A stretch of 42,225 nucleotides of DNA from Balneola sp. (GTDB taxonomy: Bacteria; Bacteroidota; Rhodothermia; Balneolales; Balneolaceae): the NCBI GenBank assembly GCA_002720745.1, contig PBJO01000001.1, positions 48,038 to 90,262 of the forward strand, given 5' to 3'. A model generated the notes under the pieces. That model did no database searches. It saw nothing but the letters and a program-made list of their open reading frames with translations, and was not told where the DNA came from. Position numbers and translations under genes: made by a program. Shown one piece after another: positions 1 to 42,225 of this stretch. Every line of letters starts with the position of its first letter. Within the stretch, counting starts at the first letter, position 1.

Positions 1-1439
1 AACTCTAAAGATGGAACCTTCAACAATAATGCAATCACAATAGATGAAAGAACGCCATAAATAGCGGCTTTAGTTGTGGTTTTCTTCCAAAATAACCCCA
101 TAATAAAGACAGCCAAAATCCCTGGACTTACCAACCCGGTATACTCTTGGATATACTGAAACATCTGGGGGACGTTGCTTAATTGAGGAGCTACTAAAAC
201 AGCAACAACTAGTGCCAAAATAGCAGTTAATCGTCCTACTGTTACGGTTTGTTTATCTGTAGCTTCCGTATTAAAATAAGGCTTGTAAATATCCATAGTG
301 AAAATGGTTGCCACTGAATTAAGCATGGAAGCCAAAGAAGATACAATGGCTGCGGCTAGTGCAGCTACCACCAAACCTTTAAAACCTGGCATCACAAATT
401 GGCTAATTAACCAAGGGTAAGCCTTATCGTTATCAAGTCCACCACCAGTTTTGGAAAAAACTTCTACCACTCCAGGAATTGTATTGGTGCCTTCTGGCTG
501 AGAGAACATAACATAAGCAACAATTCCAGGAATAACGACAATCAATGGAATGATAAGCTTTAAAAATGCAGCAAAAACAATTCCCTTTTGAGACTCCTCT
601 AGAGACTTAGCGGCTAGAGTCCTTTGGATAATGTATTGGTTAAATCCCCAATAATAGAGGTTTGCCACCCACATTCCACCTACTAGCACCGCAATACCTG
701 GAAGATTATTAAACTCAGGATTACTTCGATCTAAGATCATGTGAAATTTATCTCCAGCAACATCATAAATATGATTTATCCCCCGAATTATACCACCATC
801 TGGGGTTACCTGATCTAGTGCAACAAAGGTTGTAATCAAGCCTCCTAAAACCAACAGAACTACTTGGACAACATCGGTCCAAGCCACAGCTGATAAACCA
901 CCGTAAATTGAATACGCTGCTGCAATAAGAGCCAAGCCGATAAGGGAAGCCCAAATCAGACTCCCGTCACCTACCCCAAAAATGGTGTCAAGTGCTTTAG
1001 CACCCAAGAAAATTACCGTAGTCAGGTTAACAAAAATAAATAACGCAATCCAAAACACCGCCAAAATAGTTTTTAAGGTTGTATTAAATCGTTGTTCAAC
1101 AAATTCGGGTATGGTATATAATTTTTTTTCGATAAAAATAGGTAATAGAAATTTACCTACAATTAGTAAAGTTACAGCTGCCATCCACTCATAGGTAGCA
1201 ATGGCTAGACCCACCGCAAAGCCTGAGCCGGACATTCCAATAATTTGTTCCGCCGAAATATTTGCGGCGATTAGAGACGCCCCTATCGCCCACCATGGCA
1301 GCGATTTACCAGCTAAAAAATAGTCCTCTGCATTTTTTTGGTGTCCATCTTTGTCGCGTGAAACCCACAGCCCAATCCCTACTATCATCATGATGTAGGC
1401 GACAAAAACAATGATATCAATGGTCGCAAATCCGCTCAT
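1..1439 (-). CDS. Sodium/sugar symporter, vSGLT (SSS family) type, C-terminus cut by window edge
   Basis: Inner-membrane transporter that couples Na+ entry to sugar uptake. The reading frame is open from an ATG at 1439 to the left edge (about 479 codons; the Vibrio vSGLT relative is about 540, so perhaps 60 or more residues are missing). The translation follows vSGLT closely: ISAEQIIGMSGSG near residues 61-73, YEWM at 83-86, VANLYYWGFNQYIIQRTLAAK near 258-278 and AIVSSLASMLNS near 364-375. From knowledge of vSGLT, the sugar-site Gln, Glu, Asn260 and Lys294 and the Na2-site serines (about S367/S368) all appear present. Galactose or glucose is the likely substrate, but sugar specificity is inferred. 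It is divergent from the SPOR gene, with 166 bp between the starts. Family assignment is very secure. Confidence 0.95.
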   Translation of the reverse strand, partial: MSGFATIDIIVFVAYIMMIVGIGLWVSRDKDGHQKNAEDYFLAGKSLPWWAIGASLIAANISAEQIIGMSGSGFAVGLAIATYEWMAAVTLLIVGKFLLPIFIEKKLYTIPEFVEQRFNTTLKTILAVFWIALFIFVNLTTVIFLGAKALDTIFGVGDGSLIWASLIGLALIAAAYSIYGGLSAVAWTDVVQVVLLVLGGLITTFVALDQVTPDGGIIRGINHIYDVAGDKFHMILDRSNPEFNNLPGIAVLVGGMWVANLYYWGFNQYIIQRTLAAKSLEESQKGIVFAAFLKLIIPLIVVIPGIVAYVMFSQPEGTNTIPGVVEVFSKTGGGLDNDKAYPWLISQFVMPGFKGLVVAALAAAIVSSLASMLNSVATIFTMDIYKPYFNTEATDKQTVTVGRLTAILALVVAVLVAPQLSNVPQMFQYIQEYTGLVSPGILAVFIMGLFWKKTTTKAAIYGVLSSIVIALLLKVPSLE

Positions 1440-1605
1440 ATATGTATATTTTATTGTGGTTAGTCCAGCGCTTAATAAAAGGAATTATATAAACATTTAG
1501 AATACAGAACTTCTTTTTTTAATTTATAGACTAAACTTACTAAAGAAAAATAAATTACGTAATTAATATAATAACGAATAACACACCTAATAAATTAGTA
1601 TCCTC

Positions 1606-2070
1606 ATGAAAAAAGCACCTTTACTATTGTTCTTAATGGCATTTACCTTGATCGGGTTCTCTTGCGGTGAATCCGAAGCAGATCGTATGGCCAGAGAACA
1701 GGCACGAATAGATTCTCTTCGTATCGCTGAACAAGCTGCACTAGAAGCACGGATGAAGGCCGTGGAAGACAGTTTAGCTGCTGTAGAAGCAGCCCAATTG
1801 GCTGAAGAAGTCGCAAAAACTTCCTATACATTTGATGAAACTGGTCTATATACTATTCAAATTGGTTCATGGCGTTCAGAAACAAAAGCAAACCAAATTG
1901 CTGCTAGATGGGCAAGAAGAGTTACAGCTGCATATGTTGATCAGACAGGTGATGAAACAACAGGCGACGTATGGTTTCGGGTTCGAGTAGGTTATTTCCC
2001 AACAATGCAGGATGCCCAAAATTTTGGCACTGAAATGGGTCTTAACTTCTGGGTAACTACTAGAAGCTAA
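1606..2070 (+). CDS. SPOR-domain lipoprotein
   Basis: A 154-residue predicted lipoprotein. Residues 1-20 form a signal peptide ending in a GFSC lipobox, with Cys20 as the likely lipidated residue. Residues about 25-75 are rich in Glu, Ala and Arg and look like a helical or coiled-coil spacer. Residues about 83-154 look like a SPOR domain: YTIQIGSW opens the first strand, and WFRVRVGYFPTMQDAQ matches the usual RVRVGPF-type segment. SPOR domains bind denuded glycan strands of peptidoglycan, often at the septum, so a cell-wall or division role is inferred. It stands alone on its strand and is followed by a strong terminator about 150 bp downstream. The nearby MltF-like gene on the other strand also concerns peptidoglycan, but the two are convergent and not co-transcribed. 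Confidence 0.85.
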   Translation: MKKAPLLLFLMAFTLIGFSCGESEADRMAREQARIDSLRIAEQAALEARMKAVEDSLAAVEAAQLAEEVAKTSYTFDETGLYTIQIGSWRSETKANQIAARWARRVTAAYVDQTGDETTGDVWFRVRVGYFPTMQDAQNFGTEMGLNFWVTTRS

Positions 2071-2220
2071 AATTATAATAGCATAGCTTAATAACTATTT
2101 GATTATATGCAATACGTTAAATAGTTGATTATTATGGTAAATAATATTTTAGTTGCTTATCTCGCAAGCTATTAGTTAATTAAAGCAACGCTCAAGTAGC
2201 GTCTCTCTTGATGAATAGTC

Positions 2221-2259
2221 AGGGCATTACATCGGAATGATGTGATGCCCTATTTTTTT
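2221..2259 (+). terminator. Strong Rho-independent terminator
   Basis: A 13-bp stem (AGGGCATTACATC paired with GATGTGATGCCCT, one G-U pair) closes a 5-base loop GGAAT and is followed by A and seven T. The T-run on the plus strand fits ending transcription from the SPOR gene. It lies 150 bp past that stop codon, so the 3' untranslated region is long or a separate short transcript ends here. Confidence 0.85.
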
Positions 2260-2305
2260 GAATAACTTATATATGTTATACATAGACATACCCTATACGT
2301 ACTAA

Positions 2306-2452
2306 TTTTCAGTAAATGATGGGCATATTCATCCTATTGTTTTTCACAAAAGTGAAGATGACTATACGGATGAAAGTAGCGTTCAAATAGAACAATTCGA
2401 ATTGAGTGAAAGAGGTTTGCTATTTGGGGCTTTTCCTACATTAACACCGTAG
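2306..2452 (+). pseudogene. Possible gene remnant (coding-like, no start codon)
   Basis: A frame of 48 codons is open between a TAA at 2303-2305 and a TAG at 2450-2452. Its translation has a natural amino-acid mix (it begins FSVNDGHIHPIVFHKSEDD and ends LFGAFPTLTP), unlike the Lys/Asn/Ile-rich noise expected from AT-rich spacer DNA. There is no ATG, GTG or TTG start with a ribosome-binding site in this frame. I do not recognise the family. It may be the 3' end of a decayed gene, or chance. Confidence 0.3.
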
Positions 2453-2590
2453 ACCTCTTCTTATTTTAAATTAAGCAAATGATGTCATTATTTTCTTCAC
2501 AGATGCAGCGACATAAGCTATGCACCAATAAACTGAAAAGTAATACGATCTTAACCGGCTAAAAACAATTGTGGTGAAAAAAATAATTAT

Positions 2591-4117
2591 TTAACCCGTT
2601 TCTTTTAAGTTACTGAACCCTAAAATGTCCTTGGTTTCCGACCTAGACTCCTCTCTTAATGCAATAATTGCTTTATAAGTATTGTACCTATTTAAAATGT
2701 TTTGAACGTATTGCACTGTTTCAATGCCTCGGGCGTACCCATAACGAGTAAATTCGTAATACTTTGGCTCCATTTTCTTTAACAAGGACTGCGATACATT
2801 TACCCATTTATTGGGATCTTTATTATGATCCATGGTAATTCTTCGAGCATCGGCTAAATGTCCAGCCCCAGCATTGTAAGTAGCTAAAGCAAACGACCAG
2901 CTCTCCAGCGAGTCCATATAAGAATAATGCTGCATATGCTTAGCTAAAATACGGGCTCCCTCTCGAATATTTATCTCAGGAATAAGAAGTGAATCTGCTG
3001 TTAGTTCTGAATATTTTGGAATAACCTGCATAATACCAACCGCCCCAGCCCAACTAACTACTGTTGGATCGAATTTTGACTCTTGTGCTGCTATAGCAGT
3101 AAGCATTACCCAATCCAGTCCAAATTCTACCGCCACTTGTTGCATTAAACTGTCATATGGAGATAATGCCACTATTGTTTGTTGATCTCCAATGGGACTA
3201 AAGTAATTGGCAACTTGACGACTACCCTCAAAATATTTTTTTCGAAGTACATTAAGAAACTCACTTCGTTTTGGAGTCCCATCTTCATCAACCCACATGT
3301 GTTGGGATAAAAAAGTGTTTACCTGATTTTCTAATATAGGAGCATTTGAGCGTACTGCCCATGCAATTTCATCATTTCGCGCGAGAACAGGCCCTTCGAC
3401 TAGGCCTCGAAGATACTTTTTAGACGCCTGTAAAATTTGGTCATCCGCAACGGTGGCTAGAACTTCACCCCGAGCTAAATCCATAAGTAAGCTTTCAGTG
3501 GATCTTTCTTCTTCTATAACATTGATTTCTAATTTCCATCCCGCATCCATTAAGCGATTTAATACTGAATAATGGATACTATTTTTTGAGATCGTAATTG
3601 GAATGCCTTCCAGCTCATTAACTTGATAGGGCGTATATCCTAAATCCGATGATACAACAGCTACCTGATTAACTTTATCGTATGATTGTGAAAAATGGAC
3701 CCATTCTGAGCTTTCTTCATTGATCATTAGATTATCCGCAATGATGTCTCCCTTCCCGTCATTCAACAACTGTATTGGGGATTGTCCGGGCACAGGTATT
3801 ACTACTTCAACGCTAAGGCCGTGCAATTTGGCAAAAGCCTGAATCAACTCATACTCAAACCCAGCCTGAATACCATGATCTAAAAAGTAACTCCGCGAGC
3901 TATATCGAGTGATCATCCTAAGAACGCCATCTTCTCTTATTTGATCAAAGTCTTTAGTTACTGGAGCTGAGAACTCACTAGACGTAGTATTTATGATACC
4001 CTCTTCCAGCTTGCCACTACAAGAGAATAACAAAAATGAGACTAAACCCAAGAATAGGATTTGTTTATAGCGTTTTGATATGGTAAGAATAGATGACATT
4101 CTATTTAGCCTTAGCAA
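2591..4117 (-). CDS. MltF-like membrane-bound lytic murein transglycosylase (SBP_bac_3 + SLT domains), lipoprotein
   Basis: A 508-residue lipoprotein that likely cleaves peptidoglycan glycan strands to 1,6-anhydroMurNAc ends in the periplasm. The signal peptide ends in LLFSC with Cys33 as the lipidation site. A start at Met7 is equally possible. Residues about 57-285 resemble a family-3 solute-binding fold (GVLRMITRYSSRSYFL, then GKGDIIADNL), which in E. coli MltF senses muropeptides and controls the enzyme. Residues about 310-450 form the SLT lysozyme-like domain: AIAAQESKFDP places the catalytic Glu at 336, followed by GAVGIMQV and LATYNAGAGHL. The domain order and length (E. coli MltF is about 518) agree. 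It ends the leftward gene series but is 110 bp beyond the EamA stop, so it may have its own promoter. Confidence 0.92.
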   Translation of the reverse strand: MLRLNRMSSILTISKRYKQILFLGLVSFLLFSCSGKLEEGIINTTSSEFSAPVTKDFDQIREDGVLRMITRYSSRSYFLDHGIQAGFEYELIQAFAKLHGLSVEVVIPVPGQSPIQLLNDGKGDIIADNLMINEESSEWVHFSQSYDKVNQVAVVSSDLGYTPYQVNELEGIPITISKNSIHYSVLNRLMDAGWKLEINVIEEERSTESLLMDLARGEVLATVADDQILQASKKYLRGLVEGPVLARNDEIAWAVRSNAPILENQVNTFLSQHMWVDEDGTPKRSEFLNVLRKKYFEGSRQVANYFSPIGDQQTIVALSPYDSLMQQVAVEFGLDWVMLTAIAAQESKFDPTVVSWAGAVGIMQVIPKYSELTADSLLIPEINIREGARILAKHMQHYSYMDSLESWSFALATYNAGAGHLADARRITMDHNKDPNKWVNVSQSLLKKMEPKYYEFTRYGYARGIETVQYVQNILNRYNTYKAIIALREESRSETKDILGFSNLKETG

Positions 4118-4227
4118 GAGATATATCGTTACTTTGCTATTTAGGCTTTATTTAAATATACAGAATATTTTTGAATGACGCTCCCTGCTGCAAATTAATG
4201 GCTTCAAGACTCTTTAAAATCAACTTA

Positions 4228-5244
4228 TCAGGATTTTTTGGCCCAAGTTAAGAGTATCCCTAGAAATATAACCCCCATCCCAACTAAGGACCATAATAGG
4301 GGTACTTCTCCAAAAAGAAAAAATGCGATAATCGATGATAACACAGGCTCAAAAAGAATGAGGGTCGATAATAAGGTAGGTGAAACAAATTTAACCACAT
4401 AATTAAGACTACCGTGACCTATGATTTGAGGACCCAAGGCTAATGCCACGCCCACCCAAAGTAACGATGGGCTTAGGAGCTGTACTAAAGATAAACTTTC
4501 CCCGTTAACTGGCCTAATAATTCCTTTCAAGAGTATCGAGTCATATGCATTTAATACCCCCCAATGTGCCACACCATATAAAGCAAATAAAACAACTAAT
4601 GCAGCAGCGGCAGCCCATCCATAGACAGGAACAACATATTCTATCCAGCTACTTTCTTGTCTAATACGATTACCTACTAAAAAGTACACGGCAAATATAA
4701 TCGCTGCTAACACCGCTAAGGCATTACCTAATATAGGATTAGGGTACATACCTTCGGCAGCATGATCACTAAAACCCAAGATTATTGACCCAATAAATGC
4801 TATAACTACCCCCACCCAAACAGTCCATTGAAATCGATATTTAAACGCTATTCGCTCTACTAAAATTATAAGTATTGGGTGAATAGTGACTAAAACAGAG
4901 GCTGATGCTATGGAAGTAAAATAGATAGAGGTTATCCATGCAATCAAATGAAGGCCGAGACTAATACCAGCAAGAGCCATCCACCAAAATCGTTTCTGAT
5001 TTAACCTCTTTGGCACTTTTAAAGACTCAATAGCGCCTTTTGTTTTGTTTTTCCTATACAAAAAAAAGAACGGCAACAATACGATAAAAGAAGTCAGGGT
5101 TCGTACGACCGCTAACAAAAAAGGAGAACTATCCGATGCAAATCGAACCAATACAGGAGAAAAGCCTATTGCTGATAGACCTATTCCCATGATCAAAAAA
5201 ACTCTCCACATGGGGATCTCTCGTGTGGTGTTACTGCTTGGCAT
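4228..5244 (-). CDS. EamA/DMT-superfamily transporter
   Basis: A 338-residue inner-membrane protein with about ten hydrophobic helices in two EamA repeats (residues about 13-155 and 170-335). The first repeat has SPVLVRFASDSSPFLLAVVRT near residues 24-44 and ASASVLVTIHPILIILVERI near 113-132. The second ends with SPTLLSTLILFEPVLSSIIAFFLFGE near 289-314. These are typical of drug/metabolite exporters; the substrate is not known. About 40 extra residues lie between helices of the second repeat (around 230-260). It starts 26 bp after the DUF4293 stop and so probably closes the TetR-TolC-RND transcription unit. It is a different subtype from the EamA gene at 12.9 kb. Confidence 0.88.
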   Translation of the reverse strand: MPSSNTTREIPMWRVFLIMGIGLSAIGFSPVLVRFASDSSPFLLAVVRTLTSFIVLLPFFFLYRKNKTKGAIESLKVPKRLNQKRFWWMALAGISLGLHLIAWITSIYFTSIASASVLVTIHPILIILVERIAFKYRFQWTVWVGVVIAFIGSIILGFSDHAAEGMYPNPILGNALAVLAAIIFAVYFLVGNRIRQESSWIEYVVPVYGWAAAAALVVLFALYGVAHWGVLNAYDSILLKGIIRPVNGESLSLVQLLSPSLLWVGVALALGPQIIGHGSLNYVVKFVSPTLLSTLILFEPVLSSIIAFFLFGEVPLLWSLVGMGVIFLGILLTWAKKS

Positions 5245-5270
5245 TTATTTTGACTGCATTACAATTTAAA

Positions 5271-5678
5271 TTAACGCAGCCGGTCCATTGATTTAATAAG
5301 TTCTTGATCTTTGCGAATACCCCGTACAGCTAAATACTGTGCCATAAAAGCGGCGATAATTAGGACGATACCTATTGCTTCATCCCACAAATAAGTGCCG
5401 ATACCTCCAAGAGAAAATAGGATCCCAAAAGATCCACCCAATAACATAACTTGAAACAATTGGGCTATCCGAATAATTTTTATCTGTTGTATCCGATTCG
5501 GATATTGAAAAATGGCCCACAAACTAACTACGACAGAAAGCACAGCAACAACAGTAATCGATATCAATATCCAATCCTGAGGTCCTTCTACTGTTCTTTT
5601 AAATAAAGCAGTCGCGAACATACTACAATTAAGTAGAATACTCAAGACCAAGTATACAGTTTGAATACGTTGAATCAT
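5271..5678 (-). CDS. DUF4293 family membrane protein
   Basis: A 135-residue protein with four hydrophobic segments (about 8-27, 37-59, 72-91, 98-117) and a charged C-terminus. The N-terminal MIQRIQTVYLVLSILLN matches the conserved opening of the DUF4293 family, known mainly from Bacteroidota and relatives. Family function is unknown. It lies 12 bp downstream of the RND pump gene and 26 bp upstream of the EamA gene, so it is probably co-transcribed with the efflux genes. Whether it takes part in export is not shown by the sequence. Confidence 0.82.
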   Translation of the reverse strand: MIQRIQTVYLVLSILLNCSMFATALFKRTVEGPQDWILISITVVAVLSVVVSLWAIFQYPNRIQQIKIIRIAQLFQVMLLGGSFGILFSLGGIGTYLWDEAIGIVLIIAAFMAQYLAVRGIRKDQELIKSMDRLR

Positions 5679-5690
5679 ATAACTAGTATT

Positions 5691-8600
5691 TTATTTCAAT
5701 GCAGGCGAACTCTTGCTTTGACCAAAAAACAAGCGCTGAATAGATTCTTTGCCCCTTTCAATAACACTATATAATACTGGTACCAGTATAAGAGTTAAGA
5801 AAGTAGAAAATAATAACCCTACTATTACTGCAATGGCCATAGGACCCCACCAAGCCGCTTGCTCACCTCCCCAATAAATATACTCTCCTAAATGAGTAAA
5901 GAACTCTAATGGGTTATTTACAAGTGTGATGAAATCAAAATTGAACCCTATAGCTAATGGCACTAGACCTAAGGTTGTGGTAATAGCGGTGAGTATTACA
6001 GGGCGAAAACGCACCTTACCTGCCTGCACCAAAGCTGAGCGTAAATCAAATCCGTCTCGTACTCTCAAAATATCCACATAATCAATTAACACAATAGCAT
6101 TATTTACAACCACACCAGCTAGAGATATCAGCCCCAAAAAAGCCATTAATCCAAAAGCCATTTGAAAAGTTACCAATCCATAAAATACACCTGCCGTGGA
6201 CATCACGACCGAGCTCAAAATTATAATTGGCTTTACAATAGAATTAAACTGAGAGACCAAAATAAAGGATATTAAGAATACCGCAATCAAAAAGGCTCTA
6301 CCTAAAAAAGCGAACGATTCATCCTGTTCTTGCTGCTGCCCAGTCCATTCATAACTATATCCTGGAGGTAAACCATTTAAATATATGAATAACACCTGCT
6401 GAGCTTCTGCTAATACTGCGTTGGATTGATAACCAGAACGAACATCCGCACTTACCGTGATAACTCGCTCGGATTCTTTATGCCGTATGCCACCAAACCC
6501 ATCGCTTATTTCCCAAAAAGCCACTTCCGATAAAGGAATTTGTACCCCTTCATGAAATACTGTAAGATCTGATAGCGTGCTTAAATCGTCACGATATTCT
6601 TTTGCCAGACGAACAACTATTTCGTACTCCTCTTTTCCATCTCTAAACTTAGAGGCTTCTACTCCATTAATGGCTTGCCGAATGGTCATACCAATTATGT
6701 TGGTATTCAGCTCATAGAGTCCTGCTTTTTCACGATCAACTTCCACCCTTATCTCCGGTCGTGAATCAGGCAAATCTGTTTCGAGACCATCTATTTTAGC
6801 AAAGATAGAGTCGGCCTCCAAAGTACTAAGAACGTCATTCGATATTCTTGTTAGCTCTACCATGTCAGGTCCAGAAATCTCCAAATTAATGGGAGGACCT
6901 GTTGGGGGTCCATCCTGTGGTTTTTCAATGGTAATATTAGCACCCGCAATAACTCCGCTAAGATCATTTCGAATATATTCCATTGCCTCAAAAATATCAC
7001 CTTCACGAAGTTCATAGTCCACAAAATTAATAGCTACTGTACCTTTGTGAGTTGAATTACCTCCTCCACCAGCGGGGTCACTTGATATGGCAGCACCTGA
7101 AACCGCAAGTATAGTATTTATGTCACTTGCCTGTGGGATATTTTTTACTCTTTCTGCTACCTTATCAACCACAGAACGGGTAAACTCTACATCAGAACCA
7201 ACTGGCGTTTCAATTTGAACATAGACATCTCGCGGAGGTATGTCCTCGGGGAAGAATTCAGTCCCAGGATTGAAGACTCCCAACACAACAAAACTCATAA
7301 GAAGAACAAAAAAAGCAATACCTACTGTTTTTAAACAGTTATTTAATGCCCAAATCAAAGAATTTTCATAGGTATTTATGAACACATTGAGTCCTTCAGC
7401 TTGCCACCATTTTCCAGTCGGAGCCAATACATATTTATTTAATAGCCATAAAAATGCCCCCAACACAATAAGCATAGTCCATGTAACAAAACTGCTTGTT
7501 ACGAGTATAAATAAAACTAAAGCAAGTATACCATATAATATTTTTTTACCCCGTTTGGTCAACTGCGCTTTGTTTGTATCACCATCGATAGTCATGAATA
7601 ATGCACAAATGACTGGGTTAATAATTAACCCAACAAATAATGAGCTACTCAAGGTAATGATTAATGTTTTTGGTAAGTACCCCATGAACTCACCAACTAT
7701 ACCAGGCCAAAAAATCATTGGGAAAAAAGCCGCCAAAGTAGTGCTGGTTCCCGCAATAATTGGCCCTGCAACCTCTCCTGTCCCTTTTTTTGCCGATTCA
7801 AAATTATCGTATCCCTCTTCGAGATATCTAAATATATTTTCCACCACGACGATAGCATTATCCACCAACATTCCTAGAGCTAATATTAATGAGAACAAAA
7901 CGATCATGTTCATAGTAATGCCAAATGCACTTAGAATGATAAACGACAGGAACATGGAAAGAGGAATAGATATACCTACAAAGGATGCGTTTCGTACACC
8001 TAAGAAAAATAACAATACTCCTATAACCAATATAAGTCCAGAAATAATATTATTCTCCAAACTACTTACCATGTTCTTTACATCTTTACTTTGATCGTTG
8101 GTAATTTTATAGGTGGTTGTAGGAGGCAATGTTGGTAGCGCCTCGTCTAAAATAGCACTCACCATATCATAGGTCTCAAGTATGTTTTCACCTGTACGTT
8201 TTTTCACTCCTAGCGTAATCACAGGAGACGCATCTAAGGTTGAGTATGTTTCTCTCTCCTTGAAACCAAAGGTTACTTTAGCAATATCTCGGAGATAAAT
8301 GGGTTTATTCCCGTTCACTTTCAACACTACGTCTTCTATCGGAGCAGTCTCTTGATATTGGCCTGGTACACGCAATAAAAAGCTCTTAGTTCCAACCGAT
8401 ATATCTCCACCCGGAATCGTGACATTTTCAGCACTAATTGCACCAATTATATCACCAAAGCTAAGGTTGTAATATTTTAATTTAGCCAAGTCGACATCAA
8501 CCTGTACTTCCCGTTCCAAGCCTCCTGTAAGATCTACTCCTAGAACCGTGGGAATTGCTTCTATTTTATCCTGTAAATTCTCGGCTATATTCTTTAGAAT

Positions 8601-9083
8601 TTCTAAGTCATAATCTCCCGATAAATTTATTTGCATGATAGGAAACTCACTCAAATTCACTTCTTGTACCAACGGTTCTTCGGCATCTTCTGGAAGCTCT
8701 ACCTTTGCTAAATCTACTTTCTCACGGACTTTTTCAAGGGCTTCTTCGATATCAATGCCCGTATCGAACTCTAAAACAACACTAGAATAACCTTCGGTCG
8801 ATGTGGAGGTCATTTTTTTGATTTCAGAAATATTCCCAAGTTCGTCCTCTAATTTTCGGGTAATCAAACTTTCCATGTCCTCGGGTGATACACCTGGATA
8901 CAAAGTAACGACAAAAATATTAGGTACAGTAATATTTGGAAATGACTCTTTTGGAATAGTGAGGTAAGATAATATTCCCATAATGGCGACTAATGCCACT
9001 AGAACCAAAACACTAATTCTGTTATTTATAGCAAAGGTAGTGAGCCAAAATTCTTTCCTATTTTTTGTATTTGTTGTAGACAT
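5691..9083 (-). CDS. RND efflux pump permease, HAE1/AcrB-like
   Basis: A 1130-residue resistance-nodulation-division permease, the inner-membrane motor of a tripartite efflux pump. The first TM helix (about 22-41) leads to LTIPKESFPNITVPNI, typical of HAE1 pumps. The TM4 relay motif reads LGMLVDNAIVVVEN (D408-N409), so the second Asp of the usual Asp-Asp pair is Asn. TM10 reads GVVVNNAIVLID (N994-N995), where AcrB has the relay Lys. Residues about 514-550 add an extra hydrophobic hairpin between TM6 and TM7, and about 20 extra residues precede the last helix. The gene sits between its adaptor (23 bp upstream) and a DUF4293 gene (12 bp downstream). Substrate is unknown. An antisense open frame over 7378-8094 is a shadow of this gene. 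Confidence 0.95.
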   Translation of the reverse strand: MSTTNTKNRKEFWLTTFAINNRISVLVLVALVAIMGILSYLTIPKESFPNITVPNIFVVTLYPGVSPEDMESLITRKLEDELGNISEIKKMTSTSTEGYSSVVLEFDTGIDIEEALEKVREKVDLAKVELPEDAEEPLVQEVNLSEFPIMQINLSGDYDLEILKNIAENLQDKIEAIPTVLGVDLTGGLEREVQVDVDLAKLKYYNLSFGDIIGAISAENVTIPGGDISVGTKSFLLRVPGQYQETAPIEDVVLKVNGNKPIYLRDIAKVTFGFKERETYSTLDASPVITLGVKKRTGENILETYDMVSAILDEALPTLPPTTTYKITNDQSKDVKNMVSSLENNIISGLILVIGVLLFFLGVRNASFVGISIPLSMFLSFIILSAFGITMNMIVLFSLILALGMLVDNAIVVVENIFRYLEEGYDNFESAKKGTGEVAGPIIAGTSTTLAAFFPMIFWPGIVGEFMGYLPKTLIITLSSSLFVGLIINPVICALFMTIDGDTNKAQLTKRGKKILYGILALVLFILVTSSFVTWTMLIVLGAFLWLLNKYVLAPTGKWWQAEGLNVFINTYENSLIWALNNCLKTVGIAFFVLLMSFVVLGVFNPGTEFFPEDIPPRDVYVQIETPVGSDVEFTRSVVDKVAERVKNIPQASDINTILAVSGAAISSDPAGGGGNSTHKGTVAINFVDYELREGDIFEAMEYIRNDLSGVIAGANITIEKPQDGPPTGPPINLEISGPDMVELTRISNDVLSTLEADSIFAKIDGLETDLPDSRPEIRVEVDREKAGLYELNTNIIGMTIRQAINGVEASKFRDGKEEYEIVVRLAKEYRDDLSTLSDLTVFHEGVQIPLSEVAFWEISDGFGGIRHKESERVITVSADVRSGYQSNAVLAEAQQVLFIYLNGLPPGYSYEWTGQQQEQDESFAFLGRAFLIAVFLISFILVSQFNSIVKPIIILSSVVMSTAGVFYGLVTFQMAFGLMAFLGLISLAGVVVNNAIVLIDYVDILRVRDGFDLRSALVQAGKVRFRPVILTAITTTLGLVPLAIGFNFDFITLVNNPLEFFTHLGEYIYWGGEQAAWWGPMAIAVIVGLLFSTFLTLILVPVLYSVIERGKESIQRLFFGQSKSSPALK

Positions 9084-9106
9084 AATCCTTACATAAATAA
9101 TTTGTA

Positions 9107-10246
9107 TTAGTCGAGTGCAAATACGGGGTCTGTTGAATTAACCACATTAATTCGAACTCGATCATTCAAAAATGCCGAGCCAATGGTAATGATTTCATCT
9201 CCCGGCACCAAACCTCGTTTAATTACAACTTCGGTTTTGAAGGATGGCCCTAGTTCCACTTTTCGTTCAAGTGCAATGTCTTTACCCTCAGAGTTAGTCC
9301 CCTTGATATACATCACATACCCATCTCCCTTGGAGTAGACAAATTCTTCACTAACTACTACTGCCTGATTCAGGCTTAGTGTATTAAGTCGTAAATTGGC
9401 AATCATATCAACCTTATAATAAGTTTTTCCACTAGGAAGTCGGATATCTATTTTAAAGGTTCGATTCGATGGATCGATACTATTTGCCACGTATACAATA
9501 TTTCCTGCTAAAGTATCTTGTACTTGTGTATCAAACCATACATCGACCTGATCGCCTAACTCAACTACATTGGCATACCGAGCTGGTACTCCTGCAGAAA
9601 TCACAAATTGATCGGCACCAATTAATCTTATAGCAGGCATTCCTGGTCCAACCATTTCACCCTCTTCTACAAAAATTGTCTCTACAACTCCAGTAAAAGG
9701 CGCGATTATTTCCGTATTCTCGAGATCCACTGCCAATGAGGAAAGAGCTGATTTATTTTGATCATATGCATATTTAGCGTTCAAATAATCAATTTCAGAA
9801 CCTATATTTTCTTCTTCATAAAGTGTTTGAATTCGCTTCCATGTTGTTTCAGATTGTGCTACCATTGCCTCTAAACGGGCAACCTCTTGGCTTAATTTTG
9901 CGTCATCAATTCGTAATATAGTTTGACCTTTTTGCACTTGCTGTCCTTCACTAACGACATGCATAGATACTTTTCCGCTTACTTCAGCAGATAGTTGCAC
10001 ATCGTCTGAGGTTTCGACTGTACCAACTAAACGCAAAAAGCTATTAAATGGCTCTAAAAAGAGTACTTCGGTTTCAACATTCACCATTTTGATCAGCTCT
10101 TCTGGTTCGGAACTTTCCATTTCGTTGGAGGAGCAATTATAGAGAGTTAAAGAGAATACTAATACTACAAATAGCATACTCCACCAAGTAAATGAGCTTG
10201 GACTTTGAAATACATTCTTAATTGGGTTTCTGAAAGATGAGTTCAT
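9107..10246 (-). CDS. RND pump periplasmic adaptor (membrane fusion protein), lipoprotein
   Basis: A 379-residue adaptor linking the RND pump to TolC. The long N-terminus contains a hydrophobic helix (about 22-37) ending in TLYNC; Cys38 is the likely lipidation site. Residues about 75-105 and 175-215 are the split biotinyl-lipoyl half-motifs (VSGKVSMHVVSEGQQVQKGQ and IIAPFTGVVETIFVEEGEMV). They flank a short alpha-hairpin of about 60 residues; the beta-barrel and membrane-proximal domains follow. The gene is 113 bp after the tolC stop and 23 bp before the pump gene. Overall length and domain order are typical. Confidence 0.93.
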   Translation of the reverse strand: MNSSFRNPIKNVFQSPSSFTWWSMLFVVLVFSLTLYNCSSNEMESSEPEELIKMVNVETEVLFLEPFNSFLRLVGTVETSDDVQLSAEVSGKVSMHVVSEGQQVQKGQTILRIDDAKLSQEVARLEAMVAQSETTWKRIQTLYEEENIGSEIDYLNAKYAYDQNKSALSSLAVDLENTEIIAPFTGVVETIFVEEGEMVGPGMPAIRLIGADQFVISAGVPARYANVVELGDQVDVWFDTQVQDTLAGNIVYVANSIDPSNRTFKIDIRLPSGKTYYKVDMIANLRLNTLSLNQAVVVSEEFVYSKGDGYVMYIKGTNSEGKDIALERKVELGPSFKTEVVIKRGLVPGDEIITIGSAFLNDRVRINVVNSTDPVFALD

Positions 10247-10359
10247 GAGTTATTAAGCAGTGATTGTGTTACTGGAATTTTTTAAGTGCTTTATCATAAT
10301 ATCTTGAAAATATATTAGGCTAGCATACATATTATTGGGTTCGAAGTGTCTATAAAAAA

Positions 10360-11853
10360 TTAATCAATAAGGGGTACTCTGCCGATAGCTAAATCATAGC
10401 TAGCTTTTGCTAATAAGTAATTAAACACGGTCTGGGCGTAATTTAGTTCAGCTTCCCTTACTTGTAATAATGCTTCGGTCAGTTCGAGCGTCGATCCTAG
10501 ACCATTATCTAGTCGAATTTGAGTTCTGTTGTAGCCCTCAATAGCTTGCTCAATAGCTTCCTTTCTAGCCTTGGCTATTTGAAAAGACTCATATATTTGT
10601 TCTATGGCAGACTGCACTTGGTGTGAGGCATTCTCCTGAGCCTGTAGCTGCTGGAGCAGTAAATCCTTTTTTGAAATTTGTACCCGCTGTAGATTGGATA
10701 TTCGCTCCCAACCAGAAAATAATGGCATACTTACACGCAAACCAATGGTTTGAAAACGTGCACTATTCTCAAAAAAAGTAGGTGAACCTGGTTCTGCTGC
10801 AGACCATTGCAAATTGTAGTTTGCGGTAATAACTGGAAGTAAACGAGCTTTCTCTGCTTGAATTTCTTTATCTTTTAAGTTTAAAGAAGCCTGTAACAGC
10901 CGTAAATCACCTCTTTGTTGGCTCAGATCTAGGCCATCACCAACTTGTTGGCTTGGCAATTGGGTCATTCGATCAACTTTTTTAATCCCCGAATTCTCTG
11001 GACTAAATGCTTGCTCGCTGTAAATATCAAACTGGTTTAAGTCGCCCTTTAACCCATACTCTAATTGAACAGGAATCCCTATTATCAATGCTAATTCACG
11101 CTTAGCTTCCGCTATATCATACTCTGCTTGGATTAGAGATGGCCGTAAATTACTTAATTGAACGTCTAGCCGCATAACATCATAGTCATCCAAAAAACCC
11201 AACTCGGCTCTTTTTTTATTTTGAGATAAATTTTCTTCTAGACGACCAATTTGAGCAGCTTGCAAACGTGCAACCTCTTGTCTTATGAGTACTTGGTAGT
11301 ATGCTTGTCGAGCCTGAGTGACTACATTTTGCGCTGTAGCTCTATAATTTTCAGTTTGAACTGTTCTAAAAATAGTCGCTGTACTAACCCCTACCAATGC
11401 TGGACCTTCAAATATATTTTGTTCTACTGTGAAACCACCTTGCCAATTGTTATCTGTTCCAAATGCAATAGGTACCAATTTATTAGGGTCACCATTTGGA
11501 TCAAATACCGATTCAGGGATAAAATTAACGGGTGTCTCCACATTTCGCGTATAATTCATGGACGTTGAGATATCAGGTAACACATTAGAGTAAGCAATAA
11601 ACACCAACCGCTCTGCATCTTCAACGGATAAAACTGCACGACGTAAACCTGGATTATTGGCTAGAGCTATCGTCAATATATCCTCTAAATCCCACTGCGT
11701 ATCGCTGAAATTTTTGTAAACGGATAGAGTGTCAGTCTGTGCATTAACCATGCTGCTGAAAATAGTCCCTAAGAGCACAAACAGACTTAGTAAAGTGAAA
11801 CTTGAGATTTTCGGGGTCACTGTTGACGTAATTATTCGTTTAATTGAATTCAT
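10360..11853 (-). CDS. TolC-family outer-membrane efflux protein
   Basis: A 497-residue outer-membrane channel. The signal peptide covers residues about 1-38, with likely cleavage after VNA in MVNAQTD. Two repeats of the outer membrane efflux domain follow. The first contains LEDILTIALANNPGLRRA near residues 56-73, and the second contains LDNGLGSTLELTEALLQVREAELNYAQ near 453-479. Long Gln/Ala/Glu-rich helices form the expected periplasmic tunnel. It lies 50 bp downstream of the tetR stop and upstream of the adaptor and pump, giving a full tripartite exporter in one transcription unit. Confidence 0.93.
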   Translation of the reverse strand: MNSIKRIITSTVTPKISSFTLLSLFVLLGTIFSSMVNAQTDTLSVYKNFSDTQWDLEDILTIALANNPGLRRAVLSVEDAERLVFIAYSNVLPDISTSMNYTRNVETPVNFIPESVFDPNGDPNKLVPIAFGTDNNWQGGFTVEQNIFEGPALVGVSTATIFRTVQTENYRATAQNVVTQARQAYYQVLIRQEVARLQAAQIGRLEENLSQNKKRAELGFLDDYDVMRLDVQLSNLRPSLIQAEYDIAEAKRELALIIGIPVQLEYGLKGDLNQFDIYSEQAFSPENSGIKKVDRMTQLPSQQVGDGLDLSQQRGDLRLLQASLNLKDKEIQAEKARLLPVITANYNLQWSAAEPGSPTFFENSARFQTIGLRVSMPLFSGWERISNLQRVQISKKDLLLQQLQAQENASHQVQSAIEQIYESFQIAKARKEAIEQAIEGYNRTQIRLDNGLGSTLELTEALLQVREAELNYAQTVFNYLLAKASYDLAIGRVPLID

Positions 11854-11903
11854 GAAAAAAATCTATTGTCCTGTTAGTAAAATTGAGCGTGAGTATTTAT
11901 TCT

Positions 11904-12560
11904 TTATGAATCAACAGCTATGCCACATCCGAGTGTGTACATGTAAGCATTAAAAAGTTCATTCTCTTGCATCCCTATATGTTCTAAAAGCTTAAAGTGT
12001 TCATAGTTTCGATGCATGTGACCTATTGTCAGCACACCATGCGAGGTTGACCAAAATAAAAGGGCAAGTTGTTCGGCAGGGAAATCATTCTTTATTGAAC
12101 CGTCATGACTCGCTCTTTGTATGGCCTCAACCACTAGCCGGAAACCCTCTTGTCTATTTTTTATACATAGTTCTAAATAATCACTTTCACCATCGATCTC
12201 AGAGGAACTAAGATTATCCAAAAATTTCATTGAACTGCAATACTGAGAATGATCTTTCACATAATTTAAGTAACGCTCTCCCAATTCTCGAACCAACAAA
12301 AGCCCTTTTCTCTTTGATTCGAGTACTTCCTTGAATGATTCATTAAGCAGATGAGTTGGCCGGTAACAGATGCCTAATACCAAATCATTCTTATTTTGAA
12401 AGTACTGATAAAGTGAACCCTTATTTACCTCCGCTTTCTCTGCAGCATCTTCCACACTTAAATGATCTAAACCCTTCTCTAAAAGAATAAATTCAGCAGC
12501 ATCTAGCAAGTTACTACGCTTTCGCTCTTTCTCTCGAACTCTACGTTCTGTAACTCCCAT
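11904..12560 (-). CDS. TetR-family transcriptional regulator
   Basis: A 218-residue one-component repressor. The N-terminal helix-turn-helix spans about residues 18-62: LLDAAEFILLEKGLDHLSVED, then AEKAEVNKGSLYQYFQNKNDL, the classic TetR recognition segment. The C-terminal ligand-binding region is not diagnostic. It is the first gene of the leftward efflux block and ends 50 bp before tolC, so it most likely controls that block together with its own synthesis. The operator is expected in the 384-bp region upstream. The inducer is unknown. Confidence 0.93.
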   Translation of the reverse strand: MGVTERRVREKERKRSNLLDAAEFILLEKGLDHLSVEDAAEKAEVNKGSLYQYFQNKNDLVLGICYRPTHLLNESFKEVLESKRKGLLLVRELGERYLNYVKDHSQYCSSMKFLDNLSSSEIDGESDYLELCIKNRQEGFRLVVEAIQRASHDGSIKNDFPAEQLALLFWSTSHGVLTIGHMHRNYEHFKLLEHIGMQENELFNAYMYTLGCGIAVDS

Positions 12561-12944
12561 AAGGAAAATAATTAATAAAACAGGATTTTTAAATATGTTG
12601 ATAGATCATCTTCCGACTGCACAAAATCTAATATGTATGAACAACTAACTGAAGTATAACCTGTATGCATATTATTTTGTTATGATGTATAGATTTAAAG
12701 GATATACTCAACTAAAAAATGAACACGTGTCAATAAATAACCTAGATTTAAAAAATACGAACTTTCTAAAGTGGGTCAAATAATATTTTCAAGTTTTTTT
12801 TGAACTCAACAATTAATACTAGAAATTTAGCGGTCTTTATTTCATTCGTTTATGATATGACTTTATTTCACCATGCAACAACCCGCCAAGCTGAGCAAAA
12901 AGGCTAAAAGATCTACCTTAAAATAATTATTTGAATGGCCAACT
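12561..12944. promoter_or_regulatory. Divergent intergenic region between tetR and an EamA gene
   Basis: This 384-bp AT-rich stretch separates the leftward tetR-tolC-RND block from the rightward EamA gene and must hold both promoters. I see an imperfect inverted repeat at 12630-12639 and 12664-12673 (8 of 10 positions, 24-base spacer) and a perfect 8-bp palindrome ACACGTGT at 12723-12730. Either could be a regulator site, but neither is proven. There is no small gene that I can support. Confidence 0.5.
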
Positions 12945-13823
12945 ATGATTTTGAAAAAATATATCCCCGATGTCCTACTCATTTTTATCGCTATCATTTG
13001 GGCATTGAATTTCAGCGTAGTAAAGGTAAGTCTTCAGGAAATCGATGCATTAAGTTTTAACGCCTTGCGATATATATTGGCTGCAGTATTACTTGGGTAC
13101 ACCGCACGAACTAGGGGGTATTCCTTAAAAGTTGACCGTGAGGATTTTTGGCCTCTAGTTGGTATCGCCTTAGTAGGCAATGTGTTGTATCAACTATTCT
13201 TTATAATTGGTGTCGATTATACCTATTCTGCTAATTCTGCAGTTATTCTAGGTACTATTCCAGTTTGGGTAGCTCTACTATCTCACTTATTCACTGATGA
13301 AAAATTAACTCGCTATAAGGCTATTGGAATTGGTCTAGCTTTCACTGGCATTGTACTCATTGTAACAGGATCAAAAGCAGGTATTTCAATCGCTTCAAAG
13401 ACTTTTTTAGGTGACTTGATCATCTTATGTGCGGCTATTTCCTGGGGCATTTACACTATTATGGCTAAGCGTTATCTCAAGAAATATCCCAGCATACAAT
13501 TCACGGGGGTTATGTCTCTGATTGGAATGGTTTTTTTATTTATTATTGGACTACCCAGCCTGACACAAGTTAATTGGGCAGGCGTTTCACTGAAAGGTTG
13601 GGGAGGACTCTTTTTTAGCGGGCTACTCTCCATCGGCTTGGCTTACTTAATTTGGAATGATAGTGTATCTAAGATTGGGGCTGTACGTACAGCCGCTTAC
13701 CAGAACTTAGTTCCTGTACTTGGTTTGTTATTTGGGGTTATATTGTTACAAGAAGCTTTAACCCCACAACAATATTCTGGCTCCACATTGGTTATTATTG
13801 GCATTATTTTTTCGCGATTTTAA
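12945..13823 (+). CDS. EamA/DMT-superfamily transporter
   Basis: A 292-residue inner-membrane protein with about ten helices in two EamA repeats. The N-terminus reads IAIIWALNFSVVKVSLQEIDALSF near residues 17-40, followed by FNALRYILAAVLLGY and YTYSANSAVILGTIPVWVALLSHLF. The second repeat carries SWGIYTIMAKRYLKK and YQNLVPVLGLLFGVILLQEALTP, the latter typical of the family end. Substrate is unknown. It is 60 bp upstream of the polysaccharide export gene on the same strand and could share its transcript, but a link to polysaccharide is not evident from the protein itself. Confidence 0.9.
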   Translation: MILKKYIPDVLLIFIAIIWALNFSVVKVSLQEIDALSFNALRYILAAVLLGYTARTRGYSLKVDREDFWPLVGIALVGNVLYQLFFIIGVDYTYSANSAVILGTIPVWVALLSHLFTDEKLTRYKAIGIGLAFTGIVLIVTGSKAGISIASKTFLGDLIILCAAISWGIYTIMAKRYLKKYPSIQFTGVMSLIGMVFLFIIGLPSLTQVNWAGVSLKGWGGLFFSGLLSIGLAYLIWNDSVSKIGAVRTAAYQNLVPVLGLLFGVILLQEALTPQQYSGSTLVIIGIIFSRF

Positions 13824-13883
13824 TTGTACGTACTTCTATCTAAGTTGTATATTAAAAATAAGTTCTACTGATAAAAGTTCTGT

Positions 13884-15713
13884 ATGCATTCATTATATAA
13901 TCACGTTTCAAAGCTCTCATTTATTTGGCAGTTGTTTTTGGTGTACATCTTGGGTATCGTCATCTTTTCCGATATTACATATGCTCAAAATAATAGTGAA
14001 CAAAATCGCATAAACTACAGAAGCGAGTACGCAAACAAATACTATGTAGATGAAGCTGGACTTCAATTGGCGGTCAATGCTACTCCCCTTGATAATTTTA
14101 TTGACCCTAATACCTATGAATTAGGGCCATATGATGTTATTAGTTTGCAGGGTATTGGACTAACTGAATTCAGCTATCGAGCAGTATTAGTTAATGCTTT
14201 AGGTGATATTATAATCCCCATAGCTGGTAAAATTAACCTAAAGGGTCTTACATTTTCTGATGCTGAAGCTAAAGTTAAAGAACATTTTTCCACTTATGTA
14301 TTAGATACTGAAGTCTTTTTAACCCTCGATCGACCAAGACCAGTAAATATTCACGTAGGAGGTAATATACCTAATCCAGGTCGCTATGTAGTTCCTGCAG
14401 GCACACGATATGACGCCCTGATTTCCGGATTCGAAATAGGAGGAGATATTATTTCGCCTCTGGTTAATGTGGAGAACAGTCAACAAATCATATCAACCCG
14501 CCAAACTATTTCTGGTATTAATTTTGACCGTCTTTCTGCCACTCAAAGCGAGGAGGGTGAAATTTCAGACTCACGATTTAGGCAATTGGCTCAAAAGTAC
14601 GATATGCGATATATCAAGGTCAGCTCAAAAGATGGTTCCATTCACTACATCGATTTACATGCGTATTTTAACTCTGGCCAGCAGAGTTTTGCACCCTATA
14701 TAACCGATGGCGATCAAGTCACTTTTATCGACCATTCCTTCGATCGCCCAACAATTAGCATTTCAGGAGCTGTGAATACCCCATTTTCTGGAAGCTATCG
14801 TAGCGATGATACCTTCGAGAAATTATTACTTATAGCTGGTGGATACCACCCTCAGGCAGATTCTTCTGAACTTATTCGAGTATACGAACAAAATGGTGAA
14901 AAAATCCGTGAAAAAATTTCTTTAAGCTCCACTAATCTTACAGATAAGCTCATGAGTGGGGATCAATTAATTATACCTTATAAAAAAACAGACCGAAATA
15001 AAGGAAATGTACAAATCGAGGGCATGGTTGCTATTCCGGGGATTTACTCCATTGAAAATGGGAAAACAAATTTATATGAACTACTCAGGACAGCTGGAGG
15101 TTTGAAAGATAATGCACTTGCTTCAGCGGCCTATCTTATTCGGGAATCTGCCAATCAACGGGGAGTCGCTTCGGTAACAGATATTAACATGACGCTGCTC
15201 AGTAAAAGCTATGATCAGTTTTTAGAGGGTTTTGACTACCTAGAATTAGAAGAGATTCTATCTGCCAATCGTATGGCAATTGATTTGACCAATGAGCTAA
15301 TAATGACGGAGATTTCTCTTCAAGATGGAGACCGTATCTATGTTCCGAAAGATGACCAAAGTATTCGGATCATGGGTCAGGTAAATAATCCTGGTTTTTA
15401 TACTTATAAAACAGATCAGAGTGTAAATGGATATATTCAAAGAGCAAACGGTATGACCATTGCTGCCGATAAAGAGCGTATTTTCATTATAAAAGCTGGT
15501 AGTAGAAGTTGGTATTACCCAGACAAAACAACTCTTAAATCCGGTGATATTATTTTTGTTGACCGCATTCCTCTGCAAGATGCGCGTTCAGGGTTGCAGA
15601 ATCAAATAAATATAGAAACACTAAAGAATCGAAGAGTCCAATTAATAATGAGTGGTGTAGGGGCACTTACGAGCATAATTACAGCATATGTGGCGGTAAG
15701 ACGGCTAAATTAA
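13884..15713 (+). CDS. Polysaccharide export protein, Wza-like with multiple SLBB domains
   Basis: A 609-residue envelope protein likely to form the polysaccharide export channel or its periplasmic part. A signal peptide spans about residues 1-35 (hydrophobic 12-30, likely cleavage in TYAQNN). The polysaccharide-export domain covers about 77-150: YELGPYDVISLQGIG, then DIIIPIAGKINLKGLTFSDAE. SLBB-type repeats follow at about 153-185, 287-340, 373-420 and 494-540, each with a G-x-V-x-x-P-G core (GGNIPNPGRY, GAVNTPFSGSY, GMVAIPGIYS, GQVNNPGFYT). A final hydrophobic helix (about 588-605) may cross the outer or inner membrane. No lipobox Cys is seen, unlike E. coli Wza. It is 36 bp upstream of a GT4. 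Confidence 0.9.
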   Translation: MHSLYNHVSKLSFIWQLFLVYILGIVIFSDITYAQNNSEQNRINYRSEYANKYYVDEAGLQLAVNATPLDNFIDPNTYELGPYDVISLQGIGLTEFSYRAVLVNALGDIIIPIAGKINLKGLTFSDAEAKVKEHFSTYVLDTEVFLTLDRPRPVNIHVGGNIPNPGRYVVPAGTRYDALISGFEIGGDIISPLVNVENSQQIISTRQTISGINFDRLSATQSEEGEISDSRFRQLAQKYDMRYIKVSSKDGSIHYIDLHAYFNSGQQSFAPYITDGDQVTFIDHSFDRPTISISGAVNTPFSGSYRSDDTFEKLLLIAGGYHPQADSSELIRVYEQNGEKIREKISLSSTNLTDKLMSGDQLIIPYKKTDRNKGNVQIEGMVAIPGIYSIENGKTNLYELLRTAGGLKDNALASAAYLIRESANQRGVASVTDINMTLLSKSYDQFLEGFDYLELEEILSANRMAIDLTNELIMTEISLQDGDRIYVPKDDQSIRIMGQVNNPGFYTYKTDQSVNGYIQRANGMTIAADKERIFIIKAGSRSWYYPDKTTLKSGDIIFVDRIPLQDARSGLQNQINIETLKNRRVQLIMSGVGALTSIITAYVAVRRLN

Positions 15714-15749
15714 TCGTCCAAAAATATAAGTATAAATAAAACTGAAAAG

Positions 15750-16976
15750 ATGCTAAAAATAGGGTTAATAACGCATCTGTTTCCCTCAGTACATGACCCG
15801 CATAGAGGGAAATTTATGTATGATCAATACAGAGCGATAAGAGCTGTTCCGGATATGAAGCTGAGGCTAATCGTACCTACTCCCCGTTCTATTCCTGGGA
15901 CTCAAAGGTGGAAAACGAATCAATCTCCCTTGCATCAAGTAGCCCCCACCGATGAGCGTGTACCATATACATCCCTTCCAAATCGTAGCAAGCCTTTGTT
16001 TATACAAAAAAATATATCCAACGCACTAATCAAGAAGTTAGCACTGGAAAAACCTGATTTATTGCACATACACTGGCTCTATCCAAATGGTTTAGCCATA
16101 CCTAAACTAAAAAAACTTGGTTACCCTATTATACTAACAGTACATGGTAGCGACTGGTATAAAAGTTTAAGTTATATGGATCTTAAACCTTTACTTTTCG
16201 ACGCGCTTAATCAAGTAGATTACATTTTATGTTCTGGTCCTAAATTAAAGAATGATATTCTAGAAGAACTACCGGAGCTCGAAAGCAAGATTGAAGTGAT
16301 ATATAACTTCATTGATACTCAAATCTATACAGTTCCCTCTGCTTTTGAAAGTCTGCGTGCTATGGAACAACTAGAGTGGAAAGACCAACAAAATCACGCG
16401 TTATGCGTGGCTAATATTCGGCATGAAAAAGGTATTGATATACTAATTGATGCATTAAAACACCTACAAAAAAATAATGACTTTAAGGAGTTAAATCAGG
16501 GTCAACAGCTCTTGGTTCATATTATAGGTAAGAAAGAAGCTGGAAAATACCTAGATTCAATACAGAAAAAATTAGATGAAGACCCTTCCATACCTGTCAT
16601 CCTGCACGACCCTGTTTCACCAAATGATCTTAAAGGATTCTATCAAGCATCCGATTTTTTCATTCTTCCGAGTCGTAGTGAAGGCTTTAATGTTTCCCTT
16701 TTAGAAGCTAGCTCATGTGGTCTTCCCATTGTTGCCACAAAAGTTGGGGGAAATGACCTAGTAGTACGAACACATCACACTGGAAAGTTAGTCAAACCTG
16801 GGAACTCTGAAGCATTAGCTCAGGCAATCCTACATGTGTGTAGCCGTTTAGATACATATAAAAAAGAAACTATTAGAGATAGAATAGTGAATTCGTATGA
16901 TCTAAACGTACTAACGAAAAAACTACAATCGCTATATTCGCGACTGATCGGTGAATTTAGACAAGCTAAAAATTAA
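15750..16976 (+). CDS. GT4-family glycosyltransferase
   Basis: A 408-residue GT-B fold enzyme that likely transfers a sugar from a nucleotide donor onto the growing lipid-linked polysaccharide unit at the inner face of the cytoplasmic membrane. The N-terminal half has GLITHLFPSVHDPHRGKFMYD and LLHIHWLYPNGLAIPKL, with LTVHGSDWY. The donor-binding half carries the E-x7-E motif in SEGFNVSLLEASSCGLPIVAT, around residue 311. Donor and acceptor are unknown. Its last 45 bp overlap the 3' end of the Wzy-like gene on the other strand. Confidence 0.92.
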   Translation: MLKIGLITHLFPSVHDPHRGKFMYDQYRAIRAVPDMKLRLIVPTPRSIPGTQRWKTNQSPLHQVAPTDERVPYTSLPNRSKPLFIQKNISNALIKKLALEKPDLLHIHWLYPNGLAIPKLKKLGYPIILTVHGSDWYKSLSYMDLKPLLFDALNQVDYILCSGPKLKNDILEELPELESKIEVIYNFIDTQIYTVPSAFESLRAMEQLEWKDQQNHALCVANIRHEKGIDILIDALKHLQKNNDFKELNQGQQLLVHIIGKKEAGKYLDSIQKKLDEDPSIPVILHDPVSPNDLKGFYQASDFFILPSRSEGFNVSLLEASSCGLPIVATKVGGNDLVVRTHHTGKLVKPGNSEALAQAILHVCSRLDTYKKETIRDRIVNSYDLNVLTKKLQSLYSRLIGEFRQAKN

Positions 16977-18188
16977 CGCGACTAAAATCATAAAAAGGCT
17001 ATTCAACATTAACCCACTAATAAATTGAGCAAATATTATATAAGATACAAAACTAGCCAAAAATCCTAGTCCTACCGCCTGAATCCAAGGATTTTCATGA
17101 ATACTCCTAAACCATTGCATACTCTCTAAGGCCTGTCTAAATATTAAATACATTATTAGAACGAACAATAAAAAACCTAACAATCCTAGTTCAGCAAAGA
17201 CCATGTAAAAGTCATTATGCGGCTCAAAAATCCATTGCGTTTCTTGAGGAGGATATAAATACTGAAAGTAAGTTGAAAAACCTTGGAACCCCACACCAAG
17301 CAAATAACTATCTGCTATCATGGTTAAGGCTCCCATCGCCAAGACTACTCTAAACTTAGTAGAATCATCCCCCCCACCCACAAATAACCCGACTATACGA
17401 TCCCATAGAGATAAAATCAAATTTTGAACCGTTGGGCTAATCAAAAAAACGACAAACAATGCAATTGCACAATATATTAGTATAGGATTCTTCCTCTGGT
17501 ATAGCTGTATAGTTAATATACCAACGAACAGTGAAATCCAGGCGGATCTTGAATAGGTAAGTAGTACAGATGCCAACATTACTCCTGCAAATCCGAACAA
17601 TACCAAACGAAACCACCTATTTATGGTAGTCCCCATCCAAGCCACGCAAATTAGAATAGGGGTAAAAAAGTTACTTGCAAACATATTAGGATCATTTTCA
17701 GCCCCAGTTGAACGGATAATTCGCACCCCTTGCTTCAAGTAATTAAAGGCTAAAATTTCAGGATTGGCATAGATTTGGTATAAATTGATCAGAGCAACTA
17801 TGACTCCACTACCAATAAAGGCATAGACCCCTATTTTAAGATGCTGGGTTTTTTGAATAATGTTATAAATAAAATAGGTCATCCCTAGCAGAACCGAAAA
17901 ACGGATTGCATAAAAAACCGCTTGTTGGCGTTCAGGTGTATAAACACAGGATAAAAAAATAAGTCCCAAAAATAAGGCATACCACTTCTCCATCCCGTAT
18001 AATTCAAAACTTGAATCAACATTCAAAAATTTAAGGAGTATAAAGCCGCCGATCGACCCAGCAAGTGCTAATTGAAATAGGGTAATTGGTATAACACTTT
18101 GTTCCGCTAAATAGAACAAACCTGAAGCGTAAGCCCCAGCAATTAATGGTGCTACAAATAAAAAACTATGTATATTTCGATAAATCAA
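16932..18188 (-). CDS. O-antigen polymerase/ligase family membrane protein (Wzy_C type)
   Basis: A 418-residue multi-pass membrane protein with about ten to eleven helices. A periplasmic loop around residues 300-330 ends in PHNDFYMVFAELGLLG, which fits the H-N-x-x-x-x-x-x-E-x-G signature of Wzy/WaaL family proteins. YSRSAWISLFVGILT near 208-222 carries the conserved small-residue Arg motif. It most likely polymerises repeat units together with the Wzz-like protein 3 bp upstream; a ligase role cannot be excluded. It is the last gene of the leftward arm, and its 3' end overlaps that of the converging GT4 gene by 45 bp. Confidence 0.88.
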   Translation of the reverse strand: MIYRNIHSFLFVAPLIAGAYASGLFYLAEQSVIPITLFQLALAGSIGGFILLKFLNVDSSFELYGMEKWYALFLGLIFLSCVYTPERQQAVFYAIRFSVLLGMTYFIYNIIQKTQHLKIGVYAFIGSGVIVALINLYQIYANPEILAFNYLKQGVRIIRSTGAENDPNMFASNFFTPILICVAWMGTTINRWFRLVLFGFAGVMLASVLLTYSRSAWISLFVGILTIQLYQRKNPILIYCAIALFVVFLISPTVQNLILSLWDRIVGLFVGGGDDSTKFRVVLAMGALTMIADSYLLGVGFQGFSTYFQYLYPPQETQWIFEPHNDFYMVFAELGLLGFLLFVLIMYLIFRQALESMQWFRSIHENPWIQAVGLGFLASFVSYIIFAQFISGLMLNSLFMILVALIFSLSKFTDQSRI

Positions 18189-18191
18189 TAC

Positions 18192-19382
18192 CTAACCCTT
18201 GACAAATGGAAGGGTTAGTAACTTTTCATACAAATCTGGCTGTTTCTGCTGAATATGAGCAATCCATTGCTCGTACCATAAACGAAATAATAGTACAATA
18301 AAACCCAAAAGAAAAAAGGCGATTACTATAAATGCCCGCTTTGGATAAAACTTATAAGTTGGAAGCCTTGGCTCGTCAATTAACGACAAACCCGAGTTTA
18401 TTTCATTGAAATTAAGCTTTTGTTGCTCGTACTGGGGATATAATACCTTATAGATTTCCTGTTGTATTTCTACTTCCCGAAATAAGCGATAATACTCGGC
18501 AAATAATGGAGGCATTTCACTCACCGGTTTAAAAATATCACCTTGTGATTCTAAACTGCTTTCCTTCTTTAGATAACCAGTATATAAACTAGAGAGCTCT
18601 TCATAGGCAACTTGCGCTGTCTTATACCGAGAACTTTCTACTCCTAAAGTCTGTTTGAATAGTGCTTTTTCAATTTCTTTTTCGACCATTGCAGATTTTA
18701 TTTCTGCAATATTTTCGACCATAGCCCGTGCCTGTTCTTCTACTTGCAGTATTCCATTTGCTTCCTGAAATGCAATCAGAGAATCTTCGGCTTGTTCCAT
18801 TTCCAACATATTTTGGTTCAACCGGTTTTCTAACATTAAATAGCTAGATTCAATATTCTTTTTATTAATGGACAGTGCCACTGAGTCCAATAAACTGTAA
18901 AGATACTTCGTCATTTCATAAGAACGTTCAGGAGACTCATCTATAACCGAGAATGAAACAGCTATTATGGCATTAAAACCAATTCCACCTTCTCTCATTT
19001 CTTCAATCATGATATTGTTATCAAGTTTTTCTCGAACGTTCTCTAGAATATCAGAAGAGTACACCTCAAACAAATCAAACTCCTCAATCATTTTATCTTT
19101 GATTTGATTACTGCGTAGCAAGACTAAAGTCTGATCGGGACTAACATTATCCCCACTCACCGATAAATTGGCGAGACCACTTAGCAACCCCCCGCTGGAA
19201 AAATTGATGGAGTTCCCCGAGTTGACAATATATGTCAAATCGGTTTTGTATTTCTTAGGCCATAAAAGAGCAACTACTAAACCCAATAGGGTAAAAAGAC
19301 TCATAATAGCTACTACTTTCTTCCTTTTTTGAACAAGTACTAATACTATATCCAATAAATCTATCGTCTTATGTTCCGTCAT
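18192..19382 (-). CDS. Wzz-like polysaccharide chain-length determinant
   Basis: A 396-residue polysaccharide co-polymerase. TM1 (about 23-41) precedes the Wzz-type segment LLWPKKYKTDLTYIV, and TM2 lies at about 349-368 (FIVIAFFLLGFIVLLF). The periplasmic region between is mostly helical with long Glu/Gln-rich stretches (about 170-330), as in Wzz/GumC proteins. The Pro-rich segment before TM2 (DEPRLPTYKFYPKRAF) is characteristic. The protein ends soon after TM2, so there is no BY-kinase domain, and no separate kinase gene is in the window. It sits 7 bp after the GT4 and 3 bp before the Wzy-like gene. Confidence 0.9.
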   Translation of the reverse strand: MTEHKTIDLLDIVLVLVQKRKKVVAIMSLFTLLGLVVALLWPKKYKTDLTYIVNSGNSINFSSGGLLSGLANLSVSGDNVSPDQTLVLLRSNQIKDKMIEEFDLFEVYSSDILENVREKLDNNIMIEEMREGGIGFNAIIAVSFSVIDESPERSYEMTKYLYSLLDSVALSINKKNIESSYLMLENRLNQNMLEMEQAEDSLIAFQEANGILQVEEQARAMVENIAEIKSAMVEKEIEKALFKQTLGVESSRYKTAQVAYEELSSLYTGYLKKESSLESQGDIFKPVSEMPPLFAEYYRLFREVEIQQEIYKVLYPQYEQQKLNFNEINSGLSLIDEPRLPTYKFYPKRAFIVIAFFLLGFIVLLFRLWYEQWIAHIQQKQPDLYEKLLTLPFVKG

Positions 19383-19389
19383 AATGATC

Positions 19390-20520
19390 TTATAACTCGT
19401 TATAAAGATTAGTTAATTTTGATGCTTCGTAATCCCAAGAAAATTGTTTAGAGTGATGCAGGGCATTCTTGGCATAGGTTTTCCAGAGAAATTTATCCTC
19501 TTTTAAACGATCCAATGCCGATACTAATTCCTTTGGTTTGTCCGGGTCTACTGCAATACCCACTTCAAGTGGATCCAGTAAATTTTTCCACTCTGAAAAA
19601 TCGGTGTAGATGACCGGAATACCAAATGCCATATACTCAAAAAACTTAGTAGGATGCTTATCTTTGTAATGGTCACTATAGGGAAAAACCACCAGCCCAG
19701 CTAACCAATTCCGTTCGTTATAACGCTCCAAAATCCTTGAATAGGGTACGTAAGATGCTACTCCCTCCCAGTGAATTCGATCTTCTAAGCCTTTTTGTGC
19801 ATCTACGGTTTTATCGAAAGTGTGTTGGTAAGTGCGTCCAATTAAATGTAAATGCAGGTTAGAAGTACCTCTTATCCCCTCCATGTATTTTAAGACGCCT
19901 CTCTCAATCTCTATATTTCCAGTATAAAGTACATGTGATTCACCTTCTGCGTTGACGGGGCCGGGCTCTAATGAAATTCCATCCTTTTTCACGGTTATAT
20001 TTTGGTAGTTAGCCACAATAATACCTTTCGGAAAGCGTCGCTGATAATATGCTTCAGCCAGAACTGTAGGCATAACCAAATGTGCTAGCCCTTCTATCCA
20101 ACCTATAAGCAGTGACAATAACCATTTAAATGGATCTGGAATATAATTTCTATAGCGTATAATCGTTTTATTATCTTCATGAATATCATAAACTGTAGTA
20201 TACCCCAACACCCTATGAATTAAGGCCCAAGGAATTAGTTCTGGGTCATGAAAATGTATCACATCCGGCTTTAAATTACGTGCAATTTTAAACAGCTTTG
20301 CTGGACGTAATAACTTAGCCAAGATACTTTTTTTTAGCTTAGCGGGATCGTAATCCCATACCCGATGTAATTGCACCCCATTTCGCTTTTCGTTTAAAGA
20401 ATCGGGTGTTAATAAATGAACATCAAACCCTTTTTGGGCGAGGCTACTGCATTGTTTAAAAAAAATCCTAGGATCTTTCCATGGATGCACAGATGAAATA
20501 TGTACGATGCGCATGGGCAT
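19390..20520 (-). CDS. GT4-family glycosyltransferase
   Basis: A 376-residue GT-B enzyme of the polysaccharide locus. The N-terminus has VHISSVHPWKDPRIFFKQCSS, a form common in GT4 proteins of capsule and slime loci. It is followed by DVIHFHDPELIPWALI (about 85-100) and TVYDIHEDNKT. The donor-binding half contains HPTKFFEYMAFGIPVIYTDF around residues 287-306, where the second Glu of the E-x7-E pair is present but the first is replaced. The donor sugar is unknown. It lies 9 bp after the GT2 gene and 7 bp before the wzz-like gene, so the four leftward genes form one operon. Confidence 0.92.
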   Translation of the reverse strand: MPMRIVHISSVHPWKDPRIFFKQCSSLAQKGFDVHLLTPDSLNEKRNGVQLHRVWDYDPAKLKKSILAKLLRPAKLFKIARNLKPDVIHFHDPELIPWALIHRVLGYTTVYDIHEDNKTIIRYRNYIPDPFKWLLSLLIGWIEGLAHLVMPTVLAEAYYQRRFPKGIIVANYQNITVKKDGISLEPGPVNAEGESHVLYTGNIEIERGVLKYMEGIRGTSNLHLHLIGRTYQHTFDKTVDAQKGLEDRIHWEGVASYVPYSRILERYNERNWLAGLVVFPYSDHYKDKHPTKFFEYMAFGIPVIYTDFSEWKNLLDPLEVGIAVDPDKPKELVSALDRLKEDKFLWKTYAKNALHHSKQFSWDYEASKLTNLYNEL

Positions 20521-20529
20521 GCACTATAC

Positions 20530-21642
20530 TTACCAAGAATTCTTGGTAGAAAATAGTCTTTTAATAACCTGAAAAATAAAACCTGTAGAATGCCCAAGTT
20601 GCATAATGATCAACGAGCAAGCCGTATGAAAAACTTTCGATATTACATTCGGTTGCTTTTTATTCGATTTCCAAATGTTTTTACTAAAATCAGCCCTGTG
20701 TACCCACGCTACCCGTGTAGACTCTAGTATTACTAAGCCAAGGAAAAATAAGCTAACTGGTACCGCATAGATTGATTGTACCGTTAATATATCAGAGATC
20801 ACATATCCAATGTAACTAAGTATAAATATAGTGGGAAGGAAACTTCGTAAAGGACTTGAAAATGGATGTAGTAATAGGGTGATCAAACGCCCTCGGCCAT
20901 ATCTAAAATATTGCGTCATCAACCCCTTAAAACTAGAGCGAGGGTAATACCAACTTTTAACGTTGGAGCTAACTCGAATACTTGGTCCATATTGTTCAAG
21001 TAATCGTAAATTCAATTCCGAGTCTTGATTGGTAATATTAATCTCACTAAAGCCTCCCAGCTTCTTTAAATCTTTGGTCCAAAAACAGCCAAGGAATACT
21101 GTATCTGCAAACCCATTGTAGGTCTCCTTCATGTACTTCGCACCACCGTTACCCAAAATACTTTTAACCGCAAGAGAAATACCTGTTTGAACAGAATTCT
21201 GGGCTAAATAACGCTGAGCACCTCCAACATTCCTAGATGCATCCATTTTTAAAGCCTTGATGCACTCCTCGACATAATCATTCGCATACAGGCAATGCCC
21301 ATCAGCACGTAAAAAAACATCTCCCTTAGCCTTTTTTATCATCTCATTTAATCCAAAAGACTGATACTTATTAGGGTTTTCAATTAAAATAACACGAGAG
21401 TCTTTTTCAGCCCATTTGCGAATGAGTTCACGGGTTTTGTCTACACTGCCTCCATCAGCAATAAGAACCTCCACTATGTTGAGATACGACGAATGAAGAA
21501 AAGTAGATAACACACGATCAACATGTTTTTCTTCATTATAAAGAGGTATAGCAACAGTCACTGACGGCCAATCTGTTTCCGTTGTATTGCTGTCGGATAC
21601 GACCTCCGGGTCTAATTTTTGCTCAACAAAAAATTCCTGCAT
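20530..21642 (-). CDS. GT2-family glycosyltransferase with C-terminal membrane helices (ExoA-like)
   Basis: A 370-residue GT-A fold enzyme. VTVAIPLYNEEKHVDRVL (about 28-45) opens the nucleotide-sugar-binding fold. ADGGSVDKT (about 62-70) and RADGHC (about 113-118) supply the acidic residues for donor and metal. TNQDSELNLRLLEQYG near 201-216 fits the E-D-x-E-L-x-x-R acceptor/base region of the family. Two or three hydrophobic helices at about 268-315 and 342-360 anchor it to the membrane, as in succinoglycan ExoA-like enzymes. It starts the leftward arm of the polysaccharide locus. A 6-bp perfect hairpin lies 15 bp upstream of its start. Confidence 0.9.
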   Translation of the reverse strand: MQEFFVEQKLDPEVVSDSNTTETDWPSVTVAIPLYNEEKHVDRVLSTFLHSSYLNIVEVLIADGGSVDKTRELIRKWAEKDSRVILIENPNKYQSFGLNEMIKKAKGDVFLRADGHCLYANDYVEECIKALKMDASRNVGGAQRYLAQNSVQTGISLAVKSILGNGGAKYMKETYNGFADTVFLGCFWTKDLKKLGGFSEINITNQDSELNLRLLEQYGPSIRVSSNVKSWYYPRSSFKGLMTQYFRYGRGRLITLLLHPFSSPLRSFLPTIFILSYIGYVISDILTVQSIYAVPVSLFFLGLVILESTRVAWVHRADFSKNIWKSNKKQPNVISKVFHTACSLIIMQLGHSTGFIFQVIKRLFSTKNSW

Positions 21643-21656
21643 CTAATCGATTATTT

Positions 21657-21671
21657 TACCACAAAGTGGTA
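21657..21671. promoter_or_regulatory. Perfect palindrome/hairpin in the leader of the GT2-GT4-wzz-wzy operon
   Basis: TACCACAAAGTGGTA is a 6-bp perfect inverted repeat with a 3-base centre, 15 bases upstream of the GT2 start codon. It may be an operator for a dimeric regulator or an RNA hairpin in the leader. On neither strand is it followed by the T-run of a terminator. Confidence 0.35.
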
Positions 21672-21807
21672 GATGGTTGTCTCGTTTTTTGTGTTGGTTG
21701 TAGCTTTGTTTCTATAAAAGACAGTTGTTGAGCTTTAGATTGAACATTAAACTACTCTATCGTATTGTAAAAGTCAACATACGACTATAAAATACGTCTA
21801 TGTAAGC

Positions 21808-22785
21808 TTAAATCCTTGTGCCCCCACTTAACAAGTATAGTACCGCCATTCGAACCGCAACACCATTAGTCACTTGATCAAGAATAATGGCTCGTTCGTG
21901 ATCAGCCACTTCGCTTTCCATTTCAACACCACGATTAATTGGCCCTGGATGCATGATTTTAAAATTAGGAAACCGGTCTAAGTGGGAAAGTTTTATACCA
22001 AAATTCTCATGATACTCTCTCATGCTTGGGAAAAATTTTGTCCCTCTATCTTGGCGTTCAAGTTGAATTCGCAGAGCCATAGCTATATCACACCATTGTA
22101 GACACTCATCAAGATTATAAGAGACTTTTACCCCCATTTGATTAATAAATTTAGGTATCAAGGTTTTTGGGCCACATAAAACCAGCTCTGCCCCTAGTTT
22201 TTTTAATCCAATAATATTTGACCGAACGACCCTGCTGTGAGTAATATCACCCACTATCGCAATTTTAGCACCTTTGATGGAACCATGTACTTGTTGAATA
22301 GTAAACATGTCTAGCAAGGCTTGAGTTGGGTGTTCATGTGCTCCATCTCCAGCATTTAAAATAGCAGCATCTACACATTGGGTTAGGAAGTGAGCCACAC
22401 CAGGACTTTCATGCCGAACCACTACCATATCAATCTTCATTGAAGAAATATTACGGATCGTATCTTTTAACGACTCTCCCTTTTTTGTACTAGAAATACC
22501 TGATGCAAAATTGACCACATCTGCCCCCATTCTCCGCTGTGCAAGTTCAAAAGATAATCGCGTTCTGGTTGAATTTTCATAAAATAAATTCACGATTGTC
22601 TTATCTCGAAGGGTAGGTACTTTTGGTACTGGGCGATTCAAAATTTCACGAAAAGATATCGCTTGATCTAATACATACTGAATGTCTTTTGCACTGTAAT
22701 TCGATAAGCCTAGTAAATGCTTTTGGCTAAATTCATATCTACTAGGTGTCGGGGTTGGATTTTTACTGTTACTTTGCTTACTCAT
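21808..22785 (-). CDS. pyrB: Aspartate carbamoyltransferase catalytic subunit
   Basis: A 325-residue ATCase that joins carbamoyl phosphate and aspartate to N-carbamoyl-aspartate, the second step of pyrimidine synthesis. The carbamoyl-phosphate site is clear: FYENSTRTRLSFE with S72-T73-R74-T75-R76, and KKGES at 101-105. HPTQALLD lies at 152-159, and HPGPINRGVE near 278-287 holds the aspartate/domain-closing loop. The first 20 residues (Ser/Pro/Thr-rich) extend beyond many homologues. It begins 10 bp after pyrR, so the two are co-transcribed. No pyrI regulatory subunit or pyrC is adjacent, so control probably runs through PyrR rather than an allosteric PyrI. Confidence 0.96.
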   Translation of the reverse strand: MSKQSNSKNPTPTPSRYEFSQKHLLGLSNYSAKDIQYVLDQAISFREILNRPVPKVPTLRDKTIVNLFYENSTRTRLSFELAQRRMGADVVNFASGISSTKKGESLKDTIRNISSMKIDMVVVRHESPGVAHFLTQCVDAAILNAGDGAHEHPTQALLDMFTIQQVHGSIKGAKIAIVGDITHSRVVRSNIIGLKKLGAELVLCGPKTLIPKFINQMGVKVSYNLDECLQWCDIAMALRIQLERQDRGTKFFPSMREYHENFGIKLSHLDRFPNFKIMHPGPINRGVEMESEVADHERAIILDQVTNGVAVRMAVLYLLSGGTRI

Positions 22786-22795
22786 AGACTGAATC

Positions 22796-23365
22796 TTACT
22801 CCTTTGAAGCGAGGTTATCGCTCAATGCATCATTTCCATCTACTAGAAATACAGCATCTTCGCCATCTAATTCTTTTACTCGAACCCGTACTTCTTCAGT
22901 AGCATAGGTAGGAATTTGAACACCCACAAAATCTGGCGCTATCGGTAATTCACGATGACCTCGATCGACCATACAACAAAACTGAATTTTCCGCGGCCTG
23001 CCATATGCCATAAGTGCATCTAGAGCAGATCGAACTGTTCTACCTGTAAAAAGCACATCATCTATTAAAATTACATCCCTTTCATATAAATCAAAGGGGA
23101 TCTCTGTCACCTTAACATTAGGCATTTTAAGCTTAGACCGAAAATCGTCCCGATAAAAAGTAACATCTAAGATCCCAAAATCAATATCAAAGCCCAACTC
23201 TTTCTTCATTACTGATCTAATACGATGCCCCATATAAACCCCTCGAGTTTGCATTCCCACTATGGCCAGCTTTTTAGGATTATCGTAGGATTCCAAGAAT
23301 TGATGAGCAAATCGCAAGTAAGTGCGATTAAGATCCTCAGCATCCATGATTTTAGACGTACTCAC
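22796..23365 (-). CDS. pyrR: PyrR bifunctional pyrimidine regulator / uracil phosphoribosyltransferase
   Basis: A 189-residue PRTase-fold protein. The PRPP loop VILIDDVLFTGRTVRSALDAL spans about residues 98-118. GMQTRGVYMGHRI (37-49), DVTFYRDDF (67-75) and CCMVDRGHRELPI (130-142) match the rest of the PyrR family. In Gram-positive bacteria PyrR binds pyr mRNA in response to UMP and controls attenuation. The chosen start is a GTG at 23365: the residues it adds (MSTSKIMDAEDLNR) align with the N-termini of known PyrR proteins, which starting at Met7 would trim. No attenuator hairpin is apparent in the 84-bp leader. The C-terminal dozen residues are an extension. Confidence 0.93.
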   Translation of the reverse strand: MSTSKIMDAEDLNRTYLRFAHQFLESYDNPKKLAIVGMQTRGVYMGHRIRSVMKKELGFDIDFGILDVTFYRDDFRSKLKMPNVKVTEIPFDLYERDVILIDDVLFTGRTVRSALDALMAYGRPRKIQFCCMVDRGHRELPIAPDFVGVQIPTYATEEVRVRVKELDGEDAVFLVDGNDALSDNLASKE

Positions 23366-23449
23366 CTTGTAACAGCAATTGTAGAGTTAAGCGGCAATGC
23401 CCATATAAATGGATTTTAATATACTAAGCTTTTCGGAGAATATGATACT

Positions 23450-24562
23450 TCATTCTACAGACGCCAAAAAATCCACTATTCTTTTCGCTGCCATCCCATC
23501 TCCATAAGGGTTTGGTTTTTGAGTCATCTCAATATAAGCATCTTCGTCTTCTATCAACTCTCGTACCCCATGTACGATTGCTTCTTTGAAAGTACCAATT
23601 AGTTTCACCGTTCCCGCCTCAATTGCCTCTTCTCGTTCGGTTTGCTCACGAAGTAACAATACCGGTTTATTTAATGATGGCGCCTCCTCCTGTACACCAC
23701 CACTATCGCTAATTATTAAAAATGCCTTCGACATTAACCAAACAAAGGCCTCATATCCTAATGCTTCGATCAAAAAAATCCCATCTGTTTTCCCCAAAGC
23801 TTGAATCATTGGTTCCCGTACAGCTGGGTTTAAATGGAGAGGATAAATAATTTGTAGGGATGGGTTAGAGGCTAATTCACGCAAAGCATCTATTAATTCC
23901 AAAAAGCCAGCTCCCATATTCTCTCTGCGATGCCCAGTCACTAATAGCAGTTTCTTTTTGGGCTCATAAATACCCTGCAGCTTTAGAATTTCGGGGTTGG
24001 ATTCAGGAGTCATTTTTTTTTGGCACATCATCAATGCATCAATAACCGTATTACCCGTTACCACTATGTCATTATCAGAAATGCCTTCTCTTAGTAAAGC
24101 CTGCTTATTTTTTTCTGTGGGGGCAAAATGGACATGGGCAATTCGACTAACAAGCTGCCTGTTCAACTCCTCAGGAAAAGGAGCTGATTTGTCATTGGTT
24201 CTAAGTCCAGCCTCCACATGATAGACAGGAATTTTACGTTGAAATGATGCTAATGCCCCTGCTAAACAACTGCTAGTGTCTCCCTGAACCACCACACAGT
24301 CGGGCTTGGCATCGCTGAGTACTATATCCAATTGACTTAATAGTTTAGATAGAAGTTCATTGAGTCCCTGCCCAGCTTGCATTACATCTAATTCGATATC
24401 AGGTATTAAACTCCACTGCTCAAATGCGCTATCCAACAATTCTTTATGCTGCCCTGTAGAGCACACTAAAGCCTGAATACCCTTCTTTTTTTGGCACTCC
24501 AAAATAACTGGTGCCAATTTAATGGCTTCAGGGCGGGTTCCTATTACAAATAACACCTTCAT
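23450..24562 (-). CDS. wecB: Non-hydrolysing UDP-N-acetylglucosamine 2-epimerase
   Basis: A 370-residue enzyme interconverting UDP-GlcNAc and UDP-ManNAc, a sugar precursor for envelope polysaccharides. Motifs match the family: VIGTRPEAIKLAPVI (6-20), VVQGDTSS with D95, HVEAGLRT with E117, FPEELNR with E131, TGHRRENMG (209-217) and ISDSGGVQEEAPSLNKPVLLLR (284-305). The usual TERPEA segment reads TEREEA here, with Glu311 in place of a well conserved Pro. It is 84 bp upstream of pyrR on the same strand and close to the polysaccharide locus, for which it probably supplies ManNAc. Confidence 0.94.
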   Translation of the reverse strand: MKVLFVIGTRPEAIKLAPVILECQKKKGIQALVCSTGQHKELLDSAFEQWSLIPDIELDVMQAGQGLNELLSKLLSQLDIVLSDAKPDCVVVQGDTSSCLAGALASFQRKIPVYHVEAGLRTNDKSAPFPEELNRQLVSRIAHVHFAPTEKNKQALLREGISDNDIVVTGNTVIDALMMCQKKMTPESNPEILKLQGIYEPKKKLLLVTGHRRENMGAGFLELIDALRELASNPSLQIIYPLHLNPAVREPMIQALGKTDGIFLIEALGYEAFVWLMSKAFLIISDSGGVQEEAPSLNKPVLLLREQTEREEAIEAGTVKLIGTFKEAIVHGVRELIEDEDAYIEMTQKPNPYGDGMAAKRIVDFLASVE

Positions 24563-24713
24563 CCTATCGAAAATTTGAGTAATCTTTCTTTTATTTACTC
24601 TATAAACTAGTTATTTTTGCACTCTTAAAGAATGCTCTAAAAAACTATCTTCCAAGATCGTTTCAAATAAGGTTTATTTCACTCTTACTAATCGACTACC
24701 AAGTATTGCTCTT

Positions 24714-25919
24714 ATGAAAATCCACGAATATCAAGCCAAAGAAATTTTAGCTTCTTATGGAGTTCCTGTCCCTAAAGGTATCTCCACAACTACCGTTGAA
24801 GGTTCCGTAAAGGCAGCTGAGGAACTTAAAACAAATGGTACTTCTTTATTCGTTGTTAAAGCACAAATACACGCAGGCGGCAGAGGAAAGGGTCGAACAA
24901 AAAAGAACAACGCCAAAGGGGTAATTCTTTGTAAAAGTATCGAAGAAGTACAGGAAGCTGCAGAATCTCTACTGAATGATATATTAGTTACCATTCAAAC
25001 AGGCCCATCTGGACAGTTGATCCAACGATTGTATGTTACAGACGGAGTTGATATTGAAAAAGAGTTTTACTTAGGCATTCTATTGGATCGAACTGTATCC
25101 AAAAATGTAATTATGGTGTCAACCGAAGGTGGGGTTGAAATTGAGAAAGTAGCTGAAGAAACACCTAAAAAAATTATAAAAGCATGGGTAGAACCTGGCA
25201 TGCCTCTACAAGTAAATCAAGCTAGAATGCTCGCATTCAGCCTTGGTTTAAAGGATGGCGCTCTTAAAAAGGGCATCAAATTTATTATGGGAATCTATAA
25301 TGCCTTTCTAAAAACAGATGCTGATATGATAGAAATTAACCCATTGATCTTAACGCCTGACCAAGAAATTATTGCACTCGATGCTAAAGTTAGCTTTGAT
25401 GGTAATGCATTGTTTCGCCATTCTCATATATCCGAACTACGAGACGAATCTGAAGAAGATCCATTCGAATTAGAAGCTCAGAAATATGACCTAAACTACA
25501 TTAAACTAGATGGAAACGTAGGGTGTATGGTAAATGGGGCGGGCTTAGCAATGGCAACAATGGATATTATTAAATTATCTGGTGGAGAACCTGCAAACTT
25601 CCTTGATGTGGGTGGTGGAGCCAATGTAGAGACGGTTAAAAATGGTTTCCGAATTATCTTGGATGATCCAAATGTCAAAGCAATATTAATAAATATCTTT
25701 GGTGGAATTGTACGTTGCGATCGGGTTGCAAACGGTGTTATTGAGGCTGTTAAAGATCCAGAGATTGCAGAAAAAGTTACTAATGTCCCCATCATAGTGC
25801 GTCTACAAGGCACTAATGCAGCAAAAGCAAAAGAAATCATTGATAATTCTGACCTAAACGTAATTTCAGCAGTATTGCTAAAAGAGGCCGCAGACGAAGT
25901 ATCAAAAGTACTAGCCTAA
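24714..25919 (+). CDS. sucC: Succinyl-CoA synthetase (succinate-CoA ligase) beta subunit
   Basis: A 401-residue beta subunit of the TCA-cycle enzyme that converts succinyl-CoA to succinate with synthesis of ATP or GTP. MKIHEYQAKEILASYGVPVPKG opens the ATP-grasp domain, followed by VVKAQIHAGGRGKGR (about 47-61), EKEFYLGILLDR (about 115-126) and DADMIEINPLIL (about 203-214). The C-terminal ligase domain has GCMVNGAGLAMATMDIIK and ILINIFGGIVRCDRVA. The alpha subunit gene sucD is not next to it; the neighbours are the divergent wecB and the convergent bshA. A run of about ten extra residues occurs after the VSFDGNALFRH segment, which is common in this family. Confidence 0.96.
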   Translation: MKIHEYQAKEILASYGVPVPKGISTTTVEGSVKAAEELKTNGTSLFVVKAQIHAGGRGKGRTKKNNAKGVILCKSIEEVQEAAESLLNDILVTIQTGPSGQLIQRLYVTDGVDIEKEFYLGILLDRTVSKNVIMVSTEGGVEIEKVAEETPKKIIKAWVEPGMPLQVNQARMLAFSLGLKDGALKKGIKFIMGIYNAFLKTDADMIEINPLILTPDQEIIALDAKVSFDGNALFRHSHISELRDESEEDPFELEAQKYDLNYIKLDGNVGCMVNGAGLAMATMDIIKLSGGEPANFLDVGGGANVETVKNGFRIILDDPNVKAILINIFGGIVRCDRVANGVIEAVKDPEIAEKVTNVPIIVRLQGTNAAKAKEIIDNSDLNVISAVLLKEAADEVSKVLA

Positions 25920-25966
25920 AGATAATATCCAAAGCCTTCAATAAGACTAGAGTTAGTAGATAGAGT

Positions 25967-27109
25967 TTAACTAGATTTATTCGAACTTGATCGAATCTGA
26001 TCATAGAAACTTTCGTACTGAAGTACTACATGATTTACGTTAAATTGCTCAGCACGCTTCCTTGCATTTTTTGCTAAAGTAGAATGTAAAATTGGAGTGC
26101 TCAAAATTTGAACAGCATAATCTGCCATACAATTCACATCATCCAGAGCGCAAAAATATCCAGTTTCTCCATGAATATTAACTTCCGGTAGACCACCAAT
26201 ATCTGAACTAATTACTGGAACCGAACAGCTCATCGCCTCTAAGGCTGCCAATCCAAAAGTTTCGGAACCTGATGGAATAAGAAATAAATCAGCAATCGAG
26301 AAAATATCTTCTACTCGTTCCCATTTCCCCATAAAGTGGACATGTTCGCAAATACCAAGGCTTCGACATTGCTGCTCTGCTACTTGCCGATCAGGTCCAT
26401 CACCAACCAAAACCAATTTTGCGGAGATACTTTTTTCCAAGGTTTTAGCAAAAATTTGTATTACAACTGGCACTCTTTTAACTTTTCTAAAGTTAGAAAC
26501 ATGCACAATTATTTTTTCACCCTTTGGTGCTAATTCCTCTTTCAGTTCTGTTTGATCAGTTGCTTTGAATCGTTCTAAATCGATAAAATTTGGAATAACT
26601 CTAATCTCTTGTTTAATGTCGAAATTCTCATAAGTTTCTCGCTTTAAATACTCCGAAACGGCCGTCACACCATCACTTTTATCGATGGAGAATTCAACCA
26701 CGTGCTTATAGCTAGGATCTTTTCCAACCAATGTGATATCTGTTCCATGTAATGTAGTTACTATAGGCACATGAAGCCCACGTTCTGTCATAATTTGCCG
26801 GGCTAAGTAGGCGCTTGTGGCATGAGGCAAGGCATAATGCACATGTAACAAATCTAAACGCTCAAATTCAATCAAATTCACCATTTGTGAAGCCAATGCT
26901 AAGGCATAGGGTGGATATTCAAAAAGCGGATATGAATTTATTGACACCTCGTGGTAAAATATATTAGTGTTGTGTTCTTCCAGGCGAGTTGGGCGAGCGT
27001 AACTCAAAATATGCAGGATGTGTCCTTGCTGGGCTAATATTTTAGCCAATTCAGTGGCCACTACTCCACTTCCCCCGAAGGTAGGATAACAAACTATTCC
27101 AATATTCAT
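25967..27109 (-). CDS. bshA: N-acetyl-alpha-D-glucosaminyl L-malate synthase (bacillithiol step 1)
   Basis: A 380-residue GT4 enzyme that joins GlcNAc from UDP-GlcNAc to L-malate, the first step of bacillithiol synthesis. The N-terminus NIGIVCYPTFGGSGVVATEL is diagnostic of BshA, followed by HVHYALPHATSAYLAR (about 94-109) and TLHGTDITLVG (about 122-132). The donor-site E-x7-E lies in SGSETFGLAALEAMSCSVPVI (around 271-291). Bacillithiol is the low-molecular-weight thiol of Bacillota, Deinococcota and many Bacteroidota, so this organism probably uses it in place of glutathione. bshB and bshC are not in the window. The gene converges on sucC with a 47-bp gap. Confidence 0.94.
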   Translation of the reverse strand: MNIGIVCYPTFGGSGVVATELAKILAQQGHILHILSYARPTRLEEHNTNIFYHEVSINSYPLFEYPPYALALASQMVNLIEFERLDLLHVHYALPHATSAYLARQIMTERGLHVPIVTTLHGTDITLVGKDPSYKHVVEFSIDKSDGVTAVSEYLKRETYENFDIKQEIRVIPNFIDLERFKATDQTELKEELAPKGEKIIVHVSNFRKVKRVPVVIQIFAKTLEKSISAKLVLVGDGPDRQVAEQQCRSLGICEHVHFMGKWERVEDIFSIADLFLIPSGSETFGLAALEAMSCSVPVISSDIGGLPEVNIHGETGYFCALDDVNCMADYAVQILSTPILHSTLAKNARKRAEQFNVNHVVLQYESFYDQIRSSSNKSS

Positions 27110-27355
27110 AGAATCTTACTACTAGGTGGATGGCAACTATTAAGCGATTTTTGTAAGAAAGCGTTAAGAATACAAAAATACACTAAATAGCGTTCCAAAA
27201 TATTATTTCCTCCAATGAATTTTATACCCTACTTGGTTACAAATGATTTTTTTCTGCTTCGAATTCAATTGCTTGTTTGAGTATTTTATAGCGTAGTTCA
27301 AATTGCTATATTCAGAATCTAACAATACTTACGTATAACTAAGTAGACAATACGG

Positions 27356-28111
27356 ATGGCAGGACATTCTAGATGGGCGAATATTCGTCATAAAAAAGCT
27401 AAAGAAGATGCAAAACGCTCTAAGGTCTTTACAAAGATCATAAAGGAGCTTACTGTTGCGGCTAGAGAAGGGGGAGGTGATCCAACTGGAAATCCAAGAC
27501 TTGCTTTGGCTGTAGAAAATGCCAAAAGTTGTAACCTTCCCAAAGACAATATGGAGCGAGCCATTAAGCGTGGCACTGATAAGTTAAATGACGGTTCTAG
27601 CCTTGAAGAAGTTAGTTTTGAAGGATACGGTCCTGGGGGTATAGCCTATTACATTGAGGCAACCACTGATAACAATAATAGGACAGTGAGTGAGCTTCGG
27701 CATATTTTTACCAAATATGGTGGTAATATGGGTATCAATGGTTCTGTTTCATTTTTATTTGAGCAAAAAGGAATGATTAGTTTGCCAGCTGAAGGAGTAG
27801 ATGAAGAAAATTTTCTCTTAGAGGCAATTGAAGCGGGTGCTGATGATGTTATTATAGAAAGAAGTGCCACGCTTTTTATTGTTATGACGGAACGGACAAA
27901 ACTCTTTAGTGTGCGAAACAAATTAGAAGCTGCCGGATATACTATTGAACAAGCAGAACTCGTTAGAGAAGCTACTATGGAAACAAAAGTAGACGCTGAA
28001 ATGGCACGCGCTAACTTTAATATGATTGAAACATTTGAAGAAAACAATGATGTGACTAATGTGTTTACAAATCTACTAATGGATGAGGAAACCATGAATG
28101 CAGTTGATTAG
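27356..28111 (+). CDS. yebC: YebC/PmpR (TACO1) family protein
   Basis: A 251-residue YebC-family protein. MAGHSRWANIRHKKAKEDAKRSKVFTKII is the invariant opening, followed by GGGDPTGNPRLALAVENAKSCNLPKDNMERAIKRG and the middle-domain segment YGPGGIAYYIEATTDNNNRT. Bacterial members have been described as transcription regulators and, more recently, as ribosome-associated factors that ease translation of difficult sequences such as polyproline. Which role applies here is not visible. It is 38 bp upstream of the first BatC-like gene on the same strand and may share its transcript. Confidence 0.95.
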   Translation: MAGHSRWANIRHKKAKEDAKRSKVFTKIIKELTVAAREGGGDPTGNPRLALAVENAKSCNLPKDNMERAIKRGTDKLNDGSSLEEVSFEGYGPGGIAYYIEATTDNNNRTVSELRHIFTKYGGNMGINGSVSFLFEQKGMISLPAEGVDEENFLLEAIEAGADDVIIERSATLFIVMTERTKLFSVRNKLEAAGYTIEQAELVREATMETKVDAEMARANFNMIETFEENNDVTNVFTNLLMDEETMNAVD

Positions 28112-28149
28112 ATGGATATCTTCAGCGAAAACGCATAAACTTAAAAAAA

Positions 28150-28800
28150 ATGACGACATTTATTTGGGTTATACTACTTTTTTTAGGATTAAATTTTATT
28201 AATCCAGATGCTCGTAAAGCTAATAAATCTTATGAAAATGGAGACTATGAGAGTGCAAAAACTTGGTTTTATTCTGCCTTAGATCAAGACCCCAAAAATG
28301 CTGAAATTTTATTCAACTTAGGTAATACATTAACTAAATTAGGTGAAATTGAGGAAGCCATAAAGGTATTCATGCAGGCAAAAAGCTACACGGATGACGC
28401 CCTCCTAAAAGCTTTGGCAGACTACAACATCGGAACTGTTTTGGCTGAAAATGAGCAATGGAAGCCGGCAATGAAACACTTGCGAGCTTCTTTACAAAAA
28501 CTTCCATTGGATAGCGAGGGCCAGTTCAATTATGAATATGCTTTGATGAAAGCTTCTGAAGAAGAAGACAATGATGAGAAAAATCAAGATCAAAATGAAA
28601 ACCAGGAACCTCCACCTGAACCAAGTGTTTATGCTAAAGCGATAAAAGAACAAGCCGACGCCCTCGTCAATGAATCACTATATACTACCGCTTTTAATCT
28701 TATGCAAAAGGCTTTAGAAGTAGATGAAACGGTTAGATATTATGATTCGTATATTAGTCGTATTAGTGCAGTTAACCAGATAGAACAAACTGAAAATTAA
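28150..28800 (+). CDS. BatC-like TPR protein
   Basis: A 216-residue protein with an N-terminal hydrophobic signal or anchor (about 3-18, TFIWVILLFLGLNF). Tetratricopeptide repeats follow at about 24-57 (YENGDYESAKTWFYSALDQD), 58-91 and 99-130 (NIGTVLAENEQWKPAMKHL). A polar linker of Asp/Glu/Asn/Gln with a proline run spans about 135-155. A fourth TPR-like segment lies near 170-200. This is the BatC pattern: a periplasmic or membrane-tethered TPR protein of the Bat (Bacteroides aerotolerance) operon. It begins a group of four genes with batD and batE but lacks the usual batA and batB upstream. The exact role of Bat proteins is not established. Confidence 0.8.
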   Translation: MTTFIWVILLFLGLNFINPDARKANKSYENGDYESAKTWFYSALDQDPKNAEILFNLGNTLTKLGEIEEAIKVFMQAKSYTDDALLKALADYNIGTVLAENEQWKPAMKHLRASLQKLPLDSEGQFNYEYALMKASEEEDNDEKNQDQNENQEPPPEPSVYAKAIKEQADALVNESLYTTAFNLMQKALEVDETVRYYDSYISRISAVNQIEQTEN

Positions 28801-28847
28801 GCTAGTTTGTTATTATTAGACCACATACACCTATATCCAAGATTGCT

Positions 28848-29483
28848 ATGCTTAATCCCTCTTTTTTGCTCACATTCTATTTCAATAACACACGAAGAAG
28901 GTCCATTTATGCTGTTTACTCCTTCGTGTTAATTTTAATGGTTTGGTTCATGCCTCAATCTCTTTTTGGACAAACTCAAGCTATCACCCCACCTGCAGAA
29001 AGTTACTTTCATCAAGGTGCACAACAATTCATCTACAACAACATCAAGGCTGCCATTAGTGCTGTGGAGACTGGATTAGAACGTTATCCGGATGATCCGA
29101 AGCTCCAAAGTCTATATGATCAGTTGAAAGAACAGCGAGAGCAGGATAGCCAGAATGAACAAGATAATAGAGATCAAAGCGGAGAAAAATCTGAAGAGAA
29201 AACCGAACAACAAGAAAACGAAGAAAATTCAGAACAAAACGAGCAAAATTTAGAAAATGAAGAACAAGAGTCAGAAAATGATAATCAAAGTCAAAACCAA
29301 GACAATGAAGTCCCAGAAGAGTCCGAATCAAGTGAGCGTCCTTTAGAAGAAGAACTAAAAGATTTAAGCAAAGAAGAGGCGCAAAAAATCCTACAGGCAT
29401 TAGCTCAAAAAGAAAAAGAATTATTAAAGGAATTCAAAAAAGCTAAAACTAAAGGCGGAAAAACACATGAAAAAGATTGGTAA
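28848..29483 (+). CDS. Second BatC-like protein with long Glu/Gln/Asn-rich tail
   Basis: A 211-residue protein. A hydrophobic signal or anchor segment at about 20-41 ends in SLFGQTQ, a plausible cleavage site. Residues about 50-90 form one TPR-like unit (YFHQGAQQFIYNNIKAAISA then LERYPDDPKLQSLYDQLKEQ). Residues about 91-165 are almost only Glu, Gln, Asn, Ser and Asp, and the end is rich in Lys and Glu (KEEAQKILQALAQKEKELLKEF). That last segment resembles the C-terminal helix found in BatC proteins and in BatB-BatC fusions. Its stop overlaps the batD start by 17 bp, so translation of the two is probably coupled. It looks like a second, divergent copy of the upstream batC gene. Confidence 0.75.
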   Translation: MLNPSFLLTFYFNNTRRRSIYAVYSFVLILMVWFMPQSLFGQTQAITPPAESYFHQGAQQFIYNNIKAAISAVETGLERYPDDPKLQSLYDQLKEQREQDSQNEQDNRDQSGEKSEEKTEQQENEENSEQNEQNLENEEQESENDNQSQNQDNEVPEESESSERPLEEELKDLSKEEAQKILQALAQKEKELLKEFKKAKTKGGKTHEKDW

Positions 29484-31263
29484 ATTTATATTGTATCTAC
29501 TTCTCTTTTTTCTTGCGAGTATTCCCATCTTTACTTGGGCTCAAACCCCCCCTATTCAGGTACAGGCCAAACTGTCTGAAACCAATATATACAATGGTGA
29601 AGCGGTACTCCTAGAATTCATTATCTCAGGTAGAAGTTTAAACAGCATTGATCGCCCAACTGTACTTGATGTGCCTGGACTCAGGTGGATAAGCGGTTCA
29701 AATAGACAAGGGCAGAGTATTCAGTATGTAAATGGCCGCCCAAGTGTTACCTATACCTATGGGTATCAATTTGTTGCAACTCAAGTTGGCAACTATTCCC
29801 TTCCTTCCTTTGATATTACCGTTAACGGAGAGATTTACCGAACTGAACCTATTGCATTTCGGGTATTGGATCTAGCGAATTCACAACAAAATAATCGGGC
29901 TAATCCTGATATTTTTGTTCGGTTAGAGCCCGACAAAATCAGTGCCTTCTTGGGTGAACAAATTGTTGTAGATGTCGTATTGTATTTCAAAAATACCATT
30001 GAAGTTCGGTCATACCAAGCAAGTCCAGGCTGGAAAGCAGAAGGGTTTTGGAAAGAAGAACTTGAAAATACCCAGCAGACTCGTGCTACATCTACCTTAA
30101 TTGAGGGAGAGCGATATCAAAGAGCTAGACTTCTGCAGTACGCACTCTTCCCAAGTAAACGAGGCAAACTAGTCCTAAGTCCATTTGAGATTACTGTCTT
30201 AATTCAACAGCGTAATAGACGTCAAGATATTTTTAGTTTCGGCTTGGGTCAGGAGCGCAAAAATATTCAAACACCCCCAACCGAAATAACCATTAACCCT
30301 CTCCCCGCCTTTCAGAGTACAGAAAACAACTTCTTCCTCTCAGCCATTGGAACATTCCAGATGGAGCGCAGTATCAAACCCACTGAAGCCCTAGTTGGAG
30401 AAAGTATTGAAATTACTACTCTCATATCGGGAACGGGGAATCTCCCTTTAATTCAATCTCCTGACTATGTGTACCCAGCTGAATTTGAACAGTACAATCC
30501 ACAAGAAAGCAGTTCCATCCAACGAGCCGGTTCAATAATTTCCGGAACAAAAACCTTTACTGATATAGTAATTGCGCGTAATGAAGGAAACTATACAATT
30601 CCACCTACTCAGCTTATATACTTTGACCCAATCGCCGAAGAGTATAAAGCAATTAGTCTTCCAGCTCAGAGCCTACGTGTTATTCGAGACGCTAACGCTA
30701 TACGTTCAACCACTGAAATGCTACGATTCGAAATTAAACCTATGGCTGGATTGGTGGCCTGGAAGCAATACTCAAGGAATGGGATAGCTGAACAGCCCCT
30801 TTTACTACTTTTCTTACTTCTACCCTTAGCTGGCCTAGTCATGGGATTCTTTGTTAAAAAACATCAGGATCGCCTACAAAATGATCATAATTTTGCACGA
30901 AAACGGGGTGCACTAAAGACAGCAAAAAGTGCTTTGGATAAGCTTTACACTAAGGCTGAGCGACAAAACAGAGACGACAAGAATACTATAAAAGAATGCT
31001 ATCACGAGCTCTATCATATCATTGGCGCCTACATAACCAATCGTTGTGGAATGCATGCTGCTGGCTGTTCAATCCAGGAATTGCTAGAAGGACTAGAAAA
31101 ACAGTTTAACGCTATGTCACCTGCAGCACTCGAGCGGTGCAAGAATATCCTAACAAAATGTGATACCATATCCTACGCACCTATTAGTTCTACCTCGGAT
31201 GTACTAACAGATATTCATCATGCTAAAGAAACTATTCTAAAACTTGAACAGGCGCTGAAATAA
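29467..31263 (+). CDS. batD: BatD family protein
   Basis: A 598-residue envelope protein of the BatD (oxygen tolerance) family. A signal peptide spans about residues 1-25 (LLLFFLASIPIFTWAQ). Ig-like domains follow, with the typical first one reading VQAKLSETNIYNGEAVLLEFIISG (about 32-55) and a later one MERSIKPTEALVGESIEITTLISGTGNLPLI (about 299-329). One TM helix lies at about 443-461 (LLLLFLLLPLAGLVMGFFV), followed by a cytoplasmic helical tail of about 135 residues. It starts inside the previous gene, with a possible ribosome-binding site AAAGGCGG at 29451-29458, and its TAA shares one base with the batE ATG. Confidence 0.88.
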   Translation: MKKIGKFILYLLLFFLASIPIFTWAQTPPIQVQAKLSETNIYNGEAVLLEFIISGRSLNSIDRPTVLDVPGLRWISGSNRQGQSIQYVNGRPSVTYTYGYQFVATQVGNYSLPSFDITVNGEIYRTEPIAFRVLDLANSQQNNRANPDIFVRLEPDKISAFLGEQIVVDVVLYFKNTIEVRSYQASPGWKAEGFWKEELENTQQTRATSTLIEGERYQRARLLQYALFPSKRGKLVLSPFEITVLIQQRNRRQDIFSFGLGQERKNIQTPPTEITINPLPAFQSTENNFFLSAIGTFQMERSIKPTEALVGESIEITTLISGTGNLPLIQSPDYVYPAEFEQYNPQESSSIQRAGSIISGTKTFTDIVIARNEGNYTIPPTQLIYFDPIAEEYKAISLPAQSLRVIRDANAIRSTTEMLRFEIKPMAGLVAWKQYSRNGIAEQPLLLLFLLLPLAGLVMGFFVKKHQDRLQNDHNFARKRGALKTAKSALDKLYTKAERQNRDDKNTIKECYHELYHIIGAYITNRCGMHAAGCSIQELLEGLEKQFNAMSPAALERCKNILTKCDTISYAPISSTSDVLTDIHHAKETILKLEQALK

Positions 31264-32258
31264 TGCTAAATAACAAATCAATTCTGAAAAGCGAAGTAAC
31301 AGTTACTTTTCTCAAGAGTATCTTGGAGCCTAATAAATCTTGGTATCTGGCATTACTACTTATTTTCTATGTGTTTTCTTCAACATCCGAAGCAAACACG
31401 ACGTCACGAGCAACATCAACGTCGCTCGAGGCAACCATAACATTACAGACTACATCATCACTACTTGAAAAAACGGCTACTCAAGGATTAACACAAAATC
31501 TTAAAGGCTCCATACTCTCAGCATTCCAAGCGCAATCTAGCTTTGAGGAGGCTACCTTTAATTTAGAACAGGCTCAATACAAAATAGCTCTTCAGAAATT
31601 TAAGCTTATTGAACAAAGCGGATTTTATTCAGGAGAATTATTTTTAAATATGGCTATTACTGCGATTGAATTAGATTCCTTAGGCCTGGCAAAATTTTAC
31701 CTCCAAAAAGCTGTAGAAGAACCCAACACTGAGGCCGCAGCAGTTGAAGCACTGGTGTATCTAAAAAGTCAATTCAGCCGTCAAGCCGCTACTTTACCGC
31801 CACTACCATGGGATACAGCTTTAGACTATATCGAACATAACTGGGGAAGTCTATGGTTGTTCTGGGTGGCCTTTTTTTTCTTAAGCCTATCGGTAATTTT
31901 ACAGTTGTTCCACTGGTTTGGAAACGCATCTATCCGCAGCAAGAAATCATCTGCGAAGCAGCATATACCTACGATTATAAAAGGCTCTTGGACCTCCTTA
32001 TTCGTTTTTGTTACCAGTTTAAGTTTGGCCATTGGTATAGATTACCGCTCTGAAAAGTATACCCAAGCCGTTATTATTGCGCAGGAAGTGGAGGTGAGGA
32101 ATTCCCCTTCAACATCAAGTGAATTGCTGGTCATGGGTTATGAAGGATATGACTGCCGGATAGACTTTTCCGTTGACTCTATTCAAGGTTGGCGCTTTAT
32201 TCGACTCAGTAACGGCCAAACAGGGTGGGTACTAGACGAAACTCTACGAATTCATTAG
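31263..32258 (+). CDS. batE: BatE-like protein: TPR region, two membrane helices, SH3-like C-terminus
   Basis: A 331-residue protein. A hydrophobic N-terminal segment (about 27-45) ends near TSSTSEA, and a Thr/Ser-rich stretch follows (about 46-80). Residues about 95-165 form TPR-like helices (AQYKIALQKFKLIEQSGFYSGELFLNMAI). TM helices lie at about 197-217 and 246-262. Residues about 268-329 resemble a bacterial SH3 domain (VEVRNSPSTSSELLVMGYEGYDC, then GWRFIRLSNGQTGWV). This TPR-TM-SH3 order is that of BatE in Bacteroidota. It is translationally linked to batD (TAATG overlap) and ends the four-gene group. Confidence 0.82.
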   Translation: MLNNKSILKSEVTVTFLKSILEPNKSWYLALLLIFYVFSSTSEANTTSRATSTSLEATITLQTTSSLLEKTATQGLTQNLKGSILSAFQAQSSFEEATFNLEQAQYKIALQKFKLIEQSGFYSGELFLNMAITAIELDSLGLAKFYLQKAVEEPNTEAAAVEALVYLKSQFSRQAATLPPLPWDTALDYIEHNWGSLWLFWVAFFFLSLSVILQLFHWFGNASIRSKKSSAKQHIPTIIKGSWTSLFVFVTSLSLAIGIDYRSEKYTQAVIIAQEVEVRNSPSTSSELLVMGYEGYDCRIDFSVDSIQGWRFIRLSNGQTGWVLDETLRIH

Positions 32259-32374
32259 CTTTACAGACTTTAATTAGAGAATAATGTCACATTAAACTAC
32301 CTTTACAGAGTGGCCATGTAAGGTATGTTGGATAAAACGTATACCATCCATAACCCCTATTAATTCAACAAAAA

Positions 32375-33748
32375 ATGACGACTAACGAATTTATTGAGCA
32401 GCATAAAGAGCACTTCTTAGATGAACTATTCACCTTTCTAAGGATACCGAGTGTGAGTACCGATTCGTCCCAAAAAATGGGGGTAGAAGAGGCAGCAGAT
32501 TTTTTGCTTAACCAGCTTAATTTGTTAAAGCTTTCACATGTAGAACGCTATGAAACCCAAGGGCACCCCATCGTATACGGGGAACATTGTCCTTTTGATG
32601 ACCGGCCCACAGTTTTAATTTATGGCCACTATGATGTTCAGCCTTCGGATCCAGAACACTTATGGGATACCCCACCCTTTGAACCCACCATTAAGGAAGG
32701 TAAGATTTATGCCAGAGGCGCTAGTGATGACAAAGGACAATGTTTTACTCATGTAAAAGCTCTTCAATCTTTAATCGAAGCAGACGGTGGTATTCCGGTG
32801 AATATCAAGGTTCTGTTGGAAGGAGAAGAGGAAATTGGATCACCCAATTTGGTCCCTTTTATTGAATCTCATAAGGACATGCTACACTGTGATATGGTAC
32901 TTATTTCTGATACCTCCATGTTTGAACTCGATCAACCATCTATTACTTTTGGCCTTCGAGGATTAGCTTATATGGAAGTTGAAGTTATAGGCCCAAATAG
33001 AGATTTACATTCTGGGGTCTATGGAGGAGCGGTGGAAAATCCTTTAAATGTACTTTGTGAAATCATTGCTGAGCTGAAAGACAAAGATGGCGTTGTTCAA
33101 ATTCCCGGATTTTATGACAAGGTGAAAGCCTTAACACAAGAAGACCGACAGGCAATGGCTGATTTACCTTTTGACGAAATAGCATATAAATCTTCCTTAG
33201 ATGTGGATGCTGTTCACGGTGAAAAAGGATACAGTACACTTGAACGGGCTTCTGCTAGACCTACGCTCGATGTCAATGGTATATGGGGTGGTTATCAAGG
33301 AGAAGGGGCCAAAACAGTACTCCCCTCAAAAGCTTATGCCAAAATTAGTATGCGCCTGGTCCCCAACCAAGATCCTCATGAAATTGCCTGTTTATTTGAA
33401 CAACAAGTATTGTCCTTAGCTCCTAAGACAGTAAAAGTAAGGGTAACGGAGCATCATGGTGGATATGCCTCACGCACTGACTTGAATTTTTACGGTTTAA
33501 AAGCAGCGGCCACAGCGTATGAGGAGGTCTACAAGACCCCGGTTCTTTTTTCCATGGAAGGCGGATCTATTCCCATTGTTGCCGATTTTAAACGGGTGTT
33601 AGGAGCTGAGTCCATACTTATGGGATTTGGCGTAACCAGTGACGCTATTCATTCGCCCAATGAATCGTTCCACGTAAAAGATTTTTACAGGGGGATCAAA
33701 ACTTCTACTCGGTTTTTCCAATTGTTAGCAGAAGATGCTAAGTCTTAA
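32375..33748 (+). CDS. M20-family dipeptidase/metallopeptidase
   Basis: A 457-residue cytosolic zinc peptidase (no signal peptide), probably acting on dipeptides or other short peptides. Metal and catalytic motifs are clear: IYGHYDVQP gives H85 and D87; YARGASDDKGQ holds metal-bridging D119; LLEGEEEIGSPNL (147-159) holds the catalytic base and metal-binding Glu. LHSGVYGGAVENP (from about 201) belongs to the dimerisation domain start, and a late HSPNESFHV segment supplies the last His ligand. Length and motifs fit the carnosinase/DapE-like M20 dipeptidases. It is 68 bp upstream of a secreted amidohydrolase, with a weak hairpin between. Confidence 0.93.
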   Translation: MTTNEFIEQHKEHFLDELFTFLRIPSVSTDSSQKMGVEEAADFLLNQLNLLKLSHVERYETQGHPIVYGEHCPFDDRPTVLIYGHYDVQPSDPEHLWDTPPFEPTIKEGKIYARGASDDKGQCFTHVKALQSLIEADGGIPVNIKVLLEGEEEIGSPNLVPFIESHKDMLHCDMVLISDTSMFELDQPSITFGLRGLAYMEVEVIGPNRDLHSGVYGGAVENPLNVLCEIIAELKDKDGVVQIPGFYDKVKALTQEDRQAMADLPFDEIAYKSSLDVDAVHGEKGYSTLERASARPTLDVNGIWGGYQGEGAKTVLPSKAYAKISMRLVPNQDPHEIACLFEQQVLSLAPKTVKVRVTEHHGGYASRTDLNFYGLKAAATAYEEVYKTPVLFSMEGGSIPIVADFKRVLGAESILMGFGVTSDAIHSPNESFHVKDFYRGIKTSTRFFQLLAEDAKS

Positions 33749-33757
33749 TTTTATTCA

Positions 33758-33777
33758 AAAAACAAACCGGTGTTTTT
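33758..33777. terminator. Weak AT-rich hairpin, possible terminator
   Basis: AAAAACA and TGTTTTT pair over 7 bp around the loop AACCGG, 10 bp after the M20 peptidase stop. The 3' arm ends in a short T-run. The stem has only one G-C pair, so termination would be inefficient. Confidence 0.25.
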
Positions 33778-33816
33778 AATTACATCAACCAGTTACATTA
33801 ACTAGAAAAAGCTGTC

Positions 33817-35397
33817 ATGAAAAAAATTCTAATTCAATTATGTTTACTATTACCAATGGTATTGCATGCGCAAATGCCAGATGCACCCCAAAGAAGCGAA
33901 GGTGGCGGTCCGTATGATCGGCTCATCATTCGTGGGGTTCATCTTATTGATGGCACAGGTTCCCCTGCAACTGGTCCAGTAGATATAGTGGTGGAAGAAA
34001 ATGTAATAAGTAACATTAGAACGGTTGGTTATCCAGGCCTGCCGATTAATGATCGGCGCCGACCACAGGCCGATAAAAATACTGAGGTGATTGATGCAAC
34101 TGGGATGTATATGCTACCAGGTTTTTTTGATATGCATGCTCATACAGGTGGTGGTGCGCAAGGTACGGTACCTGAATATGTATACAAGCTCTGGTTAGCC
34201 CATGGAATAACCTCAATACGTGAACCTGGTTCAGGTAATGGTATGGAATGGACCTTGCGGCATAAAAAACTTAGTGAAAAAAATGAAATTACAGCGCCTC
34301 GTATTTCTGCTTGGATTGGGTTTGGTAATAGTTTTGATCGCCCGATTATCACCCCAGAAGATGCACGCCAATGGGTGAAAATGATTGACGATGCTGGCGC
34401 AGATGGAATTAAATTTTTTGGCGCCAGCCCTGAGGTGTATGCTGCGGCAATTGATGAAGCAAACAAACGTGGGCTTGGAACTATGACTCATCACGCGCAG
34501 ACACGTGTAGTGTATAATAATGCTCTTCGGTCCGCTCAATTGGGATTGACTAGTATGACACATTGGTATGGACTTCCAGAGGCTCTTTTTGAGGATCGCA
34601 TTATTCAAAATTATCCATTGGACTACAATTATAACAACGAACAACATAGGTTTGAGGAAGCTGGTAAATTATGGGCACAAGCAGCTGAACCATATTCAGA
34701 GAAGTGGAATGAGGTGATGGATGAAATGCTTGAATTAGATTACACATTAAATCCAACCTTCACTATTTATGAAGCTAATAGAAGTTTAATGACTCAACGC
34801 CGTGCGGAATGGCATGAACGTTACACTATTCCTTCTTTATGGCAATTTTACGAACCTAGCCGAATTTCACACGGTTCATATTGGCTTGATTGGGGTACCG
34901 AGCAAGAAATTGAATGGAAAAAAAATTTCCGGCTCTGGATGGAATTTGTGAATGAATATAAAAATAGAGGAGGTCGCGTGACCTTAGGTTCAGATGCAGG
35001 ATACATCTATAAGTTATACGGATTTGGATACATTCAGGAAATGGAGCTCATGCGAGAAGCAGGTTTTCATCCTTTAGAGATATTCCAATCAGCATCATTG
35101 AAGGGGGCAGAAGTACTTGGGGTAGATAACAAACTTGGAACCATTGAAATAGGTAAGTTGGCTGATATGGTAATTGTAGATGCTAATCCCATGGCAAACT
35201 TAAAAGTCCTATTTGGTACTGGTGCTATACTAGTAAACGAAGACAATGAAGTTACTCGGCACGGCGGGGTTGTATATACTATCAAAGATGGAATCGTCTT
35301 TGATGCTAAAGCACTCTTAAGAGATGTGGCCGAAATGGTTAAAGCAGCAAAGGAGAATGAGGGGACGGATATTACCCAACCAGGTCTAGATTATTAA
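33817..35397 (+). CDS. Secreted amidohydrolase (imidazolonepropionase-like metal-dependent hydrolase)
   Basis: A 526-residue amidohydrolase-superfamily enzyme with a signal peptide (1-18, MVLHAQ). The first metal ligands are H107 and H109 in PGFFDMHAHTGGG. IKFFGASPEV near 195-204 may hold the bridging Lys, THHAQTR near 224-230 and SMTHWYG near 246-252 supply later His ligands, and TLGSDAGYIYKLYG near 389-402 supplies the catalytic Asp. The end carries LGVDNKLGTIEIGKLADMVIVDANP, the usual closing beta-sandwich. Family members hydrolyse C-N bonds in cyclic amides, ureas or peptides; the substrate is not predictable. It follows the M20 peptidase by 68 bp and may help scavenge peptides or modified amino acids outside the cytoplasm. 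Confidence 0.88.
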   Translation: MKKILIQLCLLLPMVLHAQMPDAPQRSEGGGPYDRLIIRGVHLIDGTGSPATGPVDIVVEENVISNIRTVGYPGLPINDRRRPQADKNTEVIDATGMYMLPGFFDMHAHTGGGAQGTVPEYVYKLWLAHGITSIREPGSGNGMEWTLRHKKLSEKNEITAPRISAWIGFGNSFDRPIITPEDARQWVKMIDDAGADGIKFFGASPEVYAAAIDEANKRGLGTMTHHAQTRVVYNNALRSAQLGLTSMTHWYGLPEALFEDRIIQNYPLDYNYNNEQHRFEEAGKLWAQAAEPYSEKWNEVMDEMLELDYTLNPTFTIYEANRSLMTQRRAEWHERYTIPSLWQFYEPSRISHGSYWLDWGTEQEIEWKKNFRLWMEFVNEYKNRGGRVTLGSDAGYIYKLYGFGYIQEMELMREAGFHPLEIFQSASLKGAEVLGVDNKLGTIEIGKLADMVIVDANPMANLKVLFGTGAILVNEDNEVTRHGGVVYTIKDGIVFDAKALLRDVAEMVKAAKENEGTDITQPGLDY

Positions 35398-35588
35398 TGG
35401 TAGGCTAAATGCGCCACTCAAAATTCAGTACTATATGGTATAGGTTCATCTTGTTCAAAATCTATAAACAGTTTGCATGCCACCTCAAAGGTTTATAACG
35501 AATTTTAACAGCTGATTAAAGATTTAATACTAAGAAGCTAATCGTGTAAATATACACTAGAGTAGTTTTAACAGGTACACGGTATATA

Positions 35589-36002
35589 TTATTTTACATT
35601 TAAGCCTGTTTCTAAGCTATAGGAGGTAGTGGCAGGTTGCGGGTAATCTAAAATAGTTTTTGGATTATTGTGTTCATCAACAACCACCACACGAGGTTGA
35701 TGGGTTCTTGCTTCCTCAGGAGTCATTTCAGTGTAGGCAATTACAATAATTCGATCACCTACCTGAGTAAATCTAGCAGCGGCGCCATTTAAGCAACATA
35801 CTCTAGAACCTCTCTCTCCTGGAATTGTATAGGTTTCTAATCGCTGTCCATTTGTGACGTTCAGTACCTGTACTTTTTCATATGAAAGTAACTGAGCTTG
35901 GTCTAACAAGTCTTGATCAATGGTTATACTACCCTCGTACATCAAATTGGCTTCAGTGACAACCATTTGATGCAACTTAGATTTAAACATAGTTAGCTTC
36001 AT
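35589..36002 (-). CDS. panD: Aspartate 1-decarboxylase
   Basis: A pyruvoyl enzyme that makes beta-alanine from aspartate for pantothenate and CoA. It is 137 residues long when started at the ATG at 36002; a GTG directly before it at 36005 is also in frame. I chose the ATG for two reasons. It has AAGGAG 7 bases upstream, and it puts the self-cleavage pair at G24-S25 in YEGSITID, the same positions as in E. coli PanD. K9 and the RVCCLNGAAARFTQVGDRIIV segment also match. The stop of panC (TGA) overlaps this ATG by one base, so translation is coupled. The C-terminal 15 or so residues extend beyond many homologues. Confidence 0.95.
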   Translation of the reverse strand: MKLTMFKSKLHQMVVTEANLMYEGSITIDQDLLDQAQLLSYEKVQVLNVTNGQRLETYTIPGERGSRVCCLNGAAARFTQVGDRIIVIAYTEMTPEEARTHQPRVVVVDEHNNPKTILDYPQPATTSYSLETGLNVK

Positions 36003-36874
36003 CACGACTCTCCTTTGATCGATTTTTTATTCGTGAAGATTACATTATCAATTAAACGGGCTTTACCTAAATAAGTAGCTGCAGCAATCAGATAACGCTG
36101 CCCCGCTATTAGCTGATGTACAGGATGTAATTTTTCGATATCAAAAACACCAAAATAATCATTTCGAAAGCCTGCTTCTGTTAGGTTCAGCTTTAAAACA
36201 TGAAACAAGGTGGTTAAGTCTTTCATTCCCTCTTCAATTTGATGTTTTGCCGAAACTAAGCTAGAATACAGTAGTGGAGCTGCCTTACGTTGAGTTGGAG
36301 TCAAATAGGCATTTCTACTACTTAGAGCTAGGCCATCAGATGCTCTTTCAATAGGTGCCATAAGTAACTCTATACCATGATTAAATTCTTCAACTAATGC
36401 TTCAACTACCTTGAACTGTTGATAATCTTTTTGTCCAAATATAGCTAAATCAGGCTCTACAATATTAAATAACTTGTTTACAACTAATGCAATACCTTGG
36501 AAATATCCCTGACGAGATCCTCCATCTAAATATTTATTGAGTGTATGAACCTCTAAGCTAAAGTAAAATTCTTGATTATACATTATCTGCGTGTCAGGAG
36601 TGAAAACCAAGGTAACCCCTTCTTGTTTGCAAAAGCTAAGATCTTGCTCTAGCGAACTAGGATAAGTTGCAAAGTCTTCATTTGGAGCGAATTGTTTGGG
36701 ATTCACATAAATAGATACCAGTACAACATCGGAATGCTTTTTTGCAAGTCGAATGAGAGAAAGATGACCATCATGTAATGCACCCATGGTTGGTATAAAT
36801 GATACTTTTTTTCCTTCTTGTTTATAGCCCCGAATAATATTTCGAAGCTCAGGGATATGCCCAATAACTTGCAT
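36002..36874 (-). CDS. panC: Pantoate-beta-alanine ligase (pantothenate synthetase)
   Basis: A 290-residue enzyme that joins pantoate and beta-alanine with ATP to give pantothenate. FIPTMGALHDGHLSLI places the nucleotide-binding H34 and H37. SIYVNPKQFAPNEDF (54-68), IFGQKDYQQ (145-153) and SSRNAYL (185-191, the KMSKS-like loop) are all present. The RPGHF-type segment reads RQGYFQG (121-127), with Tyr in place of the usual His. It starts 2 bp after the E2 stop and overlaps panD by one base, forming an E2-panC-panD operon. panB is not in the window. Confidence 0.96.
   Translation of the reverse strand: MQVIGHIPELRNIIRGYKQEGKKVSFIPTMGALHDGHLSLIRLAKKHSDVVLVSIYVNPKQFAPNEDFATYPSSLEQDLSFCKQEGVTLVFTPDTQIMYNQEFYFSLEVHTLNKYLDGGSRQGYFQGIALVVNKLFNIVEPDLAIFGQKDYQQFKVVEALVEEFNHGIELLMAPIERASDGLALSSRNAYLTPTQRKAAPLLYSSLVSAKHQIEEGMKDLTTLFHVLKLNLTEAGFRNDYFGVFDIEKLHPVHQLIAGQRYLIAAATYLGKARLIDNVIFTNKKSIKGES
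36010..36015 (-). promoter_or_regulatory. Shine-Dalgarno site for panD
   Basis: AAGGAG on the minus strand sits 7 bases upstream of the ATG at 36002, inside the end of panC. It favours that ATG over the GTG at 36005 as the panD start. Confidence 0.6.
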
Positions 36875-36876
36875 CT

Positions 36877-38682
36877 CTAAATATCTCGATGCACGTCAAG
36901 CTGTTCTAAAATCTCCTTAACCCGACCCACAAAAGCGCCCCCATGTGCGCCGTCAATAATTCGATGATCGTAACTCATCGACAAATACATCATATGACGA
37001 ACCGCAATCACATCACCCTGTTCTGTTTCCATCACCATTGGTCGCTTAACTATTGCACCTGTGCCTATTATGGCGACCTGTGGCTGGTTTATGATTGGAG
37101 TCCCCATCAAATTTCCTACACTTCCATAGTTAGTCAAGGTAATAGTACCACCGGCCAAATCATCTGGACTCAATTTTTTGCTTCGTGCTTTTTGAGCAAC
37201 ATTGTTTACTTCCTCAGCCAGTCCTACCAAATTCATCTGCTGTGCTTTTTTCATCACAGGTACAATTAAACCACCTTCTCCCCCTTTACCCAAAGCAACA
37301 GCAATGCCAAAATTTATATCTTTTTTCACATGTATTTCGTCACCAACCACCGAACTGTTAATCATTGGATATTCTAACATAGCTTTGATGATAGCTTCTA
37401 CAAATAAGGGCGTAAAGGTTAATTTTACTCCTGTTTTTTGTTGAAAAGCCTGCTTATTTTTATTTCTCCATTGTGCCAAACTGGTGACATCTACCTCTGC
37501 AAAGGTAGTAACGTGGGCCGATGTTTGTTTGGAGCGGACCATATGTTCGGATATCATTTTACGCATACGATCCATTTTAATTATTTCGACCTCACCTTTT
37601 GGGCTTCTAGACACATCAAGTTGACCTGCTTGAATAGAGTCTTTGCTGTCCTGAGAAAGAGCTTCTGCAGAACTAGGATCATAATTTCCTGGGCGGGTTA
37701 ATGAGATAAAAGGCGTAGATAAACTACTTTCTCTAGCGCCGGCATTTCTATCAGCAATATAATTTAGAATATCTTTTTTCGTAACCCTATCAGCTTGTCC
37801 AGTACCTTGGATACCTTCTAACTCCTGAGCACTAACCCCTTCCTTCTTGGCTATTGATCGGACGAGGGGTGAGAAAAATTGTCCAACAGACCCTTCTCTA
37901 GGTATTTCACTAGCAATAACTGCTGATGATGGAGTTAGCTGAGCTGATAATTCTTCAGGCTTCATTGCTGCTATTTGCTCCTTAGTCAGCTGAGTAACGG
38001 GAGGGGCAACACTACTGACATCAGCCGTGGGTGAGCCATTAGAAACCCCATCACCAAGACCGATAACTGCGATTATCTGCCCAACCTCAATAGTATCATC
38101 GGCTTCAGCTCTAATTTCCAGTAAAGTCCCTTTTGCTGGCGATGGAACTTCTGAGTCAACTTTATCGGTAGAAATTTCGAGAATTGTTTCATCCTCTTCA
38201 ACGGTATCCCCCACCTTTTTCATCCATCCTATAACGGTTGCTTCCACAACGGATTCTCCCATTTGGGGCATAACCACATCAACTGTTTCCATATTATCTT
38301 GCGATGCTGTATTTGCACTTATCGTTTGAGAATCCGGTTGCTGGGTTTTTGCTGTCGCCGCATCAATAGTTTCACTTGGCGTGGGAGCAGGCTCTGGGTC
38401 TGTTGTAGGATTTGCAGTAATTGATTCTGATACCGTTCCCACATCCGTTATTATTCGAGCAATAGGTTTTCCTACCTCTATAGTTTCCCCTTCTTCTACC
38501 AGAATTTCTACCAAAACACCCGCCTCTGGAGAGGGAACCTCGCTATCTACTTTATCCGTGGCAATTTCCAAAAGTGTTTCATCTACCTCAACGGTATCAC
38601 CTATTTGTTTGGTCCACTCAATTACCGTCCCTTCCATTACCGATTCCCCCATTTGGGGCATTATTACATCGACCTTAGCCAT
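36877..38682 (-). CDS. 2-oxoacid dehydrogenase E2 (dihydrolipoyl acyltransferase) with two lipoyl domains
   Basis: A 601-residue E2 core subunit that moves acyl groups from lipoate to CoA. The two lipoyl domains (about 1-80 and 131-208) each have a lipoyl Lys in TDKVDSEVPSP (K44 and K174). Linkers rich in Thr, Pro, Ala and Ser separate them. The E1/E3-binding domain is at about 269-306 (FSPLVRSIAKKEGVSAQELEGI). The catalytic domain (about 365-600) ends with SMSYDHRIIDGAHGG, giving H573 and D577. The TDKVDSE form is common in branched-chain and 2-oxoglutarate-type E2 proteins. I cannot separate these from sequence alone, though the panC/panD context leans toward the branched-chain type. No E1 or E3 gene is adjacent. 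Confidence 0.92.
   Translation of the reverse strand: MAKVDVIMPQMGESVMEGTVIEWTKQIGDTVEVDETLLEIATDKVDSEVPSPEAGVLVEILVEEGETIEVGKPIARIITDVGTVSESITANPTTDPEPAPTPSETIDAATAKTQQPDSQTISANTASQDNMETVDVVMPQMGESVVEATVIGWMKKVGDTVEEDETILEISTDKVDSEVPSPAKGTLLEIRAEADDTIEVGQIIAVIGLGDGVSNGSPTADVSSVAPPVTQLTKEQIAAMKPEELSAQLTPSSAVIASEIPREGSVGQFFSPLVRSIAKKEGVSAQELEGIQGTGQADRVTKKDILNYIADRNAGARESSLSTPFISLTRPGNYDPSSAEALSQDSKDSIQAGQLDVSRSPKGEVEIIKMDRMRKMISEHMVRSKQTSAHVTTFAEVDVTSLAQWRNKNKQAFQQKTGVKLTFTPLFVEAIIKAMLEYPMINSSVVGDEIHVKKDINFGIAVALGKGGEGGLIVPVMKKAQQMNLVGLAEEVNNVAQKARSKKLSPDDLAGGTITLTNYGSVGNLMGTPIINQPQVAIIGTGAIVKRPMVMETEQGDVIAVRHMMYLSMSYDHRIIDGAHGGAFVGRVKEILEQLDVHRDI
38059..38682 (-). repeat. Tandem lipoyl-domain duplication within the E2 gene
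   Basis: The segments 38443-38682 and 38059-38292 encode two homologous lipoyl domains. Their cores read DETLLEIATDKVDSEVPSP and DETILEISTDKVDSEVPSP, and the DNA is visibly similar as well. The copies are separated by a 50-residue flexible linker. Confidence 0.85.
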
Positions 38683-38873
38683 ATCTAATTAGTTGAGTTT
38701 ATTGTAGATTTATTTTTCGTTTATTTTGTCAAATTCTTATTTATAAACAGACATACTAAAGTTCTCTATAATTTTTAAGACATCAAATCATAAAATAGGC
38801 CTTAAGGAAACAAATAGGCCTCTTTCGATACTTACCAAATAATAAGTTACGCGCATCTCAAGGTTATTACTGA

Positions 38874-40019
38874 CTAAGTAGTAAGTGAAGCCTCTATGGC
38901 TTGATGTAAATCCATTTTCAAATCCTCAACATGTTCTAAGCCTACGCTTAAGCGGATCAAATTATTCGGCGTCTCAGACAAAGGTCCTTCGGTAGATTTT
39001 CTGTGCTCCCAAATACTTTCAATACCACCCAGACTAGTGGCGGCCTTGATGATTCGCGAAGATGCGACCACTTTTTTTGCCGCAGATTCTCCTCCATTTA
39101 CCAGAAAAGATATCATGCCACCAAACGCTCGCATTTGTAATTTGGCAATGTTATGCCCTTGGTGGGATTCTAAACCGGGGTAGAATACCTCTTCAATACC
39201 CTGTAGGTGAGTCATAAATTCAGCTAATTGAAAGGCGTTCTCGTTATGTGCTCTCATACGGTAGGGGAAACTACGTATACTACGGCATAACATCCATGCG
39301 TCAAAAGGAGAAGGCACGCCTCCTTGAAGAATTTGTATACTTCTTATCCGATCCATTAAGGGCCCTAAATCTTTGGCAATAACCACGCCACCGATAAGAT
39401 CCGAATGACCTCCTAGATACTTGGTTGTGGAATGAACAACCAAATCAACCCCAAAGTCTATAGGGTTGATATTGTATGGTGTTGGCCAAGTATTATCTAC
39501 GACCACGACTATCTCCTGATCATGCGCCCAATTAGCCACAGCCTCAATATCGATAATGAACATCTGAGGGTTGGTAGGAGTTTCAATCCATATCATTCGT
39601 GTATTCTTTTTTGTAGCGGCAACCACAGTTTCCAACTGGGTCATATCCACAAAATCAATTTCTAACCCCCACCGCTCCGAAAACTCCCACATTAACTTTC
39701 GGGTGCCAAAGTAAACATCACTGGGTATAAGTATATGATCGCCATGTGAAAGAGTTTGAAATACCGCATTAACAGCAGCAATACCTGAGGAAAAAGCAGC
39801 TGCTTCTGCTCCCTTCTCCAAATCGCACAATACCCTTTCTAACTCCATACGATTTGGATTTTGAAGACGACTATATTTTAAATCTCCTTCCCTGTGCCCA
39901 CCTTTTGCATGCTCGTAAATTGTGGATAGTTCAATACCAGGTACAATTGGAGTATTTTCAGCAGTTTGGGCTCTCATGCTACCATGTATGGCCAATGTTT
40001 CAATGTAGGTATTTTTCAT
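38874..40019 (-). CDS. Cys/Met-metabolism PLP enzyme (cystathionine gamma-synthase/lyase-like)
   Basis: A 381-residue fold-type I PLP enzyme of the transsulfuration family, probably a cystathionine gamma-synthase, gamma-lyase or methionine gamma-lyase-like enzyme. HSTTKYLGGHSDLIGG contains the PLP Lys (K200), and VVVDNTW contains D175, which pairs with the pyridine N. AEAAAFSSGIAAVNAV (71-86) binds the PLP phosphate, and the C-terminal SLGGIESIWEHRKST segment and LIRLSVGLEHVEDL end are typical. Two family motifs are altered: YSRLQNPN for the usual YSRxxNPT, and NTWPTPYNINP for NTFATPYxQxP. It stands alone between the E2 operon and the divergent lipoprotein gene. Confidence 0.88.
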   Translation of the reverse strand: MKNTYIETLAIHGSMRAQTAENTPIVPGIELSTIYEHAKGGHREGDLKYSRLQNPNRMELERVLCDLEKGAEAAAFSSGIAAVNAVFQTLSHGDHILIPSDVYFGTRKLMWEFSERWGLEIDFVDMTQLETVVAATKKNTRMIWIETPTNPQMFIIDIEAVANWAHDQEIVVVVDNTWPTPYNINPIDFGVDLVVHSTTKYLGGHSDLIGGVVIAKDLGPLMDRIRSIQILQGGVPSPFDAWMLCRSIRSFPYRMRAHNENAFQLAEFMTHLQGIEEVFYPGLESHQGHNIAKLQMRAFGGMISFLVNGGESAAKKVVASSRIIKAATSLGGIESIWEHRKSTEGPLSETPNNLIRLSVGLEHVEDLKMDLHQAIEASLTT

Positions 40020-40290
40020 AGATTAGTGGTAATTGTGAAACTAATAAACATGTATTAAACAATACATAAAATGTATAAAACTTAGCTGATTTAATAGATC
40101 ATTAATTTGCAATAATCATTAAATTCGCCAAACAAATGAATACTAATCTTGATATGCTAACAATCTTTTATGTTTTATATTGTGTATATCAATTAAAACT
40201 TATGTTCAAAAAATCACTTTTCAGATTAAAATCTTGCAATTTCTGAACCTAAGCTAAGCTAACACCTCTTATTTCCCCTTTATTTTAAAA

Positions 40291-41679
40291 ATGAAACCAG
40301 AAAAATTACTATTGGTATTTATTTTATTCTGCCTTGCTAGATGTACCTTTGACTCAAATCCAAGTAATGGAGGTATGACTGATATACCCACGCCTGATCT
40401 TATAACTGCAAATAATCCTTGTGAAAATAATCTGGCTGCTGATTTATATCCCTGCTCTAATCTTAGTTTATATGCTCATTTGACCCCAATAGACTTGGGT
40501 GGACAACAGGTTAATGATATTTGGGGTTGGTTTGATATTGAAACATCTAAAGAGTATGCTTTAGTTGGGTTAACCGATGGTGTTAGTTTTGTAGACGTGA
40601 CTAACCCAAATCGCCCAATAGTTGTTGGAAAATTAATTGAATCAGATTTACCTTCGAAGTATAACTCATTCAATCTGAACGATTTCCCAGCTTGTAATTT
40701 AGGACTAGGGAGTAGTACCACAGCTAAGATGGTAACTCAAGGTTCTGCTTGGAGGGATATGAAAGTATTTAATGATCACATGTTTGTTGTATCCGATGCT
40801 CAAATTCACGGTGTACAAGTATTTGATCTAACTAGGCTAAGAACCTTTGAAGACCAATTCCTCAGTTTTAAAGAAGATGCACTCTATACCAAATTGGGTA
40901 ATGCTCATAATATTGCGATAAACGAAGCAACAGGATTTGGATACGCTGTTGGTGTAACTCAAGCAGATACCTGTGGCTCTAGAAATAAAACGGGTTTACA
41001 CATAATCGACCTAAATAAACCTAAAAATCCAACTTTTGCTGGTTGTTATAGTGATCCAGCTACCGAGGTGAATTCACTCTACAGTGCAGGGATTGGATAT
41101 ATACATGACACGCAATGTATATTATATAACGGACCTGACGACCGACACAAAGATAAAGAATTATGCTTTAGTTCTGCTGAAGGGGCTGTTGTAATTACCG
41201 ACGTAGATGACAAAAATAATCCTAAAACTTTATCAACAACTTCACACCCAGATATGGGATATTCTCATCAAGGTTGGCTTACTGAGGATCATCGATACTT
41301 TTTAATGAATGATGAGTTAGATGAGCTCAATTTTGGGCGTAATACCAAGACTTATATTTGGGATGTATCCAACATCAGTGAACCCACTTTTTTAGGATAT
41401 CATACGCACAATACTAACTCTATTGATCACAACCTATTTGTAAGAGATAACTATTTGATACAATCTAATTACAGCAGCGGCCTTCGAGTTTTTGATTTAC
41501 TTGATGTACATAAAGCACGTCTTAATGAAGTAGCTTATTTTGATTCTGAGCCGACCCATAATGAAGCAAACTGGAATGGCTCATGGGGTAATTATCCTTA
41601 TTTACCTAGCGGTATTCTTTTGATTAGTGATATACGCAATGGTCTATTTATCGTCCGCCCAGATTATTTAGATAAATAA
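40291..41679 (+). CDS. Choice-of-anchor B family lipoprotein (LVIVD-type repeats)
   Basis: A 462-residue predicted lipoprotein. The signal peptide ends in CLARC, with Cys18 as the likely lipid anchor. The body resembles choice-of-anchor B proteins, which occur with various C-terminal anchors in marine bacteria. The opening has VNDIWGWFDIETSKEYALVG, repeated later as YALVGLTDGVSFVDVTNPNRP, HGVQVFDLTRLR, TGLHIIDLNKPKNP and SGLRVFDLLDV. These LVIVD-like units suggest a beta-propeller. Two conserved His/Asp patches (GNAHNIAINEATGF and SYSHQGWLTEDHRYFLMNDE) may bind metal. Function is unknown. It is 130 bp upstream of an oxoamine-synthase-like gene on the same strand. Confidence 0.85.
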   Translation: MKPEKLLLVFILFCLARCTFDSNPSNGGMTDIPTPDLITANNPCENNLAADLYPCSNLSLYAHLTPIDLGGQQVNDIWGWFDIETSKEYALVGLTDGVSFVDVTNPNRPIVVGKLIESDLPSKYNSFNLNDFPACNLGLGSSTTAKMVTQGSAWRDMKVFNDHMFVVSDAQIHGVQVFDLTRLRTFEDQFLSFKEDALYTKLGNAHNIAINEATGFGYAVGVTQADTCGSRNKTGLHIIDLNKPKNPTFAGCYSDPATEVNSLYSAGIGYIHDTQCILYNGPDDRHKDKELCFSSAEGAVVITDVDDKNNPKTLSTTSHPDMGYSHQGWLTEDHRYFLMNDELDELNFGRNTKTYIWDVSNISEPTFLGYHTHNTNSIDHNLFVRDNYLIQSNYSSGLRVFDLLDVHKARLNEVAYFDSEPTHNEANWNGSWGNYPYLPSGILLISDIRNGLFIVRPDYLDK

Positions 41680-41809
41680 TTGCTCATTTTTTTAGTTATA
41701 CACAAACTTTTTTTAAATTTAATTTGTATATCCAATGTGTGACCAAGATAAAGACGCAAGAAAAATAACCAAACGGTTCAACCATATTTAATTAATCACT
41801 GTTTAGCTA

Positions 41810-42225
41810 ATGGATTTATTTGACAAGCTGGCGAATCGCCCCAGTCCCCTAGGACCCTTTACATCAGCCGGATACGGCTACATTACTTTTCCTAAACTAG
41901 AGGGACCACTGGGGCCTGAAATGAAATTTAATGGAAAAGATATGGTCGTTTGGAGTATAAACGATTATTTAGGTGTAGGTAGTAACGAAAAAATTAAACA
42001 GGTAGACGCTGAAGCTACGGCGAAGTATAGTCTTAGTGCACCTATGGGTGCTCGATTAATGACAGGTAATTCTGACGAGCATGAAGCCCTTGAAAAAGAG
42101 TTAGCTACATTTGTTCATAAAGAAGGTGCACAGCTACTAAACTATGGCTACCAGGGTATTATGAGCGTTATACATGCCTTAGTAGACCGAAATGACTATC
42201 TAATATATGACGAATTAAGTCATGC
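41810..42225 (+). CDS. Alpha-oxoamine-synthase-like PLP enzyme, cut by right edge
   Basis: The first 138 codons of a class I/II aminotransferase-fold enzyme of the alpha-oxoamine synthase type (8-amino-7-oxononanoate synthase, 2-amino-3-ketobutyrate CoA ligase and serine palmitoyltransferase relatives). WSINDYLGVGSNEKI (near 46-60) is the family's N-x-Y-L-G motif. PMGARLMTGNSDEHEALEKELATF (near 80-103) is the G-S/A-R-x-x-x-G-x-x-x-x-H-x-x-L-E pattern with an altered start. NYGYQGIMSVIHALVDRNDYLIYDELSHA (near 111-139) follows as expected. The Lys-bearing half is outside the window. Acyl-CoA and amino acid substrates cannot be told from this part. Confidence 0.85.
   Translation, partial: MDLFDKLANRPSPLGPFTSAGYGYITFPKLEGPLGPEMKFNGKDMVVWSINDYLGVGSNEKIKQVDAEATAKYSLSAPMGARLMTGNSDEHEALEKELATFVHKEGAQLLNYGYQGIMSVIHALVDRNDYLIYDELSH

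Follow-up and report, generated by a model that had tools for sequence, protein, structure and literature searches.

The window, i.e. the whole 42,225-nucleotide stretch of DNA from the marine bacterium Balneola sp. (Balneolaceae) analyzed here, contains a compact array of genes for components of the MoxR–Bat system, a familiar membrane stress-response cluster, located immediately downstream of yebC. The features of the locus are as follows:

25967..27109, minus strand: glycosyltransferase group 1 (PF00534), divergent upstream neighbor, in 18 of the 20 relatives' loci
27356..28111, plus strand: yebC/TACO1 (PF01709/PF20772), conserved upstream neighbor outside the Bat machine
28150..28800, plus strand: BatC1, N-terminal part of BatC (single-BatC profile; AlphaFold2 model)
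28621..28797, plus strand: additional TPR module at the C-terminus of BatC1 (PSxYAK...), used as the marker of a divided BatC (Rhodothermia class search)
28848..29483, plus strand: BatC2, C-terminal part of BatC (single-BatC profile; model)
29467..31263, plus strand: batD (PF13584, 8.2e-32; alignment with 16 relatives)
31263..32258, plus strand: batE (BatE profile from relatives; position after batD)
32375..33748, plus strand: product that we take to be an M20-type peptidase, downstream neighbor, in 17 of the 20 relatives' loci

The intergenic gaps are 38 nt between yebC and BatC1 and 47 nt between BatC1 and BatC2; the BatC2 and batD frames share 17 nt and those of batD and batE share 1 nt, the overlaps already reported in a preliminary description of this DNA. 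Annotation confirms the gene content given there: batD and batE follow yebC and a pair of BatC-like genes, and the window lacks both vWA and MoxR genes. The entire contig (C4) has no match to PF07584, PF07726, PF01882 or PF13519. In the family search of the window genes, BatC1 is recognized as a TPR protein. Neither BatC2 nor BatE reaches the cut-off of any family, and these two were identified from homology and position in relatives. The BatE family consists of TPR/SH3 proteins, and the BatE profile built from relatives picks the gene that follows batD in canonical clusters. The structure search found no solved structures of BatD, and a promoter scan yielded 14 hits compared with 14.7 expected.

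The order yebC–BatC1–BatC2–batD–batE is not due to chance because the same order recurs in relatives. A contig-end artifact is ruled out as well, given that the window lies 48–90 kb into a 201-kb contig and that the relatives share the order. The proposed comparison of the gene order around yebC–batC shows yebC upstream of batC–batD–batE in 58 of the 61 testable Balneolales loci, i.e. those with enough upstream sequence, with yebC counted up to 2.5 kb upstream of batD. The exceptions (L082, L083 and L084) retain an intact batC–batD–batE array without yebC upstream; among the 20 relatives' loci, those without yebC are L059, L061 and the contig-cut L071. L059 and L082 represent the same genome. 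Likewise, L147/L230 and L077/L057 are loci sampled twice from one genome, the pieces of L146 and L225 are identical, and L156 and L163, whose contigs are equally long, possibly represent the same genome twice. Neither BatA nor BatB is encoded in any of the 70 Balneolales loci within the stretch fetched around batC–batD–batE.

A search of the genome for moxR, DUF58 and batA/batB, as previously suggested, recovers all of them, scattered over three other places: DUF58 and BatA are encoded on contig C10, BatB on C5 and MoxR on C24, with the window operon, BatA and BatB each at least 50 kb from the contig ends. Orthology was assessed using query proteins from 29 loci chosen for holding the cluster. 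The C10 DUF58 protein is the best match in this genome for 29 of 29 DUF58 queries, BatA on C10 and BatB on C5 for 29 of 29 BatA and 29 of 29 BatB queries, and the C24 MoxR for 19 of 19 cluster MoxR proteins (399–461 bits, compared with 250–286 for the paralog; PF07726 match, 1.1e-65). BatA combines PF07584 with a vWA domain; BatB contains a vWA domain and has no PF07584 match in the Pfam search; the DxSxS motifs of both are intact, and the structure search retrieved 3ibs (BatB) and 4jdu as solved relatives. Loss of the vWA proteins is ruled out by these orthologs, and the earlier conjecture that the module was split, with batA and batB elsewhere, is borne out. The Bat genes occupy four genomic places rather than one contiguous operon of the MoxR–Bat system; the BatD (PF13584) and BatE of that system are present, BatE by homology and position only, and its BatC, a TPR protein ending in KDW, is represented jointly by the TPR in BatC1 and the KDW in BatC2.

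Family matches to BatA and MoxR are present in all 57 relatives. In 14 of these, the genomes with about 20 contigs or fewer, which were read by hand, the genes for BatA, BatB and BatD either lie on separate contigs or are separated by 140 kb or more, BatA being told apart from BatB by hand from the frame length and PF07584 score among the matches listed. Direct distances between BatA and BatB are 1.0 Mb in G011 and 0.47 Mb in G030; direct distances are also available for G042, which consists of one contig. At least two BatB candidates are among the matches listed for G021. The preliminary description would have regarded the rearrangement as routine if most relatives carried the split order together with a normal moxR–batA–batB cluster elsewhere; the relatives do share the split order, but no such cluster was found elsewhere. 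Among 29 Bacteroidota loci outside the class, MoxR to BatD are together in 19, BatB–BatC–BatD without BatA in 4, and less than that in 6; BatA and BatB are not visible in 3 of 10 other Rhodothermia loci. A contiguous Bat cluster is usual, not universal: it is broken in other lineages too, perhaps in part due to divergent BatD or short contigs.

The two BatC proteins are complementary. BatC1 consists of a signal or anchor, three TPRs with a cap helix, a short linker and a fourth TPR with its cap, and lacks the KDW tail; BatC2 consists of a signal peptide, one TPR, an E/Q/N-rich linker, a helix and the KDW end. The single-BatC profile matches residues 5–152 of BatC1 (E = 3.4e-48), and residues 65–211 of BatC2 align with positions 104–244 of this profile (whole-protein E = 7.9e-22). 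The TPR of BatC2 aligns with the third TPR of single BatC, and nothing in the single BatC examined corresponds to the extra TPR of BatC1. Jointly, BatC1 and BatC2 comprise the parts of one BatC and two further TPR units. The doubled BatC of the preliminary description stands as a change in composition, not as a duplication: one BatC is divided over two genes, and a plain two-copy state today is ruled out, each protein matching a different part of single BatC. The AlphaFold2 model of BatC1 (pLDDT 88.3, pTM 0.83) contains helices between residues 19–145 and 160–215. The BatC2 model is weak overall (pTM 0.37), with confident helices at 50–106, residues 134–172 below pLDDT 50 and a tail helix (175–202) at pLDDT of about 60–75; among solved structures, BatC2 retrieved one TPR protein only, at 0.005.

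The extra module of BatC1 is present in 71 of 244 Rhodothermia genomes (E <= 1e-5) and in none of the 29 Bacteroidota loci outside Rhodothermia; the class search finds this module only, and the gene pair itself was read in annotated loci. A profile of the BatC1 end, trained on nine Balneolaceae (the tenth, L063, missed the cutting motif), matches the whole proteins of L147 (6.5e-27), L146 (1.7e-21) and L161 (2.3e-16), compared with 0.0098 for the top-scoring ORF that lacks this form of BatC among the 26 matches listed. In Rhodothermales, the divided form is found in the families f47/f48, f12 and f44. Division of BatC is independent of the split of the cluster because the divided genes also adjoin batA–batB in Rhodothermales and BatC is undivided in split Balneolales; loci of both mixed kinds rule out a coupling between division and gene dispersal. 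Among 20 further loci examined for the divided form, L235 and L241 have no visible BatA or BatB, BatC2 and BatD are not seen in the stretch from L243, and the sequence of L246 stops short of BatD. Fusions of BatC1 with BatB occur in L236 and L237, and BatB–BatC fusions occur in L169 and L190.

Phylogenetic trees were built for BatD (75 of 140 rows, hand-picked, with repeats and BatD under 450 aa excluded beforehand), for the TPR part of BatC (63 hand-picked rows) and for the inner piece, that is, the end of BatC1 with the start of BatC2 (without L246; a second tree without the window genus and L243, which has no BatC2 start). The loci L125, L180, L189 and L195, in which BatC is not visible and would be scored as single by default, were excluded. 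In its TPR part, BatC1 of Balneolaceae clusters with the single BatC of Balneolales, and a topology joining it to f44 is rejected (p-AU 1.2e-5); on this sequence evidence, the TPR part of BatC in the Balneola/Gracilimonas clade is vertically inherited. The inner pieces of Balneolaceae group with f44 (support 97/94; 97/96 without the window genus), and the descent topology is not rejected (p-AU 0.06; 0.155 without the long-branched window genus). The BatC1 end is 48% identical between Balneolaceae and f44, compared with 25% for the TPR part; the Balneolaceae–f12 identity of the BatC1 end is still 40%, indicating slow evolution of this region everywhere. The KDW tail of Balneolaceae is 51% identical to Balneolales singles versus 45% to f44. 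The inner piece of this clade looks closest to that of another Rhodothermia family (f44), and we consider its transfer more probable than shared ancestry.

Three other explanations are to be considered. The division could be ancestral in Rhodothermia, with BatC re-fused several times by deletion between the low-complexity linkers. Such linker-to-linker deletions would yield the single form, the divided form is spread across f47/f48 (the deepest branch in Rhodothermales), f12 and f44, the TPR part tracks the lineage in which it is found, and both the unrejected vertical topology and the slow change of the BatC1 end are compatible with this scenario. However, the sampled earlier-branching Balneolales, placed by a rapidly built tree in which some branches are long, are all single, so that several parallel fusions would be needed, and the affinity of the Balneolaceae inner piece to f44, along with the excess identity of the BatC1 end over the TPR part, argues against it; we give an ancestral division a rather low probability. 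A single ancestral tandem duplication followed by complementary domain loss seems unlikely. It would account for the hydrophobic export signal and TPR in both proteins, for the alignment of the BatC2 TPR with the third TPR of single BatC, and for weak stretches of similarity between the two (best single stretch 0.001 for the BatC1 profile run on ten BatC2). Nevertheless, there is no significant full-length similarity: the BatC1 profile yields whole-protein E-values of 3.9 to 10 on the ten BatC2, and the BatC2 profile on ten BatC1 yields 0.0003 to 1.7. Moreover, the extra TPR of BatC1 is unmatched in the single BatC examined, and none of the annotated loci contains an intermediate in which both copies are full-length. 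The window linkers, when compared for DNA repeats, contain imperfect repeats of 14–23 nt only.

The close packing of the genes and the lack of BatA and BatB in the 70 fetched Balneolales stretches are what would be expected if, as the preliminary description suggested, BatC1, BatC2, BatD and BatE made up a membrane assembly of their own, functioning in the absence of vWA proteins. This proposal gained no support and is highly improbable: an ortholog of each canonical partner is kept in the genome, BatA and MoxR family matches persist in every relative, and in Rhodothermales the divided BatC follows batA–batB, with BatC1 fused to BatB in two loci. We interpret the locus as the product of an old rearrangement, not as a separate four-protein machine, because the split order is conserved and the partners are encoded elsewhere.

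Most probably, then, the window carries the batC–batD–batE part of a complete MoxR–Bat system that was dispersed early in Balneolales and whose products still cooperate in trans, with the adaptor BatC exported, in the clade of the window, as two proteins. Under this interpretation, MoxR, a cytoplasmic AAA+ protein, would act with BatA and BatB, whose vWA domains are predicted from loop charges to lie in the periplasm; BatC, BatD and BatE would form the periplasmic side, with the TPR domain of BatC as a putative scaffold and the KDW tail, on its long tether, reaching a partner, conceivably a MIDAS site in one of the two vWA proteins. Where BatC is divided, docking between the extra TPR of BatC1 and the TPR of BatC2 might re-join scaffold and tail. 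The division itself most likely arose by recombination inside the low-complexity linker of a BatC encoded by one gene, with a Rhodothermales relative as the probable donor of a piece covering the last part of one gene and the first part of its neighbor. Extending this, BatC could be a two-module protein whose halves are independently encoded, exchanged between orders by linker recombination and re-joined, making an obligate two-protein adaptor with KDW as the MIDAS ligand of BatA/BatB; we offer this broader model with little confidence.

Bat proteins still have no settled function, and the fact that BatC is naturally divided in a broad range of bacteria marks which pieces are separable, namely, the TPR scaffold and the tethered KDW tail. 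The two forms can be compared in culturable bacteria, Balneola and Gracilimonas versus Fodinibius and Rhodohalobacter. Furthermore, given the dispersal in Balneolales, a Bat operon missing from an annotation must not be taken to mean a missing system.

The closest known system is the Bat operon with an MRP-type MoxR, in the order MoxR–DUF58–BatA–BatB–BatC–BatD–BatE; all its components are present as orthologs in this genome, but in four genomic places and with BatC in two genes. Residues 23–169 of BatC1 match the NCBIfam model NF047507 (TPR_BatC_Lepto) at 2.5e-13, although the score, 50 bits, is below the cut-off of 175. In Leptospira biflexa, a batABD mutant showed no oxidative phenotype (PMC3557215), and the role of Bat in aerotolerance is disputed because of that result. 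In that species, batB and batC are fused within the bat cluster (PMC3557215). The boundary of BatC is similarly fluid in both cases, with BatB fusions also in L169, L190, L236 and L237, but BatC is fused to BatB in L. biflexa, whereas here it is divided and located away from BatB.

Five genes lie at the Bat locus of the window:

27356-28111: yebC
28150-28800: BatC1, the first BatC-like gene, a TPR protein
28848-29483: BatC2, the second BatC-like gene, no family match above the cut-off
29467-31263: batD, Pfam BatD match at 8.2e-32
31263-32258: batE, no family match above the cut-off

BatC2 overlaps batD by 17 nt and batD overlaps batE by 1 nt, and the coordinates agree with the preliminary description of yebC followed by tightly packed genes for two BatC-like proteins, BatD and BatE. 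The genome contains a single BatD, seen as three stretches of one frame.

In 10 relatives, BatC is the product of one gene (234-263 aa), with TPRs, an E/Q-rich stretch and a KDW end. The profile of this single BatC matches residues 5-152 of BatC1 (E 3.4e-48), and its positions 104-244 align with BatC2 residues 65-211 (E 7.9e-22 for the whole protein). With the BatC1 profile, BatC2 obtains E-values of 3.9 to 10 (0.001 for the best single stretch), and with the BatC2 profile, BatC1 obtains 0.0003 to 1.7. An additional piece (PSxYAK...) is present at the C-terminal end of BatC1. The AlphaFold2 model of BatC1 is a confident fold (pLDDT 88.3, pTM 0.83) and consists of three helix pairs with a cap, a loose stretch and a fourth pair whose cap is long; that of BatC2 (pTM 0.37 overall) shows a single confident, capped helix pair, a segment with pLDDT below 50 (134-172) and, ahead of the KDW end, a helix. 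Judged by the profiles, a single BatC is shared out between the two genes, a partition rather than a pair of copies. Of the ‘doubled’ BatC proposed at the outset, the two BatC-like genes are real but they are not copies, each profile covering a different part of the single BatC. This division is the more interesting part of the finding, compared with the rearrangement of the Bat genes.

The best 80 of the 153 confirmed loci from a BatD-based scan are labelled Balneola, Gracilimonas, Fodinibius, Aliifodinibius, Rhodohalobacter, Balneolaceae, Balneolales and others, and include 70 Balneolales loci (L077-L145 and L148, a few assigned by place only). The divided form occurs in 24 of these 70; in a BatD tree built by a quick method, all 12 of its carriers that were sampled fall into a single clade (12 of 12, SH-aLRT 100). 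Its marker, the extra C-terminal TPR module of BatC1, is found at E <= 1e-5 in 71 of the 244 Rhodothermia genomes searched, 35 of them in Balneolaceae (8 genera) and 36 in four families outside Balneolales (f44, f47, f48 and f12), and in none of 29 loci outside the class. Among 20 loci read from these four families, 19 (all except L243) possess a further gene that has either the start of BatC2 or its KDW tail, and BatD is seen in 18. With the divided form present both in part of the Balneolales loci and in the four other families, the division of BatC is independent of the dispersal of the cluster.

The inner pieces, i.e. the BatC1 end and the BatC2 start, were compared using profiles trained on 9 and 10 Balneolaceae sequences, respectively, and searched against 6289 ORFs. 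With the BatC1-end profile, the whole-protein E-values for three other Rhodothermia loci are 6.5e-27 (L147), 1.7e-21 (L146) and 2.3e-16 (L161); among the matches listed, the top ORF that lacks the divided form reaches 0.0098, and the BatC1 ends are thus clear homologues. For the BatC2 start, the values are 8e-18 (L146), 4.9e-12 (L161) and 1.2e-4 (L147), with 0.011 for the top listed ORF that lacks the divided form, so that L147 on its own would be weak evidence. The outer parts lean towards Balneolales: the TPR part of Balneolaceae BatC1 groups with the Balneolales single BatC (support 91, not starred), its grouping with f44 is rejected (p-AU 1.2e-5), and the KDW tail shares the same lean, with 51% identity to the Balneolales singles vs 45% to f44. 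The inner pieces taken jointly (107 columns) place Balneolaceae with f44 (support 97/94, and 97/96 in a second run); for them, a topology that follows descent is less favoured, although p-AU values of 0.06 and 0.155 do not reject it. The mean identities for BatD, TPR part, BatC1 end and BatC2 start are, respectively, 27, 25, 48 and 39 between Balneolaceae and f44, 37, 34, 45 and 36 between f44 and f12, and 24, 27, 40 and 36 between Balneolaceae and f12. In our judgement, transfer of an inner segment is about twice as likely an explanation as repeated fusion.

The genome of the window (2.17 Mb, 25 contigs, 98.63% complete) holds the partners of this locus on contigs other than C4, of which the window covers 48038-90262. 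BatA N-terminal family matches lie on C10 and C7, MoxR matches above the cut-off on C24 and C10, DUF58 matches above the cut-off on C10 and C6, and vWA matches above the cut-off on C10, C5 and C6 and below it on C7. The C10 locus comprises DUF58, an M23-type peptidase encoded on the opposite strand, a DUF4381-position protein that lacks a Pfam match, BatA and mfd; C5 carries BatB without an adjoining bat gene, and C24 carries MoxR by itself, some of these gene names being presumptive. When proteins from 29 loci selected for holding the Bat cluster were used as queries, the best match in this genome was the C10 DUF58, the C10 BatA and the C5 BatB for 29 of 29 cluster proteins each, and the C24 MoxR for 19 of 19. 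The DxSxS motifs of BatA and BatB are intact. The whole-genome search thus located moxR, DUF58, batA and batB, and bears out the suggestion that the module was split, with batA and batB elsewhere.

The gene between DUF58 and the DUF4381-position gene, on the opposite strand (L011 7661-8950, +), is one which we take to be an M23-type peptidase. The distance from DUF58 to the vWA stretch of BatA is ~3 kb in many Balneolaceae genomes, ~1.6 kb in other families and also in two Balneolaceae genera (G022, G028), and 12 kb in G018. A second MoxR-type ATPase (C10:323621-326864; L014 3622-6865, -) lies beside a 743-aa protein that has a vWA-like start by eye (DSSES motif) without a family match there; both adjoin genes that look PpiC/SurA-like by eye, and MoxR matches of this score class are present in many relatives. 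As the cluster MoxR proteins match C24 best, this ATPase belongs to a MoxR system distinct from that of Bat. On C7, a 707-aa protein (L012 4402-6525, +) scores above BatA itself for PF07584, the BatA N-terminus, with a vWA match below the cut-off; similar long frames occur in most relatives and are easily taken for BatA in family searches.

Among the 70 Balneolales loci from the best 80 of 153, none has BatA or BatB above 150 bits within the fetched stretch, which is short in some, and where 2.5 kb or more of sequence precedes batD (61 loci), yebC lies there in 58. Across 57 relatives, BatD is found in 54, BatA-family and vWA matches in all 57, and the MoxR family also in 57 (55 above the cut-off). 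In all 14 relatives with about 20 contigs or fewer, manual reading places BatA, BatB and BatD either on separate contigs, which is the weaker evidence, or at least 140 kb apart; in the one-contig genome G042, the positions are 2.098 Mb for BatB, 2.238 for BatA, 2.240 for DUF58, 3.484 for the best MoxR and 4.169 for BatD. The split is old and general in Balneolales. The pattern described at the outset is genuine and was accurately seen, and it is for the most part an ancient reshuffling of a system already known. The preliminary description would have regarded it as routine if relatives carried the same order together with a normal moxR-batA-batB cluster elsewhere; the relatives do carry the same split order but no such cluster was found elsewhere, so the second half of that expectation does not hold. 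In three Balneolales loci (L082, L083 and L084), yebC is absent upstream of BatC1 and the batC-batD-batE order is retained. The locus L116, labelled Chitinophagaceae, has the Balneolales-type yebC-batC-batD-batE order and falls with Rhodohalobacter in the BatD tree; it is perhaps a mislabelled MAG. A low-scoring DUF58 gene (72-74 bits) lies ~2 kb before yebC in L111 (5619-6539) and L112 (5481-6467), and its score suggests a paralogue rather than the DUF58 of the cluster.

In a working scheme, MoxR would act on BatA and BatB, whose vWA domains would, by loop charge, lie in the periplasm; BatC and BatD would link the two, with the KDW tail on its tether as the contact-making end of BatC. In the clade of the window, scaffold and tail would be re-joined by the additional TPR of BatC1 together with the BatC2 TPR. 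The literature consulted on Bat proteins and aerotolerance yielded no account of a dispersed cluster or a divided BatC, most subscription journals being outside the search. The bat operon reportedly came to light when a transposon inserted into it in B. fragilis, a complex in the periplasm has been proposed, and an L. biflexa batABD mutant has no oxidative phenotype (PMC3557215). Other papers describe an influence of moxR on bat transcription and stress survival in Riemerella anatipestifer (PMC11834572) and an eight-gene operon in Parapedobacter indicus (PMC7500135).

Beyond Balneolales, a sample of 198 Bacteroidota genomes with completeness of 90% or more yielded BatD in 166. MoxR, DUF58, BatA, BatB, BatC and BatD occur together in 19 of the 29 annotated loci outside Rhodothermia, four others have BatB-BatC-BatD and six have less. 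Within the class, BatA, BatB, BatC and BatD are found in 7 of 10 non-Balneolales loci of the annotation set, and BatA with BatB in 18 of 20 further loci chosen for carrying the extra BatC1 module. BatB is fused to BatC1 in L236 and L237 (family f48) and to a whole BatC in L169 and L190 (outside the class); the latter fusion resembles that reported for L. biflexa (PMC3557215).
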